A stretch of DNA of 64,000 nucleotides. It comes from an uncultured Paracoccaceae bacterium (GTDB taxonomy: Bacteria > Pseudomonadota > Alphaproteobacteria > Rhodobacterales > Rhodobacteraceae). The notes below the pieces were generated by a model. The model had not been told where the DNA came from, searched no databases, and saw nothing but the letters and a program-made list of their open reading frames with translations. The translations under genes and the position numbers were made by a program. Position 1 is the stretch's first letter; each line of letters starts with the position of its first letter. The stretch lies in contig CANLND010000001.1 of the NCBI GenBank assembly GCA_947492585.1, forward strand, positions 124,001 through 188,000. Reading direction: 5' to 3'. Of this stretch, positions 1 through 64,000 are shown in pieces.

Positions 1-930
1 ACCCATGCAGGCCAGCTCTTTCATATGTGTGTTGAAATGGGGGGCGCTGTCTCGGTGTTCTACGAGGCGGGCGTGCAATGGCGAGGGTGGAAAAGTGCGC
101 CAGACGTGATGATGGGGCGTGGTATCAATCGCCAAATCCGCCGGGCGTATGGGTATTTGGCGTCACGCTACCGCCCCGGTGACAGCATCTATTTGTTCGG
201 CTATTCGCGCGGGGCGTATGCGGTGCGTTCACTGGCTGGAGTGATTGATCAGGTCGGGTTGCTGCGCGCCGAAGACGCAACCGTTCGCAATATTCGCACA
301 GCCTATCGGCATTACCAGCACAACTGCGCTCCTGAGATCGCCGCAAAGTTCACCGCAGCCTTGTGCCATCAGAATGTTGAAATCGAAATGGTTGGCGCCT
401 GGGATACGGTAAAGGCGCTGGGCATGCGGCTGCCATTGCTATGGCGCTGGGCCGAAAATCAGCACGCCTTTCACAACCATCAGCTGGGACAGCATGTAAA
501 AAATGGCTATCAGGCGCTGGCATTAGAAGAAACCCGTCAGGTCTTTGCCCCTGTGTTGTGGGAATGCCCCGAAGGGTGGAATGGCCATGTGGAGCAGGTT
601 TGGTTCCGGGGCAGTCACGGCGACATCGGTGGACAGCTTGGAGGCATGGAAGAGGCGCGTCCGCTGGCCAATCTGTCGTTGGTGTGGATGTTGGAAAAGG
701 CTGAGGATTGCGGCCTTCCGCTGCCGCAAGACTGGCGGATGCGGTTCCCTGTGGATCCCACTGCGCCCTCCGTCGGGACTTGGCGCGGATGGGGTAAAAT
801 ATTCCTCCTGCGCGCGCGCCGTACGCCCGGGCGGGATCCGAGCGAGCGCTTGCACGGCAGTGTGCGCCATCTCAGCCAACAGCATGACATGACAAATTGG
901 TCAAAGATGAGCAGCCGTTCGTTACGCTGA
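1..930 (+). CDS. DUF2235-type alpha/beta hydrolase, 5' end outside the window
   Basis: The frame is open from base 1, and the in-frame ATG at 25 is probably internal, because DUF2235 proteins normally begin with a strand and a DGTWN-like segment that is missing here. Numbering from that Met, a nucleophile elbow GYSRGAY lies at residues 59-65 (Ser61), GAWDTV gives a candidate Asp128, and GSHGDIGG gives a candidate His199; together these resemble a Ser-Asp-His triad. DUF2235 includes the Tle1 phospholipase effectors of type VI secretion, but many members are lone proteins of unknown substrate. No secretion genes are visible on this side of the edge, so an effector role is unproven. It runs convergent with metF. 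Confidence 0.8.
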   Translation, partial: THAGQLFHMCVEMGGAVSVFYEAGVQWRGWKSAPDVMMGRGINRQIRRAYGYLASRYRPGDSIYLFGYSRGAYAVRSLAGVIDQVGLLRAEDATVRNIRTAYRHYQHNCAPEIAAKFTAALCHQNVEIEMVGAWDTVKALGMRLPLLWRWAENQHAFHNHQLGQHVKNGYQALALEETRQVFAPVLWECPEGWNGHVEQVWFRGSHGDIGGQLGGMEEARPLANLSLVWMLEKAEDCGLPLPQDWRMRFPVDPTAPSVGTWRGWGKIFLLRARRTPGRDPSERLHGSVRHLSQQHDMTNWSKMSSRSLR

Positions 931-1028
931 GGGTTCCCGTGTCACAGAGCGGATATTGATGACAGGCTGCGCCCCAAGCAAAGCATAGATTTTGGCGCCG
1001 GGAACGCCGCTTTGTGCGTCACGCCGCA

Positions 1029-1052
1029 CGCCGCCCGTGGGATCAGGCGGCG
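1029..1052. other. Hairpin between convergent DUF2235 gene and metF
   Basis: A perfect 7-bp stem (CGCCGCC at 1029-1035 with GGCGGCG at 1046-1052) encloses a 10-base loop. It sits 20 bases past the metF stop. No U-tract follows on either strand, so it is only a possible terminator or transcript-end structure. Confidence 0.35.
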
Positions 1053-1072
1053 CGACACTCTGGCGGAACGGA

Positions 1073-1942
1073 TCAGGCCACGTTTTCCAATGACACTTTT
1101 GGGCTGACACCCAGTGCAAAACAGACATCGCGCGTCAGCTCTGGGCGATTGAGAGTATAAAAGTGCAGCTTTTCTACGCCGCCGTCGAGCAGTTCAGAGC
1201 ACAGTTCTGTACAAATCGCAGTGGCCAGCAGGTCTTCGCGGTTGTCGCGCGCGGCTTTGTCAAAGGCATCATCAACCCACGCCGGAATTTTGGTGCCGCA
1301 GCGCTGGGCAAAATTGCGGGCACCTTTCCAGTTTTCGATCGGCAGGATTCCGGGGATAATCTTGCTGGCATCAATACCGGATTTTTCGCACGCATCCCGG
1401 AAACGAAAGAAGGTTTCCGCCTCAAAGAAAAACTGCGTCAAGGCTTCGTCAGCACCTGCATCAATCTTGCGTTTCAACCATTCGACGTCAGCGGCCTGGG
1501 TGGGGGCTTCGGGGTGTGGATCAGGATAGGCCCCCACGCGCAGTGAAAATTTGCCGGTTTCGGCCAAGGCTTCGATCAGCTCGACAGAATTGGCAAACCC
1601 GTCTGGGTGTGGGGTAAAGACACCTGTGCCTTTTGGCGGATCGCCGCGCAGGGCCACGATTTCATTCACGCCAGCCTCAGCAAACTGGTTGGCGATCTCA
1701 AGTGTTTCGGCCTTGGAGGCATTCACGCAGGTGAGGTGCGCGGCGACATTCAGGCCCGAGGATTTATGCAGGGTCGACACCGCCTCGCGGGTCAGTTCGC
1801 GTGTGGTGCCGCCCGCACCATAGGTGACAGACACGAACCGAGGAGCCAGCGGCGCCAGCACCTGAACCGTGTCCCACAGACGGAACGAGGCTTCCAGGTT
1901 CTTTGGGGGGAAAAATTCAAATGAAATCTGGGGCGTCGGCAT
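1073..1942 (-). CDS. metF: 5,10-methylenetetrahydrofolate reductase
   Basis: A FAD enzyme that reduces 5,10-methylene-THF to 5-methyl-THF, the methyl donor for methionine synthesis. The protein (289 aa from the ATG at 1942) starts with ISFEFFPPKN, which carries the conserved catalytic Glu (Glu9). It continues with the TIM-barrel segments SVTYGAGGTTRE, LRGDPP and TQFFFEAETFFRF typical of the family. An upstream in-frame Met at 1981 would add 13 residues that do not resemble the family, so 1942 is preferred. The length is normal. The gene is divergent from a MetR-type LysR regulator across about 277 bases, which supports MetR-homocysteine control as known in enterics. Confidence 0.95.
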   Translation of the reverse strand: MPTPQISFEFFPPKNLEASFRLWDTVQVLAPLAPRFVSVTYGAGGTTRELTREAVSTLHKSSGLNVAAHLTCVNASKAETLEIANQFAEAGVNEIVALRGDPPKGTGVFTPHPDGFANSVELIEALAETGKFSLRVGAYPDPHPEAPTQAADVEWLKRKIDAGADEALTQFFFEAETFFRFRDACEKSGIDASKIIPGILPIENWKGARNFAQRCGTKIPAWVDDAFDKAARDNREDLLATAICTELCSELLDGGVEKLHFYTLNRPELTRDVCFALGVSPKVSLENVA

Positions 1943-1992
1943 GTGATGCTGTCCTCTTGTTGATTTATGCTCTTGTTGCACGCGGCCGCATG

Positions 1993-2005
1993 TGAGACAA
2001 ATTCA
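1993..2005. promoter_or_regulatory. Candidate MetR-type site in the metF-metR intergenic region
   Basis: The 13-mer TGAGACAAATTCA differs at one base from the MetR consensus TGAA-N5-TTCA known in enterics. It lies 51 bases upstream of the metF start, where an activator could sit. A second inverted repeat, ATTCT-CA-AGAAT, lies at 2008-2019 directly beside it. The assignment is by inspection only. Confidence 0.4.
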
Positions 2006-2219
2006 ATATTCTCAAGAATAACATGAGCGAAATGAGGGTTAATGTTCGCAAGATTTCAATCACCGCCGAAGGAATTCATTTTTGTGTGTGAAAACAGATG
2101 ATTGTGTGTTCTTCGGGTGTGAACGTGACGTGAGCGTTGGCTCAAAGATCTCACGTTTTGAGTCAAAAAGCGGCAATAAATATCTAAATCGCGCAAGAAA
2201 CTGACAGGACTTAACACCC

Positions 2220-3122
2220 GTGCATATCGAATTTCGCCATCTGCGTACCATCAAGGCCATTCACGAAGCGGGGGGCTTGGCGCGGGCCGCTGACCAGTTG
2301 AACATTACCCAAAGCGCCCTGAGCCATCAGATTAAGGGGCTGGAGGATCAGACTGGGGTGGAATTGTTTATTCGCCGCTCAAAGCCCTTGAAGCTGTCAG
2401 CGGCGGGAATGCGTTTGTTGCGTCTGGCCAATCAAATCCTGCCGCAGGTTGAAGCTGCTCAGGCTGAATTTTCAGCTTTGCGCAGTGGTAAAACGGGCCG
2501 TATGCATATCGCGATTGAGTGCCATGCGTGTTTTGAATGGTTGTTCCCCGTGCTTGAGGGGTTTCGCAAAAACTGGGGCGATGTTGATGTGGACATTCGC
2601 CCCGGTCTGGCCTTTGACGCGCTGCCGGCCTTGCAAAAAGAAGAGGTGGATCTGGTGGTCTCGTCTGATCCCGAAGATATCCCCGGTGTGACGTTTATTG
2701 AACTGTTTGACTACAAGGCGGTGTTTGTCGCGTCATCACAGCACCCTCTGGCCAGCAAAGCATTTGTTGAGGCCGAGGATTTTGTGGGCGAGACATTGAT
2801 CACCTATCCGGTGGAGAAATCTCGTTTGGATATCTTTAGTCAGTTGCTGACACCGGCTGGCGTTGAACCGGCCCATGTCCGCCAGGTTGAACTCACCGCG
2901 GTGATTTTGCTGTTGGTCGCATCTAACCGCGGGATCTCGGTCTTGCCCGACTGGGTGGTGCGCGAAGTGAAGTACAACTCTGACTACGTGACCCGTCCCC
3001 TGACCGAAGGGGGTATCACACGGGGTCTTTATGCGGCGATCCGCAGTGAAGACGAAGAAAAACCCTTTGTGCAAGAGCTGGTACGGCTGGCAAAATCGGA
3101 GGCGCGCAAGCTTCAGGTGTGA
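2220..3122 (+). CDS. metR: LysR-family regulator, MetR type
   Basis: A 300-aa LysR-type transcription factor with a GTG start, preceded by an ACAGGA ribosome binding site. The winged HTH spans roughly residues 1-60 (AADQLNITQSALSHQIKGLE is the recognition region). The effector domain carries IECHACFEWLFPVLEGF, which matches the characteristic segment of MetR proteins. MetR uses homocysteine as co-effector and activates methionine-pathway genes. The divergent neighbour metF is the expected target, and the shared 277-base gap carries a near-consensus site. A regulator of another sulfur or one-carbon gene is possible but less likely. Confidence 0.85.
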   Translation: MHIEFRHLRTIKAIHEAGGLARAADQLNITQSALSHQIKGLEDQTGVELFIRRSKPLKLSAAGMRLLRLANQILPQVEAAQAEFSALRSGKTGRMHIAIECHACFEWLFPVLEGFRKNWGDVDVDIRPGLAFDALPALQKEEVDLVVSSDPEDIPGVTFIELFDYKAVFVASSQHPLASKAFVEAEDFVGETLITYPVEKSRLDIFSQLLTPAGVEPAHVRQVELTAVILLLVASNRGISVLPDWVVREVKYNSDYVTRPLTEGGITRGLYAAIRSEDEEKPFVQELVRLAKSEARKLQV

Positions 3123-3245
3123 AACTGATAAGGGGGGCAATTGCAGGTCAGTTATGCGCCAAAACCCCCTTGGCAAAGGGCAAGATGCGGCGTATAGGCA
3201 CGGTTTGACCGGCATCTCCCCACCGAAAGACAGGACCTCGCACTC

Positions 3246-4031
3246 ATGAATGGCAGCGCAAACCTCAATGTGATGATCAAGGCCGCCCGTGCGGCGGGCC
3301 GTTCTTTGGTAAAAGACTTTCGCGAGGTGGAAAACCTGCAGGTCTCGATGAAGGGCGCTGGCGATTTTGTCTCCAAAGCTGACATCGCAGCTGAGAAAAT
3401 CCTGAAAGACGAATTGCGCGGCGCGCGCCCAACCTACGGCTGGCTGGCCGAAGAAGGTGGTGAAGAGCCCGGCGAGGACCCGACGCGTCGTTGGATTGTG
3501 GACCCGCTGGACGGCACCACCAACTTTTTGCACGGTTTGCCCCATTGGGCGGTTTCGATCGCCTTGGAGCACAAGGGCAAAATCGTTGCAGGCGTGATTT
3601 ATGACGCGGCCAAGGATGAGATGTATTTCGCCGAAAAAGGCGCTGGCGCATGGATGAACGACACCCGTATTCGTGTGTCGGGCCGCCAGCGGATGATTGA
3701 ATCTGTCTTTGCAACAGGCCTGCCGTTTGGTGGCCGTTCGGACCTGCCTATGACGCTGAAAGAACTGGCGCAGATTATGCCAGCCTGTGCGGGCGTGCGC
3801 CGTTGGGGCTCGGCGGCGCTGGACATGGCCTATGTTGCGGCGGGTCGCTACGAAGGATACTGGGAGCGTCGCCTGAATGCTTGGGATATCGCGGCGGGTG
3901 TGATCATCGTGAAAGAAGCCGGTGGTTTTGCGCAGGCGCTTGATCCAGCAGACAAGATTGTCGAGTCTGGTACAGTGATCTGTGGCAACGAGGTGATCTT
4001 TGAAAACTTTGCCAAGGTTATTCGCGGCTAA
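3246..4031 (+). CDS. suhB: Inositol-1-monophosphatase family protein (SuhB-like)
   Basis: A Mg2+-dependent phosphomonoesterase of 261 aa, the normal family length. Metal-binding motifs are present: Glu70 in AEEGGE, WIVDPLDGTTNFLHG at residues 83-97 (Asp86, Asp89), and NAWDIAAG at 211-218 (Asp214). Family members hydrolyse myo-inositol-1-phosphate, and the SuhB branch also acts in rRNA transcription antitermination, so the exact role cannot be told from sequence. It is transcribed alone, ending in a strong hairpin at 4061, and runs convergent with putA. Confidence 0.88.
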   Translation: MNGSANLNVMIKAARAAGRSLVKDFREVENLQVSMKGAGDFVSKADIAAEKILKDELRGARPTYGWLAEEGGEEPGEDPTRRWIVDPLDGTTNFLHGLPHWAVSIALEHKGKIVAGVIYDAAKDEMYFAEKGAGAWMNDTRIRVSGRQRMIESVFATGLPFGGRSDLPMTLKELAQIMPACAGVRRWGSAALDMAYVAAGRYEGYWERRLNAWDIAAGVIIVKEAGGFAQALDPADKIVESGTVICGNEVIFENFAKVIRG

Positions 4032-4060
4032 GGCTTCGGAAGGTCATGATCAGAATATAA

Positions 4061-4092
4061 AACGCGCCTGCTCAGCTGCAGGCGCGTTTTTT
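4061..4092. terminator. Bidirectional intrinsic terminator between suhB and putA
   Basis: A perfect 10-bp stem (AACGCGCCTG with CAGGCGCGTT) and an 8-base loop are followed on the plus strand by a run of six T. On the minus strand the stem is followed by TTTTAT. It can therefore end both suhB and the convergent putA transcript. Confidence 0.85.
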
Positions 4093-4213
4093 GTTGTGTG
4101 TGGCGCATTCTCTTGCACAAATTGGATGTGCAGTCACACGTCGCGCGGGGCCATATGTGACAATCTGCGTGGGGTCACCGGACGGTAAATGCGCCCGGCG
4201 ACCTCAGATGCTA

Positions 4214-7200
4214 TCAGCCCATGCCCCCCAACAGCGAGGCGTTGCCGCCCGCAGCGGTGGTGTCGACGCAAACATGTGTTTCCGCCAACACGCGTGCCTG
4301 ATCGGGCAAACCTGGGATCAGCGGCAGAATGGCCCCTTCACGTGATGCAAGCTGGCGCTCAATTTCGCGTGCTGTTGCTTCATCTCCCCACCACACAACA
4401 CCAGAGATGCCTTGCAGCGTTCCCAATGTGTCAAGATCCAGATCTGCATTCATCGCGATCGCGCGCCCTCCATGGGCATGTACCGCGTTGACCTGCGCTG
4501 CGACCGCGTCTTTGCCGGGGCCCATGCACAATAAGGGGGGGCGTGGTGCCGTCGTCAGGCGATTGGATTCACCGGTTGGGCCGGGCAGGGACAGCGTGAC
4601 AGGGGCGATGTCGGTGCCAACAGGTGCGGGCACGGATTGGGTGGTTTCTGTCCAGGTGTCGTTGCTGCGCTGGCGATCGGGGGCGCAGAAACGCGTTTGA
4701 TACAGTGGACCGCCCGCCTTGGGGCCAGTGCCGGACAGGCCTTCTCCCCCAAAGGGTTGGCTGCCAACGATTGCTCCAATCTGGTTGCGGTTTACATAGA
4801 TGTTGCCTGCGTGGATGCGGTCGCAAACGTGTTGCACGCGATCATCGATGCGGGTGTGCAGACCAAAGGTTAGCCCATATCCAGTGGCGTTTATGGTGTC
4901 GATGACTTTGTCCAGATCCTGAGACTTGAAGCGGGCGACATGCAACACCGGGCCAAAGATCTCTTCCTTGAGGGCATCGATGCCGGGCACCGAAATTAGG
5001 GTCGGCGCAACAAACGTGCCAGACTGCGGCGGCGTAAGCTCATGCAGAACACGTCCTTCGCGCCGCGCTACGTTGATATGCGCAAGGATGCCGTCGCGGG
5101 CTTTGGCGTCGATGACCGGGCCGCTGTCTGCGGACAATGCCCACGGGTCGTGCAGGCGTAGGCAGTCCATTGCGCCTTTTAGCATCTCCAGGACCGTATC
5201 TGCGATGTCTTCTTGTACATACAAACAGCGCAAGGCGGAACAGCGTTGGCCTGCGGATTGAAAGGCGCTTTCGATTATGGATTGCACAGCCTGTTCTGGC
5301 AGTGCGGTTGAATCCACAATCATTGCGTTTAACCCGCCGGTTTCAGCGATCAATGGCGCGCCCGGGCGCAGGCCATTGGCCATTGCGGTGCGAATATGCA
5401 TGGCAGTGGCCGTGGAGCCAGTAAAGGCGACGCCATCGACGCGTGGATCACCGGTGAGCGTCGCCCCAATTTCGCGCCCACGTCCGGGTACAAGTTGCAG
5501 AACGGAACGGGGCACCCCCGCGTCGTGCAGCAGCTGCACTGCGCGATGCGCAATCAATGTTGTGGGTTCGGCGGGTTTCGCCAGAACAGCGTTGCCGACC
5601 GATAGGGCGGCTGAAACCTGACCTGTGAAAATTGCCAGTGGAAAATTCCACGGTGAAATACAGGTAAAGACGCCAGCGGGAGCAGCATCTGGAATGTGGG
5701 CCGCATAGTAGCGCAGGAAATCCACCGCTTCGCGCAGTTCAGCCACGGCGTCCATCATGGTTTTGCCTGCCTCGCGATGCAAGATCGCAAACAGCTCACC
5801 ATAATTGTCTTCGTATAGGTCTGCCGCACGATTCAAAATCGCCGCACGCTCTGCGGCTGGCGCATCCCAAGGAGCGGCAGCCGCCAGCGCTGCCTCCACA
5901 TCATCCACGCTGCAATTGTGGCTGTGCCCCACAACAGAAAGATCGGTCGGATTGATCACCGGCTGTGGCGCGGCCGGCGTTGCGTCTGCCGCCAATAGGG
6001 GGCCTGCAGACCATTTGAGGTCGCGCCAAGGGGCGCGTGCGGCATCAATGCGCGCCAAGGTCGGAGCGTGGGCAAGATCAAATCCAACGGAATTCGGGCG
6101 TTCCTCACCATAGAGTTGCGGCCCCGTCGGAATGGCGCGGGTCAGGTCCGAGATTTGTTCAAAGGGATCGGCCGCCACGGTTTCAGGCGCGACAGTTTCG
6201 TCCACGATCTGGTTCACAAACGATGAGTTGGCACCGTTCTCCAGCAGGCGACGCACCAGATAGGCCAGCAAATCGCGGTGGGCGCCTACGGGGGCATAGA
6301 TGCGGCAGTTGGTCTTGTTCTGCTCCAGGACCATCTGGTGCAGGGTTTCGCCCATACCGTGCAGCCGCTGGAATTCATAAGGTTGACCCGCGTCCGCCAT
6401 ATGCAAAATGGCGCTGACCGTATGGGCATTGTGCGTGGCGAACTGGGGGTAGATCCGGTCGGTCATGCCCAGCAATTTGCGCGCGTTAGCAATATAGGAC
6501 ACATCGGTCAGTGCCTTGTGCGTATAGACTGGAAAGCCGTCGACGCCTTCGACCTGCGCCAGTTTGACCTCGGTGTCCCAATAGGCGCCTTTGACCAGAC
6601 GTACCATAAATTTGCGGTCGTATTGCTCGGCCATTTCATACAAGGCATCCAGCGCCACGCCCGTGCGTGGCCCATAGGCCTGCACCACCACGCCAAAACC
6701 ATCCCAGCCCGCCAATGCCGGGTCAGAAACGACCGCGTCGATCACCTCCAAAGACAGGGACAGGCGATCGGCCTCTTCCGCGTCGATGTTCAACCCCATT
6801 TTTGCAGCCTTGGCAAGCAGCGCCAGCGCTTTGACGCGCGGCACCAGATCCTGCATTACGCTGTCTTCTTGCGCCAACTCATATCGTGGGTGCAGAGCCG
6901 AGAGTTTAACTGAAATACCAGGGTTTTTGCGAATGTCATCGCTGTGGCATGCGGCCGCAATGGCCGAGATCGCTTTGGAATAGGAGAGGTGATACCGCGC
7001 CGCGTCGGCCTCGGTACGGGCTGCCTCACCCAGCATGTCGTAGGAATAGGTATACCCTTTGTTCTCCATGCCAGCCGCGCGTTTCATGGCGCTTTCGATG
7101 GTCTCGCCCAGAACAAACTGTCGGCCCATTTCTTTCATCGCGCGACCAACTGCGGTGCGGATCACCGGCTCGCCCAATCGTTTGATAGCGCCGCGTAGCG

Positions 7201-7621
7201 CGCCGACAGGGCTGCCGTTGTCATCCAATACCTTGCCGGTCAGCATCAACGCCCAGGTCGAGGCGTTGACCAGCGACGACGACGAATGACCCAGATGTTT
7301 GCCCCAATCTGACGGCGCAATCTTATCTTCGATCAGCGCGTCGATGGTGTCGGCATCAGGCACCCGCAAGAGGGCCTCGGCCAAGCACATCAGCGCCACG
7401 CCTTCATCGGTGGAGAGACCATATTCTGCGAGGAAAACTTCCATCAGGCCGGGCGATGCATGCCCGCGAATGTCCCGAACCAGCTGCGCGGCCTTGGTGC
7501 TGATGTCCTGGCGGTCTTGGGGCGTCAGGCGCGCGGTGTCGATCAGCTCAGCCCGTTTTTCGGCGGGTTCAGCATAAGTGGACTGGTCAATGCGGTCTCG
7601 CAGTTTATTCGACGCGGTCAT
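4214..7621 (-). CDS. putA: Bifunctional proline dehydrogenase / glutamate-semialdehyde dehydrogenase
   Basis: A 1135-aa enzyme oxidising proline to glutamate in two steps with substrate channelling. The FAD-dependent proline dehydrogenase domain spans roughly residues 130-480, with the typical RLVKGAYWDTE (341-351) and YAPVGAHRDLLAYLVRRLLE segments. The NAD-dependent aldehyde dehydrogenase domain spans about 550-1000, with Glu760 in IAETGGLN and catalytic Cys794 in GQRCSALRC. A C-terminal extension of about 130 residues follows, as in longer PutA proteins. There is no N-terminal ribbon-helix-helix domain, so this PutA is not a self-repressor; control probably comes from the divergent Lrp-type gene 116 bases away. 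The ATG at 7621 is followed by a normal PutA start. Confidence 0.96.
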   Translation of the reverse strand: MTASNKLRDRIDQSTYAEPAEKRAELIDTARLTPQDRQDISTKAAQLVRDIRGHASPGLMEVFLAEYGLSTDEGVALMCLAEALLRVPDADTIDALIEDKIAPSDWGKHLGHSSSSLVNASTWALMLTGKVLDDNGSPVGALRGAIKRLGEPVIRTAVGRAMKEMGRQFVLGETIESAMKRAAGMENKGYTYSYDMLGEAARTEADAARYHLSYSKAISAIAAACHSDDIRKNPGISVKLSALHPRYELAQEDSVMQDLVPRVKALALLAKAAKMGLNIDAEEADRLSLSLEVIDAVVSDPALAGWDGFGVVVQAYGPRTGVALDALYEMAEQYDRKFMVRLVKGAYWDTEVKLAQVEGVDGFPVYTHKALTDVSYIANARKLLGMTDRIYPQFATHNAHTVSAILHMADAGQPYEFQRLHGMGETLHQMVLEQNKTNCRIYAPVGAHRDLLAYLVRRLLENGANSSFVNQIVDETVAPETVAADPFEQISDLTRAIPTGPQLYGEERPNSVGFDLAHAPTLARIDAARAPWRDLKWSAGPLLAADATPAAPQPVINPTDLSVVGHSHNCSVDDVEAALAAAAPWDAPAAERAAILNRAADLYEDNYGELFAILHREAGKTMMDAVAELREAVDFLRYYAAHIPDAAPAGVFTCISPWNFPLAIFTGQVSAALSVGNAVLAKPAEPTTLIAHRAVQLLHDAGVPRSVLQLVPGRGREIGATLTGDPRVDGVAFTGSTATAMHIRTAMANGLRPGAPLIAETGGLNAMIVDSTALPEQAVQSIIESAFQSAGQRCSALRCLYVQEDIADTVLEMLKGAMDCLRLHDPWALSADSGPVIDAKARDGILAHINVARREGRVLHELTPPQSGTFVAPTLISVPGIDALKEEIFGPVLHVARFKSQDLDKVIDTINATGYGLTFGLHTRIDDRVQHVCDRIHAGNIYVNRNQIGAIVGSQPFGGEGLSGTGPKAGGPLYQTRFCAPDRQRSNDTWTETTQSVPAPVGTDIAPVTLSLPGPTGESNRLTTAPRPPLLCMGPGKDAVAAQVNAVHAHGGRAIAMNADLDLDTLGTLQGISGVVWWGDEATAREIERQLASREGAILPLIPGLPDQARVLAETHVCVDTTAAGGNASLLGGMG

Positions 7622-7710
7622 GGCAGGTCTCCATATAGATCATTAAGACCATTATAATGGCTTTTACATGAGACTTTTGCCTAAAAAGTTCGTACAGTGA
7701 ACCAATCGTA

Positions 7711-7733
7711 CCTAAATATTCGGAATTTTTAGG
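7711..7733. promoter_or_regulatory. Palindromic operator in the putA-putR gap
   Basis: A 23-bp near-perfect palindrome (10 of 11 pairs) with outer arms CCTAAA and TTTAGG centred on 7722. It ends 4 bases before the putR ATG, over its ribosome binding site and probably its early transcript. A related half-site, CCTAAAAAG, begins at 7680. An Lrp/AsnC protein binding here could act on both divergent genes. Confidence 0.55.
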
Positions 7734-7737
7734 CCAA

Positions 7738-8208
7738 ATGAGCTACTCAAGTTTAGATCAGTTTGATCGCAAGATCCTCTCAGTTCTTGGGGAAGATGGG
7801 CGGATTTCCATTGCCGATCTTGGTCGGCGTATCGGTCTGACCAAAACGCCGACACAGGCGCGGCTAAAACGGTTAGAGACCGCGGGCGTTATCACCGGCT
7901 ATAGGGCCATGGTGGACCCGATCCGTATGGGGTTGGATCATGTTGCTTTTGTTGAGGTCAAATTAAATGACACCCGCGAGGCGGCGCTGGCAAAATTTAA
8001 CGCGGCCATCACTCGTATTCCGGAAATCGAACAGGCCCATATGATGGCATCGCATTTTGATTATCTGCTCAAGGTGCGGACCCAATCTATGTCGGCCTAT
8101 CGCACGGTCCTGGGCGAGAAAATCTCGTCTCTGCCACATGTTTCGGCCACTTCGACCTATGTGGCGATGGAGGCCGTTAAGGAAGATGCCGCACTGGCGG
8201 GATTGTGA
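7738..8208 (+). CDS. putR: Lrp/AsnC-family regulator of proline use (PutR-like)
   Basis: A 156-aa Lrp/AsnC protein, the standard length. The N-terminal HTH lies around residues 8-55 (DRKILSVLGEDGRISIADLGRRIGLTKTPTQARLKRLE), and a RAM-type ligand domain follows from about residue 65. Its position back to back with putA is the arrangement of PutR in rhizobia and Agrobacterium, where it activates putA in response to proline. The symbol rests on this context plus family and not on a specific motif. The palindrome just upstream suggests autoregulation. Confidence 0.82.
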   Translation: MSYSSLDQFDRKILSVLGEDGRISIADLGRRIGLTKTPTQARLKRLETAGVITGYRAMVDPIRMGLDHVAFVEVKLNDTREAALAKFNAAITRIPEIEQAHMMASHFDYLLKVRTQSMSAYRTVLGEKISSLPHVSATSTYVAMEAVKEDAALAGL

Positions 8209-8264
8209 TGCCGAGCGAGCGACATTGATTTTGTGAAATCTTCATCTTGTTGCAGACTTGGATC

Positions 8265-8834
8265 ATGCGATGTTTGGTTCCTGTTTTTCTGGCGGCGTTC
8301 CCTGCGGCTGCGATGGCACAGTGCCCACGTGCCCCGGACCATTCTGCAGCGTTGAGCGAACTTCTGGCGGCGGTGCAGGCCGCCCCAAGCGAGGCCGAGG
8401 CCTTGCCTATTTTCAACCAGATGTGGACCTATTGGGCGGATGCACCTGATATACATGCACAGGAAATTCTTGATCGTGGGATGGCGCGCCGCGAGGCTTA
8501 TGACTTTTTAGGGGCCTTGGCTGATTTTGATCGTCTTGTGAACTATTGCCCCAAGTATGCAGAAGGCTACAACCAGCGGGCTTTTGTGCATTTCTTGCGT
8601 CGAGATTATCGATCCGCTCTTAGGGATTTGGATCAGGCGATCAGTTTGTCGCCCCATCATGTGGCAGCGTTGAGCGGGAGGGCGTTGTCATTGTACGGTC
8701 TGGCGCGCCTTGACGAGGCCCGAGCGGCCCTTGCGCAGGCCTTGACGCTGAACCCTTGGTTGCCAGAACGCGGGCTGGCCGCACCGGGCGGACCATTGGC
8801 GCCTGACGCCTCCGAACCCGACATCGACCTATGA
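8265..8834 (+). CDS. Secreted tetratricopeptide-repeat protein
   Basis: A 189-aa protein with an N-terminal signal peptide (CLVPVFLAAFPAAAMA) and predicted cleavage before QCPRAP, so it should be periplasmic. At least two TPR units follow: one around DFLGALADFDRLVNYCPKYA, the next at DYRSALRDLDQAISLSPHHV, then LARLDEARAALAQALTLNP. Such proteins usually serve as binding scaffolds, and no partner is indicated here. The start is taken at the ATG; a TTG 18 bases upstream is also possible. It follows putR by 56 bases but is probably independent. Confidence 0.75.
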   Translation: MRCLVPVFLAAFPAAAMAQCPRAPDHSAALSELLAAVQAAPSEAEALPIFNQMWTYWADAPDIHAQEILDRGMARREAYDFLGALADFDRLVNYCPKYAEGYNQRAFVHFLRRDYRSALRDLDQAISLSPHHVAALSGRALSLYGLARLDEARAALAQALTLNPWLPERGLAAPGGPLAPDASEPDIDL

Positions 8835-8993
8835 AAGATAGGGTGATTTTTCCAAGTATTAGAGCTGATCGCCGAGAAAATTTTGAATTTGGTCGGATCG
8901 AAGCCGGAAAATGATCAAAAACTGATTGTGCCTGTTGGTTGCTCTCGTTATTTCAACTCATGGGTGCTGATACAGATCAGACCCCACGTCAGT

Positions 8994-9079
8994 GCGGGCG
9001 TGATGGAATGGTAGACATACCAGACTTAAAATCTGAGGGGCTTATGCCCGTGCGGGTTCGAGTCCCGCCGCCCGTACCA
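8994..9079 (+). tRNA. tRNA-Leu (anticodon TAA), CCA encoded
   Basis: A class II tRNA with all arms visible: acceptor GCGGGCG/CGCCCGT (8994-9000 with 9069-9075), anticodon TAA at 9027-9029 in loop CTTAAAA, a variable arm with stem GGGC-TTAT-GCCC, a T arm GCGGG-TTCGAGT-CCCGC, discriminator A and an encoded CCA at 9077-9079. The first acceptor pair is a G-U wobble and the anticodon stem starts with a C-A mismatch, both slightly unusual. Confidence 0.95.
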
Positions 9080-9178
9080 CACTCATATATCATGTCGTTT
9101 GTTGTGTCGCGCATTGGCGATTGTGCTGTGTGTTTGTCTGAACAGCCCATCAGCAGATGCCACGCTGTGTCCCATGAT

Positions 9179-9958
9179 CTATCGGGCAAGGGGGAAATCT
9201 GCATTAAAAAAGATACGGGCTGCGGCTTCGAATTCACGGGGTTTTTCGGCGTGCAACCAATGGCCTGCGCCCGGAATTTTGGCAAAGCGCGCGGCGGGAA
9301 ACATGGATTTGATCTGGGGACGGTGCGCAGCGGTAACATAGTCAGACGTCGCTCCAGACAGAAAGAGCGTGTCACCAGACCATTGGAGACTGAGATCTTC
9401 TGGGAAAGACAAAACCAAATGCATCTGGTCGGCGAGCACGTCCAGATTAAGGCGCCAGCGCTTGTTTGGAATGTCCAAGGATTGGGTGAAAAAGCTTTGT
9501 AGCGCGGGATCGACGCCTGCCTCGGCCAGTTGCGATTCAGCGTCGGAACGGCGTGTCAGGCTGGACAGATCAACACGGCGCATTGCGTCGATAAATTGGA
9601 TCTGACTGTGACCATAGGACACCGGTGCAATGTCCGCCGCCAAAAGGCGGTGCACAGCCTTGGGGTATTTTAGAGCCAGCATCATCGCCGCTTTCCCACC
9701 CATGGAGTGTCCGATGACATCCATGCACCCGCCATTTGCCTCAATAACTTCGGCAAGATCATCAGCCATTTCGGGGTAGCTGTGGCTGCTGGTCCAGGGG
9801 CTATGCCCGTGGTTGCGCAGATCAACGGCAATGACCTGGCGTTCATCCGACAGCCGTTTTGCGATCACGCCCCAGTTGCGGGCAGAGCCATAAAGCCCAT
9901 GGACAATCAAGAGGGGGGGGCGGTCGGTTGGGGTTCCGTGGAAAATCATGTTCAGCAT
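9179..9958 (-). CDS. Alpha/beta-fold hydrolase (YbfF-like esterase)
   Basis: A 259-aa alpha/beta hydrolase. The core shows the oxyanion strand LLIVHGLYGSARNW, the DLRNHGHSPW segment, the nucleophile elbow GHSMGGKAA and the C-terminal catalytic His in PGAGHWLHAEKP. This pattern is closest to the YbfF/ABHD11-like esterases, which hydrolyse short acyl esters; the substrate is unknown. The start is placed at Met 9958 because the 14 residues ahead of it do not match the family. The gene lies 99 bases downstream of the tRNA on the other strand and is divergent from a small membrane-protein gene. Confidence 0.82.
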   Translation of the reverse strand: MLNMIFHGTPTDRPPLLIVHGLYGSARNWGVIAKRLSDERQVIAVDLRNHGHSPWTSSHSYPEMADDLAEVIEANGGCMDVIGHSMGGKAAMMLALKYPKAVHRLLAADIAPVSYGHSQIQFIDAMRRVDLSSLTRRSDAESQLAEAGVDPALQSFFTQSLDIPNKRWRLNLDVLADQMHLVLSFPEDLSLQWSGDTLFLSGATSDYVTAAHRPQIKSMFPAARFAKIPGAGHWLHAEKPREFEAAARIFFNADFPLAR

Positions 9959-10058
9959 GGGCACTTGATAGCGGGGAACGTGTTCCGGAGCCAGCCCCAT
10001 TGAGTTGTCTGCGACGCGGCCATAAACTGTACCACAACAACACAGAAGAGACCGGGCC

Positions 10059-10424
10059 GTGACAGATCAATTGATCGAAGACATCGAAGCGATGCATCAG
10101 CTGCTGTGTGATCGAGAGCGCGTAAGTGGGGATTTGCCCAATGCGCTGAACGCGGCACGGCGTAGCCTGCCAAAACGGATTTACCGACAAGGCTGTCAGG
10201 TCGCTGAGGCGTTACCGTTGTTGCGGCATCCAAGACTGAAAGTGATACCCGACATTGCGCAAGTGGGCGCTGGAGTGCGGGAGGTTACCGAATATCTGGA
10301 GGCAATAGATCTTGCTGACCGACGGCGGGGATGGTTTTTGGGGGTGATGGCAAATATCGTGTTTTCGCTGTTTCTCGCCCTTGGAGGCGCGTTGGTTCTG
10401 TTGCGATGGCAGGGGTTTTTGTGA
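10059..10424 (+). CDS. Small protein with one C-terminal membrane helix
   Basis: A 121-aa protein from a GTG start. The first 90 residues are charged and helix-rich (IEDIEAMHQLLCDRERVSG, then LPKRIYRQGCQVAEALPLL). The last 25 form a single hydrophobic segment (WFLGVMANIVFSLFLALGGAL), so it looks tail-anchored in the inner membrane with its body in the cytoplasm. I do not recognise a family. It is divergent from the esterase gene with about 100 bases between them and has no downstream partner. Confidence 0.55.
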   Translation: MTDQLIEDIEAMHQLLCDRERVSGDLPNALNAARRSLPKRIYRQGCQVAEALPLLRHPRLKVIPDIAQVGAGVREVTEYLEAIDLADRRRGWFLGVMANIVFSLFLALGGALVLLRWQGFL

Positions 10425-10498
10425 CGGGTACGGCGGTCACTTTTGGAGCAATGGGCTCCCGCCTCATTTTAGTCTGCCACAGGCAGCCCAAAATAAGT

Positions 10499-10528
10499 TG
10501 GGCCGAGCGCCGCGCTGACGCGCGGCGC
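10499..10528. repeat. GC-rich hairpin with TTGGGC leader (possible REP-like element)
   Basis: A 9-bp perfect stem, GCGCCGCGC (10507-10515) with GCGCGGCGC (10520-10528), loop TGAC, preceded by TTGGGCC. It resembles the elements at 18690-18730 and 37500-37536 in leader and arm composition. There is no T-tract, so it is not a classical terminator. Confidence 0.4.
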
Positions 10529-10901
10529 CGGGGGGGCAGCACAAGCGTCATCACCTGTTTCTGCTGACCTGTTAATGGCGGGCGGTTCGGTAGCTATGGC
10601 ACGCCCTACGTTGCTGTCAGAGGGTATCTGCGTCCGTTTCGACATGTGCACGAAGCGCCGCACCTTAGGGATGGTTTTTGGTCTTTGGCGATTTGGACAG
10701 ATCGCCGGATTGGCGTGCTGCTTTGGCTGAGGCTGTAGATCAGCCTGGTCGAGAGGGTGTTTGATACATGACCAATGCGGCACCGCAAAATTCAATTCAT
10801 TTCCGTGATTGCCGGATCCGTCTGAGATGGTGCAGGTCTAGGCTGTCATGATCGTGTCGCAGCAAGGGGGAGGGAGCGAGTGTCCCCGCGGGCCGTTCTG
10901 T

Positions 10902-10940
10902 CATGAAATAAGCCGCCCCAGCTGGGCTGAGGCGGCTTAT
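10902..10940 (-). terminator. glyA terminator
   Basis: A perfect 10-bp stem (ATAAGCCGCC at 10908-10917 with GGCGGCTTAT at 10931-10940) and a 13-base loop lie 41 bases past the glyA stop. On the minus strand the stem ends in TTAT and continues into TTTCATGA, a weak T-tract. Confidence 0.65.
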
Positions 10941-10981
10941 CGTATTCGACTTGGGCTGCGTTACATCGCAGCGCTAATCGA

Positions 10982-12277
10982 TTAGTGGTTTGGGTACAGC
11001 GGGAAACGGTCGCACAGAGCCGTAACCTTTTCGCGGACGGCTGCTTCAACCGCAGCATTGTCGTCGGCGCCATTTGCGGCCAGACCATCCACAACTTCGA
11101 CGATCATTTGTGCGATTTCGCGGAACTCAGCTTCACCAAATCCACGGGTTGTGCCCGCAGGGGTGCCCAGACGAATGCCCGAGGTGACTGTGGGTTTTTC
11201 CGGGTCAAACGGGATGCCGTTTTTGTTGGTGGTGATATGTGCACGACCCAGCGCTTTGTCGACGATGTTGCCGGTCACGCCCTTGGGGCGCAGGTCCACC
11301 AGCATCACGTGGGTGTCGGTTCCACCGGTCACGATGTCGAGTCCCCCCTTCATCAGCTCGTCCGCCAGAGCAACAGCATTGGCACGGACTTGCTTTTGGT
11401 AAGTTTTGAACTCAGGACGCAGCGCTTCACCAAAGGCCGCAGCTTTGCCCGCGATCACATGCATCAGAGGACCACCCTGAATGCCAGGGAAGATGGCTGA
11501 GTTGACCTTTTTGGCAATTGCTTCGTCGTTGGTCAGGATCATACCACCACGGGGACCGCGCAGGGTTTTGTGGGTGGTTGTGGTCGCAACATGCGCATGT
11601 GGGAACGGGGAGGGGTGCTCACCCGCGGCCACCAGACCTGCGAAATGCGCCATGTCCACGTGCAGATAAGCGCCAACTTTGTCGGCGATCTCGCGGAAGC
11701 GGGCAAAATCGATGACGCGCGGGATCGCGGACCCACCTGCAATGATCATTTTGGGCTGGTGCTCAACGGCCAGGGCTTCGACCTGATCATAATCGATCAA
11801 GCAGTCTTCTTGGCGTACACCGTATTGGACGGCGTTGAACCATTTACCGGATTGGTTGGGCGCAGCGCCGTGGGTCAGGTGACCACCAGAAGCCAGGTTC
11901 ATACCCAAAATGGTATCGCCGGGTTGCAGCAAGGCTTGGAACACACCTTGGTTGGCCTGCGAGCCAGAGTTGGGCTGCACGTTGGCAAAGCCACAGTCAA
12001 ACAGTTCTTTGGCGCGATCAATCGCCAGGTTTTCCGCAACATCAACGTGTTGGCAGCCACCATAGTAGCGACGTCCTGGGTAGCCCTCGGCGTATTTGTT
12101 GGTCAGCACCGAACCTTGCGCTTCCATTACGGCCGCAGAAACGATGTTTTCAGAGGCGATCAGTTCGATCTCGTTGCGCTGGCGATCCAGCTCGTTGGTG
12201 ATTGAACCAAACAGCTCGGGGTCGCGTTCAGCCAGGGATTGGGTGAAAAAACCGGGGTCACGGGTGGTCGTGGTCAT
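10982..12277 (-). CDS. glyA: Serine hydroxymethyltransferase
   Basis: A PLP enzyme converting serine plus THF to glycine plus 5,10-methylene-THF, the main source of one-carbon units. The protein is 431 aa, normal for the family. Clear signatures are [40 protein letters not shown] and the PLP lysine Lys237 in [15 protein letters not shown]. It is transcribed alone, ends in a hairpin terminator and is divergent from nadK. Its product feeds MetF, encoded 9 kb away in the same window. Confidence 0.97.
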
Positions 12278-12462
12278 GTTAGCTCCGTCTGTTTGGAGGT
12301 GGGTCTAGTAAATTTCCTATAGGAAACTCCACATATCGAGAGAGATGTAAAGCGACAAAACAGACGATCTGAGCGTCATCTGTGCACGAACACTGGTCAT
12401 TGGTGAAAAGCTGTGCTTGTTTTGGAACCGAATGCGCAGCACCGGAAACAGAGGGTACATCG

Positions 12463-13218
12463 TTGAAAATAGCGTTTTTGGCCAGTCGAGCCCCTGTCGC
12501 GCAGACCGCCCGTGCCACTTTGATTGGCAGATATGGTGATTCGGAACCCGAAGACGCGGATGTGGTTGTGGCATTGGGCGGTGACGGTTTTATGCTGCAA
12601 ACGTTGCATGACATGGTCGATCTGTGTGTGCCGGTCTACGGTATGAACCGTGGTACGATCGGTTTTTTGATGAACGACTACGGGGAAAGCGACCTGATCG
12701 AACGGCTGGAGGCGGCGGAACAGGAAGTTATTCACCCCTTGTCGATGCAGGCGCAATGCCGCGATGGGAGCAGCCACCATGCATTGGCGATCAATGAAAT
12801 CTCGCTTTTGCGCGCAGGTCCACAGGCAGCAAAGCTGCGCATCCTTGTGGATGGGCGGCAAAGGCTGGAGGAGCTGGTCTGTGATGGCGCTTTGGTGGCC
12901 ACTCCGGCGGGGTCAACGGCGTATAACTATTCCGCACACGGGCCTATCTTACCTATTGGGGCGGATGTTCTTGCTTTGACTCCGATTGCGGCCTTTCGTC
13001 CGCGGCGTTGGCGCGGTGCTCTCCTGCCCAGCGAAGCCAAAGTGCGATTTGAAGTGCAAGAAGGCGACAAACGCCCGGTGATGGCGCATGCTGATTCTCA
13101 GTCGTTTACAGATATTGATTGGGTCGAGATCAAGATTGAACGCAAAATCGGCCATAAAATTCTGTTTGACCCGGATCACGGATTGGAAGAGCGGCTGATC
13201 TCAGAGCAATTCGCCTGA
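12463..13218 (+). CDS. nadK: NAD kinase
   Basis: Phosphorylates NAD to NADP with ATP. The protein shows [15 protein letters not shown] (the GGDG nucleotide-binding motif), [14 protein letters not shown] and [19 protein letters not shown], all diagnostic. The best start is the TTG at 12463 ([11 protein letters not shown]), giving 251 aa, the usual length of alphaproteobacterial NadK, with an AGAGGG box 8 bases ahead. The frame stays open upstream to an ATG at 12382, but those 27 residues have no family counterpart. The TTG start suggests low expression. Confidence 0.92.
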
Positions 13219-13364
13219 TTGTCACACCCGTTCATAAGCTGCGCCAACCTCCCTTAACTTGGTGTCCAAATAGTAGATCTCAATCGGCGAGGGGCGGTGT
13301 ACCTCTTTGAGCAAACGCGCGTGCTCGTATGTCCGCGGTCTCAGTAAATACAATGACGCGGTAG

Positions 13365-13395
13365 ATCACCTGCCCCAGAACACGGAGCAGGTGAT
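13365..13395 (-). terminator. Hairpin downstream of prpE
   Basis: A perfect 9-bp inverted repeat (ATCACCTGC at 13365-13373 with GCAGGTGAT at 13387-13395) lies 8 bases past the prpE stop, in the gap between convergent nadK and prpE. There is no T-tract, so the terminator role is tentative. Confidence 0.45.
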
Positions 13396-13402
13396 TGGTG
13401 CA

Positions 13403-15295
13403 TCACGCCGTGGCAAACCCGTTGCGCTGAAGCGTGTTTTTGATTTCGTCCAAAATGGCAGGGTCATCAATGGTGGCAGGCATCTTGTACGGCGTGTCGT
13501 TTGCGATGTGCACCATCGTTGCGCGCAGGATCTTGCCTGATCGGGTTTTGGGCAACCGGTTCACCACCAGCGCTTGTTTAAACGCTGCCACGGGTCCGAT
13601 CACATCGCGCACCCGCTGAACGACCTCCGCCACAATCTCAGCCTCCGGGCGGGTGCATCCGGCGTTTAGGCACAAAAATCCAAGTGGCGTTTGACCTTTT
13701 AACGTATCCGCCACACCAATCACGGCGCATTCTGCCACATCTGGATGATCCTGTAGCACTTCTTCCATTGCGCCCGTCGACAGCCGATGCCCGGCAACAT
13801 TGATGACATCATCGGTGCGCGCCATGATATAGAGATACCCATCGGCATCAATCATGCCCGCATCGCCGGTTTCGTAATATCCTGGAAAGGCCGACAGATA
13901 GCTGTCATGAAACCGCGCGTCTGCGTTCCACAGTGTGGGGAGCGTGCCGGGTGGAAGCGGTAGCTTTACTGCAATGGATCCAAGCTCTCCATCGGGCAGC
14001 GGTTGGCCGGTGTCGTCCAGAATGTCCACCTGATAGCCTGGCATGGGCACTGCGGGCGAGCCAAGCTTGGTCGGCAACGTCTCGATCCCCAATGGGTTGG
14101 CGGCAATCGCCCAGCCGGTTTCAGTTTGCCACCAGTGATCGACCACCGGGACCCCCAGTTTGTTTTGGGCCCATGTGATGGTGTCCGGGTCGGCGCGCTC
14201 TCCGGCCAGATAGACCTGTTTCAGACAGGACAAATCGTACCGTGCAACCTGGGCACCAGTGGGGTCTTCGCGTTTGACCGCACGAAAGGCCGTCGGGGCG
14301 GTGAAAAAACTGCGGACCTGATGTTCGCTGATCACCCGCCAGAAGGTGCCCGCATCAGGTGTCCCCACAGGTTTGCCTTCAAAGACAATTGAGGTGTTGC
14401 CGTGGATCAAAGGCCCGTAACAAATGTAGGAATGTCCAACCACCCACCCGACATCGGACGCCGCCCAGAACACGTCCCCCGGGTCAACGTTATAGATATT
14501 CTTCATGGTCCAGTTTAGCGCCACCAGTTGTCCACCCGTGTGGCGGATCACGCCTTTGGGTTGTCCTGTGGTGCCGGAGGTATAAAGAATATAGGCCGGA
14601 TGATTTCCCGCAACGGGCACACAGTCGGCAAGGGGGGCATCGGCCTGAAAGGCCATCCAGTCCAGATCGCGGCCTTCGGTCAGCGGCGCGGGCTGCTCAG
14701 GGCGCTGCAAAATAGCGCAAAATGCGGGGGTGTGGCGGGCGAGCGCGATCGCACTGTCCAAAAGCGGTTTGTAGGCGATGACGCGGCCCGGCTCGAGCCC
14801 GCATGAGGCCGCCAGAATGGCCTTGGGCTGCGCGTCATCAATGCGCACGGCCAGTTCATTGGCAGCAAACCCGCCAAAGACCACCGAATGGACAGCTCCG
14901 ATACGGGCGCAGGCCAGCATGGCTTCAATCGCTTCGGGGACCATCGGCATGTAGATCAGCACGCGGTCGCCTTTTTCGACACCCTGGGCACGCAATGCAC
15001 CGGCAAGTCGCGCCACGCGGGACTGCAATTGCGCAAAGGTGATCTTGCGCTGGCTGTGCGTCACTGGACTGTCGTAGATCAGTGCCAGCTGTGATCCCCG
15101 ACCTGCCTCCACGTGACGATCCACCGCATTCCAGCAGGTGTTTGTCAGCCCATCCGCAAACCATTCAAAACGGCCGTCGCCGAGATCTGACAGCGCCCGT
15201 GAGGGGGCCTGTACCCAGTCTATGGCTTTGGCAGCCTCCATCCAGAAGGCCTCTGGATTGTCCTGCCAGCGCGCATAAATTTCGCGATATCCCAT
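13403..15295 (-). CDS. prpE: Propionyl-CoA synthetase
   Basis: An AMP-forming acyl-CoA synthetase of 630 aa that activates propionate, and probably acetate less well, to the CoA ester. It carries the P-loop YTSGTTGQPKG (238-248), the YETGDAGMIDADGY hinge region and the C-terminal acylation-sensitive lysine Lys588 in PKTRSGK. The segments VFGGFAANELAVRIDDAQPK and DVGWVVGHSYICYGPL are those of PrpE rather than Acs. Upstream lies a direct repeat of TTTGYAAA that matches the operator of short-chain acyl-CoA regulators in Rhodobacter, which supports the propionate assignment. Confidence 0.93.
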   Translation of the reverse strand: MGYREIYARWQDNPEAFWMEAAKAIDWVQAPSRALSDLGDGRFEWFADGLTNTCWNAVDRHVEAGRGSQLALIYDSPVTHSQRKITFAQLQSRVARLAGALRAQGVEKGDRVLIYMPMVPEAIEAMLACARIGAVHSVVFGGFAANELAVRIDDAQPKAILAASCGLEPGRVIAYKPLLDSAIALARHTPAFCAILQRPEQPAPLTEGRDLDWMAFQADAPLADCVPVAGNHPAYILYTSGTTGQPKGVIRHTGGQLVALNWTMKNIYNVDPGDVFWAASDVGWVVGHSYICYGPLIHGNTSIVFEGKPVGTPDAGTFWRVISEHQVRSFFTAPTAFRAVKREDPTGAQVARYDLSCLKQVYLAGERADPDTITWAQNKLGVPVVDHWWQTETGWAIAANPLGIETLPTKLGSPAVPMPGYQVDILDDTGQPLPDGELGSIAVKLPLPPGTLPTLWNADARFHDSYLSAFPGYYETGDAGMIDADGYLYIMARTDDVINVAGHRLSTGAMEEVLQDHPDVAECAVIGVADTLKGQTPLGFLCLNAGCTRPEAEIVAEVVQRVRDVIGPVAAFKQALVVNRLPKTRSGKILRATMVHIANDTPYKMPATIDDPAILDEIKNTLQRNGFATA

Positions 15296-15373
15296 AGTGT
15301 TATCTCCTCCCTCCTACATGGGTAGGGCAAAGCTTTTGTCTGAGGCAAGCGTCGCGCAGGACTGGCCGTGTCT

Positions 15374-15393
15374 TTTGTAAAAGGATTTGCAAA
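15374..15393. promoter_or_regulatory. ScfR/PccR-type operator upstream of prpE
   Basis: TTTGTAAA and TTTGCAAA separated by exactly four bases (AGGA), 79 bases upstream of the prpE start. From memory, the Rhodobacter sphaeroides regulator PccR, which controls propionyl-CoA assimilation, recognises TTTGCAAA-N4-TTTGCAAA, so this differs at one base. A looser TTTACAAA/TTTGACAAA pair follows at 15419-15436. Confidence 0.6.
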
Positions 15394-15569
15394 TAAAAGT
15401 AGCTGTGAAATCGCATTTTTTACAAAGTTTGACAAAATAAGTCCCCTCAGCGTGCACGCTGGTTCCTGTGTGGCGAATGCGAGCGTGCCTGTGGGGGATA
15501 TGAATAATTTTCGCGTTCAGGTGTTACCTCATCAATACCCCAATCACCGCCACGTTACGAAGAGGTTCC

Positions 15570-16160
15570 ATGTTACGCTGTCTCTACCGCATTGGTCGAT
15601 TGCCTTGCGGCCTGTCTGTTTTATGGTTGTGTGCCTCTGCTGCTCTGGCTGCGCCCGAGGCCTATCGGTTGGATACGGGCGCCAGTCAGGTGGGGTTTAC
15701 TTACGATCTGGCAGGGGCGCCGACCCGTGGCGTGATGCCGATCAGCGCTGCGCGCTTGCAGATCGATGTTCACGACATTCGTGCCAGTGTCATCGATGTG
15801 ACGCTCAATCCACGCCGTGCCAAAGCGGGTATTTTTGTTGCGACCGAAGCGATGCGCGGGCCGCAGGTCTTAGATGCACGGCAGTTCCCACAGATCCGAT
15901 TTCAGACCCGTGAAATCACCGGGTCGTTGAAGGGTGCACAGATCAGGGGCGATCTGACCATTCGTGATGTCACCCGGCAGGTGACATTGGACGCGCGGCT
16001 GTTTCGCCAGCGCGGCACAGCCGTGACTGATGTCTCGCAGTTGGAAGTCGTGTTGTCCGGGGAGGTGGATCGGCATCACTTTGGCGCAACGGGATTTGCG
16101 GATTTGGTTGGCCCGACGATCCGCTTGCGCATTTTGGCGCGAATGATCCGCATCGATTAG
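15570..16160 (+). CDS. YceI-family periplasmic lipid-binding-like protein
   Basis: A 196-aa protein with a signal peptide ending near residue 28 (CASAALAAPEAY). The mature part has the YceI lipocalin-like beta-barrel pattern: YRLDTGASQVGFTYDLAG at the start, FPQIRFQTREITG, IRGDLTIRDVTRQVTLDA and the closing VDRHHFGATGF. YceI proteins bind isoprenoid or other amphiphilic ligands in the periplasm, and their exact roles are mostly unknown. It stands alone between prpE (divergent, 274-base gap) and maeB (convergent). Confidence 0.85.
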   Translation: MLRCLYRIGRLPCGLSVLWLCASAALAAPEAYRLDTGASQVGFTYDLAGAPTRGVMPISAARLQIDVHDIRASVIDVTLNPRRAKAGIFVATEAMRGPQVLDARQFPQIRFQTREITGSLKGAQIRGDLTIRDVTRQVTLDARLFRQRGTAVTDVSQLEVVLSGEVDRHHFGATGFADLVGPTIRLRILARMIRID

Positions 16161-16237
16161 CGCGGGTCTGTCGCGTAGGGTACACCACCGAAGACCGCAA
16201 CCTCCCCGGTGGTGTGAACAACAATCGATCCGTTGGA

Positions 16238-18508
16238 TCAGCCGTAGGATTTGACGGGGGTTCCTGCAATTGCGGCCATGTTCAACAAGCCACGTGCCGT
16301 AACCGAAGGTGTCACAATATGCGCGCGATTGCCCATGCCCATCAGGATGGGGCCGACCGCGAGCCCGTTGCCTTTGGTGGTTAGAATGTTGCGTACAGCA
16401 GACGCGGCATCGGCATGACCAAAGATCAACACATTGGCCGCCCCCGTCAGGCGGTTTTCGGGCAACAGGCGCTGTCGCAGATCCGCATTCAGCGCGGCAT
16501 CTATGTTCATTTCGCCTTCGTATTGAAAATCGGTGTCCATTTGATCAAGAAGTTCAATCGCGTCGCGCAGACGTTTGCCCGAACCTTCGTTTTGTGTGCC
16601 AAATTGCGACTGTGAACAAAACGCTATGCGCGGCTCAACGCCAAAGCGGCGCGCGTGACGCGCGGCGCCAATCGCGGTCTTGGACAGTTGATCTGGGGTG
16701 GGCAGCGACCAGACGTGGGTGTCGGCAAGAAACAGAGGGCCGTCTTCCAGAATCATTAGAGACAGGGCTCCATCGGGGCTGTAATTGGCGTTGCCCAAAA
16801 CCTGCTGCACATAGTTTAGGTGCCAGCGGAATTCGCCAAATGTACCACAGATCATGCTGTCTGCGTCACCGCGATGCACCATGATCGCGCCAATCGCCGT
16901 GGTATTTGTGCGCATGATGGCGCGCGCCAGATCCGGCGTCACGCCTTTGCGCGCCATGAGTTCATGATAGCTGCCCCAATAGTCGCGATAGCGGGTGTCG
17001 CTTTCCGGGTTCACCAGTTCAAAATCCCGGTCTGGTCGAATGGCCAGACCCAACCGCTCACACCGGGCGTTGATCACATCTGGGCGACCAATCAGGATGG
17101 GTTTTTCCGTGGTTTCTTCCAGAATAGCCTGCGCCGCACGGAGCACGCGTTCGTCCTCTCCTTCGGTGAAGACGATGCGGCGGCTGGCGGTTGCAGCGGC
17201 CTGAAACACTGGCCGCATAAGCATGGAGGATTTAAAGACACCAGCGTTCAGCTGGTTTTTATAGGCCTCAAGATCCATGGGGCGGGTGGCCACACCGGTG
17301 TCCATTGCCGCCTTTGCAACGGCGCGGGCAACGGTTTCTGACAGCCGCGGATCAAAGGGTTTGGGGATCAGATAGTCGGCGCCAAAGGTCAGCTGTTCGC
17401 CCTGATAGGCCGCTGCCGCCTCGGCCGAAGTGGTGCTGCGCGCCAGTTCCGCAATGCCTTCGATACAGGCAATTTGCATCTGGTCGTTGATCTCAGTCGC
17501 GCCGACATCCAAAGCACCGCGAAAGATAAACGGAAAGCACAGTACGTTGTTGACTTGGTTTGGAAAGTCGCTGCGCCCCGTTGCCATGATGACATCTGGT
17601 TTTACTGCACGTGCCTCTTCGGGCATGATCTCGGGGGTTGGGTTGGCCAGGGCAAATATGATCGGACGATCTGCCATCTTCGCGACCATCTCAGGCTTGA
17701 GCACACCAGGGCCCGAGAGGCCAAGGAACAGATCGGCGCCGTCGATCACCTCATCCAGGGTGCGTTTTTCGCTGGTCTGGGCATATTCGGCTTTTTGCGG
17801 GGTCATATCGGCGGTGCGGCCCTCATAGACCAGACCTTCAATATCACAGAGCCAAACATTTTCACGTTTGACCCCGAGCTTGAGCAGCATGTTGAGGCAG
17901 GCGATCCCGGCAGCGCCGCCGCCGGTTGATACGATTTTAATGTCAGCGAATGTTTTGCCCGCGACACGCAGCGCGTTGGTGGCGGCAGCCCCCACCACGA
18001 TGGCGGTGCCGTGTTGGTCGTCGTGAAACACCGGGATGTTCATCCGCTCGCGGCAGATCTTTTCAACGATGAAACAGTCGGGCGCTTTGATGTCTTCGAG
18101 GTTAATAGCGCCAAAGGTGGGTTCCAGCGCGCAGACGATATCGGCCAGTTTTTCGGGGTCTGTTTCGTTGACTTCGATGTCAAAGCAATCGATGCCCGCG
18201 AACTTTTTGAACAGAACAGCCTTGCCTTCCATGACAGGTTTGGAGGCCAGAGCGCCGATGTTGCCAAGGCCAAGCACCGCAGACCCGTTGGAGACAACCG
18301 CAACCAGATTGCCCCGCGCAGTATAGCGCGATGCCGTGGTGGCGTCTTTGCTGATTTCAATGCAGGCTTCTGCAACACCGGGCGAATACGCCAAGGCAAG
18401 GTCGCGGCCATTCGCCATCGGTTTGGTGGCGCGGATCTCCAACTTACCGGGGTGTGGGAATTCATGATATTTGAGCGCGTCTTCGCGCAAGGTTTTGGGA
18501 TCGGACAT
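16238..18508 (-). CDS. maeB: NADP-dependent malic enzyme with C-terminal phosphotransacetylase-like domain
   Basis: Decarboxylates malate to pyruvate with NADP. The 756-aa protein has a malic enzyme half (about 1-430) with [37 protein letters not shown] and the NADP-binding [16 protein letters not shown]. The second half (about 430-756) resembles phosphate acetyltransferase ([25 protein letters not shown]). In MaeB-type enzymes that domain is regulatory and senses acetyl-CoA, without real transacetylase activity. The length and domain order are normal. It supplies pyruvate and NADPH when the cell grows on compounds entering through acetyl-CoA or the TCA cycle, in keeping with the fad, put and prp genes nearby. 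Confidence 0.95.
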
Positions 18509-18912
18509 GAGAGCACTCCAGATTGAAGTTTAGCCTTAAACAAAGGTGAGAAGCAGGGGAACCAAGAATAGAGGAAACCCGTCTTTTTCGCGCTGATTTG
18601 CGCCTTGTGTGAGATTTGCGTTTCATCGATTTAGGCGGCTCTCCCGCGCCTGACATGGATCCGCTGCTGCGCAGCGCACCCGTGCAGCCTTGGGCGTGGC
18701 CTGGCGCCAACGGCGCCAGGCCACGCCCAACGAGCGGAGATCTTTGAGAAAAGATCGACGATGGGCGGGAGTGTTTGGATGCGGTGGTGCGCAGTTCCTG
18801 CGGTTCTATCGGGCGCAGGACGTGTTTGAAAGCCACCCAACAGGGCTTCCACTTGGCACAAAAACCGAGGTATGCTTGCTCATTGACATCTGATCAAAAA
18901 TGGACCCATGAG
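18509..18912. other. 404-base gap between maeB and cdd, with hairpins
   Basis: This should hold the divergent promoters of maeB and the cdd operon. The frame upstream of cdd stays open but reads as low-quality protein. The only clear structures are the long inverted repeat at 18690-18730 and a smaller stem-loop at 18739-18756 (GATCTTT-GAGA-AAAGATC). Confidence 0.6.
18690..18730. repeat. Perfect 19-bp inverted repeat (REP-like hairpin)
   Basis: Two perfectly complementary 19-base arms (18690-18708 and 18712-18730) separated by only AAC, starting TTGGGCGTGGCC and ending in its complement. It lies 180 bases upstream of cdd and is flanked by a second stem-loop. Perfect conservation of long arms in a non-coding gap suggests a repeated extragenic element. 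No transposase is near. Confidence 0.6.
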
Positions 18913-19305
18913 ATGAGCCTAAAAAACGCCGCAACTGCCGTTCGCGACAATGCCCACGCGCCATATTCGAATTTCAAGGTTGGTGCTGCGATCCGGTCAA
19001 TTTCGGGCAACGTCTATGCAGGCTGCAACGTTGAAAACGCCGCATATCCTGAGGGCACATGCGCCGAGGCGGGCGCCATTGCGGCCATGGTAGCAGCCGG
19101 TGAAACGGAATTGGTCGAGGTTTATGTGATCGCGGATTGCCCCTCGCCCATCCCGCCCTGTGGGGGCTGTCGTCAGAAGCTGGCGGAATTTGGCGCGACA
19201 GATGTTGCGGTGACCATGGCCACACTCACAGGCAAGGAACAAACGGCAACCATTGGGGATCTGTTGCCTGGTGGGTTCGGCGCTGATTTCCTGGACCGTC
19301 CGTGA
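18913..19305 (+). CDS. cdd: Cytidine deaminase
   Basis: Deaminates cytidine and deoxycytidine to uridine forms. The 130-aa protein is the small tetrameric type with the complete zinc site: Cys50 and the proton-shuttle Glu52 in GTCAEAGA, and Cys83 and Cys86 in PPCGGC. APYSNFKVGAAI is the usual N-terminal signature. The start is the ATG at 18913, since the open frame upstream does not match the family. It is the first gene of a salvage operon, with deoA starting 3 bases after its stop. Confidence 0.95.
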   Translation: MSLKNAATAVRDNAHAPYSNFKVGAAIRSISGNVYAGCNVENAAYPEGTCAEAGAIAAMVAAGETELVEVYVIADCPSPIPPCGGCRQKLAEFGATDVAVTMATLTGKEQTATIGDLLPGGFGADFLDRP

Positions 19306-19308
19306 TCA

Positions 19309-20625
19309 ATGGATGCGCGCGCCATTATTGCTGGGTTACGACAGGGCCAAAGTCCCGCATTGAGTGAGCTGCGGTGGTTTGCGCAGGGGCTTGCGGATGG
19401 ATCCGTCAGTGACGCGCAGGCTGGGGCCTTTGCTATGGCGGTGTGTCTGCAGGGGCTGGACACCGAGGGCCGTAGCGCGTTGACGCTGGCGATGCGGGAC
19501 ACTGGTGATGTGTTGACATGGGATGTGGACGGTCCAGTGCTGGACAAACATTCCACTGGGGGGGTGGGTGACTGCGTTTCGCTCCTGCTTGCACCGGCGC
19601 TTGCGGAATGTGGTGCGTATGTGCCGATGATCTCAGGCCGTGGCCTGGGGCATACCGGGGGCACGCTGGATAAGTTAGAGGCCATTCCTGAGGTCTCTAC
19701 GCAGATTGAACAGGGCCGTCTTGTTCAGATTTTGCAGGACGTCGGCTGCGCCATTGTCGGCGCGACTGCGCAGATCGCACCGGCGGACAAACGTCTGTAC
19801 GCCATTCGCGATGTCACCGGTACAGTGGAAAGCCTCGATCTGATAACCGCATCCATCCTGTCAAAAAAGCTGGCCGTCAGCCCGGATGTATTGGTGCTGG
19901 ACGTAAAAGTCGGCTCGGGTGCGTTCATGAAATCGATAGAGGAGGCGCGGGCGCTGGCACGGGCGTTGCGGGACAGCGCCAATGCCGCAGGATGCCAGAC
20001 ATCTGCATTTATCACCGATATGAATCAACCGCTTGCGCGAAATTTGGGCAACGCGCTGGAAATTCGTGAGGTGATGCACACCCTGACGGGAGGGGCTGCG
20101 GTTTGTGACGACAGCCGTCTTGTTCAAATCACTTGCGACCTGGGCGGCGCCTTGTTGGCGGACGCGGGGCTGGCCGCGGACCCGGAAGACGGACAAAAGA
20201 AAATCCGCGCGGTGATCCGTGAGGGGGGGGCTGCCGCGCGGTTTGCTCGGATGATCGCAGCCATGGGCGGCCCGACGGATTTTCTGACCCGGTGGCACAG
20301 CCAGTTGCCCGTCGCACCGGTTCAGCGTGTGGTGGCGGCAGATATGTCTGGTATTCTGTCACATATCGATGGGGAAGCGTTGGGCATGTGTGTTGTGCAC
20401 CTTGGCGGTGGGCGTCTGGTCGAAAGCGATCAGATCGATCCCAGTGTGGGCCTGTCTGATCTGCTGCCTTTGGGCAGTACGGTTGTGCAGGGCAGGCCAA
20501 TTGTTACGATCCATGCCGCCGACGATGAGGCGGCAGATCGGGCTGAGGCGACGGTGCGGGCCGCGATCGAGATCTCAACCACTGCGCCCAACCTACCCGC
20601 GTTGATCCGAGAAAGGATCACCTGA
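19309..20625 (+). CDS. deoA: Thymidine phosphorylase
   Basis: Splits thymidine or deoxyuridine with phosphate into base and deoxyribose-1-phosphate. The 438-aa length is that of E. coli DeoA. The glycine-rich phosphate site KHSTGGVGD (80-88) and the segments SGRGLGHTGGTLDKLE and LVLDVKVGSGAFMK are diagnostic. It starts 3 bases after cdd, and its TGA overlaps the deoB ATG by one base, so the three are translationally coupled. It uses the deoxyuridine made by Cdd and hands the sugar phosphate to DeoB. Confidence 0.96.
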   Translation: MDARAIIAGLRQGQSPALSELRWFAQGLADGSVSDAQAGAFAMAVCLQGLDTEGRSALTLAMRDTGDVLTWDVDGPVLDKHSTGGVGDCVSLLLAPALAECGAYVPMISGRGLGHTGGTLDKLEAIPEVSTQIEQGRLVQILQDVGCAIVGATAQIAPADKRLYAIRDVTGTVESLDLITASILSKKLAVSPDVLVLDVKVGSGAFMKSIEEARALARALRDSANAAGCQTSAFITDMNQPLARNLGNALEIREVMHTLTGGAAVCDDSRLVQITCDLGGALLADAGLAADPEDGQKKIRAVIREGGAAARFARMIAAMGGPTDFLTRWHSQLPVAPVQRVVAADMSGILSHIDGEALGMCVVHLGGGRLVESDQIDPSVGLSDLLPLGSTVVQGRPIVTIHAADDEAADRAEATVRAAIEISTTAPNLPALIRERIT

Positions 20626-21836
20626 TGGCGCGCGCCTTTCTTGTTGTGATGGACTCTGTTGGCATTGGTGGTGCGCGTGATGCCGGCGCATATTATAACC
20701 GGGACTTACCTGATCTTGGGGCCAATACGCTGGCCCATATCGCTCAAGCGTGTGCAGCGGGGCGGGCCGAGGAGGGGCGCAGCGGTCCGCTTTGTCTCCC
20801 CAACCTTGACAGCCTTGGGCTTGGTGCTGCGATGCGGCTGGCCTCTTCCGTGCCTTTTTCCGGGTTGACCGCATCTGCGACAGGGCGCTGGGGCTGCGCA
20901 AATGAAATGAGCCCCGGTAAAGACACACCGACAGGTCACTGGGAACTGGCCGGAGTGCCCGTTCCGTGGCAATGGCACGTCTTTGGGGATCAGACCCCGG
21001 CGTTTGATGCCGACCTTTCGGCTTATGTCGCGAAACTGGCCGTCACCGATGGAATTTTGGGCAATTGTCATGGCTCGGGCACCGATATGCTGGATCAATT
21101 TGGCGCGGCACATCTGCAGTCTGGGTGGCCGATCTGTTACACGTCGGCAGACAGTGTCTTTCAGATTGCCGCCCATGAGGAGCGTTTTGGGCGGGACCGA
21201 TTGTTGGCGCTGTGTGAGGCGGTTGCACCGCGGTTACACGCGATGAAAGTAGGGCGTGTTATTGCGCGGCCTTTTGTTGGAGATTGTGAAACCGGGTTCA
21301 CACGGACCGCGCATCGGCGCGATTACGCTATGCGCCCGCCTGCGCCGGTCCTGACCAATTGGGTCCAGAATGCGGGACAGACGGTGCACGCCATTGGCAA
21401 GATCGGTGATATTTTCTCTATGGAAGGCATTGATACGGTTGATAAGGGGCCAGATTCCAAATTGATGCAGGATCTCTTTGATCGCATAGAGACGGCCGAT
21501 GACGGCAGCCTGACATTTGCCAATTTCGTTGAGTTTGACAGCGTGTATGGTCATCGCCGTGACGTTGCCGGATACGCGCGCGCGCTGGAATGGTTTGATG
21601 CCGAACTGGGCAAATTGTTGCCACGCCTGCGGGGGGGCGATCTGTTGGTCGTGACGGCAGATCACGGGAATGACCCGACTTGGCCCGGCACCGACCACAC
21701 GCGCGAACGGGTGCCGGTCCTGGTGGCGGGCGCCGGGGCCGGACCACTTGGGCACGTCGGCTTTGCCGATGTGGCCGCCAGCATCGCGAAACATCTGAAT
21801 GTTGCCAATGCAGGCACCGGGCGCAGTTTTATTTGA
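20625..21836 (+). CDS. deoB: Phosphopentomutase
   Basis: Moves phosphate from C1 to C5 of ribose or deoxyribose. The protein has 403 aa with alkaline-phosphatase-type metal sites: VMDSVGIGG at the start, and [19 protein letters not shown] near the end, carrying the conserved Asp and His ligands. [12 protein letters not shown] holds the phosphorylated Thr region. The start codon overlaps the deoA stop. A small stem-loop (TTTGATC/GATCAAA, 21832-21849) spans its stop codon before upp. Confidence 0.96.
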
Positions 21837-21912
21837 TCTGTTGATCAAAAAACATGGGCCGCATAATGAGAGCATAACCCTCACGGCCGGCATATACGGG
21901 AGACTACGGACC

Positions 21913-22545
21913 ATGAACGATCATTTGACTGTTGTTGATCACCCTTTGGTGCAACACAAGCTGACCCTGATGAGGGACAAGGCCACGTCAACGTCGGAGT
22001 TTCGCCGCCTGCTGCGGGAAATTACCCAGCTGCTGGCGTATGAGATCACGCGCAATATGCCGTTGACCACGACCACGATCGATACACCGATGGAAGAAAT
22101 GGAAGCGCCTATTCTCGCGGGTAAAAAGCTGGCGTTGGTGTCGATCTTGCGTGCGGGCAATGGCATGCTTGATGGGGTGCTTGAACTGATCCCGTCTGCC
22201 CGCGTTGGGTTTGTCGGACTGTACCGTGATGAAGAAACGCTAAAGCCGGTGCAGTACTATTTTAAAGCGCCCGAAGGAATGCAGGACCGTCTGGTGATTG
22301 CCGTTGATCCGATGCTGGCAACTGGGAATTCCTCGGCTGCGGCGATTGATCTTTTGAAAGACGCGGGCGCGACCAACATTAAGTTCCTGTGCCTTTTGGC
22401 GTCACCTGAAGGCGTAGACAGGATGAAAGAACTGCACCCTGATGTGCCAATTGTCACCGCCTCCCTAGATCGTCAACTGAACGAAAAAGGGTATATTCTT
22501 CCCGGTCTTGGCGACGCGGGCGACCGGATGTTTGGCACCAAATAA
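21913..22545 (+). CDS. upp: Uracil phosphoribosyltransferase
   Basis: Makes UMP from uracil and PRPP, completing pyrimidine recovery from nucleosides. The 210-aa protein carries the PRPP-binding loop [15 protein letters not shown] (131-145) and the uracil-site [13 protein letters not shown] near the C-terminus, both typical of Upp. The ATG at 21913 is used, and the 38 in-frame residues ahead are not family-like. The gene lies 76 bases after deoB, on the same strand and likely the same transcript, and ends at a hairpin at 22576. Confidence 0.96.
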
Positions 22546-22575
22546 GCGCGTTTTTCAAAAACCACGGCATCAGTA

Positions 22576-22604
22576 GGGCAGATCCGCAACGATCTGCCCA
22601 ATTT
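22576..22604 (+). terminator. Terminator of the cdd-deoA-deoB-upp operon
   Basis: A perfect 9-bp stem (GGGCAGATC with GATCTGCCC), loop CGCAAC, followed by AATTTC, 30 bases past the upp stop. The short T-tract makes it a moderate terminator. Confidence 0.7.
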
Positions 22605-22684
22605 CTGCCACAAACTGCCTAGGGGCATCTTTACTCAAAATTACTAATCAGGCATCCTTCCCCCATATTTTGTGGGGCACGGGC

Positions 22685-24076
22685 ATGAAAATAACTAGAA
22701 TTATTGCGCTTGGCATTTTTGCGGGAACTTTGGGGTGGAGCACAGCGCAGGCGCAGAATCTGCGTGCCTCGGGACCACCGGCCGAAATTCCACCAGCCTC
22801 ATATACGGGCAAACAATATGTCGATAGCCGGGGGTGTGTGTACATCCGCGCAGGCATCGATGGCAGCGTAAACTGGGTGCCCCGTGTGGCGCGCAGCCGA
22901 AAGCAGTTGTGCGGTTTTGAACCCAGCCGGGTTGCCGGAACTGCGCGGGCCTCTGTGTCACAAGAGACCGCACCCGAGCTGATCACATTGCCGGACGCCC
23001 AACGCCCTGCCGCAGCCGCGCCTGCGCCCGCGCGGGCGAAGAAGGCAGCGCCTCAGACCCTGCGCCAAACACCCCGCCGCACGACGAATGTGACCAGCCC
23101 CTCTGTTCAGGTTAGACGTCCCGCCGCTGTTGTGGTGCCGCAAAAACCCCGTCGCAACGTTGTTGTTGCACCACAGGTCAAGCCCCGCGTGGCGCAACCG
23201 CAGCCGCCGCAGGCCAAACCTCGGGTGGTTGTCAAACGTGTAATACGGGCACCCGCGCCCGCCGCGCCGTCGGCTTCAAATGCGGGCCCCTGCCAAGGGG
23301 CGTCGGCGATCAGCCAGCAGTACATCAATGCCAGCGGCGCCCGCTGTGGGCCGCAATCCGAGGGGCCGGTCAGCTATGGAACAGGCTCTGGCATTGGGCC
23401 GCAGTCCTATCTTGCCCCCAACACGCGTGTGGTGCCTGCGCATGTGTATCAGATGCGTAAACAGTCTGCAGATCTGCGCGTGCCAGCGGGATATCAGACC
23501 GTGTGGGCGGATGATCGTTTGAACCTGCGCCGCGCAGAAGGCGTACTGAATCCCGGACCTGCGCCTGCGGGGATTGGGCGGAAATACCAGCCTGCCTTTG
23601 CCACGCAGGATCGTTACAATACACAACGTGGTCAGGGACGCGCTGACGGGACTGCCGCAATGGCGCAAGTGTGGACAGAGACGTTGCCCCGCAAATTGGT
23701 CCCCGTTGCCGTTACGGGACAAACAATCAAGCGCCGTCGCACCACCCGCAAGGTCTATGAGGCAACACCTGTGGCAAGCCCTCAGACCTATTCGATTTCA
23801 AGCCGATCTGCGCCCGCGGCGGCGGCCGTTTCGCAGGCAGTCACCGCCCCGCGCCGGTATGTGCGCGCTGCAACCTTCTCTGATACATCCAAGGCGTCAT
23901 TGGCTCTGCAACGCCTTCGGGCCACAGGTTTGCCCGTTCGAATGGGACGCGTGAACCGCAATGGTCAGGTGTATTCAGTGGTTCTGGCGGGTCCCTTTGG
24001 TGAAAGCCAAGCGGCTGGGACGGCTTTGCAGCGGGTCAAACGTGCGGGTTTCACCGGTGCGCGGCTGAGCAAATAG
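22685..24076 (+). CDS. Secreted SPOR-domain protein
   Basis: A 463-aa protein. A signal peptide (ITRIIALGIFAGTLGWSTAQA) is followed by a Cys-containing domain, a long Pro/Ala/Arg-rich basic linker (about residues 100-210), and a C-terminal SPOR domain of about 75 residues starting at RYVRAATFSDTSKASLALQRL and ending VLAGPFGESQAAGTALQRV. SPOR domains bind denuded peptidoglycan glycans at division sites, so the protein is probably a periplasmic cell-wall or division factor. The middle region is not recognisable. The ATG at 22685 gives the best signal peptide; an ATG five codons upstream is possible. It is transcribed alone. Confidence 0.8.
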   Translation: MKITRIIALGIFAGTLGWSTAQAQNLRASGPPAEIPPASYTGKQYVDSRGCVYIRAGIDGSVNWVPRVARSRKQLCGFEPSRVAGTARASVSQETAPELITLPDAQRPAAAAPAPARAKKAAPQTLRQTPRRTTNVTSPSVQVRRPAAVVVPQKPRRNVVVAPQVKPRVAQPQPPQAKPRVVVKRVIRAPAPAAPSASNAGPCQGASAISQQYINASGARCGPQSEGPVSYGTGSGIGPQSYLAPNTRVVPAHVYQMRKQSADLRVPAGYQTVWADDRLNLRRAEGVLNPGPAPAGIGRKYQPAFATQDRYNTQRGQGRADGTAAMAQVWTETLPRKLVPVAVTGQTIKRRRTTRKVYEATPVASPQTYSISSRSAPAAAAVSQAVTAPRRYVRAATFSDTSKASLALQRLRATGLPVRMGRVNRNGQVYSVVLAGPFGESQAAGTALQRVKRAGFTGARLSK

Positions 24077-24103
24077 ATCTGCGACTTTCAGTTCTGAAAA
24101 TGT

Positions 24104-24131
24104 AAAAAGGGCCGGTCGTTTGACTGGCCCT
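24104..24131. terminator. Bidirectional terminator between the SPOR gene and the M48-like gene
   Basis: A 10-bp stem (AGGGCCGGTC with GACTGGCCCT, one G-U pair) and a GTTT loop. On the minus strand it is followed by five T, a good intrinsic terminator for the gene ending at 24145. On the plus strand it is followed by ATTTG. Confidence 0.75.
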
Positions 24132-24144
24132 ATTTGCATGCAGT

Positions 24145-25155
24145 TTAACCGCAGATGCCTTGCAGCGTGACCCATTGCTGGTCGTTCAATACCGGCCCAA
24201 CCGAGCGCTGTGCCATTGGGTCAAACTCTATCAGCGATAGCGTGGTTTCACCCGTTGCATCCAGTGCGTAACCATAAGGCGAGGATGAAATGGCGCTGTC
24301 GTCAAAAGCCGCCAAAAGCGGAGCTTCGTCCACCGGCGGGCGGGGGTGGGTCAGTGCGGTTTCGACGTATTGGTTGAGCGTATCCTGACGCAGCTCTCCG
24401 GTGGTGAGCAATCTAAACGACGTGCGCAGGCCTCCCACTGCCAGTAGAGCCGCAAGCGGGTCCTGCTGTTGCGCACGGAGCCGTTCGGCAAGGACAACAC
24501 CCGCCGCAACGGCAGGGTCTTCTTGGTCTTCGATGAACGACCGATTGAGCAGAATAATACCACCGGGCAGGGCGAGGCTGGTCTTTACTCCGGTCCGAAC
24601 GACCGCGATCTGTTTAACGTTTGTACGCGTGGCAAGGTAGTGTAGCAGTGCAGTCGTTTCCGGGGTGGTACAGATGGGGCCGGTCTGTTGTTCGATCCGG
24701 CTCAAAAGGGCGTGACCGATCGCCGTGCGGTTGGCATCGGGCACAACGCTGGCGGCATGCTGCTGCAACCCCTCGGGCAACCACAAGGTCACGGCGGCGG
24801 CTGCGGCGGCCACGACGCCCAACACAGTGAGCCTGCGCAACCGCCCTGTATGGGGGCGAGCGCGATCAATGGCGCCACGGACCTTATCGATTGCCTCCAG
24901 CATGATGACTTCATCCTGGCCAAGCTCCAAGGTTTCAGCTGGATCGCCATCGGGGTGAAACACGGCCGGAAACGCGCCGGGGTTCTTGCGCTCAATCGCC
25001 GCCAGAGACCAATGGGCCAATGGTCGGTCCTGTAGATCCGTAATGGTGAGCGTCGCCTCTCCGATAGAGACGATGACATCACAGCGTTTCGCCCTAGGGC
25101 CATTGCGCCACGATCCTGCTGCCTCAAGCCGTTGAAATTCCCTGAGTGCTGTCAT
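24145..25155 (-). CDS. M48-like membrane protein without the HExxH zinc motif
   Basis: A 336-aa protein with one transmembrane segment (about residues 107-126) after a 100-residue cytoplasmic part containing IVSIGEATLTITD. The C-terminal part follows the plan of M48 (Ste24/HtpX-like) metallopeptidases: SLALPGGIILLNRSFIEDQEDPAVAAG corresponds to the usual GG-x-I strand before the zinc helix. Where HExxH should follow, the sequence is VVLAERLR, so both zinc histidines are gone. It is therefore likely a non-catalytic relative. The start is placed at 25155, because a Met 17 codons upstream adds residues with no clear role. It ends at a shared terminator. Confidence 0.6.
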   Translation of the reverse strand: MTALREFQRLEAAGSWRNGPRAKRCDVIVSIGEATLTITDLQDRPLAHWSLAAIERKNPGAFPAVFHPDGDPAETLELGQDEVIMLEAIDKVRGAIDRARPHTGRLRRLTVLGVVAAAAAAVTLWLPEGLQQHAASVVPDANRTAIGHALLSRIEQQTGPICTTPETTALLHYLATRTNVKQIAVVRTGVKTSLALPGGIILLNRSFIEDQEDPAVAAGVVLAERLRAQQQDPLAALLAVGGLRTSFRLLTTGELRQDTLNQYVETALTHPRPPVDEAPLLAAFDDSAISSSPYGYALDATGETTLSLIEFDPMAQRSVGPVLNDQQWVTLQGICG

Positions 25156-25338
25156 TGCTGCTGTCTGCTCGCTCGCATCATGTGTTTTGGCGCAGAGTAA
25201 CCGCATATGGTTGCGGCTTCAAACCTCTTTGCAACTCGATAATCCGGTACATGGCTATCTCAGGGTATGAACGGCCCGCTGACGGGGGGCATGAGTAATC
25301 CTCTTTTCATCCCCAGAGCAAACACTTAGCCTAGGCCT

Positions 25339-26004
25339 ATGATCTTGTCAGTTGGCCGTACCTATTTGTTTGTTCACAGTCCCAAGACCGGCGGCACGGC
25401 GCTGGCACTGGCGCTTGAGGCGCGGGCCATGGCGGATGATCTGATGCTGGGGGACACGCCAAAGGCACGCAAACGGCGCAGACGGCTTGACGGCGTGTCG
25501 ACGCGGGGGCGGTTGTGGAAACACTCTACCCGTGCCGACCTTGAAGGGATTGTGCCGGCCGATGTGATGGAGCGCCTGTTCACGTTTACTTTGGTGCGGA
25601 ACCCATGGGATCGGATGGTGAGCTACTATTGCTGGCTTCAATCCCAGCGATTTGAACATCCCGCGGTGGCGCTTGCGCAGCGATTGGAGTTTGCAGAGTT
25701 CCTGTGTCATCCACATACCCTGCAGAGTTTAAAGGCAAATCCAGCGTCATCATACACCCGCGATTCAGAGGGGCGGGATCGATGTAACCTGTATATCCGT
25801 CTTGAACATTTCCAAGAAGATGCGCGACCTTTGTTTGATCACCTCGGGTTTGATCTGAAGTTGCCGCGGGTCAATCAAAGCACACGCGGGGCGGATTGGC
25901 GGCCATATTTCACGGAAAAAACTGCTGAAATGATCGCGCAGTGTTGCGCTGAAGATATCGGACGATTTGAATACTCTTTTAATGATTTCGCCTTAACACC
26001 GTAG
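25339..26004 (+). CDS. Sulfotransferase-family protein
   Basis: A 221-aa protein with the PAPS-binding elements of the family: the 5'-phosphosulfate loop SPKTGGTAL (14-22) and the 3'-phosphate motif VRNPWDRMVSYY (86-97, with Ser95). No membrane segment is present, so it should be cytosolic. Family members transfer sulfate from PAPS to sugars, lipids or small molecules; the acceptor is unknown. The neighbour is a Hint-domain gene 49 bases downstream on the same strand. Such pairs occur around surface or exopolysaccharide proteins in Roseobacters, but this is context only. Confidence 0.8.
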   Translation: MILSVGRTYLFVHSPKTGGTALALALEARAMADDLMLGDTPKARKRRRRLDGVSTRGRLWKHSTRADLEGIVPADVMERLFTFTLVRNPWDRMVSYYCWLQSQRFEHPAVALAQRLEFAEFLCHPHTLQSLKANPASSYTRDSEGRDRCNLYIRLEHFQEDARPLFDHLGFDLKLPRVNQSTRGADWRPYFTEKTAEMIAQCCAEDIGRFEYSFNDFALTP

Positions 26005-26053
26005 CACGACATGCAGCCCAGCTGGCTGGCATTATTGGTTGGAAAGGTGACGG

Positions 26054-26743
26054 ATGTTGGAATGGTTGACGAAACGCGACGGCAATGCAGGTTATGAAAC
26101 TATGGATCTTCGTGTGCCACTGGTGCCCACTGGATGCGGCGGGTTTCTGGCGGGTACGCGGGTGGCGTCAAACCTAGGCTGGCGCGCGATTGAGGCCTTG
26201 GATGTTGGGGATCAGGTTCTGACCTTTGATCACGGCATGCAGCCCATTACAGAAATGCATCGCGATTCACTGGTTTGGACCGGCGGGGCCGTTGCCCCCC
26301 TGCGGGCCCCGGTGTTTGTTCCCTCTGACGCTTTGCACAATCGCGCACCTGTCTGGATGATGCCGGATCAGGGGGTGTTGATTGAAAGCGACCTGATTGA
26401 AAACCTGTTTGACGATCCGTTTGCCATTGTCCCGGCATGTACGCTGGTAGGGTATCGCGGGATTGAGCGGGTGACACCGGGCCAGAAGATGAACGTTGTG
26501 ATGCCACGGTTCGCCGAGGATCAGGCCATTTATCTTGAAGCCGGGACCTTGGGGTACAGCCCCGCCAAACGCGATTTGATCACCTATGGCGTCGAGGCGC
26601 AGGATACCCTTTACCGTGTTCTGTCGACAGAGGATGCACGCTCTTTGGTGGTTGATCTCATCGCTCAGGATGATGCGTTTACGGCGGAAATTCCGTTTAC
26701 GCCCTCACCGGATGGAAGCAATCCATTTGGAATGCACACTTAG
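26054..26743 (+). CDS. Hint-domain protein
   Basis: A 229-aa protein built around a bacterial Hint (Hedgehog/intein-type) domain. It shows the usual opening CGGFLAGTRVASNLGWRAIE with a candidate nucleophile Cys28, VGDQVLTFDHG, and HNRAPVWMMPDQGVLIES for the histidine-bearing strand. In Roseobacters these domains are common as stand-alone proteins or at the end of large adhesins and are thought to self-process. There is no extein-like C-terminal residue pattern, so it is not an intein. It ends in a short hairpin. Confidence 0.8.
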   Translation: MLEWLTKRDGNAGYETMDLRVPLVPTGCGGFLAGTRVASNLGWRAIEALDVGDQVLTFDHGMQPITEMHRDSLVWTGGAVAPLRAPVFVPSDALHNRAPVWMMPDQGVLIESDLIENLFDDPFAIVPACTLVGYRGIERVTPGQKMNVVMPRFAEDQAIYLEAGTLGYSPAKRDLITYGVEAQDTLYRVLSTEDARSLVVDLIAQDDAFTAEIPFTPSPDGSNPFGMHT

Positions 26744-26752
26744 CAATAAACT

Positions 26753-26772
26753 CGCCCCAAAGGGGCGTTCAT
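26753..26772 (+). terminator. Short hairpin after the Hint-domain gene
   Basis: A 6-bp perfect stem (CGCCCC-AAA-GGGGCG, 26753-26767) begins 9 bases past the stop and is followed by TTC. It is a weak intrinsic terminator. Confidence 0.5.
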
Positions 26773-26950
26773 CTGGCAAGATCGAGCAGCCAGTTATGCA
26801 GGTAGGGAAACCTCTACCTGCATTTTTGCGTACCACGGCTGGCCCAAGTGGAGCGATCGCCTGCGACACGTCCCTTGATCGACATTGACACAGGCGGCCA
26901 AGGGAGTGTTGCGCAGGTCAGGCGTGATTTGGGCGCAGGTCGCGACCGCG

Positions 26951-29149
26951 TCAGGCGGCCTTTTGATCTGACGCGAACCTTGTGTAAAAACTGTGTCCCT
27001 TTGCAGCCATTTCGTCCAGCAGTGCGGGGCAGGCAAAGCGTGCGCCATAGGTGTCAGCCAGTTCGTGGGCACGCGCGGCGGCATAGGGCGCGCCGAGCAT
27101 ATCCAGCCAGCTGAACGGCCCCCCTGACCACGGCGCAAATCCCCAGCCCAGAATTGCGCCAACGTCGCCTTCGCGAATGTCGGTCAACACCCCATCCTCC
27201 AGCGCGCGCACCGCCTCTAGTGCCTGGGCGAACATCATGCGCTCTTGTACTTCGGTCAGGGCAGGCTGATCGGCAGCAAGCGGGTAGTGCTGGGCCAGTT
27301 CAGGCCAGTGCTGCGTGCGCGCGCCTTTGGCATCATAGTCAAAGAACCCAGCCGACGCTTTGCGCCCCAAACGGCCCTGCGCTTCCATCCAGAACAGCAG
27401 ATCATCGGCGGGGCTGGCATCATAGCTGTCGCCAAGGGCCGCCATCGTGGCGCGGGTGATCTTGACGCCCAGATCAATTGACGTCTCGTCCGTCAGTTGG
27501 ATCGGTCCGACTGGGAATCCCAACTGCCGTGCGGCATTGTCGATCAAAACCGGTGAAACCCCTTCGGTCACCATACGCAGGGCTTCGTTCATGTAGGGAA
27601 TGATGCAGCGGTTGGCGTAGAAAAATCGGGCATCGTTGACCACGATGGGAGTTTTGCGGATCTGGCGCACAAAATCCAAAGCCTTGGCAACGGCGCGATC
27701 GCCGGTGGCGTGGCCGCGAATGATTTCGACAAGCAGCATCTTTTCCACCGGAGAGAAAAAGTGAATGCCAACAAACTGCTCTGGTCGTGATGACGCCTTG
27801 GCCAGCTCTGTGATGGGTAAGGTTGATGTGTTCGATGCAAAGATGCAGTCCGCTGGCACGATGGCCTCAACCTTCTGAGTGATCTCAGCCTTGACGGAGG
27901 GATCCTCAAACACCGCTTCGACGATAAGGTCGCAGTCCTTTAGGCTTTGGTGATCGGGGGTGGCGGTGATCCGCGCCAAAATCTCATCTTTGTGCTCAGG
28001 TGTGGTTTTGCCGCGTTTTATACCTTTTTCAAGATACGCCGCACTGTAGGCTTTGCCCCGGTCTGCGGCATCTTGGTCTTGATCGATCAGCACCACATGC
28101 ATGCCGGCCTGCGCTGAGACCAGCGCAATGCCGGCTCCCATCATTCCAGCGCCCAATACTCCCACAGTTTTCACGCTCTGATCGCTGATCTCTTTGGGGC
28201 GCACGGCACCTTTCTCCAGCGCTTGTTTGTTCAAAAACAAGGATCGGATCATCGCTGATGAGGAAGGGTTCATCAATACATGGGTAAACCAGCGCGCTTC
28301 AATCTTAAGTGCGGTGTCAAAATCCACTAAGGCGCCTTCATAGATGGCTGACAGCAATGCCTTGGCCGCCGGAAAGGCACCTTGGGTTTTGCCATTTATC
28401 ATCGCCGAGGCGCCGACGTAGGTCATAAAACCTGCGGGGTGATATGGCGCGCCACCGGGGATCTTAAATCCCTTTGCGTCCCACGGTTTGACGATGTCAG
28501 TTGGCGTGGCAGCCAGCACCCAGGCACGTGCAGTTTCCAGCGGATCGGCGCTGATGGCATCTACCAGCTGCGCCGCTTTGGCTTTTTTGGGATCCAGCAT
28601 CTTGCCTTCTAGCAGTACTGGGGCGGCGGCCATGGCACCCACCATACGAGAGTAGCGTGTGGTTCCGCCGCCGCCGGGAAACAGACCCACCAAAATTTCG
28701 GGCAGACCGATGCGTGTTTTTGGCGCGTCAGAGATCACGCGGTGATGACAGGCCAACGCGATTTCGGTGCCAATGCCCGCACAGGTGCCGGTCAGAGCGC
28801 AGGCGACAGGTTTGCCACCTTTGTTGGTTTTGGGATCCATCCCAGCGCGTTCGAGTTTGCGCAGCACACGGTGGCCGTTCATGGTGAAATCAAACAGGGC
28901 CTGCGCCGGGTTGTCGCCGTTTTCCTCGCGGATGCTGGCCAAAACGTTCAGATCCATGCCCCCGGCAAAGTCTTTTTTGCCGCTGGTGATCACCAGACCT
29001 TTGACCGCCTCATCGCCGAGCGCCTGATCGATCATCGCCTCCACCTCAGCAAAGGCTTCGCGGGTCAGAACGTTCATGGATTTGTCGGCGGCGTCCCACG
29101 TCAGGACTGCCACGCCGTCGTCATCAACCGTGTAGTGGAAATCGCTCAT
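26951..29149 (-). CDS. fadB: Fatty-acid oxidation complex: enoyl-CoA hydratase / 3-hydroxyacyl-CoA dehydrogenase
   Basis: Two-step beta-oxidation enzyme of 732 aa. The N-terminal crotonase domain (about 1-270) has CALTGTCAGIGTEIALACHH and GLPEILVGLFPGGGGT. The NAD domain (about 320-500) opens with GVLGAGMMGAGIALVSAQAG. The C-terminal 3HCDH domains carry FVGIHFFSPVEKMLLVEII. The layout is that of FadB/FadJ. It lies 48 bases downstream of the cupin gene, which is coupled to the thiolase gene, so the three probably form one transcript, thiolase-cupin-fadB. Whether the FadB or FadJ name fits better cannot be decided here. Confidence 0.93.
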   Translation of the reverse strand: MSDFHYTVDDDGVAVLTWDAADKSMNVLTREAFAEVEAMIDQALGDEAVKGLVITSGKKDFAGGMDLNVLASIREENGDNPAQALFDFTMNGHRVLRKLERAGMDPKTNKGGKPVACALTGTCAGIGTEIALACHHRVISDAPKTRIGLPEILVGLFPGGGGTTRYSRMVGAMAAAPVLLEGKMLDPKKAKAAQLVDAISADPLETARAWVLAATPTDIVKPWDAKGFKIPGGAPYHPAGFMTYVGASAMINGKTQGAFPAAKALLSAIYEGALVDFDTALKIEARWFTHVLMNPSSSAMIRSLFLNKQALEKGAVRPKEISDQSVKTVGVLGAGMMGAGIALVSAQAGMHVVLIDQDQDAADRGKAYSAAYLEKGIKRGKTTPEHKDEILARITATPDHQSLKDCDLIVEAVFEDPSVKAEITQKVEAIVPADCIFASNTSTLPITELAKASSRPEQFVGIHFFSPVEKMLLVEIIRGHATGDRAVAKALDFVRQIRKTPIVVNDARFFYANRCIIPYMNEALRMVTEGVSPVLIDNAARQLGFPVGPIQLTDETSIDLGVKITRATMAALGDSYDASPADDLLFWMEAQGRLGRKASAGFFDYDAKGARTQHWPELAQHYPLAADQPALTEVQERMMFAQALEAVRALEDGVLTDIREGDVGAILGWGFAPWSGGPFSWLDMLGAPYAAARAHELADTYGARFACPALLDEMAAKGHSFYTRFASDQKAA

Positions 29150-29197
29150 GTGTTGTCTCCTGTGTGTGACGACAAAAGGGAAATAACGGCTGGGGTG

Positions 29198-29686
29198 TCA
29201 GTCCGCCGCTCCAATTTGATCTGCGGTCAATGGGCTGCCGTCTTTGCGCGTAAACTGGTGTCGTGCGTCGGGGCGATCTTCGACCTTCATGTCAAGATCG
29301 CTGTAATACGCCGTTTCCGTAGGTGTTCGTGTGCCAATGACCAGAAAGGATGCCGGGGTTGTGCTGCGATTGATGAAATGATGACCATTGGCCTCACCGG
29401 CCGGAAACGTCGCACAGTCGCCGACGTGCAATTCTGTGTCTCCATGGTCATCCACCAGCGTGCAGACGCCTGCGGTGACCATGACAAATTCGTCCTGTTC
29501 CATGTGGTAATGGCGCAATGCGGACATGGCGCCGGGCGCAAGCTGTACCAGGTTGGCACCAAATTGGGTCAGCCCGCCTGCGTCACCCAACTGTTGACTG
29601 CTGCGCCCCTCCATCTGTTTGGCCAGATCTCCGGGATAGCCGGATCCAGTTTTTGTGGGGACCGTTGAGAGATCAAGTTTTGGCAT
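29198..29686 (-). CDS. Cupin-domain protein in the beta-oxidation operon
   Basis: A 162-aa single-domain cupin. Cupin motif 1 reads ALRHYHMEQDEFVMVTAG, with two His and a Glu as possible metal ligands. Motif 2 follows around GDCATFPAGEANGHHFIN. Cupins of this kind bind a metal and may be dioxygenases, isomerases or sensors, and nothing here decides which. The ATG overlaps the thiolase stop by one base (TGATG), so its translation is tied to thiolase, and fadB follows. A role in handling an acyl-CoA intermediate or oxidised fatty acid is possible but inferred only from position. Confidence 0.75.
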   Translation of the reverse strand: MPKLDLSTVPTKTGSGYPGDLAKQMEGRSSQQLGDAGGLTQFGANLVQLAPGAMSALRHYHMEQDEFVMVTAGVCTLVDDHGDTELHVGDCATFPAGEANGHHFINRSTTPASFLVIGTRTPTETAYYSDLDMKVEDRPDARHQFTRKDGSPLTADQIGAAD

Positions 29687-30897
29687 CAGACTCTTTCAAT
29701 TATTGTTGCGGCCCCCATGCCGGACGCGATGCACAGTGTGGCGAGACCACAGGTTTTGTCCTGCCGCTCCAGCTCGTCCAAGAGCGTGCCGATAATGATC
29801 GCACCTGTCGCGCCCAAGGGGTGCCCCATAGCGATGGAACCGCCATTCACGTTGACCACCGCAGGATCTACATCAAAGGCCTGCTGGAAGCGCAAAACCA
29901 CGCTGGCAAAGGCTTCGTTGACTTCGAATAGGTCAATGTCGCTGATGGCCATGCCAGTATCCGCAAGGATTTTCTGGGTCGCGGGGACGGGACCGGTGAG
30001 CATAATCGTGGGATCACTGCCAATTTTTGCGGTGGCTTTGATGAGGGCGCGGGGTGTCAGGCCGTGGGCCTCACCAAAGGCCTTATTGCCGATCAGCAGC
30101 GCGGCGGCGCCATCCACAATCCCCGAGGAGTTGCCCGCGTGGTGAATGTGATGAATTCGTTCCAGATGCGGGTATTTCATCATCGCAACTTTGTTAAAGC
30201 CGGGCATTTGTTCGCCCATCATTTGAAACGCGGGGTTCAGTGCCCCAAGCGATTGCATGTCTGTGCCGGGTCGCATGTATTCGTCGCGATCGAGAATGGT
30301 CAGCCCGTTTTGGTCGGTCACCGGGATCACCGACTTGGCAAACCGTCCCTCATCCCAGGCGCGGGCGGCACGGCGCTGGCTTTCGACCGCCAGCGCATCG
30401 GCGTGATCGCGGTCAAATCCGTATTGGGTGGCGATGATGTCGGCGGAAATGCCCTGAGGCACAAAATAGCTGTCCATGGCCAGTGACGGATCCACCGCAA
30501 TCGCGGCCCCGTCTGATCCCATCGGCACCCGGCCCATCATTTCCACGCCGCCTGCGATATAGGCCTGTCCGGCGCCGCCTTTGATCTGGTTTGCGGCCAG
30601 ATTGACCGCCTCCATGCCGGAGGCACAGAAGCGGTTGATTGACAGTCCGGGGATGTGTTCATCCAGATCTGATGCCAAAACAGCCGACCGGGCCAAACAG
30701 CCGCCCTGTTCCATCACTTGGGTGACATTGCCCCAGATGACGTCTTCGATTGGGGCGTTGTCCAGCCCGTTGCGGGCCTTTAACGCATTCAAAGTGAGTG
30801 CAGACAGGCGCAAGCTGGTCACTTCGTGCAGGGACCCATCTTTGCGTCCCTTGCCGCGGGGGGTGCGCAGGGCGTCGTAGATATAGGCATCATGCAT
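29686..30897 (-). CDS. fadA: Acetyl-CoA C-acyltransferase (thiolase)
   Basis: The thiolytic last step of beta-oxidation. The 403-aa protein has the N-terminal acyl-enzyme cysteine in SINRFCASGMEAVNLAANQI (Cys about 87), the HPLGATGA histidine loop and the C-terminal CIASGMGAATIIERV active site. The pairing with a FadB-type fusion in one operon supports the FadA role over biosynthetic acetoacetyl-CoA thiolase. It is the first gene of the thiolase-cupin-fadB set and lies 39 bases after the GST gene on the same strand. Confidence 0.92.
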   Translation of the reverse strand: MHDAYIYDALRTPRGKGRKDGSLHEVTSLRLSALTLNALKARNGLDNAPIEDVIWGNVTQVMEQGGCLARSAVLASDLDEHIPGLSINRFCASGMEAVNLAANQIKGGAGQAYIAGGVEMMGRVPMGSDGAAIAVDPSLAMDSYFVPQGISADIIATQYGFDRDHADALAVESQRRAARAWDEGRFAKSVIPVTDQNGLTILDRDEYMRPGTDMQSLGALNPAFQMMGEQMPGFNKVAMMKYPHLERIHHIHHAGNSSGIVDGAAALLIGNKAFGEAHGLTPRALIKATAKIGSDPTIMLTGPVPATQKILADTGMAISDIDLFEVNEAFASVVLRFQQAFDVDPAVVNVNGGSIAMGHPLGATGAIIIGTLLDELERQDKTCGLATLCIASGMGAATIIERV

Positions 30898-30936
30898 GTC
30901 GCTCTCCTTTTTGAATGGTACTGGTGGGACGCGGGG

Positions 30937-31569
30937 TCAGGCGCGGTCTGAGGGGTGTCCGGGCATTAGATCATAGGGGTGTTTCCAGCCTGGCAGGTCG
31001 CTGATCCGGGTCAGCCAGGCGTCGATGTGTGGCCATGCGGCGCGATCAAATCCAAAGGGTTCCGGGTAAAATAGATAGCTGCAACAGCTGAGATCAGCAT
31101 TGGTGAGCCCATCCCCCACAATCCAGTCGCGCCCGTCAAGGTGGGTGTTCAGGGTGGCAAATGCCGCTTGCAGTCGGGACTGCATGAATGAAATCACCTC
31201 TTGCGGACGTTTGTCTTCGGGGAGGAAGTTCATCAGGAAACGGGTCATCCCAACCTGGCTGGACAGTTTGTGATTGTCCCATAAAACCCAGCGCAGAACT
31301 TCGTATGTGTCGGCCTCTGCGCCGCCAAACAGGCCTGTTTTATCGGTGATGTACTGTTGGATCACACCGGATTGGCTTAGTGTCAGATCTCCGTCCACCA
31401 AAACCGGAACTTCGCCTTGGACGCTGAGCTGACGATAGTCGTCGCTGCGGGTTGCCCCCTTAAAGAAATCCACAAATACCGGCGACCAAGTGAGATCCGA
31501 AAGTTCCAGTGCCAGCGCGGCCTTATAGGCGTTCCCGCTTTCGCCAAAGCAATGAAGTTTGAGAGTCAT
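30937..31569 (-). CDS. Glutathione S-transferase family protein
   Basis: A 210-aa protein with a thioredoxin-like N-terminal domain (GESGNAYKAALALELSDL, then the glutathione-binding GEVPVLVDGDLTLSQSGVIQQYI) and an all-helical C-terminal domain (DWIVGDGLTNADLSCCSYLFY). The Ser/Asn around residues 11-13 is the likely catalytic position. Substrate unknown. An AAGGA box lies 10 bases before the ATG. It precedes the thiolase gene with a gap of 39 bases and so probably belongs to the same fatty-acid oxidation transcript, perhaps removing reactive by-products; this is inference. Confidence 0.85.
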   Translation of the reverse strand: MTLKLHCFGESGNAYKAALALELSDLTWSPVFVDFFKGATRSDDYRQLSVQGEVPVLVDGDLTLSQSGVIQQYITDKTGLFGGAEADTYEVLRWVLWDNHKLSSQVGMTRFLMNFLPEDKRPQEVISFMQSRLQAAFATLNTHLDGRDWIVGDGLTNADLSCCSYLFYPEPFGFDRAAWPHIDAWLTRISDLPGWKHPYDLMPGHPSDRA

Positions 31570-31899
31570 CTGAGGTCCTTACCTGGTAAAAACATGGGGT
31601 CGAGGTCACGCGATTTTCGAGCGCTTATGGACCAATTGTGACAAGATGAGAGCGCTTCATCCATCGTTAAACGACCGGGTGCGTTGATGACGCTGCGGCA
31701 CAGAGGACCGGGCCGATGGCAGTCGAATGTGGCGCGTCGCGTGGTTCTCTTGGCGTCGGGCGCAGCGCAGCAATCAACGCCCAGACGCCGCGCACGGCGC
31801 GTGGGCACACCGGGCCACTGTCTGACCAATAGGGCGTTTGATACGGGGGGAGATGTAATTGGATCAGAATACACTAAGTGACGGCCTCCACTGACATTT
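31570..31899. other. 330-base gap upstream of the GST gene
   Basis: No convincing gene. An open frame on the minus strand reaches the GST start but reads as Arg- and Cys-rich non-protein. The gap holds an imperfect hairpin at 31779-31806 (GCCCA/TGGGC outer and CGCCG/CGGCG inner stem). It should contain the promoter of the GST-thiolase-cupin-fadB set. Confidence 0.55.
31779..31806 (-). terminator. Imperfect hairpin, possible end of the acyl-CoA dehydrogenase transcript
   Basis: A 5+5 bp stem with a 2-base internal mismatch and a CGCA loop, about 95 bases past the small 70-aa gene. No T-tract follows, so this is a tentative transcript end. Confidence 0.3.
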
Positions 31900-32112
31900 C
31901 TACCGTTTGCGACTGTCCAGTTCGGCGTTGAATACCCGCAGGCGATGGGTCAACGTATCGCCGTCGGTCACGCTGTCGAAGTGTTCAAACAGGAACGAAA
32001 GCGCTTCTCCTTCATCCAGTCCAGCCTCGGTCGCAAACCGTTTGAGCCGCCGATAGCCATCTTCGGTCATAGAGACCGGAAACCGGCGGGTGAGACGAAA
32101 TCGTTTGGGCAT
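31900..32112 (-). CDS. Small basic protein of the fatty-acid oxidation cluster
   Basis: A 70-aa protein opening MPKRFRLTRRFPVSMTEDGY, then RRLKRFATEAGLDEGEALSFLFEHFDSV and a basic C-terminus. A strand followed by two helices, and the MTEDGYRRLKRFATEAGLDEGEALSFL pattern, recall ribbon-helix-helix DNA-binding proteins, with FRLTRRFPVSM as the strand. This is a guess from pattern and not a recognised family. The composition is protein-like. It lies 61 bases after the acyl-CoA dehydrogenase gene on the same strand, so it may be a local regulator. Confidence 0.6.
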   Translation of the reverse strand: MPKRFRLTRRFPVSMTEDGYRRLKRFATEAGLDEGEALSFLFEHFDSVTDGDTLTHRLRVFNAELDSRKR

Positions 32113-32173
32113 CGGGTGTCCTTGGTTGTAGGCGTTTTAAAAACGCCTGGGGGCAGGGGGCTGAATGTTCAAT

Positions 32174-33955
32174 TCAGAAATCACTATGCGAGAGCGCCAT
32201 CACAGGTTCAGCGCCGCTTTGGATGCGGGCCAGATGCAGGGCGGTGGCGGGCAGGCGTCGGGCCATATAATATCGACCGGTTGTCAGTTTTGCCCGATAA
32301 AACGCAGGATCGGCGCATCCCTCAGACAAGGCGTTATGTGCTGATTTGGCCATTTTGGCCCACATCAAGCCAAGGCAAACATGCCCAAAAAGATGCATGA
32401 AATCATATGACCCGGCCAAGGCGTGATTGGGGTTTTGCATCCCGTGTTGCAAAAAGTACTGCGCCGCCGCCTGAAGGTCTTTGGACGCTGATTTGAGCGG
32501 GGTCAGGAACTGCTCGTCGTAGTCTTCGGACAGGCCTGCGGTGTCTTTGCAGAATGATTTGACCTCTTCAAAAAAGCCGAGCAGGTGCTTGCCGCCGTCC
32601 TGTCCCAGCTTGCGCCCCACCAGATCCAAGGCTTGCACGCCGTTGGCGCCTTCGTAGATCATAGCAATGCGGGCATCACGGGTGAACTGCGACATGCCCC
32701 ATTCTTCGATATAACCATGTCCGCCAAACACCTGTTGGGCCTGCACCGTCATGTCATAGCCTTGATCGGTCAAAAACCCTTTTAGAACTGGGGTCAGCAG
32801 TGACACAAGTCCTTCGGCGGAGGCATCCGCGTCCCGGTGCGCACGATCAATCAAAGTGCTGCCCCACAACAAAAAGGCGCGCGCGCCCTCAATAAAGCTT
32901 TTTTGGTCCATCAAGTTGCGGCGAATATCGGGGTGCACGATCAGCGGGTCAGCGGGGCCATCGGGGTTTTCAACGCCCGTCACCGCGCGCCCCTGAAGAC
33001 GATCTTTGGCGTAATCGACCGCGTTTTGATAGGCGGCCTCAGCCTGGGCCAATCCCTGCATGGCGACGCCCAGTCGGGCTTCGTTCATCATCGTGAACAT
33101 TGCGCGCATGCCTTTGTGGGCCTCTCCAAGCAGATACCCGGTGGCACCATCGTAGTTCATCACACAGGTTGCATTACCGTGGATGCCCATTTTCTCTTCG
33201 ATATTGCCAACACTTACCGCGTTGGCCGCACCCAGGTTGCCGTCGGGCGTCACCATCAATTTGGGCACGATAAACAACGACACGCCTTTGATGCCGTCAG
33301 GGCCGCCGGGGATCTTTGCGAGAACCAGATGGATGACGTTTTCCGCCAGATCGTGATCCCCTGCGGAAATAAATATCTTCTGGCCAGTGATCTGATAGCT
33401 GCCGTCGTCCTGTGGCTCGGCCTTGGTGCGCATCAGCCCCAAATCGGTGCCGCAATGCGGTTCGGTTAAATTCATGGTGCCAGTCCACTGGCATTGGATC
33501 ATCTGGGGCAAATAGGTGGATTTTTGTGCCGCTGTGCCATGTGCCAGAATGGCCGAGGCGGCGCCGTGGGTCAGCCCCTGATACATGGTAAAGGCCTGAT
33601 TGGCCGCCGAGAAAAATTCGCCGACGATGGTGCCGACGATACTTGGCATGTCCTGGCCACCAAATTCTGAGGGCATATCCAATCCGGGCCAGCCGCCTGC
33701 CCGAAGTTCTGCAAAGGCCTCTTTGAAACCGTCGGGTGTATGTACGGTGCCCTTGTCCAATCGGCACCCTTGGGTGTCTCCGATTTGGTTTAAAGGTTGA
33801 AGCAAGGTGCTGGCGATCTTGCCTGCTTCGTCCAAAATGGCACCAGTTACGTCCCGCTCCAGCTGGTCATAGCCGGGAATGTCATATTCGGCGACGTTGA
33901 ACACATCATGAAGCAGGAATTGCACGTCTGCGATGGGAGCGGTGTAGCTGGGCAT
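32174..33955 (-). CDS. Acyl-CoA dehydrogenase, long DmdC/FadE-like form
   Basis: A FAD enzyme of 593 aa making the 2,3-double bond in an acyl-CoA. It carries an N-terminal extension ([21 protein letters not shown]), the FAD-site segment [18 protein letters not shown] (158-175), a catalytic Glu435 in [12 protein letters not shown], and an extra C-terminal helical domain. This layout is that of the ACAD subfamily that includes DmdC (3-methylmercaptopropionyl-CoA dehydrogenase in DMSP breakdown), but most Roseobacters have several such paralogs. With fadA and fadB nearby, general fatty-acid oxidation is more likely here. Confidence 0.88.
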
Positions 33956-34001
33956 GAAATCCTCGTTTTTTTGGGCTGGGTGGCGTCGGTCTCTTTGGGG
34001 G

Positions 34002-34436
34002 CTAACGGGCGTTCGGGCGGGCGTTGTTTTGCAGTTCTGCGATGCGGGCCGCGCCCCATTTCAGCTGGCTGCGCAGATCATTGATGGCGTCGTCTAATTC
34101 GGCGCGACGGTGTTCCATGTCGGTCAATCGCTCTTGGGCCAGTTCATGAACCCGCATCAGTTGCACCAGATGCTGACCATCTGCATTGTACAGATCCAAC
34201 AGTTCGCGGATTTGATCCAGAGTGAACCCAAACCGTTTGCCGCGCAGGATGAGTTTTAGCCGGGCGCGATCCCGTTTGGTGAAACGGCGGTGCGGTCCCT
34301 CCCGGAGGGGAAAGAGCAGCTCTTTTGCTTCGTAAAACCGCAAGGTGCGTGGCGTCACATCAAACGTGTCGCACATCTCGCGGATCGTCATTGTGTCGTC
34401 GGGCGCGTCTGGCACGGGATGTCTCGCTTTTAGCAT
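34002..34436 (-). CDS. MerR-family regulator 1 of the fatty-acid oxidation cluster
   Basis: A 144-aa MerR protein: winged HTH with [32 protein letters not shown], then a coiled coil for dimerisation ([27 protein letters not shown]). There is no cysteine cluster, so it should sense an organic ligand and not a metal. It lies 46 bases upstream of the acyl-CoA dehydrogenase gene on the same strand, and its own promoter holds a strong palindrome (34478-34495). The Met at 34436 is used; an upstream Met at 34466 is possible. MerR proteins of this group (such as LiuR) control acyl-CoA catabolism. Confidence 0.85.
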
Positions 34437-34477
34437 AGTACAAATCTGTGCAGCCCAGTTGGGCATTACAAGATTAA

Positions 34478-34495
34478 CTTGACGTGTACGTCAAG
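34478..34495. promoter_or_regulatory. MerR-type promoter palindrome upstream of MerR 1
   Basis: CTTGACGT-GT-ACGTCAAG, a perfect 8-bp inverted repeat, 42 bases before the regulator's ATG. On the minus strand TTGACG forms a -35 box, and TGTAAT lies 18 bases further as a -10 box, so the palindrome occupies the -35 and spacer, the place where MerR proteins act. Confidence 0.6.
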
Positions 34496-34619
34496 CGTAC
34501 GCCACTTCACCGCGTTTGAGGGAATGGAAACCGCAGAGAATTCGTTAAAATATCGAAAATGCAAAAAGGGGCCAAAGGCCCCTACCATCGACACAGACCA
34601 AATATGGGTCGTTTCAGGT

Positions 34620-34997
34620 TTACTCTCGCTCGGTCATCAGTGCCTGGGTGGTGGACCGGAGTGTTTCCAATTCATCCAAGGCTTCGTTCAGTTGATCGCG
34701 CTGTTTGCGCAGCTCGTCCAACTGTCGATCTGCCATCCCCAAGAACGCTTGCATCTGGGCCTGATTGCCTTCGTTTTCATAGATCATCAGCCATTGTCGG
34801 ATTTCCTCAAGCTGAAATCCAAATTTGCGACCGCGCAGGATCAGTTTCATGCGTGCCCGTTCGCGCGGCGCATAATACCGTGACCGGCCCTCACGGTGCG
34901 GCTGCAACAGCTCAATGTATTCATAATATCTGAGCGTTCGCGGTGTTACATCAAACACGGCGCACATCTCTTTGAATGACAAAAGTGGCTCGGCCAT
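34620..34997 (-). CDS. MerR-family regulator 2
   Basis: A 125-aa MerR protein whose HTH ([29 protein letters not shown]) is close to that of MerR 1. Also shared are RMKLILRGRKFGFQLEEIR and a C-terminal coiled coil (RQLDELRKQRDQLNEALDELETL). The two are paralogs in tandem on the minus strand, but this one is shorter at the start and is separated by about 180 bases that include the MerR 1 promoter. The start at 34997 gives the normal N-terminus. It is divergent from the thioesterase-MATE operon, 106 bases away, which is a likely target. Confidence 0.85.
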   Translation of the reverse strand: MAEPLLSFKEMCAVFDVTPRTLRYYEYIELLQPHREGRSRYYAPRERARMKLILRGRKFGFQLEEIRQWLMIYENEGNQAQMQAFLGMADRQLDELRKQRDQLNEALDELETLRSTTQALMTERE

Positions 34998-35103
34998 CCC
35001 AGTTCCCCCTTGGCTGCAACCTAGGCATTGATATTTCAGAGTGCAACAGCTGCCGTAGTACTTTAAAAACAAGACAGCATCTTAACATAACAGGGCGGAC
35101 ACG

Positions 35104-35526
35104 ATGGACGAAATGTTGGAACAGGCCCGTGCCTTTATCCAATCTTTGCCGCATGCGCGTGCATTGGGGATGGAGTTGATAGAGTTTGGCGGAGGCAGCG
35201 CAAAAATTATCATGCCTTATGATGACAAATTGATCGGAGACCCTCAGACGCGGGTGATCCATGGAGGCGCAGTATCTGCGCTTATGGATACCTGTTGTGG
35301 CGCTGCTGTGATGTCGCATCCCTCGCGCCCGACCACCACCGCTACAATTGATTTGCGCATTGATTACATGCGCAGCGCAACGCCGGGTCAGACCATTACA
35401 ACCACCGCCACTTGCCATCACGCCACCCGTTCGGTCGCGTTTGTGCGCGCGGTCGCGGTGGACGAAGACACCGCTCTTCCCGTTGCCACCGCGACCGGTG
35501 CCTTTACCGTGGAGTTGCCCGCATGA
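35104..35526 (+). CDS. PaaI-type hotdog thioesterase 1
   Basis: A 140-aa single hotdog domain. RVIHGGAVSALMDTCCGAA holds the HGG motif and the following Asp that form the active site of PaaI-type thioesterases. Its own fold is followed by TIDLRIDYMRSATPG, the usual second strand pair. Such enzymes release free acids from small or aromatic acyl-CoAs. Its TGA overlaps the next start (ATGA), so the two thioesterases are translated together, and they face a MerR gene. The substrate is unknown. Confidence 0.85.
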   Translation: MDEMLEQARAFIQSLPHARALGMELIEFGGGSAKIIMPYDDKLIGDPQTRVIHGGAVSALMDTCCGAAVMSHPSRPTTTATIDLRIDYMRSATPGQTITTTATCHHATRSVAFVRAVAVDEDTALPVATATGAFTVELPA

Positions 35527-36032
35527 GCCGTCCTCGTCCCGAACCGATCCAGCAGGTCAAACAACGGCGCGACGCTGCCTTGGCGGCCTTGGTGCAATCC
35601 GTACCTTATATTCAGTTTCTGGGGGTGACCTTTGACCGGCGCGGCAATGAGCTGACTGGGCAATTGAATTACCACGACACCCTGATTGGCAATCCGCGAC
35701 TCCCCGCGCTGCATGGCGGCGCGACGGCTGCGTTTTTAGAAATTACCGCGATGATCACTCTGAACTGGTCCGTTCTATGGGAACGCGTCGAAAATGGGCA
35801 GCTGGATCCCGAAGATATGGCCCGTGGCAATCTGCCCCGGCAGCCAAAGACCATTGATTTCAGCGTGGATTACCTGCGCTCGGGTCTCCCCCGCGACGCC
35901 TACGCGCGAGCGCGGGTCTGGCGATCTGGGCGGCGCTATGCCTCTGTCCATGTCGAAGCGTGGCAGGACGACAAAGAAAAGCTGCTGGCACAGGCCACCG
36001 GTCACTTCCTGATGGCGCAGGCCGAGGATTAA
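35523..36032 (+). CDS. PaaI-type hotdog thioesterase 2
   Basis: A 169-aa hotdog protein starting at the ATG inside the end of thioesterase 1. It has RLPALHGGATAAFLEITAMITL at the active-site helix (HGG, with Glu in place of the usual Asp) and a longer insert after it (WERVENGQLDPEDMARGNLPR) before TIDFSVDYLRSG. It is thus a diverged partner and not a recent duplicate. The overlap suggests a heteromeric complex, but homomers are equally possible. A MATE gene starts 7 bases after its stop. Confidence 0.82.
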   Translation: MSRPRPEPIQQVKQRRDAALAALVQSVPYIQFLGVTFDRRGNELTGQLNYHDTLIGNPRLPALHGGATAAFLEITAMITLNWSVLWERVENGQLDPEDMARGNLPRQPKTIDFSVDYLRSGLPRDAYARARVWRSGRRYASVHVEAWQDDKEKLLAQATGHFLMAQAED

Positions 36033-36039
36033 GCGCGCG

Positions 36040-37410
36040 ATGACCACCCCAACGCCCGGTGATGCTGCGGTTTCACCGCGGCACACGCCCGAGATCATCC
36101 TGACCCACACCCGGGTGTTGAAAATTGCTGTACCTGTCGTCTTATCCAATGCGACGGTGCCGCTTTTGGGCGTGGTTGACACTGCCGTGGCTGGTCAGCT
36201 CGGCGCGGCGGCGCCGATTGGGGCCGTGGCGGTGGGGGCTGTCATTCTGACGTCACTTTTTTGGCTGTTTGGTTTTTTGCGCATGGGCACGGTCGGGCTG
36301 GTCAGCCAGGCGATGGGACGCGGCGACCGCGCTGAAGTGACCGCTTTGTTGACGCGCTGCATGTTGATTGCGGTGGGCGCGGGGGTGACCTTGATCCTGC
36401 TACAGGCGCCGCTGTTCTGGGCGGCGCTGCGCTTGGCCCGTCCGTCGCAAGATGTGGCTGCGATGGCGCAGGAGTATCTGAGCATCCGGATCTGGTCTGC
36501 GCCGGCGGCGATCGCGCTATATGGCATGTCGGGATGGTTGATCGCCCAAGAGCGTACGCGCGCATTCTTTTTGATCCAAGTCTTCACCAATGGCGTGAAT
36601 ATCATTTTGGATCTGTGGTTTGTTCTGGGCTTAGAGTGGGGCGTAAATGGCGTTGCGATCGCAACATTGATCGCCGAGTGGAGCGGCTGTCTGCTGGGGC
36701 TTTGGTTCTGTCGCGCCGTGCTTGCGACGCCTGACTGGCGCAACTGGGCGCAGGTTTTGCAGGCCGCGGCGCTGCGACGAATGGCGGTGGTGAATGTCGA
36801 TATCTTACTGCGGTCTCTCTTGCTTCAGGCGATCTTTGTGTCCTTTACCTTTCTGGCTGCGCGTCAGGGCGATCTGGAGTTAGCGGCCAATCAGGTCCTG
36901 TTGCAGCTGATGTTTGTGACCGCGTATGGGATGGATGGGATTGCGTTTGCGGCCGAAACACTGGTGGGGCAGGCTGTGGGGGCCCGGAAGCGGTCCGCGT
37001 TGCGCCGCGCTTCGGTGCTGACCAGTCTTTGGGGCGCTGTGGTGGTGCTTACGATGGCGCTGATTTTCTGGCTGTTCGGAGCGGTGTTGATCGACAGAAT
37101 GACCACGGCGACAGAAGTGAGAGAGGCTGCACGCCAGTACCTGCCTTATGTTGTTCTTGCTCCGGTTCTGGGGGGGGCGAGCTGGATGCTTGATGGGATT
37201 TTCATCGGGGCAACCGCGTCACGGGATATGCGCAATATGATGGTGATCAGCGCTTTGGTCTATGCAGTTTCTGTTGCGGTACTAATGCCGGGGTTTGGCA
37301 ATCATGGTCTATGGGCTGCACTGTTGATCTCGTTTGTGGCACGTGGTGTTTCGTTGGGGCTGAAATATCCGGGGCTGGAAGCCCGCGTTTCCCGCGCATC
37401 TGCGGGGTGA
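36040..37410 (+). CDS. MATE-family efflux transporter
   Basis: A 456-aa polytopic inner-membrane protein with about twelve hydrophobic segments in two repeats, beginning LKIAVPVVLSNATVPLLGVVDTAVAGQLG, the typical MATE opening with the Asp in VVDTAV. DinF-like members carry out H+ or Na+ coupled export of organic cations or acids. It is the third gene of the thioesterase operon, so the substrate may be a free acid released by those enzymes; this is an inference from position. It ends near a GC-rich hairpin. Confidence 0.9.
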   Translation: MTTPTPGDAAVSPRHTPEIILTHTRVLKIAVPVVLSNATVPLLGVVDTAVAGQLGAAAPIGAVAVGAVILTSLFWLFGFLRMGTVGLVSQAMGRGDRAEVTALLTRCMLIAVGAGVTLILLQAPLFWAALRLARPSQDVAAMAQEYLSIRIWSAPAAIALYGMSGWLIAQERTRAFFLIQVFTNGVNIILDLWFVLGLEWGVNGVAIATLIAEWSGCLLGLWFCRAVLATPDWRNWAQVLQAAALRRMAVVNVDILLRSLLLQAIFVSFTFLAARQGDLELAANQVLLQLMFVTAYGMDGIAFAAETLVGQAVGARKRSALRRASVLTSLWGAVVVLTMALIFWLFGAVLIDRMTTATEVREAARQYLPYVVLAPVLGGASWMLDGIFIGATASRDMRNMMVISALVYAVSVAVLMPGFGNHGLWAALLISFVARGVSLGLKYPGLEARVSRASAG

Positions 37411-37499
37411 TGCCGCCTGCTTTTGGCCAACATACCTGTCGATCTAAGAGGTTTTGGACTACATATGAGGTATTGCGCTGCGCCTTGCGCATCGCGAGG

Positions 37500-37536
37500 G
37501 GGCAGGCCGCGCCTTCGGCGCGGCCTGCCCGGCCCA
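37500..37536. repeat. GC-rich hairpin between convergent MATE and arsC-like genes (REP-like)
   Basis: A perfect 14-bp stem (37500-37513 with 37517-37530) closed by TTC, followed by GGCCCAAGG, the complement of the TTGGGCC leader seen near 10499 and 18690. It may serve as a terminator for both convergent genes, although it has no T-tract. Confidence 0.5.
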
Positions 37537-37545
37537 AGGGGAGAG

Positions 37546-37562
37546 GGTGTTTTTTAAACACC
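37546..37562. terminator. T-rich stem-loop between MATE and arsC-like genes
   Basis: GGTGTTT-TTT-AAACACC, a 7-bp stem with a TTT loop, 15 bases past the GC-rich hairpin. The two in tandem probably stop transcription from both sides. Confidence 0.45.
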
Positions 37563-37596
37563 AGATCCGCGCGGGAGCCGTGCGATTTGTCGCGAC

Positions 37597-37944
37597 TTAA
37601 AGCAGTACTGCCAGGGCGTCGGTCGGACGGCCGATGACCGCACGCGACCCGTTCAGCGCGATAGGGCGCTCTAGGAGCGCTGGGTTTTCGACCAACGCCG
37701 CGATTAATTTGTCCTCTGGCAGATCCTCCGCGAGGCCAAGATCACCAAACAGCGCGTCTTTGGTGCGGATCATCTGTAAGATCGACCCGCCAAGAGCGGC
37801 CAGAACGCGTCGCAGCTCCTCATGAGATGGCACATCCTTCTTATATAGACGTAGGGTCACGTCTGCGCCGCGCTCTTCCAGAAACGCCAATCCGGCTCGC
37901 GATTTCGAACACGCCGGGTTGTGCCAATAGGTGATCACAACCAC
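37597..37944 (-). CDS. ArsC-family glutaredoxin-dependent reductase-like protein
   Basis: A 115-aa thioredoxin-fold protein of the ArsC/Spx class, with the nucleophile Cys12 in NPACSKSR and the closing [16 protein letters not shown] of E. coli type ArsC. It could reduce arsenate with glutathione and glutaredoxin, but there are no ars neighbours, and many such housekeeping proteins (YfgD-like) lack a proven arsenate role. It starts with GTG at 37944, 10 bases inside the end of pyrD, so it is translationally coupled to pyrD. Confidence 0.82.
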
Positions 37945-38993
37945 TCTCCGCGTTTGCTCCCGACGGCGTCTGACACCGTGTCAAACCCGTCGCGTTGCAA
38001 CAGCTGTTCCAACCCGTCCAGTATCTCAGTGATCAGCGACAGTCCGCCATATACCATGGCTGTATACAGCTGCACCGCACTCGCGCCTGCGCAGATCTTG
38101 GCATAGGCCTGTTCGGCCGACCCAACGCCGCCAACCCCGATCAGTGGCACCTGACCCTCCAATCGTTGCGATAGGCCCGCCAGAACACGTGTGGATTTTT
38201 CGAACAACGGCGCGCCGGACAGGCCACCCTTTTCACCACGGTGCTGACTGTGCAACCCGTCGCGATCCAGCGTGGTATTGGTGGTGATCACCGCATCGAT
38301 CCGCGTCTCAAGCGCGACTGCGGCGATATCGTCCAATTCCGCCGCGCTGAGATCGGGGGCGATTTTTAGGAACACGGGGACCCGACGTTCTAGACCATCG
38401 CGGGCCTCAAGCGCGCCATTTAACAGAGCCGTCAGTGCGGCCTTGCCTTGCAGGTCACGCAGTTTCTCTGTGTTGGGCGACGACACATTTACTGTGGCAA
38501 AATCCAGATGCGCGCCACAATGGCTCAGGACCTTGGCAAAATCCGCCGCGCGGTCGTCGCTGTCTTTATTGGCGCCAAGATTGAGACCGATGATCGCCTC
38601 CTGTGGGCGCTTGGTCAGACGCGCTGCAATCACGTCCATACCTTCGTTGTTAAAGCCAAAGCGATTGATCGCGGCACGATCCTCGGTCAGGCGAAACAAA
38701 CGGGGTTTGGGATTGCCGGGCTGTGGACGTGGTGTGGCGGCACCCACTTCAATAAAGCCAAATCCGGCCTTGGACAGGGGAGCGAGCGCTTCGGCATTTT
38801 TGTCATATCCGGCAGCAAGCCCTAACGGGTTGGGCAGCTCTAATCCTGCGACGCGGGTGCGCAGGCGGCGAGAGGTTTTTGGGCCAGGCGCGGGCGCCAA
38901 TCCCAGGGTCAGCGCCTTTATCGACAGGCTGTGCGCCTGTTCCGGGTCCAGTTGGTGCAGGGCCTTCAGCCCAAGAGTTTCAATCAGTTTCAT
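37935..38993 (-). CDS. pyrD: Dihydroorotate dehydrogenase (quinone), class 2
   Basis: Oxidises dihydroorotate to orotate in pyrimidine synthesis, passing electrons to quinone. The protein has 352 aa with an N-terminal membrane-docking helix ([21 protein letters not shown]), the FMN-site [15 protein letters not shown] and the catalytic serine in [15 protein letters not shown]. The C-terminal phosphate site is [19 protein letters not shown]. These mark class 2 enzymes. It follows the DUF952 gene by 17 bases on the same strand and overlaps the arsC-like gene. Confidence 0.96.
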
Positions 38994-39010
38994 CGTATTT
39001 TCCTTGGACC

Positions 39011-39349
39011 TTAGATCATTTCAGCCGGGAACTGATGCGATCCGTTCACCAACGGCAACGGTTTGGCCCATACTATGTCTGACATCACCATGTCACGATA
39101 CAGATGGGGGAATTCAGCGCCGCCGCGGGACACTTCCCATTTCAGCGCATCGCCCAGTGGCGCGGCCTCTAGGGCGAGCAGCCACAGATCCTGCGCTCCG
39201 GCAAAATGTTTCGCTGCCGTCTCCGCTGCCTGTTCGGCGGTGGAAAAGTGGATGTAGCCATCAGCCAGATCGATGGGCGCGCCCTTGGTTTCGCCAGAGG
39301 CCTCAAAGGAAGCCCATTCGTCGGTACGGAAAATTTTGTAGATCAGCAT
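39011..39349 (-). CDS. DUF952-domain protein
   Basis: A 112-aa protein matching DUF952: [21 protein letters not shown] at the start, [19 protein letters not shown] in the centre and [15 protein letters not shown] later. The fold is related to ADP-ribosyl or 2'-phosphotransferase-like proteins; the function is unknown. It stands just before pyrD on the same strand with a 17-base gap, so the order DUF952-pyrD-arsC-like is probably one operon. The Met at 39349 is chosen, since 29 more residues upstream do not match the family. Confidence 0.85.
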
Positions 39350-39556
39350 GCAGGCGTGATGCGCTGATGTGGCATCTGGGTCAAGGGGACAGGGCCACAA
39401 GTTTGGGCAATTCGGACCTGCGCTGCCACAAAACACCGCAAATTCCCAGGCCGCGTCATTCTCTTGTTACGCGTGCTCCGATATGAGCTGCACAGAGATT
39501 TTGACTCATTGGTCCAATCATGTCCCTATGGGTCCTATAGATGTTAGGAGAGCCAC

Positions 39557-41137
39557 ATGTTTACACGTTTTCTCAGCGGTGCCGCAGCTTTGGCACTCAC
39601 CGCCGGAATGGCCTCAGCCGACTACAAGTTGACCATCCTCCACACCAACGACATTCACAGCCGTATTGAATCGATCAACAAATACGATTCTACCTGCAAC
39701 GCCGAAGGCGAAGCCGAGGGCACGTGCTTTGGCGGGGTGGCGCGTATCAAAACCATGGTCGACGCAAAGCGCGCTGCGCTGGCTGGCCAGAATGTTTTGG
39801 TTCTTGATGCGGGTGATCCGTTCCAAGGGTCCCTGTTCTACACCACCTACAAAGGTGCCGCGGAGGCCGAATTCATGGAGGCCATCGGTTATGATGTGAT
39901 GGCCGTGGGCAATCACGAATTTGACGATGGTCCTGCTGCGCTAGAAAAATTCGTTGATGCCGTATCCTTTCCAGTGATTTCCGGAAACTTGGATTTGTCG
40001 TCTGAACCCTTGCTGAACGGCAAGGTTGGCAACCATGTGGTGCTAGAGATTGGTGGCGAAAAGATTGGGATTATTTCGGTCCTGGCCACGGATACGGTTG
40101 AAACCTCTTCGCCCGGCGACAACGTTGTGTTTCAGGACGAGATTGAAAGCCTGAAAGCAGATGTCGCAGCGCTGGAAGCAGACGGGGTCACCAAAATTAT
40201 TGCGCTGACCCATGTTGGGTTGCCCAAGGATCTCGACATTGCTGCAAATGTTCCGGGCATTGACGCGGTTGTTGGTGGCCACTCGCACACCTTGCTGTCC
40301 AACACATCAGACCGCGCGGCAGGTCCGTACCCCACCATGGTTGGCGACGTGCCGGTTGTTCAGGCCTATGCGTATTCCAAGTATTTGGGCGAGCTTGAGC
40401 TGACTTTTGACGATGCGGGTCATGTGATCGTCGCCGCAGGTGAGCCGATCCTGCTGGACGCCTCGGTGACGCCAGATGCGGATGTCGCGGCGCGCGTGGC
40501 CGAAATGGGCGCGCCCATCGAAGAGATGAAGCAGCGCATCGTGGCGGAAACCGTCGATGTTGTAGAAGGCGCGCGGGATGTGTGCCGCGCTGTGGAATGC
40601 CCAATGGGCAATCTTGTGGCGGATGCGATGCTGGATCGGGTCAAGGATCAGGGTATCACCATCGCACTTCAAAACGGCGGGGGCTTGCGTGCCTCGATCG
40701 ACGCGGGTGAGGTCACAATGGGAGAGGTGCTGACCGTACTTCCGTTCCAAAATACGCTGTCGACCTTCTATGTGTCAGGTCAAACTGTGATTGACGCGCT
40801 TGAAAACGGGGTCAGCCAGGTCGAAGACGGAAAAGGCCGTTTCCCGCAGGTTGCCGGTCTGAAATTCACCTTTGACATGTCCGTTGCGCCAAACGAAGGC
40901 CGTGTGTCTGATGTACTTGTGATGGAAAATGGAGCGTGGGAGGCGATTGATCCTGCCAAAACCTACGGCCTGACATCCAACAATTATGTGCGGGGCGGTG
41001 GCGATGGCTACAAAATGTTCCGCGACGCGGCCAACGCCTATGACTTTGGCCCCGATCTGGCGGACGTCACGGCTGAGTATCTTGCCAAAAATGGCGCCTA
41101 CACGCCGTACACGGACGGGCGCATCACCCGGAAGTAA
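39557..41137 (+). CDS. Periplasmic 5'-nucleotidase / 2',3'-cyclic phosphodiesterase
   Basis: A 526-aa secreted protein of the UshA family. It has a signal peptide (FLSGAAALALTAGMASA), a metallophosphoesterase domain with ILHTNDIHSR, DAGDPFQGSLFY, GNHEFDDG and GGHSHTLL for the two metal ions, and a C-terminal nucleotide-recognition domain with QNGGGLRASIDAGEVT and TSNNYVRGGGDGYKMF. It hydrolyses nucleotides in the periplasm to nucleosides and phosphate, which could feed the Cdd/DeoA route encoded elsewhere in the window. It is transcribed alone and ends in a strong hairpin. Confidence 0.93.
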   Translation: MFTRFLSGAAALALTAGMASADYKLTILHTNDIHSRIESINKYDSTCNAEGEAEGTCFGGVARIKTMVDAKRAALAGQNVLVLDAGDPFQGSLFYTTYKGAAEAEFMEAIGYDVMAVGNHEFDDGPAALEKFVDAVSFPVISGNLDLSSEPLLNGKVGNHVVLEIGGEKIGIISVLATDTVETSSPGDNVVFQDEIESLKADVAALEADGVTKIIALTHVGLPKDLDIAANVPGIDAVVGGHSHTLLSNTSDRAAGPYPTMVGDVPVVQAYAYSKYLGELELTFDDAGHVIVAAGEPILLDASVTPDADVAARVAEMGAPIEEMKQRIVAETVDVVEGARDVCRAVECPMGNLVADAMLDRVKDQGITIALQNGGGLRASIDAGEVTMGEVLTVLPFQNTLSTFYVSGQTVIDALENGVSQVEDGKGRFPQVAGLKFTFDMSVAPNEGRVSDVLVMENGAWEAIDPAKTYGLTSNNYVRGGGDGYKMFRDAANAYDFGPDLADVTAEYLAKNGAYTPYTDGRITRK

Positions 41138-41160
41138 GACCGTCTGTAACGTCGCTTATT

Positions 41161-41193
41161 CGCCGCCGCAGGGGCTCTCTGTGGCGGCGTTTC
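41161..41193 (+). terminator. Terminator of the 5'-nucleotidase gene
   Basis: An 11-bp stem (CGCCGCCGCAG at 41161-41171 with CTGTGGCGGCG at 41179-41189, one wobble) and a 7-base loop, followed by TTTCT. It lies 23 bases past the stop. Confidence 0.75.
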
Positions 41194-41234
41194 TGTGTCT
41201 GGTTTCTGGCGTGGTCTCGTGGCAAACTGCGCGC

Positions 41235-41543
41235 ATGGACCACCCGCTGATAGATCTGATTAACCTGCGTATTGCCGAAGCCGAAGCCGACGGCGCGTTT
41301 GACAACCTTGCGGGTGCGGGGCGCCCGCTGCCCTCGTGTGACGATCCAGAAAACGCGCTGATCAATCGGCTGGTCAAAGAGAGCGGCGGCGTGCCTGAAT
41401 TTGTCTCTTTGTCCAAAGAGCTGGCGCGTCTACGCGCCGAGTTGCGCGAGACCGGAGATCGGACGCGCAGGCGGGATATCATGAAAGAGATGTCCCTGAC
41501 CGAAGCGCGGATCGAATTGGCGCGCAAGGCGTATGTGAAATAG
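41235..41543 (+). CDS. DUF1992 (DnaJ-homolog subfamily C member 28-like) protein
   Basis: A 102-aa protein, nearly all DUF1992: DHPLIDLINLRIAEAEADGAF, DNLAGAGRPLPSCDDPENALINRLVKESG and LARLRAELRETGDRTRR. The domain occurs alone in bacteria and with a J domain in eukaryotic DNAJC28; its role is unknown. The ATG at 41235 gives the family start. It follows the nucleotidase terminator and has its own promoter or depends on readthrough. It is convergent with the MarR gene. Confidence 0.85.
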   Translation: MDHPLIDLINLRIAEAEADGAFDNLAGAGRPLPSCDDPENALINRLVKESGGVPEFVSLSKELARLRAELRETGDRTRRRDIMKEMSLTEARIELARKAYVK

Positions 41544-41598
41544 CGCCCTGCGTCGGTCGTGGGTTTCGGATCGGCGCGTGTGGATGCGATCTCGGAAA

Positions 41599-42078
41599 TC
41601 AGTCGCCCAACCGTTTTTGTTTTGGGGCATGCATCGCAGTGTCTCCGGCCTTTGCCACCTTGGTCATCAGCGCGACCAGGGTGGCGCGCTCTTCCTCTGT
41701 GATCCCGGGCAAAATGCGGGGTTGCATGTCCAACACAATGGGATGGGCCCGATCCAGCAGGGCGCGTCCTTCGGCGGAAATGGAGATCTCGCGCGCACGT
41801 CGGTCAGCACGGGAAATCACGCGTTGTATCAGCGATTTGGATTCAAGCCGATCAATGACTTTGCCCAGCGTGGCCCGGTCATAGCCGATCATTTTTGCAA
41901 CAGACGCCTGATCAACGTCTGGATTTTCAGAAATCGCCCAAAGTGCGGCATATTGCACGGGTGTTAGGGGCAGTCCTTCTTCCGTCATGGCGGCGGTGAA
42001 TAGGGCCGCTGACATCTGGTTCAAGCGACGGATCAGATGAGACGGCAAGGTGTTGATGTCTATCTGCGGAGCATTCAT
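41599..42078 (-). CDS. MarR-family regulator
   Basis: A 159-aa winged-helix protein: LTPVQYAALWAISENPDVDQASVAKMIGYDRATLGKVIDRLESKSLI is the HTH, followed by the wing (RADRRAREISISAEGRALLD). The sequence is closest to MarR members that respond to phenolic ligands. There is no adjacent target beyond the 267-base gap downstream of the NDH-SelD gene, so autoregulation or a distant target is likely. Its promoter carries GGAAATTATCGTTACTTTC, an imperfect inverted repeat. Confidence 0.88.
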   Translation of the reverse strand: MNAPQIDINTLPSHLIRRLNQMSAALFTAAMTEEGLPLTPVQYAALWAISENPDVDQASVAKMIGYDRATLGKVIDRLESKSLIQRVISRADRRAREISISAEGRALLDRAHPIVLDMQPRILPGITEEERATLVALMTKVAKAGDTAMHAPKQKRLGD

Positions 42079-42345
42079 GTGGCGCGACCCTGTTCGCTGA
42101 TGCGGAAACGCGGCGTTTTGTGCCGTATTTTTATTCTTAACATGGAAATTATCGTTACTTTCTATTTGAACCGCAAGGCAAGATTCATTTCATGTTAATT
42201 GTGAAGAAACGTGGTTTTCCGCCTGTTCCTGACGAGTGAAGTGTACGATTGGCACAAAACGAGCCAGTATTGGCTGAGATTCCGAAGCGACAAACATGGC
42301 CTGCCCCGCGGGCACAGTGACGCGCCACATGTGGATGAAACGGGG

Positions 42346-44520
42346 TTAGATGGGCTTTGCCCGTACTCGTGGGCGCGGGTCGTGCGGTGGTTCGGTGATT
42401 TCACCAATCACAGCGGCCCGCTCGCCCGCGGCAGTGAGCGTTTCTAAGATCTGTGCGCTGTGCATCGGGGGGAGGGCCGCCAATAGGCCACCCGCAGTCT
42501 GTGGATCGCACAGCAGCGGTTCCTGCATTGCCAGATGGGGAACATGCGCCGCGTTGTGGATATATGCACGGTCACGTGCGCGACGTGCTGAGAGGCTTTG
42601 TGCACCTGAAAGGTATGGAATCTTTGGCAAATCCAATAGCGCGCCACAGCGCGACATGGCGCAAAGGTCCGTCAGGTGTCTGGCCAAACCCAAATGACCC
42701 ACGAGTGTTCTGGCCGTCGCGCCCCGCAATAGATCTATGGTTGGTCCAAGGGGACGACACATGCTGGCATAGGCCTGCGCAACGTCCGTGCTCTTGGCGA
42801 CATTTGCCAGATCCGCCGCCAATAGCACACCGGTGCCGATGGGTTTTGTTAGCACGAGCAGATCACCGGGGCGTGCCCCGTGCGAGGCCTGCGAGGGCAT
42901 GTCTTTGGTTTGTTCCCCAATGAGCGTAAATCCAATGGTCAGTTCTGTTCCAACAGTTACATGCGTGTCTTCTAACGTCACGCCAGCGTTGGACAAATCT
43001 GCCTGTGCGGTGAGCCTGATCTCTGCGAGCGTGCGTTGCTGCAAAGGGGCGGACATGCGCGGAAGAATGACCATCAGGGTTGCAGTGTGCGGCGACGCGC
43101 CTGTCAGTTGAATTTTTGCCAAGGCTTCAATCACCGCTATCTGCGCCGTCAAAACCGGATCCCGCGCGACGCCGTGCAGGTGGTGGGTGCAGGTGACCTG
43201 CGTGACAGGGGCGATGGATCGAGTTTTGGCGTATGCCGGGGACAGGGGCGTCGCGCTATCGCGCTTTGACGACGGGGGCGGCGCTGCGGGAACCGTATCG
43301 CATGCTATCTCAGCTGCCACGTTGCCACAGACCGGGCCGTTGCGCATCTCTTGCGGCAAATCCACGGTGTGTTCCGCGGGGAGTGCGGCATGTGAGGGCA
43401 TCGGCAGGTCACTGAACTGGTTCATGAAGGTCTGATCGATGTGGTCTTTCCACCGCCACATCATCGGTCCCGATATGGGTACTCCAAATCGCTCTGCTAA
43501 CGCCGATGTACTACCCAGCGAAATGAGCTTTAAGTAATCCTGTTGAGGCTTGTATGCAAATAAGTCATCATCAGTAAGAAATGCACGTAAGTTACGAAAG
43601 AGAACCTTTGATTGGCGAACGGCATAAACCCCGGCTTTGGGGCGCGGGGCAAACGACAGGTGCGCGCAATCTCCGGTGGCAAAGACGCGCCGATCCGATG
43701 ATTGCAGGCACGGGGACACAGCAACATAGCCGTCGTGCAACGCCAGTCCGGTCTCCGCGAGCCAATCATAGGGGCGGGCCCCTGCGGCCCCGGTGGTAAA
43801 GTCTGACAGGATCTCTCGCCCGTCGGACAACCGGATGTGGTCGGTTTCAATGGATGAAATTGTGGCCTCTTCGATCAGGGTGATCCCTAATGTTGTCAAC
43901 TGGTTGCGCAGACGTTGCGCCGCCGCTGCGCCAATCGCAGTCAAGGCACGGGCACTGTCGATCAAAGTGGCGCGGGCCAGCCGATTGCGGCGGCGCAGGT
44001 CAAACGCCATCGCCATGATCAGCTCTGCTCCTGCCACGCCACCGCCAATCACGGCAACGTGGGCCGGGGCGATGCCTTTACGATAGCTGTGCCACCGGGC
44101 GGCAAACTGACCCAGCGGTTTTGCAGGCACCGCGTGGTCCGCAAAACCCGGTAAATCAGGCATGTCGGAGGTGATGCCCACGTCAATCGCCAGCGCATCA
44201 TAGGCAATCGGCGGACGGTCAGCCACATGTACAAGCTGCTGTGTGGTATCGATCCCTGTAGCCGCCCCAAGAACCAACCGGGCCCCTGCAAAGCGCGCGA
44301 GTTTCACCAGATCAATGTCGAGCGCATCGCGTTCGTAATGCCCTGCAACAAAGCCGGGCAACATGCCGGAATAGGGCGCAGTGGGGCCAGGATTGATCAA
44401 CGTCAGGCGTGCACCGGGCAAAGGGTTCATGCCCCATTGGCGCAGCACCAGCGCGTGAGAATGGCCGCCTCCGATCAGCACCAGATCCTTGGTTAAGGGA
44501 AAATGTGGTGACGGATCCAT
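42346..44520 (-). CDS. NDH-SelD-type fusion with degenerate SelD domain
   Basis: A 724-aa protein. Residues 12-360 form a pyridine-nucleotide oxidoreductase of the type found N-terminal to SelD (VLIGGGHSHALVLRQWG, VAVIGGGVAGAEL, FATGDCAHL). Residues 390-710 follow a SelD layout: TKPIGTGVLLAADL, GATARTLVGHLGLARHL and DPQTAGGLLAAL are kept. The active-site GG(C/U)GxK loop of SelD is replaced by RNGPVCGNVA (393-402), the DDAA segment by unrelated sequence, and the VDFF/DDPY and GGHT positions by VTCTHH and VGTELT. Selenophosphate synthesis is therefore unlikely. The gene starts 29 bases after mnhG on the same strand, with an AAAGG box, so it may be co-transcribed with mnh. No mnmH is near. Confidence 0.8.
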   Translation of the reverse strand: MDPSPHFPLTKDLVLIGGGHSHALVLRQWGMNPLPGARLTLINPGPTAPYSGMLPGFVAGHYERDALDIDLVKLARFAGARLVLGAATGIDTTQQLVHVADRPPIAYDALAIDVGITSDMPDLPGFADHAVPAKPLGQFAARWHSYRKGIAPAHVAVIGGGVAGAELIMAMAFDLRRRNRLARATLIDSARALTAIGAAAAQRLRNQLTTLGITLIEEATISSIETDHIRLSDGREILSDFTTGAAGARPYDWLAETGLALHDGYVAVSPCLQSSDRRVFATGDCAHLSFAPRPKAGVYAVRQSKVLFRNLRAFLTDDDLFAYKPQQDYLKLISLGSTSALAERFGVPISGPMMWRWKDHIDQTFMNQFSDLPMPSHAALPAEHTVDLPQEMRNGPVCGNVAAEIACDTVPAAPPPSSKRDSATPLSPAYAKTRSIAPVTQVTCTHHLHGVARDPVLTAQIAVIEALAKIQLTGASPHTATLMVILPRMSAPLQQRTLAEIRLTAQADLSNAGVTLEDTHVTVGTELTIGFTLIGEQTKDMPSQASHGARPGDLLVLTKPIGTGVLLAADLANVAKSTDVAQAYASMCRPLGPTIDLLRGATARTLVGHLGLARHLTDLCAMSRCGALLDLPKIPYLSGAQSLSARRARDRAYIHNAAHVPHLAMQEPLLCDPQTAGGLLAALPPMHSAQILETLTAAGERAAVIGEITEPPHDPRPRVRAKPI

Positions 44521-44549
44521 GGGGCGGCCTTTCGCGTTATTATTGTATG

Positions 44550-44930
44550 CTAGGCCTCGTCGGTGGCACGGTCGTCTGGGACGATGTCATGCGTGGCCCA
44601 AAGTTTGTCTGAACCCGCATCCGGCAGGCTTTTGGGAGTTTCATGCCGGTGTATATGCACCTTGGCAATGAAATTTGCCGTGATCGGTGCTGTGAGCAGC
44701 ACAAACAGGGTGATCATGATTTCATGAAAAGAAACATGATGTTCGGCCAATATTGAATGCAACATTGAGGCCAGAAGAACACCCCCCAAGCCGAGCGTCG
44801 ATGCCTTGGTTGGGCCATGCAGGCGCGACATGGGATCGTTAAGTTTGATCAACCCAAATGACCCAATAAGGCCGAACACACCTCCCACAACCAGAAAGAC
44901 GCTCACGGTGATTTCAAGGAACTGATCCAT
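44550..44930 (-). CDS. mnhG: Na+/H+ antiporter subunit G
   Basis: A 126-aa inner-membrane protein with three helices, starting MDQFLEITVSVFLVVGGVFGLIGSFG. It contains the typical RLHGPTKASTLGLGGVLLASML, and the soluble C-terminus is rich in charge. It is the last antiporter subunit of the hetero-oligomeric Mrp/Mnh complex. It starts 11 bases after mnhF. The NDH-SelD gene follows after 29 bases. Confidence 0.92.
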   Translation of the reverse strand: MDQFLEITVSVFLVVGGVFGLIGSFGLIKLNDPMSRLHGPTKASTLGLGGVLLASMLHSILAEHHVSFHEIMITLFVLLTAPITANFIAKVHIHRHETPKSLPDAGSDKLWATHDIVPDDRATDEA

Positions 44931-44941
44931 AGGCGTCTCCG

Positions 44942-45211
44942 TTATTCGATGATATTGCCGCGCAGGATAAAGCGGGCATAGGCTACGGTTGATACAAATC
45001 CCAACATGGCGATGATCATGGCGGCTTCGAAATAGACTTCGGTGCCAAGATACATGCCATACAGCACCATCACCGCAATTGCGTTGATGAACATGGTATC
45101 CAACGCCAGAATGCGATCCGCGACCTGATCGGAAAACACGACCTTGTACAGATTCATCAACATCGCGAGGGCAAAACAGCCAAAGGCAAACGTCAGAGCA
45201 TAGACCATCAT
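44942..45211 (-). CDS. mnhF: Na+/H+ antiporter subunit F
   Basis: An 89-aa three-helix inner-membrane protein of the MnhF type: DQVADRILALDTMFINAIAVMVLYGMYLG is the family core. A small subunit of the Mrp/Mnh antiporter. Its start overlaps the end of mnhE by 4 bases (ATGA), so translation is coupled. Confidence 0.93.
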   Translation of the reverse strand: MMVYALTFAFGCFALAMLMNLYKVVFSDQVADRILALDTMFINAIAVMVLYGMYLGTEVYFEAAMIIAMLGFVSTVAYARFILRGNIIE

Positions 45212-45705
45212 TCAAAGATCTCCTTGAGCCGCGCCTCATAGCGGGTTTTGATGTCGTCGCGCACCGCTTCGGGGTTTGGGGCGTCCAGACAATGAACCAG
45301 CAGCGCGTGACCTTCGGCTGACACATCGGCGGAAACAGTGCCGGGGGTCATGGTGATGGTGCCCGCCAGAACGGTAATCGCCTCGGGCGTGCGCAGGTCT
45401 AGCGGTATTGTGACCCACGCTGGAGTGCGGTTGGCATTGGACTTGAATAATACGATCCGCGCCACCTCGATATTGGCGACGACAATGTCATAAAACACCA
45501 CGAGGATGTATTCGATGATCTTCAACGGTGCACGCACGCGGGGTTGTTGCGGCCAGTAGGCGCGGGTGACAAAAGGGATCAACCAGCCCAGCAAAAAGCC
45601 AAACACCAGCGAATTCAATGACCATCCGTTGACCAGCATCAGCCAGGTCACAGTCAGCAGAAGGGTGAGGTAGGGGTGGGGCAGAAGCCTGCGCAGAAAT
45701 GTCAT
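45208..45705 (-). CDS. mnhE: Na+/H+ antiporter subunit E
   Basis: A 165-aa protein with two or three N-terminal helices (LTLLLTVTWLMLVNGWSLNSLVFGFLLGWLIPF) and a cytosolic domain (VLAGTITMTPGTVSADVSAEGHALLVHCLD), the normal MnhE plan. It overlaps the end of mnhD by 4 bases and mnhF by 4 bases. It is a non-catalytic subunit needed for complex assembly. Confidence 0.93.
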   Translation of the reverse strand: MTFLRRLLPHPYLTLLLTVTWLMLVNGWSLNSLVFGFLLGWLIPFVTRAYWPQQPRVRAPLKIIEYILVVFYDIVVANIEVARIVLFKSNANRTPAWVTIPLDLRTPEAITVLAGTITMTPGTVSADVSAEGHALLVHCLDAPNPEAVRDDIKTRYEARLKEIFE

Positions 45706-47234
45706 TTCGTGGCACCTCCCAGAACAGTTTCAAGATAGCCAACAGGATTGAACAGCTGTTCAGCCGTTGCAACGGCGTAGTCGTTCATGGGGCCTGCGAA
45801 GAGGGTCAGCGCAGCCAGCCCGCCCACCAGCATAAAGATGGCAACAAACGGCAGCGCGGCAGGGCGTGGGGGTTCGGCAGTGTTGTCCTGGTCATCATCC
45901 GGTGCCGCGGTGTCGGCATCATAGGATTTCCAGAAAATCAACGTCCCAGCCCGTGCCAGCCCCAGAATGGTCACCAATGAACCGCCAAGAATGACAGCCC
46001 AGATCGTCCAGCCCAGATCGTGGTCGCGCGCGGCATCCATCACCAAAAGTTTCCCAATAAAGCCAGACAAAGGTGGCATGCCCGCCAGCGCGATGGCCGC
46101 GACAAAGAACACGGCAGAAATTAACCCATTTTGAGCCATCGGCGCGTTGGGTGCGATGCTGTCACCGCGGCGTTCTATGATCATATCCGCGATCAGGAAC
46201 AACAGTGCCGCGGCAAAGGTCGAATGAACGGCATAATACAAGGCCGCAGCGGCCGCTTGTGGGGTGAACAACGCCACGGCCGTCAGCAGGGTGCCCATGG
46301 AGGCAATCGCACCAAAGGCAATCAATCGACCAATATCACGTGCGCCCAATACACCAACGGCGCCTGCGCCCAAGGTAAACAGGGCTGCGGGCAGCAACCA
46401 ATCACCGGCCAGTCCTTCCGTGGCCTGAACCTCGGGACCAAAGATAAGCGTGTAAAACCGCAGGATCGCATAGGCGCCCACTTTGGTCATGATGGCAAAC
46501 AGTGCGGCCACTGGGGCCGGCGCGTTGGCATAGGAGGCCGGCAGCCAGAAATGCAGCGGCAAAAGCGCGGCTTTGATGGCGAAAACCAGCAACAGCATGA
46601 TCGCACCCACCCGCAGAAGTGCGGTATTGTCGGGCGAAATTTCAGCCACTTTTACCGCCAGATCGGCCATGTTTAGCGTGCCGGTCACCGCGTAGATCGT
46701 GCCAAGCGCAAACAGGAACAGGGTTGATCCCAGCAGGTTATAAACGACATATTGCACGCCCGCCTGAAACCGTTTGGCGCCACCACCGTGGATCATCAGG
46801 CCATATGAGGCGATCAGCAAGACCTCGAAAAACACAAACAGGTTAAATGCATCACCGGTCAGGAACGCGCCCTGGATGCCCATAAGTTGGAACTGAAACA
46901 GCGCATGGAAGTTGCGCCCGCGCGCATCCCAGCCGGAACCAACCGCATAGAGGTTGACCACGAGCGCCAGAATGGCCGTCAAGACGATCATCATGGCGGA
47001 CAGGCGATCCAGCACCAGAACAATGCCAAAGGGGGCTTGCCAGTCGCCCAGTTCGTAGACTTGGACCGTGCCGTCCGCAGCCTGCCATCCCAGCGTCAGG
47101 GTGATCACCACCAGCAGCACTGAGGCCGCCAGCGAAAAGATCCGGGTCAGATCCATATGATGACGTGTCACCATTGTGATAAAGGGCGCTACCAGTGCTG
47201 GCAGCACAATTGGCGCAATCAGCAGGTGGTTCAT
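45702..47234 (-). CDS. mnhD: Na+/H+ antiporter subunit D
   Basis: A 510-aa polytopic protein of about fourteen helices, homologous to NuoM/NuoN of complex I. Residues such as the conserved Glu and Lys within the membrane (VFFEVLLIASYGLM, FAIKAALLPLHFWLPASYANAPAPVAALFA) form the ion path. It is one of the two antiporter-like subunits of the Mrp/Mnh complex. It overlaps mnhC and mnhE by 4 bases each. Confidence 0.95.
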   Translation of the reverse strand: MNHLLIAPIVLPALVAPFITMVTRHHMDLTRIFSLAASVLLVVITLTLGWQAADGTVQVYELGDWQAPFGIVLVLDRLSAMMIVLTAILALVVNLYAVGSGWDARGRNFHALFQFQLMGIQGAFLTGDAFNLFVFFEVLLIASYGLMIHGGGAKRFQAGVQYVVYNLLGSTLFLFALGTIYAVTGTLNMADLAVKVAEISPDNTALLRVGAIMLLLVFAIKAALLPLHFWLPASYANAPAPVAALFAIMTKVGAYAILRFYTLIFGPEVQATEGLAGDWLLPAALFTLGAGAVGVLGARDIGRLIAFGAIASMGTLLTAVALFTPQAAAAALYYAVHSTFAAALLFLIADMIIERRGDSIAPNAPMAQNGLISAVFFVAAIALAGMPPLSGFIGKLLVMDAARDHDLGWTIWAVILGGSLVTILGLARAGTLIFWKSYDADTAAPDDDQDNTAEPPRPAALPFVAIFMLVGGLAALTLFAGPMNDYAVATAEQLFNPVGYLETVLGGATK

Positions 47235-47581
47235 GCGTCGTCTCCTGCTGTGTGATCGTCGGTCATATTGATCTTATCCGTTTTCGACGAAAGATACGCC
47301 CCAAGCGCAATCATCACCACCACGGCTGTCATCCCAAACGAGATAACGATCGCAGTCAGAACCAGCGCTTGTGGGAGTGGATCGGCATAGGCCACCTCTT
47401 GGTATTTGTTCAGCACCGGCGGCGCGCCCACGGCCAGACGGCCGGTGGCAAACAGAAAAACGTTCACCGCATAGGTCAGCAAAGACAGGCCAAGGATCAC
47501 CGGAAACGTGCGCAGGCGCAGGATGAGATAGATGCCAGCGGCGGTTAATATGCCCACGGCAGAAGCCACAAGGAGTTCCAT
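47231..47581 (-). CDS. mnhC: Na+/H+ antiporter subunit C
   Basis: A 116-aa three-helix protein homologous to NuoK: GIYLILRLRTFPVILGLSLLTYAVNVFLF, then DPLPQALVLTAIVISFGMTAVVVMIAL. It follows mnhA by 3 bases and overlaps mnhD by 4. Normal length for the family. Confidence 0.94.
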   Translation of the reverse strand: MELLVASAVGILTAAGIYLILRLRTFPVILGLSLLTYAVNVFLFATGRLAVGAPPVLNKYQEVAYADPLPQALVLTAIVISFGMTAVVVMIALGAYLSSKTDKINMTDDHTAGDDA

Positions 47582-47584
47582 GCG

Positions 47585-50443
47585 TTATGCTCCTTCTTCG
47601 GTCTTGGACGCGTCGTCGTCGCGTGCGGGGTTGATGTCCATGGCGTGTTCGCTGGTGATGCCGGGCTGCCAGGCAAAGCGCGACAGGCTTTCCAGCGTCA
47701 GCAACACCGCGCCGACCACCGCAAGGAAAACACCAAGGTCAAACAAAGCAGCGGTGGCCCATTCGAATTTTTCGAGCGGCGCCCAGGTGATATAGCCAAA
47801 GGCTGAGGTCAGGAACGGCATGTCGTTGAACCACGCGCCCATGCCGGTGGCGGCAGCGATCAATACGCCAGAGCCGATGATGGCGTGGTACTGGAACCGC
47901 TGGCGATCCGCAGCCCAGCCAAAGCCGGAGGCCATGTATTGCATTATGATCGCAATGGCTGCGATCAAACCGGCAATGAAACCGCCTCCGGGCAGGTTGT
48001 GCCCCCGAAAGAAGATATAGGCCGCAACCATCAGGGCCACGGGCATCATCACCCGCGTGGCGACCACCATCATCAACGGATGCGCGTCACCTGCCTGTGG
48101 CAGATCCGGCGTGCGGTTGAGCAGATAGGCCCGGACTTTGGAGCCAAGCACCGCCTCGGTCAGGGCGTAAATCACCATGGCGGCGATACCAAGAACGATG
48201 ATCTCGCCAAAGGTGTCAAAGCCACGGAAATCGACCAGAATAACGTTCACCACATTGGTGCCGCCGCCGCCTTTGTAGGAATTGGCAAGGTGAAAGCCTG
48301 AAATGGTGTCGGCAGCGAAGTCGCGGGTCATCAGCGCATAGATCAACCCACCCGCTCCTAGGCCCGCGGCGACCGCAATTGCGCCATCGCGCAGCCGGGT
48401 GCCAACGGGCGATTCAACCGGGGTCTCTTTGGGAAGAAAGTTCAAGGCCAGAAGCATCAAAATGATGGTGACGACCTCAACCGAAATTTGGGTCAACGCC
48501 AGATCGGGAGCCGACAGGTAATTGAAGCCTAACGACACCACCAGACCAACAACGCCGATCAATACCAGCGCCAACAGGCGGTTGCGGTGGTGCAGCAGGA
48601 TGAAACCCGTGGCGACAACCAGTGCGATCCAGCCCAGTACAGGCAGCGCGCCCACGGATTGCACCGCGCGGGTCGCGTCCGGGAGGGTACCGGTTTTGAA
48701 CGCCAAATAGCTGATGCCCGTGGTGAACAGCACCATAATCAATCCGTAACGGGTGATGGCACCATTGTGCACGCCAGCGGTCACGCGATCCGCCAAAAGA
48801 GTCAAAGCGCCGATGTATTTGTCAAAGATCGCTTTGGCTTCGGGGCGGGGGAGGGCGTTCCACAGGGCTTCCACGTGACGGTGTAGAGACAGCAGAAGAA
48901 TGCCGCCAACCACAGCAATTCCTGACATGATCAACGCAGGGTTCACGCCATGCCACAGCTTTAGGTACACTTTGGGGTGGGAACCGGTCACAGCGTCCGC
49001 TGCCGCCTGAACCACTGGGCCAACCAATGTGCCCGAGAACAAACCAATCAGCACCACAAGCACCACCAAGAGCGCAGGCGCGGCCCACATGCCAAAGCCC
49101 GGATCATGCGGTTGGGCAGGGTAGTCGTCGCGTTTTGGGCCAAAGAACACATGCGCAATAAAGCGGAACGAGTAGGCCGCTGAGAACAGCGCGGCAAAGG
49201 TCGCAAGCGCGGGGATGATGTAGGGATTGTCTAGCCAATACGTGTGGCTGGCTTCCTCAAGCATCATTTCTTTGGACAAGAACCCGTTCAATGGCGGAAT
49301 GCCGGCCATAGACAAGGAGGCGACCATAGCGATGGTAAAGGTCACCGGCATCAGGTGACGCAATCCCCCCAGACGTTTGATGTCGCGGGTGTGGGCCTCG
49401 TGGTCGACGATACCCGCCGACATAAACAGCGCAGCCTTGAACGTCGCGTGGTTGATGATGTGAAACACAGCAGCAACTGCAGCTGCCTTGGTGCCAAAGC
49501 CCAAAAGCATGGTGATCAGGCCCAGATGTGACACGGTAGAAAAGGCCAACAGCGCCTTTAAGTCGTCTTTGAACAGCGCAATGACCGCGCCTAGGACCAT
49601 GGTGATCAGCCCAGCGGTTGTGACGATGTAGAACCATTCGGGCGTCCCCGCCAGCGCAGGCCACATCCGTGCCATCAAAAAGATACCTGCTTTTACCATG
49701 GTGGCTGAGTGTAGATAGGCGGACACCGGTGTCGGCGCGGCCATGGCATGGGGCAGCCAGAAATGGAACGGGAATTGCGCTGATTTGGTGAAACAGCCCA
49801 ACAAAATCAGAATCAACGCTGGCAGATACAGTGGCGACGCTTGGATCAGTTCTTTGTTTTGTAGGATCACCGTCAGATCATAGGATCCCGCGATATTGCC
49901 AAGGATCAGCATGCCGCCAATCATTGCCAGTCCCCCGGATCCGGTCACGGTCAGCGCCATTCTGGCACCCTGACGTCCGGCGGGCAGGTGTTTCCAATAC
50001 CCGATCAGCAAGAATGAACTGAGTGATGTCAGCTCCCAGAAAATCAACAAAAGCAGGATATTGTCGGAGGTGACGATCCCCACCATCGCCCCCTGAAACA
50101 GCAATAAATAGGTGTAGAACTGCCCCATAGGATCCTGACGCGACAGGTAAAATCGCGCGTAGAGAATGATCAGCAATCCAATCCCAAGGATCAGAGTGGC
50201 AAACAAAAAGCCAAGACCATCAAGAAAGAAATTGGCGTTGAGCCCCAGTCCGGGCAGCCAATCAAACCGCGCCTGGATGGTTTCACCGCGCAATACAGCG
50301 GGGGCATGAAGCATGAGGCCGACAAAGGCCAATAGAGTGGTCAAACCTGCCGCCGATGCGGACGCATTGCGCCCCGCACGGATCAAAAGCGCAGGAAAGA
50401 CAGCTCCTAGAAAGGGCAGGGCCGCGATCAGAAACAGGGACAC
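47585..50443 (-). CDS. mnhA: Na+/H+ antiporter subunit A fused to subunit B
   Basis: The large subunit, 952 aa from a GTG start at 50443 (AGGAG box about 10 bases upstream). The N-terminal part is NuoL-like (about residues 60-460: FYTYLLLFQGAMVGIVTSDN, KSAQFPFHFWLPHAMAAPTPVSAYLHSATMVKAG). A middle MbhD/E-like region follows around 580-700. The C-terminal 170 residues carry the MnhB signature FFRGHNLPGGGFIAGLIAA, so this is an A-B fusion, as in PhaAB of rhizobia. No separate mnhB exists in the operon. Such complexes export Na+ or K+ against protons and give salt and alkali tolerance. Confidence 0.95.
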   Translation of the reverse strand: MSLFLIAALPFLGAVFPALLIRAGRNASASAAGLTTLLAFVGLMLHAPAVLRGETIQARFDWLPGLGLNANFFLDGLGFLFATLILGIGLLIILYARFYLSRQDPMGQFYTYLLLFQGAMVGIVTSDNILLLLIFWELTSLSSFLLIGYWKHLPAGRQGARMALTVTGSGGLAMIGGMLILGNIAGSYDLTVILQNKELIQASPLYLPALILILLGCFTKSAQFPFHFWLPHAMAAPTPVSAYLHSATMVKAGIFLMARMWPALAGTPEWFYIVTTAGLITMVLGAVIALFKDDLKALLAFSTVSHLGLITMLLGFGTKAAAVAAVFHIINHATFKAALFMSAGIVDHEAHTRDIKRLGGLRHLMPVTFTIAMVASLSMAGIPPLNGFLSKEMMLEEASHTYWLDNPYIIPALATFAALFSAAYSFRFIAHVFFGPKRDDYPAQPHDPGFGMWAAPALLVVLVVLIGLFSGTLVGPVVQAAADAVTGSHPKVYLKLWHGVNPALIMSGIAVVGGILLLSLHRHVEALWNALPRPEAKAIFDKYIGALTLLADRVTAGVHNGAITRYGLIMVLFTTGISYLAFKTGTLPDATRAVQSVGALPVLGWIALVVATGFILLHHRNRLLALVLIGVVGLVVSLGFNYLSAPDLALTQISVEVVTIILMLLALNFLPKETPVESPVGTRLRDGAIAVAAGLGAGGLIYALMTRDFAADTISGFHLANSYKGGGGTNVVNVILVDFRGFDTFGEIIVLGIAAMVIYALTEAVLGSKVRAYLLNRTPDLPQAGDAHPLMMVVATRVMMPVALMVAAYIFFRGHNLPGGGFIAGLIAAIAIIMQYMASGFGWAADRQRFQYHAIIGSGVLIAAATGMGAWFNDMPFLTSAFGYITWAPLEKFEWATAALFDLGVFLAVVGAVLLTLESLSRFAWQPGITSEHAMDINPARDDDASKTEEGA

Positions 50444-50707
50444 TTGGGGACATCTCCTGGTTGGGCTAAAAAATGTCATTTTTAGGTAAGCTTTTTTTAC
50501 GCGTGGCGCCAGCGTTTCAGAACGCTAGACGGGTAAAATCGAAGTGTGACCGCGAATTTGACTGATTACACGAGACAACTTCACGGGGGTTACACAGCGG
50601 ATGACGGGATCTTGATCCGCATCGAGCACCCAAAATGTGGTGCGACGGGTGATCTGTTGGACAACAGCTGCTACATCTCAGACATAAAATTGGAACCGGA
50701 GACCGAT

Positions 50708-51181
50708 ATGGACACCCCCCCTTCAAAGACCTCCGCGTCGCGGTTGACGCGTCGACGTTTGTTGCTTGTTGGGGTCGGGCTTGGGGGCGTTGTTGCGATC
50801 GGGCGCTGGCGCTATTTGACCGCGCCTGAGCACGGCAACACCAAGTTTTCGGTGCAGGAGGTCCACTCAAAACAACGCGCCGGTGAGGTTGTGCTGATTG
50901 ATATTCGCACCCCGCAGGAATGGGCCGCCACTGGGATTGCCAAAGGGGCCCATCCCATTGACATGCGGCGCGATGACTTTATCGCAGCCTTGCAACAGAT
51001 TGTGGGCGATGCGCGTGACGCGCCGATTGCGCTGATCTGCGCCCGTGGCGTGCGGTCCGCCCGTATGACGCTTCGTTTGGCTGAGGCCGGATTTACCAAT
51101 ATCATCGATGTGCCAGAAGGCATGCTTGGATCAAAGGCAGGACCAGGATGGATCAAATCAGACCTACCGCTGGTGCGCTGA
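50708..51181 (+). CDS. Membrane-anchored rhodanese-domain protein
   Basis: A 157-aa protein from the ATG at 50708. It has an N-terminal twin-arginine-like anchor (RLTRRRLLLVGVGLGGVVAIG) and a rhodanese domain (VVLIDIRTPQEWAATGIAKGAHPIDM) with the active Cys in ALICARGVRSARM. Rhodaneses move sulfur from thiosulfate or persulfides; the role here is unknown. The frame is open to 50546 upstream, but those residues do not form a sensible N-terminus. The esterase gene starts 34 bases before its stop in another frame. Confidence 0.78.
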   Translation: MDTPPSKTSASRLTRRRLLLVGVGLGGVVAIGRWRYLTAPEHGNTKFSVQEVHSKQRAGEVVLIDIRTPQEWAATGIAKGAHPIDMRRDDFIAALQQIVGDARDAPIALICARGVRSARMTLRLAEAGFTNIIDVPEGMLGSKAGPGWIKSDLPLVR

Positions 51182-52002
51182 CGGCCGTTGTCGTCTGCGC
51201 ATTTACCTCAACGCTCGTTGGCACCGCCGCACAGGCCGACTGTGATCCGGGGGGCGCCTGTGCCCTGCCGGACGGGGGCAGCTATCATATCCGTGTGCCC
51301 GACCAGCCACAGGACGCTATGCCAGCGGTTGTGTTTTTACACGGGTTCGGCAGCTCGGGCCTTGGTGCGCTGTCACAGACCAGTATGGTCGAAACCCTGC
51401 GCGGCCGTGGCTATGCGGTGATTGCGCCAGATGGTGCGCCGCGCACGGATGGGCGGCGCAGTTGGAATTTCTATCCCGGTTGGGAGGGGCGCGACGAGAC
51501 CGCATTTTTGCAAGACGTCTTGCAGGACGCAGAAACACGGCACAATATCGATCCCGCACAGGTGGTGTTGGCCGGGTTTTCGGCTGGTGGCTTCATGGTG
51601 AACTATCTGGCCTGCGAAACGCCTGATATGTTTGCTGCCTATGCCCCCGTTGCCGGCGGGTTCTGGCGGCCGCAGCCTGCTGAGTGTAGAGGGCCTGTTC
51701 GTCTGCATCATACGCATGGCTGGTCGGATACCGTGGTGCCGCTTGAAGGGCGGTATCTGCGCGGGCGGACCTGGCAACAGGGCGATATCTATGCAGGTCT
51801 TGAAGTCTGGCGGAATGCGTTGGGCTGCGAAACCCATGCGCCGTCGCGGGTCTGGTCCAAAGACCGCGATCATATCCGGCAGTGGAGTTGCGGTGAGGGG
51901 GCCGAGATCCGGTTTGTGTTGCATCCGGGCGGTCATTCCGTACCCCGTGGTTGGGCCGATAGTATGACAGACTGGTTCGAGCGGGCGCAGGCTACACAAT
52001 AG
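51148..52002 (+). CDS. Secreted LpqC/PHB-depolymerase-type esterase
   Basis: A 284-aa protein with an N-terminal signal (ALTAVVVCAFTSTLVGTAAQA) and a serine-hydrolase fold: AVVFLHGFGSSG, then the nucleophile GFSAGGFMV, and HPGGHSVPRGW with the catalytic His. It belongs to the polyhydroxybutyrate depolymerase/feruloyl esterase-like group (LpqC, Pfam Esterase_phd). The substrate may be a polyester or a plant or algal ester. It overlaps the rhodanese gene by 34 bases, so the two are co-transcribed. It is convergent with opgH. Confidence 0.82.
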   Translation: MDQIRPTAGALTAVVVCAFTSTLVGTAAQADCDPGGACALPDGGSYHIRVPDQPQDAMPAVVFLHGFGSSGLGALSQTSMVETLRGRGYAVIAPDGAPRTDGRRSWNFYPGWEGRDETAFLQDVLQDAETRHNIDPAQVVLAGFSAGGFMVNYLACETPDMFAAYAPVAGGFWRPQPAECRGPVRLHHTHGWSDTVVPLEGRYLRGRTWQQGDIYAGLEVWRNALGCETHAPSRVWSKDRDHIRQWSCGEGAEIRFVLHPGGHSVPRGWADSMTDWFERAQATQ

Positions 52003-52028
52003 CCGCGCCCGACCGGGCAGAAGAGATA

Positions 52029-53891
52029 TTATTCCGCAGGTGTCTGGGCCTGACCTTCCAGATACCGGCGCAGCTGCAGACGATAGCTGCGCGCAGCCTG
52101 AGTGATCTGTGGTTCAACAAAATGGTCATGTGTGCCCATCCAACGATGAATGCGGTCACGGATCGGCATGCCAGACAGCGCAGACAGCGGCACGGCAAGG
52201 ACCAGCGACACCGCAATGGGAACCAGCCAGATTGACACAACGCCCGCCAGAATGCCGACCCACAGTGCAACACCACTGACCGTTTCCAATGCGTGCACCT
52301 GAACAATGGTGCGCAGGCTGTAGTCACCGCCATCACGTGCCTGAGGCGACCAGCCTTTTTGCAGGCCCAGCACCGTGCGCAGCACCGCGATCATCTGTTG
52401 CACCATCAAAATGGGGGCATACAAAATCGCGAGGATCACTTCGGACAGCATCGACACGCCAAACTGTCCAATACCGCCGTATTCGGTGAACTTGCGTCCG
52501 GTCAGGGGCAGGGCCAGAACAGACAACATTTTGGGCGCCAGTAGCATGGCATAGATCAGCAGGATCACCAGCACATGGCGTGGCTCTGTCATGTCTGGCC
52601 AGGATGGCATGGTTGGGTTTTTCTCAGAGAAATATGTCAGCACCGAGGCTTCTTCGCCGCGCCCGATCAAGGCCCAGATCACCAGCAGCGCAAACCAGAT
52701 CGGAGCCATAAGGTAGCCAATCGCCCCATGCAGCAGGTGAAAGCGCGAGATGGCACGGAACCCACGGGCGTTCAGAAGCTTGATATGTTGCAGGTTGCCC
52801 TGACACCAGCGGCGGTCCCGTTGGATGTGGTCAATCAAGGTTTGCGGCGTTTCTTCATAGGATCCTTTGATCCGCGGCAGGAACCGCACAGCCCAGCCCG
52901 CGCGGCGCAGCAATCCGGCCTCAACAAAATCATGGCTCATGATCAGTTGATCCTGACCACGCAACGTCCGCAAATGGGGCAGCCCGGCACAGGCGGCAAA
53001 GGCCTGTGTGCGCATGATGGCGTTGTGGCCCCAATAGTTGCCTTCTTGGCCCGCCCACCGTGCGAGACCCTCTGCCAAGGCCAAACCATAAACGGTATTG
53101 GCGAACTGCTGCATACGGCCAAATACGGATTGGGCGCCGATCAATTGCGGGTAGCTTTGGATCAGACCCGCCGATGGATCGCTGGCCAGAGCGTCCGCCA
53201 GACGGCCGATGGCTTGTCCGGTCATTAGACTGTCGGCGTCCAGAACCAGCATGGCCTCATAGGCATTGCCCCAGTTTTGGACCCAGTCACTGATGTTGCC
53301 GACCTTGCGGCCGGCGTTGTCCGGGCGACGGCGATAGTAAAGATTGCTGCCTGCGGGCAACATGGAGCGCAACGCTTCGACGCTCTTCTTTTCCTGAGCG
53401 GCAATGGCGTCGTCGCGGGTGTCAGACAGGATGAACATGTCATAGCTATGGGTGCACGCGCGCGCGTCCAGCTCGGCCAGCATGGAATGGGCATTGCCCA
53501 GAACATACCACGGAACTTCGTTGTACACGGGCACCAACAGCGCGACGTTCAGCCCGGTAGCTTCGGCGCTGGCGGTGGTCTGTTCGCGGCGCGACAGAGA
53601 GTACAGCCCCAGCAACACGGTGGACACGCTGAAACAAATCCAGAAAAAGTTGAAAATGATCAAGGTGAGCAGCGCCACTTCCAGTCCGGTAAAGCCGCCA
53701 TCGGCAAACCAGCCCTGCATGACCCAGCCCAACAGCCCGGTTGCAAGCATTGCAGGTGAAAACGTGACCGTGCGCCACAGCGCCACCTGACGCGGCGCTT
53801 TGGGGGAGGGGGCGCTGCGATCATGGAAGGGACGCGTAAAATCTTGTGCGGGCATGTCCAGTGGCGCGCGGGAGGGCATCATATCAGTCAT
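52029..53891 (-). CDS. opgH: Osmoregulated periplasmic glucan glucosyltransferase
   Basis: An inner-membrane family 2 glucosyltransferase that uses UDP-glucose to make beta-1,2-linked periplasmic glucan. The protein is about 620 aa from the ATG at 53891. It starts with membrane segments (VTFSPAMLATGLLGWVMQGWF) and has the GT domain with DADSLMTGQ as the DxD site and QRDRRWCQGNLQ as the acceptor-binding motif, then four more helices. It overlaps opgG by ATGA. OpgH pairs with OpgG in all known systems. Confidence 0.93.
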   Translation of the reverse strand: MTDMMPSRAPLDMPAQDFTRPFHDRSAPSPKAPRQVALWRTVTFSPAMLATGLLGWVMQGWFADGGFTGLEVALLTLIIFNFFWICFSVSTVLLGLYSLSRREQTTASAEATGLNVALLVPVYNEVPWYVLGNAHSMLAELDARACTHSYDMFILSDTRDDAIAAQEKKSVEALRSMLPAGSNLYYRRRPDNAGRKVGNISDWVQNWGNAYEAMLVLDADSLMTGQAIGRLADALASDPSAGLIQSYPQLIGAQSVFGRMQQFANTVYGLALAEGLARWAGQEGNYWGHNAIMRTQAFAACAGLPHLRTLRGQDQLIMSHDFVEAGLLRRAGWAVRFLPRIKGSYEETPQTLIDHIQRDRRWCQGNLQHIKLLNARGFRAISRFHLLHGAIGYLMAPIWFALLVIWALIGRGEEASVLTYFSEKNPTMPSWPDMTEPRHVLVILLIYAMLLAPKMLSVLALPLTGRKFTEYGGIGQFGVSMLSEVILAILYAPILMVQQMIAVLRTVLGLQKGWSPQARDGGDYSLRTIVQVHALETVSGVALWVGILAGVVSIWLVPIAVSLVLAVPLSALSGMPIRDRIHRWMGTHDHFVEPQITQAARSYRLQLRRYLEGQAQTPAE

Positions 53892-55426
53892 GCAGTCCAC
53901 CGATACAGCCATACCTCAGAGGCGGGGGCGCCGTCCTTGCGCAGCTGGGCGCGCAGTTCCACATGGCTACGTTCGCCGGGATCAAAGGAAAACGCCAGTC
54001 GCAGCCCGTCAGTTTCAGGATTGCGCTGCAACACGCCCTCGCTGGTTTCCACATGTGGTGAGGACACGTGGATATCCAGCAGGTCTTCACCGTCTTCACC
54101 GTCCACGAAACCGGCAAACAGCGGGTGCGCTTCAAAGTCGATCACCATAAGGCGGCCGGGGTCGCCAAAAATCTTTTCGCCAGATGCTGTGTTCAACACG
54201 CGCGGCAAAGACATCTCAGGCTCTTCGCCCCAATTCAGGCGATAGGACAACGTAATTTCACTGCCAGCGGCATAGGGTTCGCGTGGACGCCAGTAGGCCA
54301 CGATATTGTCGTAGATTTCCTTGTCGGCTGGAATTTCCACCAATGTGACCGCGCCTTTGCCCCAATCGCCGATGGGCTCCACCCATAGGCTTGGTCGGCG
54401 GTGGTAGTTGGCTTCGAGATCTGCAAAGTCGGACAGTTTCCGCGCACGCTGCATCAGGCCAAACCCTTGCGGATTTTCATCCACAAAAGAGGAAATTTGC
54501 AGGTGTTTGGGGTTGGCCAGCGGCCGCCACAGGACTTCGCCATTGCCGTTCTTAACCAGCAGGCCTTCGCTGTCATGGACCGCGGGGCGGAAATCATCAA
54601 AGCGGTGACGGTTGGTTTCATCAAACAAGAACATCGAGGTCAACGGCCCCAACCCCACGTGGGGCAATTCTGTTCGGGCAAACAGCGTCGCCTCAACATC
54701 CATCACACAGTTGGTGCCCGGAACGATGTTAAAGCGGTAGGCACCCGACACTGAGGGAGAATCCATCAGCGCATGCACAATCATATTGAGTTGCCCCGGT
54801 GCCGGGGCTTCCAGCCAGAAATCGGTGAATTCGGGGAATTCTTCGCCTTCGGCATCTCCGGTTTTCAGGGCCAGACCGCGGGCAGACAGACCATAAGCGT
54901 GATCGGCCCCGATGGCACGGAAATAGCTGGCACCTTGGAAGACGCAGAATTCATTCTTTTTGTTTGGGGCGTTGAATTCGGTTCGCAGTCGGATGCCGGA
55001 ATAGCCCAGATGGCCTTCGGTGCTCAGCGCGGGGGCCCGATCGGAGGCTTCAAACAGGGTGATGTCAAAGGGCTGATGTTCGACCTGACCCTCGGTCACA
55101 CTGTGCACCTGCACCGCGCGTGGGAAATACAGGCCGGGCAGAAAGTAATCAATATTGTAGCTGCGATTGGTATTAGACCACAGCGCGTCGCGGGTATTGA
55201 ACCAGCGCGCTTTGTAGTCGTCATAGGACTGCTGCAACCAGTCGTCAGGAACGCTGGGGCGGGGTGTATACGGATGCGCGGCAAGCGCGCGCGCCCGTGC
55301 GATGATCTCGGCGTGGCTGAAGGGCACATCCTGCTTGCTCAGGCCAGAGGCCACGGCAGGGAAAGCCAGCAGACTGGTGCTGCTGAGCGCGATCGAGAGG
55401 AAAGAGCGACGGGAGAGACGGCTCAT
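53888..55426 (-). CDS. opgG: Periplasmic glucan biosynthesis protein OpgG/OpgD-like
   Basis: A 512-aa periplasmic protein. The start is the ATG at 55426, which overlaps the opgC stop (ATGA). The RLSRRSFLSIALSSTSLLAF opening is a twin-arginine signal. The two beta-sandwich domains show FPRAVQVHSVTEGQVEHQPFD, SYFRAIGADHAYGLSARGLALKTG and DFWLEAPAPGQLNMIVHALMDSPSVSGAYRF. The family is needed for glucan backbone modification; a Tat signal is more often seen in OpgD, so the G or D name is open. Confidence 0.9.
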   Translation of the reverse strand: MSRLSRRSFLSIALSSTSLLAFPAVASGLSKQDVPFSHAEIIARARALAAHPYTPRPSVPDDWLQQSYDDYKARWFNTRDALWSNTNRSYNIDYFLPGLYFPRAVQVHSVTEGQVEHQPFDITLFEASDRAPALSTEGHLGYSGIRLRTEFNAPNKKNEFCVFQGASYFRAIGADHAYGLSARGLALKTGDAEGEEFPEFTDFWLEAPAPGQLNMIVHALMDSPSVSGAYRFNIVPGTNCVMDVEATLFARTELPHVGLGPLTSMFLFDETNRHRFDDFRPAVHDSEGLLVKNGNGEVLWRPLANPKHLQISSFVDENPQGFGLMQRARKLSDFADLEANYHRRPSLWVEPIGDWGKGAVTLVEIPADKEIYDNIVAYWRPREPYAAGSEITLSYRLNWGEEPEMSLPRVLNTASGEKIFGDPGRLMVIDFEAHPLFAGFVDGEDGEDLLDIHVSSPHVETSEGVLQRNPETDGLRLAFSFDPGERSHVELRAQLRKDGAPASEVWLYRWTA

Positions 55427-56679
55427 TTCTTGCTTCTCCAAGGTTGCGATTTGAACCAGCCCGCGCCGTAGGCGCAGGCGATAATAAGGGCAAAGCCCAC
55501 AAGGTTGGCAAAGGCCACGGTCAGAATGGCGCGATCGGTGTGATCCAGCGCAAAGCCGATCAACCGCGCCAATGCCATTGAAAAGACAAAGACCGCCAGG
55601 GACTGTTGCCCCACCTTGGTCAGCACCGCAAGCAGGACGCTCCAGATGCGCGCCAGACCGCCGGTTCCGTTGGCAATCAATCGCTTACCGCCTTCACCAG
55701 CGACAACCCACCCTAGATAAGCCAGCGCCAGAAAATGCACATATCGCAACAGGCCAAAGTCGGTTTTCTCACGCCATTCGGATGTGATCTCCCAGGTGGG
55801 GCGGATGATGTCAGCCAGATCTGCATTGGCTGCTTTGACCCACAGGTACACTTTCCACGATCCAAACGGCGCGCCCAGCACCACAAAGGCCAAAGCAGCG
55901 GCGATCAGCAGTTTTGACACTGGCGGCTTCGGCAGCCAGCCCTTCATGAAGGCAAAGCCAGTGAAAAACAGAAGTTGCCAGCCAAAGGGGTTAAAGAACC
56001 ATTCGCGGTTGGACCAAGGTTCGGCACTGAGGCTTACGCCATTTGGGCCAAGACCAATCAGATAGGGGTTGGCTGACAGCCAGACGAGCAGCGAAAAACT
56101 CGCGATGGCCCAGACGCCAATTTTCTCCAGCCCCATCATCACCGGCATGAGCGCCAGAACCACCAGATACATCGGCAGGATGTCAAAATAGTTCGGCACA
56201 TAGGTCAGGGTGAACAGGCCAACCAGCTGAGGCGCAGGATCCGAGAAGAAATGGCCAAGGTTCAGGGAGTTGATATAGCTCTTTTCAAAGGTGCCATAGG
56301 TATCCAATGCGGCCATGCACACTGCAATAAACACAAACAGCCCGATATGGGCCCAAAACACCTGCCAGCACCGAAAAGCCACGCGCGCCGTGCCCAACCA
56401 CCATCCACGTCGTGCGAATGATCCGCCAAAGGCAATGGCCGACGCCATGCCCGAGCAAAACACAAAGATCTCGGTGGCATCTGAAAACCCAAAACGGGCC
56501 GGAATCCAGCCGGTCCAGCGGTTGCCGGGGATATGGGCGATGAGGATGATGAACATCGCGATGCCGCGATAGAAATCCAACCGTGGATCGCGCGCGCGCG
56601 GCGTTGGGGCGGCCTGCCGATTGGCAGGTTCAGCCGACGCTGCGGGCTGTGGGGTTGGAAGAGGTGTAATCGTGGCCAT
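55423..56679 (-). CDS. opgC: Periplasmic glucan succinyltransferase OpgC
   Basis: A 418-aa inner-membrane acyltransferase with about ten helices (RLDFYRGIAMFIILIAHIPGNRWTGW opens the acyltransferase domain). OpgC adds succinyl groups to the periplasmic glucan. The start at 56679 is preferred over a GTG 7 codons upstream, which lacks a ribosome binding site. It is the first gene of opgC-opgG-opgH, all joined by ATGA overlaps, and lies 47 bases after the TPR gene. Confidence 0.9.
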   Translation of the reverse strand: MATITPLPTPQPAASAEPANRQAAPTPRARDPRLDFYRGIAMFIILIAHIPGNRWTGWIPARFGFSDATEIFVFCSGMASAIAFGGSFARRGWWLGTARVAFRCWQVFWAHIGLFVFIAVCMAALDTYGTFEKSYINSLNLGHFFSDPAPQLVGLFTLTYVPNYFDILPMYLVVLALMPVMMGLEKIGVWAIASFSLLVWLSANPYLIGLGPNGVSLSAEPWSNREWFFNPFGWQLLFFTGFAFMKGWLPKPPVSKLLIAAALAFVVLGAPFGSWKVYLWVKAANADLADIIRPTWEITSEWREKTDFGLLRYVHFLALAYLGWVVAGEGGKRLIANGTGGLARIWSVLLAVLTKVGQQSLAVFVFSMALARLIGFALDHTDRAILTVAFANLVGFALIIACAYGAGWFKSQPWRSKK

Positions 56680-56726
56680 CTTGTCGCTTCGGTCTTTCAC
56701 AGTATCGGGTCAGGCAGGCTGACTGT

Positions 56727-58091
56727 TTATTCAGCAGGAACGCTTCGGCTGTTGTCTGGATTGCGGGCGTCGGAAATCAACGTGCGGCGCGCCAGCGCAT
56801 AATTATCTTCGCTGCCACCGCGTTTTGTGCGGCGATCGTCCAAAATAGTTTCAACCGTATCAAAAGCACCTGCACGCAGGCCTGCATCAATGGTCATGCG
56901 TTCAAACACGTCTCGCTGGGCGTGACTACCCCCGGCCAGCTGCATTGATGCGCGCGCGGTGTTCAACCGCGCAAAAGCTGTGGCATAATCGCCATCCCCA
57001 AACGCCTCAAGCCCCAGTGCGGCGTCACAGCCGGGGGTGGCCATGCGGTCTTGGGCTTCGTCGCTGCGACGTTGGCCGTCCTGATGAATGCGCGCCACAA
57101 GGCGTTTGGTGGCGCAGGCGCGATCGCGTCCCGCCAACGCCAGGAGATAGTGCAGGTCTGCAAAAATCAGGCAGCCGTCTTCGGTACGATTGGCGCACAG
57201 TTCAGACAGTTCTTCCCAGCGATTGCCCACAGAGACACCTTCAAGCTCCAGCCGCATCAGAAGCGACGTGGCGTTGGAAATATCGCGGTAGTCGTCGGTT
57301 TTGTCTTTACGCACTTCGGTGTCATACAGATCCATCACCTGATCGATCTGACCCAGATCCAGATGCATCAGCGCCTTGTGCCACCACACGTGATAGCGGA
57401 AGTTGTTGCAATGTGCCCAGGCGTCCTCGCGTCCTTTCAGCCAATCCAACCCGCCCTTGGCGTTGCCCGTCATATCATGAACGTGGGCCACCGCATGCAG
57501 GCCCCAGGCATCGTTGGGGGCCATCCACAAGGCTTGCTTGCCAGCGATTTCAGCCTTGTCATAGGCGCCGGTCTCTTCCAGCGCAAACGCGTGACAGCCC
57601 AAAAGGTAGCCGCGTCCTGCGTGGTCAGGTGCATAGGCGGGCATCACCCGTTCAACCGAAGCGCGCATTCCCTGTGAGTCGCCCAAAATAAAGCGGATAC
57701 CATGGCTTAGTTTCATGGCCAGTGTGTCGCAGGGGTCGATTTCGAGAACCTGCTCCATGTGCATGATTGCTTCTGACGGGCGGCCCTGCATCCAGGCCTG
57801 TAGCGCGTCGACATATTTACGTTCGCGTGGCAAGGCCGCGTCGTAGCCTGCTTTGGCCGCGGTCAAAGCGTCCTCTGCCATGGGAAGCAGTTCAGAACGC
57901 CCCAGCATCACCAGAGACAAACCTTTGATGGCTTGGGCGTGGGCAAAATCCGGCGCTGCGGTCAGCACTGCGCCCAAGTGGTCTGCTGCACTTGCACCAT
58001 GGGCCAGAACGGCCATTTGGACCGCGTTCCAATCCGTCACGACGGAAGCAGACGTGAGGCTTGTCTCTTGTCCAAAGATGTCTTGGGTCAT
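56727..58091 (-). CDS. TTC38-like tetratricopeptide protein
   Basis: A 454-aa protein with TPR-like helical pairs. The segments HAVAHVHDM (199-207) and YHVWWHKALMHLDLG (233-247) are hallmarks of the TTC38 family, known from animals and many bacteria, with unknown function. No signal peptide is seen, so it is cytosolic. It is on the same strand as opgC and 47 bases before it, so it may be in the opg transcript, where its role is unclear. Confidence 0.75.
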   Translation of the reverse strand: MTQDIFGQETSLTSASVVTDWNAVQMAVLAHGASAADHLGAVLTAAPDFAHAQAIKGLSLVMLGRSELLPMAEDALTAAKAGYDAALPRERKYVDALQAWMQGRPSEAIMHMEQVLEIDPCDTLAMKLSHGIRFILGDSQGMRASVERVMPAYAPDHAGRGYLLGCHAFALEETGAYDKAEIAGKQALWMAPNDAWGLHAVAHVHDMTGNAKGGLDWLKGREDAWAHCNNFRYHVWWHKALMHLDLGQIDQVMDLYDTEVRKDKTDDYRDISNATSLLMRLELEGVSVGNRWEELSELCANRTEDGCLIFADLHYLLALAGRDRACATKRLVARIHQDGQRRSDEAQDRMATPGCDAALGLEAFGDGDYATAFARLNTARASMQLAGGSHAQRDVFERMTIDAGLRAGAFDTVETILDDRRTKRGGSEDNYALARRTLISDARNPDNSRSVPAE

Positions 58092-58342
58092 GTCGGGAAA
58101 TTCCTTGCAGTCTGAAACATCAGTTACGTTTTATCTGAGAGTAGAGGATGCCAGCGTCTCGGGCGACGCCTGCTCTCGCTTTGGTGATGGTCTGTGTGTG
58201 TTTTGATGGTAATGTTGCCGAAACCGGTGGCAGGATGGGCAGAAAGCCGCACAGTGACGCCTTTTCAAGTCTGTGTACGCCGAGGCTTCGGCACGCTATT
58301 GCGTGTATTTGTAACATTCGGGAAATGCCGCCAATATGGTGT

Positions 58343-59530
58343 TTAGGATTTCGGCGCAACTGCGCCAATAGACTGCAACACGTCGGCAGTATCTTGCCCG
58401 AAATGCGGGGGGGCATGGCGATACGTCACAGGGGTCCGTGAAAACTTCAATGGGTTCCCGATGAGCTCCACCGGCCCGGCCTTGGCGTCCATGCTGATTT
58501 GCATGCCGCGCGCCGCAACCTGATCCGATTGAAAAACCTGATCCAATGTTTGTACAGGCCCGGCGGGCACCTTGCGGGCCTCTAGTCCTGCAATCACTGC
58601 CTGAGTGGTGTGGCGTTGCATCGCGGGGACAAGGATGGCATCCAGAGCGTCGCGATGTTCAAGACGCGCCGGATTGGTCGCAAAACGCGGATCTGTGCCC
58701 AGATCTGACAGGCCAAGAAATTCGAGAAACCGCTGGAACTGACTGTCATTGCCCACCGCGAGGATCACGTGCCCATCACTGGTTTCATACACGCCATAGG
58801 GCATAATATTGGGATGCCCATTGCCGCGGCGCTGTGGCAGCGATTTGGAGGTCAGGTAATTCACACCTTCGTTGATCAACCACGCGATTTGACTGTCGAC
58901 CAGGGCCAGTTCCACCCATTGGCCTTCGCCGGTGGTGGTGCGGTGCTGAAGGGCGGCCAGAATGCCAATGCAGGCATACATGCCACACATCACATCAGCG
59001 ATGCCAACCCCGACCTTTACCGGAGCGCCGTCTGGGGCACCGGTCAGCGACATGATGCCGCCGTAGCCCTGTGCCATCAGGTCATATCCGGGCTTTGATG
59101 CATTTGGCCCGGTCTGGCCATAGCCTGAAATTGAACAATAGATCAGGCCGGGAAGGTCAGATTTCAAACTGTCGTAATCCAGCCCGTATTTGGCCAGGCC
59201 ACCGGGTTTGAAGTTTTCGACCAGAATGTCGGCCTCCGCAGCCAACGCCCGGATGTGTGCCTGACCTTCTGGGGTTGCGATGTCGATGGCCACCGAACGT
59301 TTGTTGCGGTTTGCGCACATGAAATAGGCGCTGAGATCCGTTTTGACGCCCTGCGCGTCTGTCACATAAGGAGGCCCCCACTGGCGGGTATCGTCGCCGC
59401 CGGATTTTGGGTTTTCGACCTTGATGACTTCGGCGCCCAGATCGCCCAGCAACTGCGTGCAGGTGGGGCCGGCCAAAATGCGCGACAGGTCGAGAACCTT
59501 GAGACCTTTGAGCGCGCCATACGGCAACAT
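58343..59530 (-). CDS. Class III CoA-transferase (CaiB/BaiF family)
   Basis: A 395-aa CoA-transferase of family III. It shows LKVLDLSRILAGPTCTQLLGDLGAEVIKVE, ANRNKRSVAIDI, LVENFKPG and the GIADVMCGMYACIGILAAL region, where Asp179 is a candidate catalytic residue. Members move CoA between acids (formyl-, carnitinyl-, succinyl-CoA); the substrates are unknown here. It starts at Met 59530, immediately after the TPP-enzyme stop. The two genes could also overlap by up to 17 bases from an upstream Met. Pairing of CaiB-type and TPP-type genes recalls the oxalate pair frc-oxc, but the TPP enzyme here is not an OXC. Confidence 0.85.
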   Translation of the reverse strand: MLPYGALKGLKVLDLSRILAGPTCTQLLGDLGAEVIKVENPKSGGDDTRQWGPPYVTDAQGVKTDLSAYFMCANRNKRSVAIDIATPEGQAHIRALAAEADILVENFKPGGLAKYGLDYDSLKSDLPGLIYCSISGYGQTGPNASKPGYDLMAQGYGGIMSLTGAPDGAPVKVGVGIADVMCGMYACIGILAALQHRTTTGEGQWVELALVDSQIAWLINEGVNYLTSKSLPQRRGNGHPNIMPYGVYETSDGHVILAVGNDSQFQRFLEFLGLSDLGTDPRFATNPARLEHRDALDAILVPAMQRHTTQAVIAGLEARKVPAGPVQTLDQVFQSDQVAARGMQISMDAKAGPVELIGNPLKFSRTPVTYRHAPPHFGQDTADVLQSIGAVAPKS

Positions 59531-59531
59531 A

Positions 59532-61145
59532 TCAGATCCGACCATCATACCCTCCGCGTTCGATTTCGGCTGCAATCACGGTGAAGCTGTCAGAGGCTTG
59601 CGCGGCGTTCAGGGCAGCGCGCAATTCAGCGCGGTTGCGGACGGTGACGCCATTGCCGCCAAAGGCGCGACCCATCGCAGCAAAGTCGTGTCGGGAAAAA
59701 TCCACGCCAGTATTGGCCAGCTGTCGCTGACGTTGTTTCAATTCGATTAACGCCAAAGACGCATCTACAAAGACCAGAAAAATAGGGGCAAGCTGCATCT
59801 CGCGTGCGGTGGCCAGTTCTCCAGCGACCATGAGAAATCCTGCATCCCCTGAAAAGCTGATCACCGGACGGTTTGGCTGCGCCAATTTGCGGCCGATGGC
59901 CAGGGGGACAGCACAGCCCATGGTACACAACCCGGAGGATTGGATCAGGGCGCGCGGTTCAGAGCAGCCCCACATCTGTGACAGTAGAATGCGATGCGCG
60001 CCGCTGTCTGCGGTGGCCAATGTGGTGTCTGGCAAGACGGCGCGGGCCTCGGCAATAACGCCAGCAGGGCCCCAGTCGTCGTCATCGGGGAAGGCGTGGG
60101 TGAGCGCGGTTTTGCAGGTGGCAGGTTCACCACCGGGCCATGTGTCACGCGGCGACAGATCCGCCCCAAGCGCGTGGAGTGTGGCGGGGAGGGGGGCAAT
60201 GATGTTGATCCCGGCCTGATGCATGTAATGTGTATTTGGCTCTGGCGAAATGTCGATCACGCGGGTTTGGGTGACGTCCCATGCGTCGCGCCAGCCCGTG
60301 CGCATTTCAATGGGGTCGTAGCCAAGCGTCAGGATCAGGTCGGCGGCCTCAAGCAGTGGAAGAAGATGGCGATCTGCCAGCGGAGACAGGCCTGCGCCGC
60401 CCAGACATAAGGGGTGGCTTTCGGGCAGGATGCCTTTGGCTTTGTAGGTGGTGACAAAGGGGATTTGAAATGTTTCAACAAAGTGTCGCAACTGCCTGGT
60501 GGCCTGATCGTGCACCGCGTCAAGGCCGATGATGGCGACAGGACGCTCGGCCTGCGCCAACCAATCCCGCGCCTGCGCCAATGTCTCCCCCGCGGGGGCG
60601 GTGGTGCCTGCAGGCGCGCGGCGGATGTTGCGTTCAGTTGCGGGGGTCTCTGCAACTGAGATGGGCACGTCGATGTGCACCGGGCCTTGTCGTGCCTCGG
60701 TTGCGATGGAAACTGCTTTGTCGGCGATCACTTCGGCTGCGTTTGCCTCCAACCGAAACGAGGCCTTGGTGATCGGGCGAAAGACGGCTTGTTGGTCGAG
60801 AACCTGATGCGTGTAGGTTTCCGCTTCGTCGGCATCGACGCAACCGGTCAGGACCAACATTGGCACCCGATCCTGATGCGCATTGGCCACCACGTTGACG
60901 CCATTCAGCGCGCCCGGCCCAAGCGTGGCAACCAGGATGGCAGGAGCGCCATCCGCGTGGTGCACCCCTTCGCCCATGAAACCCGCGCAGTTTTCATGTT
61001 TCGCCAAGTGAAAACAGATGCCCGCCTGTTCCAACGCATCCACAAGCGTCAATACCTCACCCCCCGGCATGCCAAAGGCGTGGCGGCATCCAGCATCATA
61101 CAATCGGCGAGCCAGCACATCTGCGGCGCGGAGCGTCTTTGTCAT
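59532..61145 (-). CDS. Thiamine-diphosphate-dependent enzyme, acetolactate-synthase-like
   Basis: A 537-aa three-domain TPP enzyme. The N-terminal domain has RHAFGMPGGEVLTLVDAL and the cofactor-activating Glu51 in LAKHENCAGFMGEG. The C-terminal domain has the TPP/Mg motif GDAGFLMVAGELATA, completed by FVDASLALIELKQ, where the usual Asn pair reads Val-Asp. No ALS small-subunit gene lies near, so it is likely catabolic, such as a decarboxylase or C-C lyase, and not branched-chain amino-acid synthesis. It is directly upstream of the CoA-transferase. Confidence 0.82.
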   Translation of the reverse strand: MTKTLRAADVLARRLYDAGCRHAFGMPGGEVLTLVDALEQAGICFHLAKHENCAGFMGEGVHHADGAPAILVATLGPGALNGVNVVANAHQDRVPMLVLTGCVDADEAETYTHQVLDQQAVFRPITKASFRLEANAAEVIADKAVSIATEARQGPVHIDVPISVAETPATERNIRRAPAGTTAPAGETLAQARDWLAQAERPVAIIGLDAVHDQATRQLRHFVETFQIPFVTTYKAKGILPESHPLCLGGAGLSPLADRHLLPLLEAADLILTLGYDPIEMRTGWRDAWDVTQTRVIDISPEPNTHYMHQAGINIIAPLPATLHALGADLSPRDTWPGGEPATCKTALTHAFPDDDDWGPAGVIAEARAVLPDTTLATADSGAHRILLSQMWGCSEPRALIQSSGLCTMGCAVPLAIGRKLAQPNRPVISFSGDAGFLMVAGELATAREMQLAPIFLVFVDASLALIELKQRQRQLANTGVDFSRHDFAAMGRAFGGNGVTVRNRAELRAALNAAQASDSFTVIAAEIERGGYDGRI

Positions 61146-61278
61146 CGGGATCCATCCTGATTAAAAAATCTTTTGCCCAGATTGCGCGCTGAGCGGCGCG
61201 GCGCAAGGGGGCTCACATCTCTGTGAGAAGCGTTACCAATTTTGCACTGACCCCGTGCAGAAGGCCAGCGTGCAGAGG

Positions 61279-61773
61279 TTAACGTATTGCAGTGGAAGCG
61301 ATTTGGTCAAACTGCTGATCAAGTTCTTCGGCGATTTCTTGCAACACGTCGCCGCCTTCGGCGAAATAAGGCGCAAAGATGTGGCTGGGCCGTTTGTACG
61401 ACAGGCTGGCGGTGCCGTCTTCGTTTTCGGTGACATAAAAACGGATTGGCGCTTCGATCATTGCGGCGGTTGAAGCGGCCAGTACACGCAGGGCGTAGTC
61501 ATTGTTGAACACACCGACCACGCGGTTGCCGGGAATGGTAATGCCGCGCGCAGCGGCGGCCTTGGTGGGGCCCGCTTGGGTGACAACAAAAAGCCCCTGC
61601 GCTTTTACCGCGTTTTTCAGATCACTGATGACTTCGGTATAGGGCTTGGCGCTGGCATGTACGGCCCAGCCTGCGCGGGCCGAGACCGCGGTTTCAGCCT
61701 GGGCTATTTGCGCAAGGGGCAGCAGAGCGCTTAGGGAAAGTGCAATGCAAAACAGATGGTGCATAGGTAACAT
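61279..61773 (-). CDS. DUF302-domain periplasmic protein
   Basis: A 164-aa protein with a signal peptide (FCIALSLSALLPLAQIAQA) and a DUF302 domain (PYTEVISDLKNAVKAQGLFVVTQAG, then ARGITIPGNRVVGVFNNDYAL, IRFYVTENEDGTASLSYKRP). DUF302 is a ligand-binding-like fold of unknown function in many bacteria. The Met at 61773 or 61764 is the probable start; the frame further upstream runs into the regulator gene. Confidence 0.8.
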   Translation of the reverse strand: MLPMHHLFCIALSLSALLPLAQIAQAETAVSARAGWAVHASAKPYTEVISDLKNAVKAQGLFVVTQAGPTKAAAARGITIPGNRVVGVFNNDYALRVLAASTAAMIEAPIRFYVTENEDGTASLSYKRPSHIFAPYFAEGGDVLQEIAEELDQQFDQIASTAIR

Positions 61774-61894
61774 CCTAGGAATGGCGTTTGGGGAAATGTA
61801 TCGGGTACAAGTTAAAATTGGTGTCACTTTATCGTGCGGTGGCAGATAAATGCTGCGGCGTCCCGACCTGTATATCTCACCGCCCCGCGCGACG

Positions 61895-62926
61895 TCAGGA
61901 CCAGCCTTTGCGAAAGAAATGTGGGCTGGCGCCAAAGCGTCGTTTGAACTGACGTGAAAAATGTGTCGCGCTGTTAAATCCTGACGCCAGCGCGATTTCA
62001 GTGATCGACAGTGCGGTCTCGTTCATCAACCCGTAGGCGTGATGCAGGCGCATATCAAAATAGACCTGCATCGGGCTTTGATTCAGGTAGCGCGCAAATA
62101 GGCGTTCAAGTTGTCGTCGCGAAATGTCCAGCTGGGTGCATAGGTCCGCGACGGTCAGCGGGTCTTCGATCGCGTCTTGCATCAGCTGAAGGGCATTCAA
62201 CAGATGCTGATTTCGACTGCCGATTGCTACGGCGATATTGGACCGCTGCGGCACCGTCCCGCCGCGTGACCGCACGTGCAGGCACATATCGGCGCAGACA
62301 ATGGCGAGCTGTTCGCCGTGGCGCTCTTCGATCAATGTCAGCATCATGTCGGTTGACGCGTGCCCACCTCCGCAGGTGAGCAGAGTTTCCGAGATTTCAA
62401 AAATGTTCTGAGATGGAGTAAGATCAGGAAATTCTTCAATAAAGGCGGGTTGATCCTCCCAGTGCAGCGTAAAGGTCTGCGCGTTTAACAACCCCGCTTG
62501 CGCCAAGGCAAACGTGCCGGTGCAAATGGCGCCCAGACGCCGCCCAAACCGATGATTGCGCCGCAGCCAGTTCAGAACCGGTTCAGAGGCGGCCGATTGT
62601 GGCTCTCCGCCCGCCGCAACAAGCGCGGTTGCGCCAGATGGAAGCTCGCTCAGGCTCATATCGGGCGTCACGAGCATGCCATTTGAGCATCGGACAGGTT
62701 GACCGTCCTCGGTCATCAGGAACCAGCGATAAAGTTCGCGATTGGTGATTTGGTTGGCCACACGCAGCGGTTCGATTGCCGCAGAGAGTGCCAGCATCAT
62801 GGTGCGTGGCAAGACGACAAAATAGAAATCCTGTGGCTTGCCGTGATAGCTGATGTCAAAATGTGCGGAGGACGCCCTGGGCACAAAGTGATCTGGGAGG
62901 CGGGACGATGCGGCAGCTTGTGTCAT
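61895..62926 (-). CDS. GlxA-type AraC-family regulator
   Basis: A 343-aa regulator. Residues about 25-195 form a DJ-1/PfpI-like domain (FYFVVLPRTMMLALSAAIEPLRVAN, GAICTGTFALAQAGLL, TCGGGHASTDMMLTLI), and residues 230-330 form the AraC HTH (LTVADLCTQLDISRRQLERLF, SITEIALASGFNSATHFSRQFKRRFG). GlxA-type proteins include GbdR and CdhR, which control glycine betaine and carnitine use; which ligand applies here is not known. The start at 62926 (MTQAAASSRL) gives a normal N-terminus. It is divergent from clpP. Confidence 0.88.
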   Translation of the reverse strand: MTQAAASSRLPDHFVPRASSAHFDISYHGKPQDFYFVVLPRTMMLALSAAIEPLRVANQITNRELYRWFLMTEDGQPVRCSNGMLVTPDMSLSELPSGATALVAAGGEPQSAASEPVLNWLRRNHRFGRRLGAICTGTFALAQAGLLNAQTFTLHWEDQPAFIEEFPDLTPSQNIFEISETLLTCGGGHASTDMMLTLIEERHGEQLAIVCADMCLHVRSRGGTVPQRSNIAVAIGSRNQHLLNALQLMQDAIEDPLTVADLCTQLDISRRQLERLFARYLNQSPMQVYFDMRLHHAYGLMNETALSITEIALASGFNSATHFSRQFKRRFGASPHFFRKGWS

Positions 62927-63150
62927 GACACGATATCCGTTGGGAGCGACTTTTTTGTCGTAAACCAGAGTGTTGGATTTCGAACTGTAAGTCGCGACAT
63001 TGCCGTGGCAAAACACGACCTTGTGTTTCCATGCCAGCATCGGCGTAAAAACAATCTCGGCCCCTTGCAGCCCAATTGGCCCGCCACTAAGACTTGAGTA
63101 ACCCTCACGCGTCTATGGTGACGAAACAAGTGATACGAAGGCAGGTCCAA

Positions 63151-63777
63151 ATGATTGATCCCCGCGAAACCTATATGAACACCCTGGTGCCAATGGTTGT
63201 AGAGCAGACCAGCCGGGGCGAACGTGCCTATGATATTTTCTCGCGCCTCCTAAAAGAGCGCATCATTTTTGTGAATGGTCCGATTCACAGCGGTATGAGC
63301 AATTTGATTGTTGCGCAGTTGCTGCACCTTGAAGCGGAAAACCCGTCGAAAGAAATCAGCATGTACGTCAACTCACCCGGCGGTGAAGTGACCGCGGGTA
63401 TGTCGATTTATGACACCATGCAGTACATCAAGCCCAAAGTATCGACGCTGATCTGCGGCATGGCTGCGTCTATGGGCTCTGTGATCGCGATTGGTGGCGA
63501 AAAGGGCATGCGTTTTGCACTGCCCAACTCTGAAGTCATGGTGCACCAGCCCTCTGGCGGTGCACAGGGCATGGCCACCGATATGCTGATTTCCGCGCGT
63601 CACATCGAACGCACACGTGAGCGTCTGTACCAGCTTTACGTGAAGCATTCGGGTCAGGATTACGAAACTGTGCAAAAGGCGCTTGATCGTGACACCTGGA
63701 TGACGCCCGAGGAAGCCAAAGAGTGGGGCCACCTCGACGAAATCGTTGAGAACCGCTCAAAAGGCGATGAAGAATAA
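63151..63777 (+). CDS. clpP: ATP-dependent Clp protease proteolytic subunit
   Basis: The serine protease subunit of the Clp complex. The 208-aa protein carries the triad Ser107 (GMAASMGS), His132 (VMVHQPSGG) and Asp181 (KALDRDTWM), in the same spacing as E. coli ClpP. It has the short N-terminal propeptide ([20 protein letters not shown]). The ATG at 63151 gives the normal length. It is followed by two hairpins and then clpX, the usual order. Confidence 0.97.
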
Positions 63778-63778
63778 G

Positions 63779-63833
63779 GCAAAAGTTTGACTTTTGCATT
63801 CGGTGTGTGCCGGCCAACACGGCGCACACTTTT
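63779..63833 (+). terminator. Tandem hairpins between clpP and clpX
   Basis: A first stem GCAAAAGT-TTG-ACTTTTGC (63779-63797) starts right after the clpP stop. A second 10-bp stem (63803-63812 with 63820-63829, one wobble) is followed by TTTT. Together they may attenuate transcription into clpX, letting clpP and clpX be made in unequal amounts. Confidence 0.55.
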
Positions 63834-63922
63834 GCGATTGTGGCGGCGGTCAGGCTGGCCTAAGCTGCCCCAAAGACCAAACGTCGGCAGACGTTTTGAT
63901 AGTGTGGACTGAAAGGTAGACC

Positions 63923-64000
63923 ATGGCATCGAATTCAGGTGGTGACAGCAAAAACACCCTCTATTGCAGCTTCTGCGGCAAGAGCCAGCATGAGGTTCGC
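63923..64000 (+). CDS. clpX: ATP-dependent Clp protease ATP-binding subunit, 5' end only
   Basis: The first 26 codons of ClpX before the window ends. The translation MASNSGGDSKNTLYCSFCGK and following SQHEVR shows the N-terminal zinc-binding domain, with Cys15 and Cys18 as the first two of four zinc ligands. A GAAAGG box lies 7 bases before the ATG. The gene order clpP-clpX is standard. Confidence 0.93.
   Translation, partial: MASNSGGDSKNTLYCSFCGKSQHEVR

Follow-up and report, generated by a model that had tools for sequence, protein, structure and literature searches.

Loss of the SelD catalytic residues from an NDH-SelD fusion protein with a conserved oxidoreductase half in a Rhodobacteraceae genome without detectable mnmH

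The window, a stretch of 64,000 nucleotides from an uncultured Paracoccaceae bacterium, encodes an NADH dehydrogenase-like flavoprotein fused to a SelD half from which every published catalytic residue has gone. No match to mnmH, the gene for tRNA selenouridine synthase, which uses selenophosphate, was found in the same genome. Our interpretation, to which we assign a probability of about 0.65, is that SelD catalysis was lost with the selenouridine trait, the oxidoreductase was kept and the SelD half has stayed as a domain without catalysis.

The fusion gene and its domains

The gene lies on the minus strand and no internal stop interrupts its 724 amino acids; the plus strand across 42346-44520 contains many stops. 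The features of the gene and its surroundings are as follows.

42346..44520, minus strand: NDH-SelD fusion gene, 724 codons in one open frame
43414..44487, minus strand: oxidoreductase half, residues 12-369 (TIGR03169, 504.3 bits; 86/88 family-invariant positions kept)
43309..43344, minus strand: former Cys-x-x-Cys-Gly-x-Lys loop, residues 393-404 (catalytic Cys replaced by Val401, Lys by Glu404)
43228..43239, minus strand: former GDDA segment, residues 428-431, reading PAYA
42913..43197, minus strand: AIRS N-terminal-like domain, residues 442-536 (PF00586, 20.8 bits, below the cut-off of 24)
42382..42873, minus strand: AIRS C-terminal-like domain, residues 550-713 (PF02769, 38.7 bits, cut-off 23.1)
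42079..42345, no strand: gap separating the MarR gene from the fusion, where G248 has mnmH
41599..42078, minus strand: MarR-family regulator (PF01047, 45.7 bits), which flanks mnmH in G248

The match to TIGR03169 (Nterm_to_SelD) covers profile positions 1-365 of 365 and passes the curated cut-off of 310 bits. The protein also passes the curated cut-off of the selD model TIGR00476 (141.6 bits against 125), with a match that begins only at profile position 58. The nearest named relatives are Rhodobacteraceae proteins, for example from Ruegeria and Yoonia, at 46-54% identity, together with one from Leucothrix. A preliminary description of this DNA had recognised the NDH-SelD fusion, called its oxidoreductase half intact and judged the frame open throughout and the gene not a recent pseudogene, and these results agree on all counts; its coordinates for the loop are correct in plus-strand numbering, the gene itself being on the minus strand.

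Catalytic positions of the SelD half

An alignment of 183 proteins (167 of them full length), among them that of the window, was used to examine the SelD half. They were drawn from the family sample, the genus set, further selected genomes and 11 named loci; family matches too weak for listing were left out unless they belonged to the selected genomes, and the named loci may duplicate a species. Three full-length fusions, those of the window and of the genus members G250 and G258, have broken SelD halves. The Cys-x-x-Cys ... Lys pattern is found in 164/164 of the others. None of these departs from the Cys, the Lys or three of the metal-binding Asp, and the fourth Asp is present in 163. The loop of the window protein reads RNGPVCGNVAAE, its DDAA position reads AYAK and its GGH (residues 518-520) reads DTH, while KPIGTG (559-564) and DPQTAGG (672-678) are retained. 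The alignment bears out the earlier claim that the Cys/Sec-Lys loop, DDAA and GGHT were lost and the two later motifs kept. Three further losses had escaped the preliminary description, namely Asp446 (of TTDH) to His, Asp469 to Lys and Asp606 to Leu; in addition, His465 is replaced by Glu. The four metal-ATP aspartates, at what we take to be positions 51, 68, 91 and 227 of E. coli SelD (all E. coli numbers used here except 17 and 87 are given on this assumption), correspond to Tyr430, His446, Lys469 and Leu606 in the window. An artefact of a single genome is refuted by G250 and G258, which carry their own, differently broken copies.

The extent of the damage was gauged at the 81 SelD positions with a conservation of 95% or more across the 164 full-length fusions, the window, G250 and G258 being excluded. 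The window keeps 52 of these, G250 62 and G258 58; the 164 fusions themselves have a median of 80 and a 5% point of 77, and their minimum of 67 belongs to a protein cut short. The residues essential to SelD are given in the available text of PMC4210487 as four Asp, a Cys-x-x-Lys motif and Asn87, and, for another SelD, the accessible part of PMC7595633 names a comparable set of residues that bind the ATP phosphates. These seven catalytic positions, placed by counting along an alignment of the G248 SelD half with 3u0o, are residues 401, 404, 430, 446, 465, 469 and 606 of the window protein. Position 465 is His in the fusion family and not Asn, as at Asn87 of E. coli. The window keeps 0/7 catalytic positions against 52/74 other conserved SelD positions (p 4.5e-4) and G258 keeps 2/7 against 56/74 (p 0.018); for G250, with 4/7 against 58/74, the difference is not significant (p 0.20). 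We rest the contrast on these seven published positions in preference to a post hoc list of 21 active-site positions, chosen from motifs after viewing the alignment, for which p was 1.4e-5, 0.004 and 8.6e-8.

Judged from these replacements, metal-ATP binding of the SelD kind is the function most clearly lost, and the retained part is mostly the rest of the conserved core. The SelD half of the window protein is probably an inert, folded pseudoenzyme domain. The preliminary description had suggested a repurposed ATP- or nucleotide-binding module unrelated to selenium. A role unrelated to selenium is probably right; the ATP- or nucleotide-binding module is not supported, all four metal-ATP Asp being replaced.

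Selenium genes and the mnmH locus

The window genome, 95.6% complete, was searched for selA, selB, mnmH and a second selD, as had been proposed. No match to selA or mnmH, no selB match over the cut-off and no second SelD was found in it. The five AIRS-domain matches in this genome are accounted for by PurL (two parts), PurM, a protein of the sll0787 family and the fusion gene itself. An extra match to the SelD model, at 1261-2352 of L004 (G000:C39), is the sll0787-family AIR synthase-like protein. A further SelD-model match of 48-66 bits was seen in 7/7 genus members without mnmH that were searched (window, G250, G258 and G261-G264) and was absent from G248 and G257, the two mnmH-bearing species checked.

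In the genus member G248, mnmH occupies 3040-4113 of L191 and is flanked by the MarR gene on one side and the fusion on the other. The fusion directly follows the MarR gene in the window and, judged by open reading frames, in G250; other open reading frames precede it in G258 and precede the oxidoreductase gene in G263. No remnant of mnmH was detected at the protein level in 42079-42345 (best tblastn E 1.7). Nucleotide comparison gave a 38-base match at 76% to sequence upstream of the G248 mnmH (E 8.8e-4) and an 18-base match at 89% within its start region (E 0.011, weak). An assembly gap as the reason for the missing mnmH is rejected, the site between MarR and the fusion being closed, although this genome, at 95.6% completeness, might still have a copy elsewhere.

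Occurrence in the genus and the family

The genus is represented by 18 species. Ten have mnmH over the cut-off, each within 300 bases of the fusion, and all ten have intact SelD catalytic motifs. Seven species are without mnmH; three of them (window, G250 and G258) carry the full-length fusion with a broken SelD half and the other four (G261, G262, G263 and G264) carry the oxidoreductase alone. No SelD remnant was detected behind the oxidoreductase-only genes (L185-L188) by tblastn with the SelD halves of G248 and the window. The eighteenth species, G256, has intact motifs in a genome 67% complete, on a contig that ends 151 bases past the fusion match, and its missing mnmH is accepted as an assembly gap at the contig end. 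The same is accepted for G102, whose locus ends 32 bases past the SelD match and whose motifs are intact. Weak mnmH-model matches over 57-59 positions, far below the cut-off, were found in G256, G261 and G264. With G256 left out, SelD is intact in 10/10 species with mnmH against 0/7 without (Fisher 5.1e-5, which is no true probability since the species are related).

In the family, the fusion mostly accompanies the selenouridine trait, that is mnmH. A fusion-protein match, partial ones included, was found in 184 of 248 family genomes (one per genus) and an mnmH match in 186, over the cut-off in 181. Many of the listed genomes have the fusion and mnmH facing each other within a few hundred bases (e.g. 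G094, G015, G044 and G010) and others have them apart (e.g. G068, G110 and G137). SelA was over the cut-off in 8/248.

A wider survey of 394 family genomes (393 genera) found a best SelD E-value between 1e-20 and 1e-60 only in the window genome (G000) and in G207; because almost every genus was represented by a single genome, the survey may have overlooked cases within other genera. In the draft G207 (G207:C110) the fusion and mnmH are each broken into fragments, which probably reflects sequence errors rather than decay. The weak SelD matches of G203 and G293, near 1e-18, are better fitted by the sll0787-family and ThiL models, in a comparison that excluded G324, G212, G334 and G280. A different arrangement was seen in G051, G026 and G016 (L062, L064 and L065), where mnmH is accompanied by a separate SelD scoring 416-424 bits and by a gene for the oxidoreductase alone; in G051 this last gene adjoins mnmH, with SelD elsewhere.

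The oxidoreductase half

The 88 oxidoreductase positions used as family-invariant are those at least 95% conserved, and the window keeps all but two of them. The solved chains nearest to this half by sequence are B. subtilis YjlD (NADH dehydrogenase-like, E 5.5e-17), CoA-disulfide reductase and AIFM2/FSP1, and NADH:quinone chemistry is the putative activity by homology. It has been proposed, in the available text of PMC2432076, that the oxidoreductase reduces a selenium compound for SelD. Eight genomes (G127, G167, G187, G203 and G261-G264) have an oxidoreductase-only gene, with mnmH and SelD below the cut-offs, and these argue for a selenium-free role. An independent function of the oxidoreductase half is suggested by the decay of SelD in those genus members that lack the neighbouring mnmH. 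Of the 88 invariant positions, the oxidoreductase-only genes retain 79-85, no more than the 85 that mark the 5% point of intact fusions, and some shift in what they do is therefore possible.

Phylogeny and the number of losses

A tree of 64 tips was made from the oxidoreductase half; it is a gene tree and not a species tree. The G258 gene falls in a clade (support 100) separate from that of the window. The mnmH-bearing G248, whose SelD half is intact, clusters with G250, G261 and G264 at support 100, apart from the window and its sister G263, which has the oxidoreductase only; the six species together form a clade with support 100. As G248 and G250 are joined with a support of just 57, the tree allows either a single loss or two separate losses for G250 and the G261/G264 pair. 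The G262 gene falls in another, oxidoreductase-only clade. On this gene tree, the SelD half would have decayed independently at least three times, provided that mnmH was not regained in G248.

The branch lengths for the oxidoreductase and SelD halves are 0.137 and 1.937 in the window, 0.195 and 1.194 in G250, 0.213 and 0.596 in G258, and 0.215 and 0.282 in the intact G248. Long SelD-half branches are thus confined to the broken copies.

Selection on the two halves

The dN/dS comparison across relatives that had been proposed was carried out with a purpose-written codon model, with branch lengths common to both halves, on 20 taxa and 362 oxidoreductase and 319 SelD codons. For the oxidoreductase half, omega was 0.140 in the background, 0.099 in the window lineage, 0.091 in G250 and 0.165 in G258. 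For the SelD half, the background value of 0.150 rose to 0.388 in the window lineage (which includes the stem common to the window and G263), 0.333 in G250 and 0.418 in G258; the model has one omega per class, with distances near saturation, and averages over the time before and after loss. The background omega was rejected for the SelD half in the window (2dlnL 28.7), G250 (16.6) and G258 (40.5), as was an omega of 1 (33.3, 34.7 and 29.9, respectively). The broken SelD half is relaxed and, on the branch average, not freely drifting.

For the window lineage, a two-phase history in which a functional phase was followed by neutrality over half of the terminal branch fits only 2.6 log-likelihood units worse than constant omega. 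The neutral lengths for a test of such late neutrality were derived by hand from the omegas and are 1.03, 0.67 and 0.56 per codon for the window, G250 and G258. The chance of meeting no stop is then 0.05, 0.10 and 0.20, respectively. The conserved non-catalytic positions kept are 49/71 in the window (late-neutral expectation 35.7, P 0.001), 57/71 in G250 (44.8, P 0.0012) and 56/74 in G258 (50.3, P 0.095), the last being not unusual. The only indel of the window SelD half that is absent from G248 is in frame. Taken together, the results point, though not conclusively, to a weak constraint that has continued rather than to pure decay; any such constraint is not universal, because four relatives lost this half.

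Structure prediction

The structure predicted from 12 sequences has a mean pLDDT of 59 and a pTM of 0.56. The pLDDT is below 50 at residues 325-452 and also over most of 245-318 in the oxidoreductase half, so that the low value of the loop says little. Across 551-724 it is 69-92 per ten-residue block. The best solved match found by Foldseek was E. coli SelD, 3u0o (TM 0.65 by target length, rmsd 4.8). Besides the window protein, the alignment comprised 11 intact relatives picked by similarity, with the broken copies of other species not among them, and the model is therefore not proof that the window's own SelD half folds.

Discussion

The ancestor would have been an ordinary fusion of an NADH-dehydrogenase-like flavoprotein with SelD, mostly alongside mnmH. 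Once mnmH was lost in the window lineage there would have been no use for selenophosphate, and the replacement of all seven published catalytic and metal-ATP positions, which is visible in the sequence, would have followed. The oxidoreductase half would have stayed under full selection because of a selenium-free use, to which its conservation and the oxidoreductase-only relatives point. The SelD half would persist as a non-catalytic C-terminal domain under purifying selection that is, as a branch average, relaxed and not absent. It is probably still folded, for a misfolded tail might harm the oxidoreductase, or the domain might aid assembly. Against this reading, four relatives without mnmH carry no SelD half, so that half is dispensable in some species.

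A more demanding version, that several species independently lost SelD catalysis and kept the fold as a selected structural or regulatory part of a quinone-reductase-like flavoprotein that was never selenium-dependent, is put forward only tentatively. The four genus members without the half, including the tree sister G263, are what plain decay would predict, in which the SelD half has been unselected since mnmH was lost, has not yet met a stop or frameshift and will be trimmed in future as in G263. The half-neutral terminal branch, only 2.6 log units worse, and the chances of 0.05-0.20 per lineage of meeting no stop, which are not extreme, are compatible with it. However, the three full-length broken copies are all free of stops and net frameshifts, two of the three lineages retain more conserved non-catalytic positions than expected and a whole-branch omega of 1 is rejected in all three, and we regard plain decay as unlikely.

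A new biochemical role, such as binding of a nucleotide or other ligand in the old cleft, might have been read from the intact frame and the remaining KPIGTG and DPQTAGG core motifs. Given the replacement of all four metal-ATP Asp together with the catalytic Lys and Cys, the different changes in G250 and G258 with no common new motif and the absence of the half from four relatives, such a role is very improbable. It is harder still to credit that the protein belongs to the named family TIGR04369 (fusion_not_SelD), which by its name is also an oxidoreductase fused to a SelD-related domain that is not SelD and which was compared by name and score. The model matches nearly the full length of the window protein, but the score of 282.7 bits misses the cut-off of 700, and two intact fusions (401.3 and 424.3) outscore the three broken ones (282.7, 339.1 and 333.0). 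Moreover, the broken copies sit among intact relatives on the oxidoreductase tree, which contains no TIGR04369 member.

Loss of SelD catalysis with the oxidoreductase retained, our preferred reading, may be set against known systems. The published NDH-SelD fusions have, in the available texts of PMC2398784 and PMC4561486, the same two domains in the same order as the window protein. All of the published bacterial and algal fusions are said in the accessible part of PMC2398784 to carry CxxC in the SelD active site, whereas the window protein has none of the catalytic residues. The genus members G261, G263 and G264 have the oxidoreductase as in the window and no mnmH over the cut-off, but in them the SelD half is absent altogether. 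A crenarchaeal SelD-like family resembles the window protein in being a SelD relative in organisms without known selenium use; unlike it, this family reportedly retains the catalytic Cys and the Asp residues that bind metal, and it forms a separate branch of the superfamily for which the available text of PMC4210487 mentions no oxidoreductase fusion.

No paper was found in a literature search on TIGR04369 and TIGR03169, and a search on SelD as a pseudoenzyme gave none about SelD by title. Such decay was in no title or abstract start found, the search being mostly at title and abstract level with subscription journals outside it. As far as searched, what is new is a repeated, mnmH-linked loss of SelD catalysis inside one genus, in which full-length, catalytically empty SelD halves stay on an intact oxidoreductase.

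These species offer a natural experiment in which, without mnmH, the oxidoreductase stays while the SelD half dies or disappears, and the function of the unexplained flavoprotein family TIGR03169 thereby becomes testable without selenium. There is also a consequence for annotation. With a score above the selD cut-off, the window protein would enter surveys as an orphan SelD and be taken to indicate an unrecognised use of selenium. The available text of PMC5029168 already cautions that pseudogenes, or genes with a part in different processes, may be among the orphan selD genes; the window gene is a concrete instance with a visible cause, the loss of mnmH.

Near the fusion, at 47585-50479 of the window on the minus strand, a 964-codon open reading frame combines antiporter/complex I-type and MnhB-type domains in one protein and is adjoined by further antiporter-like open reading frames.
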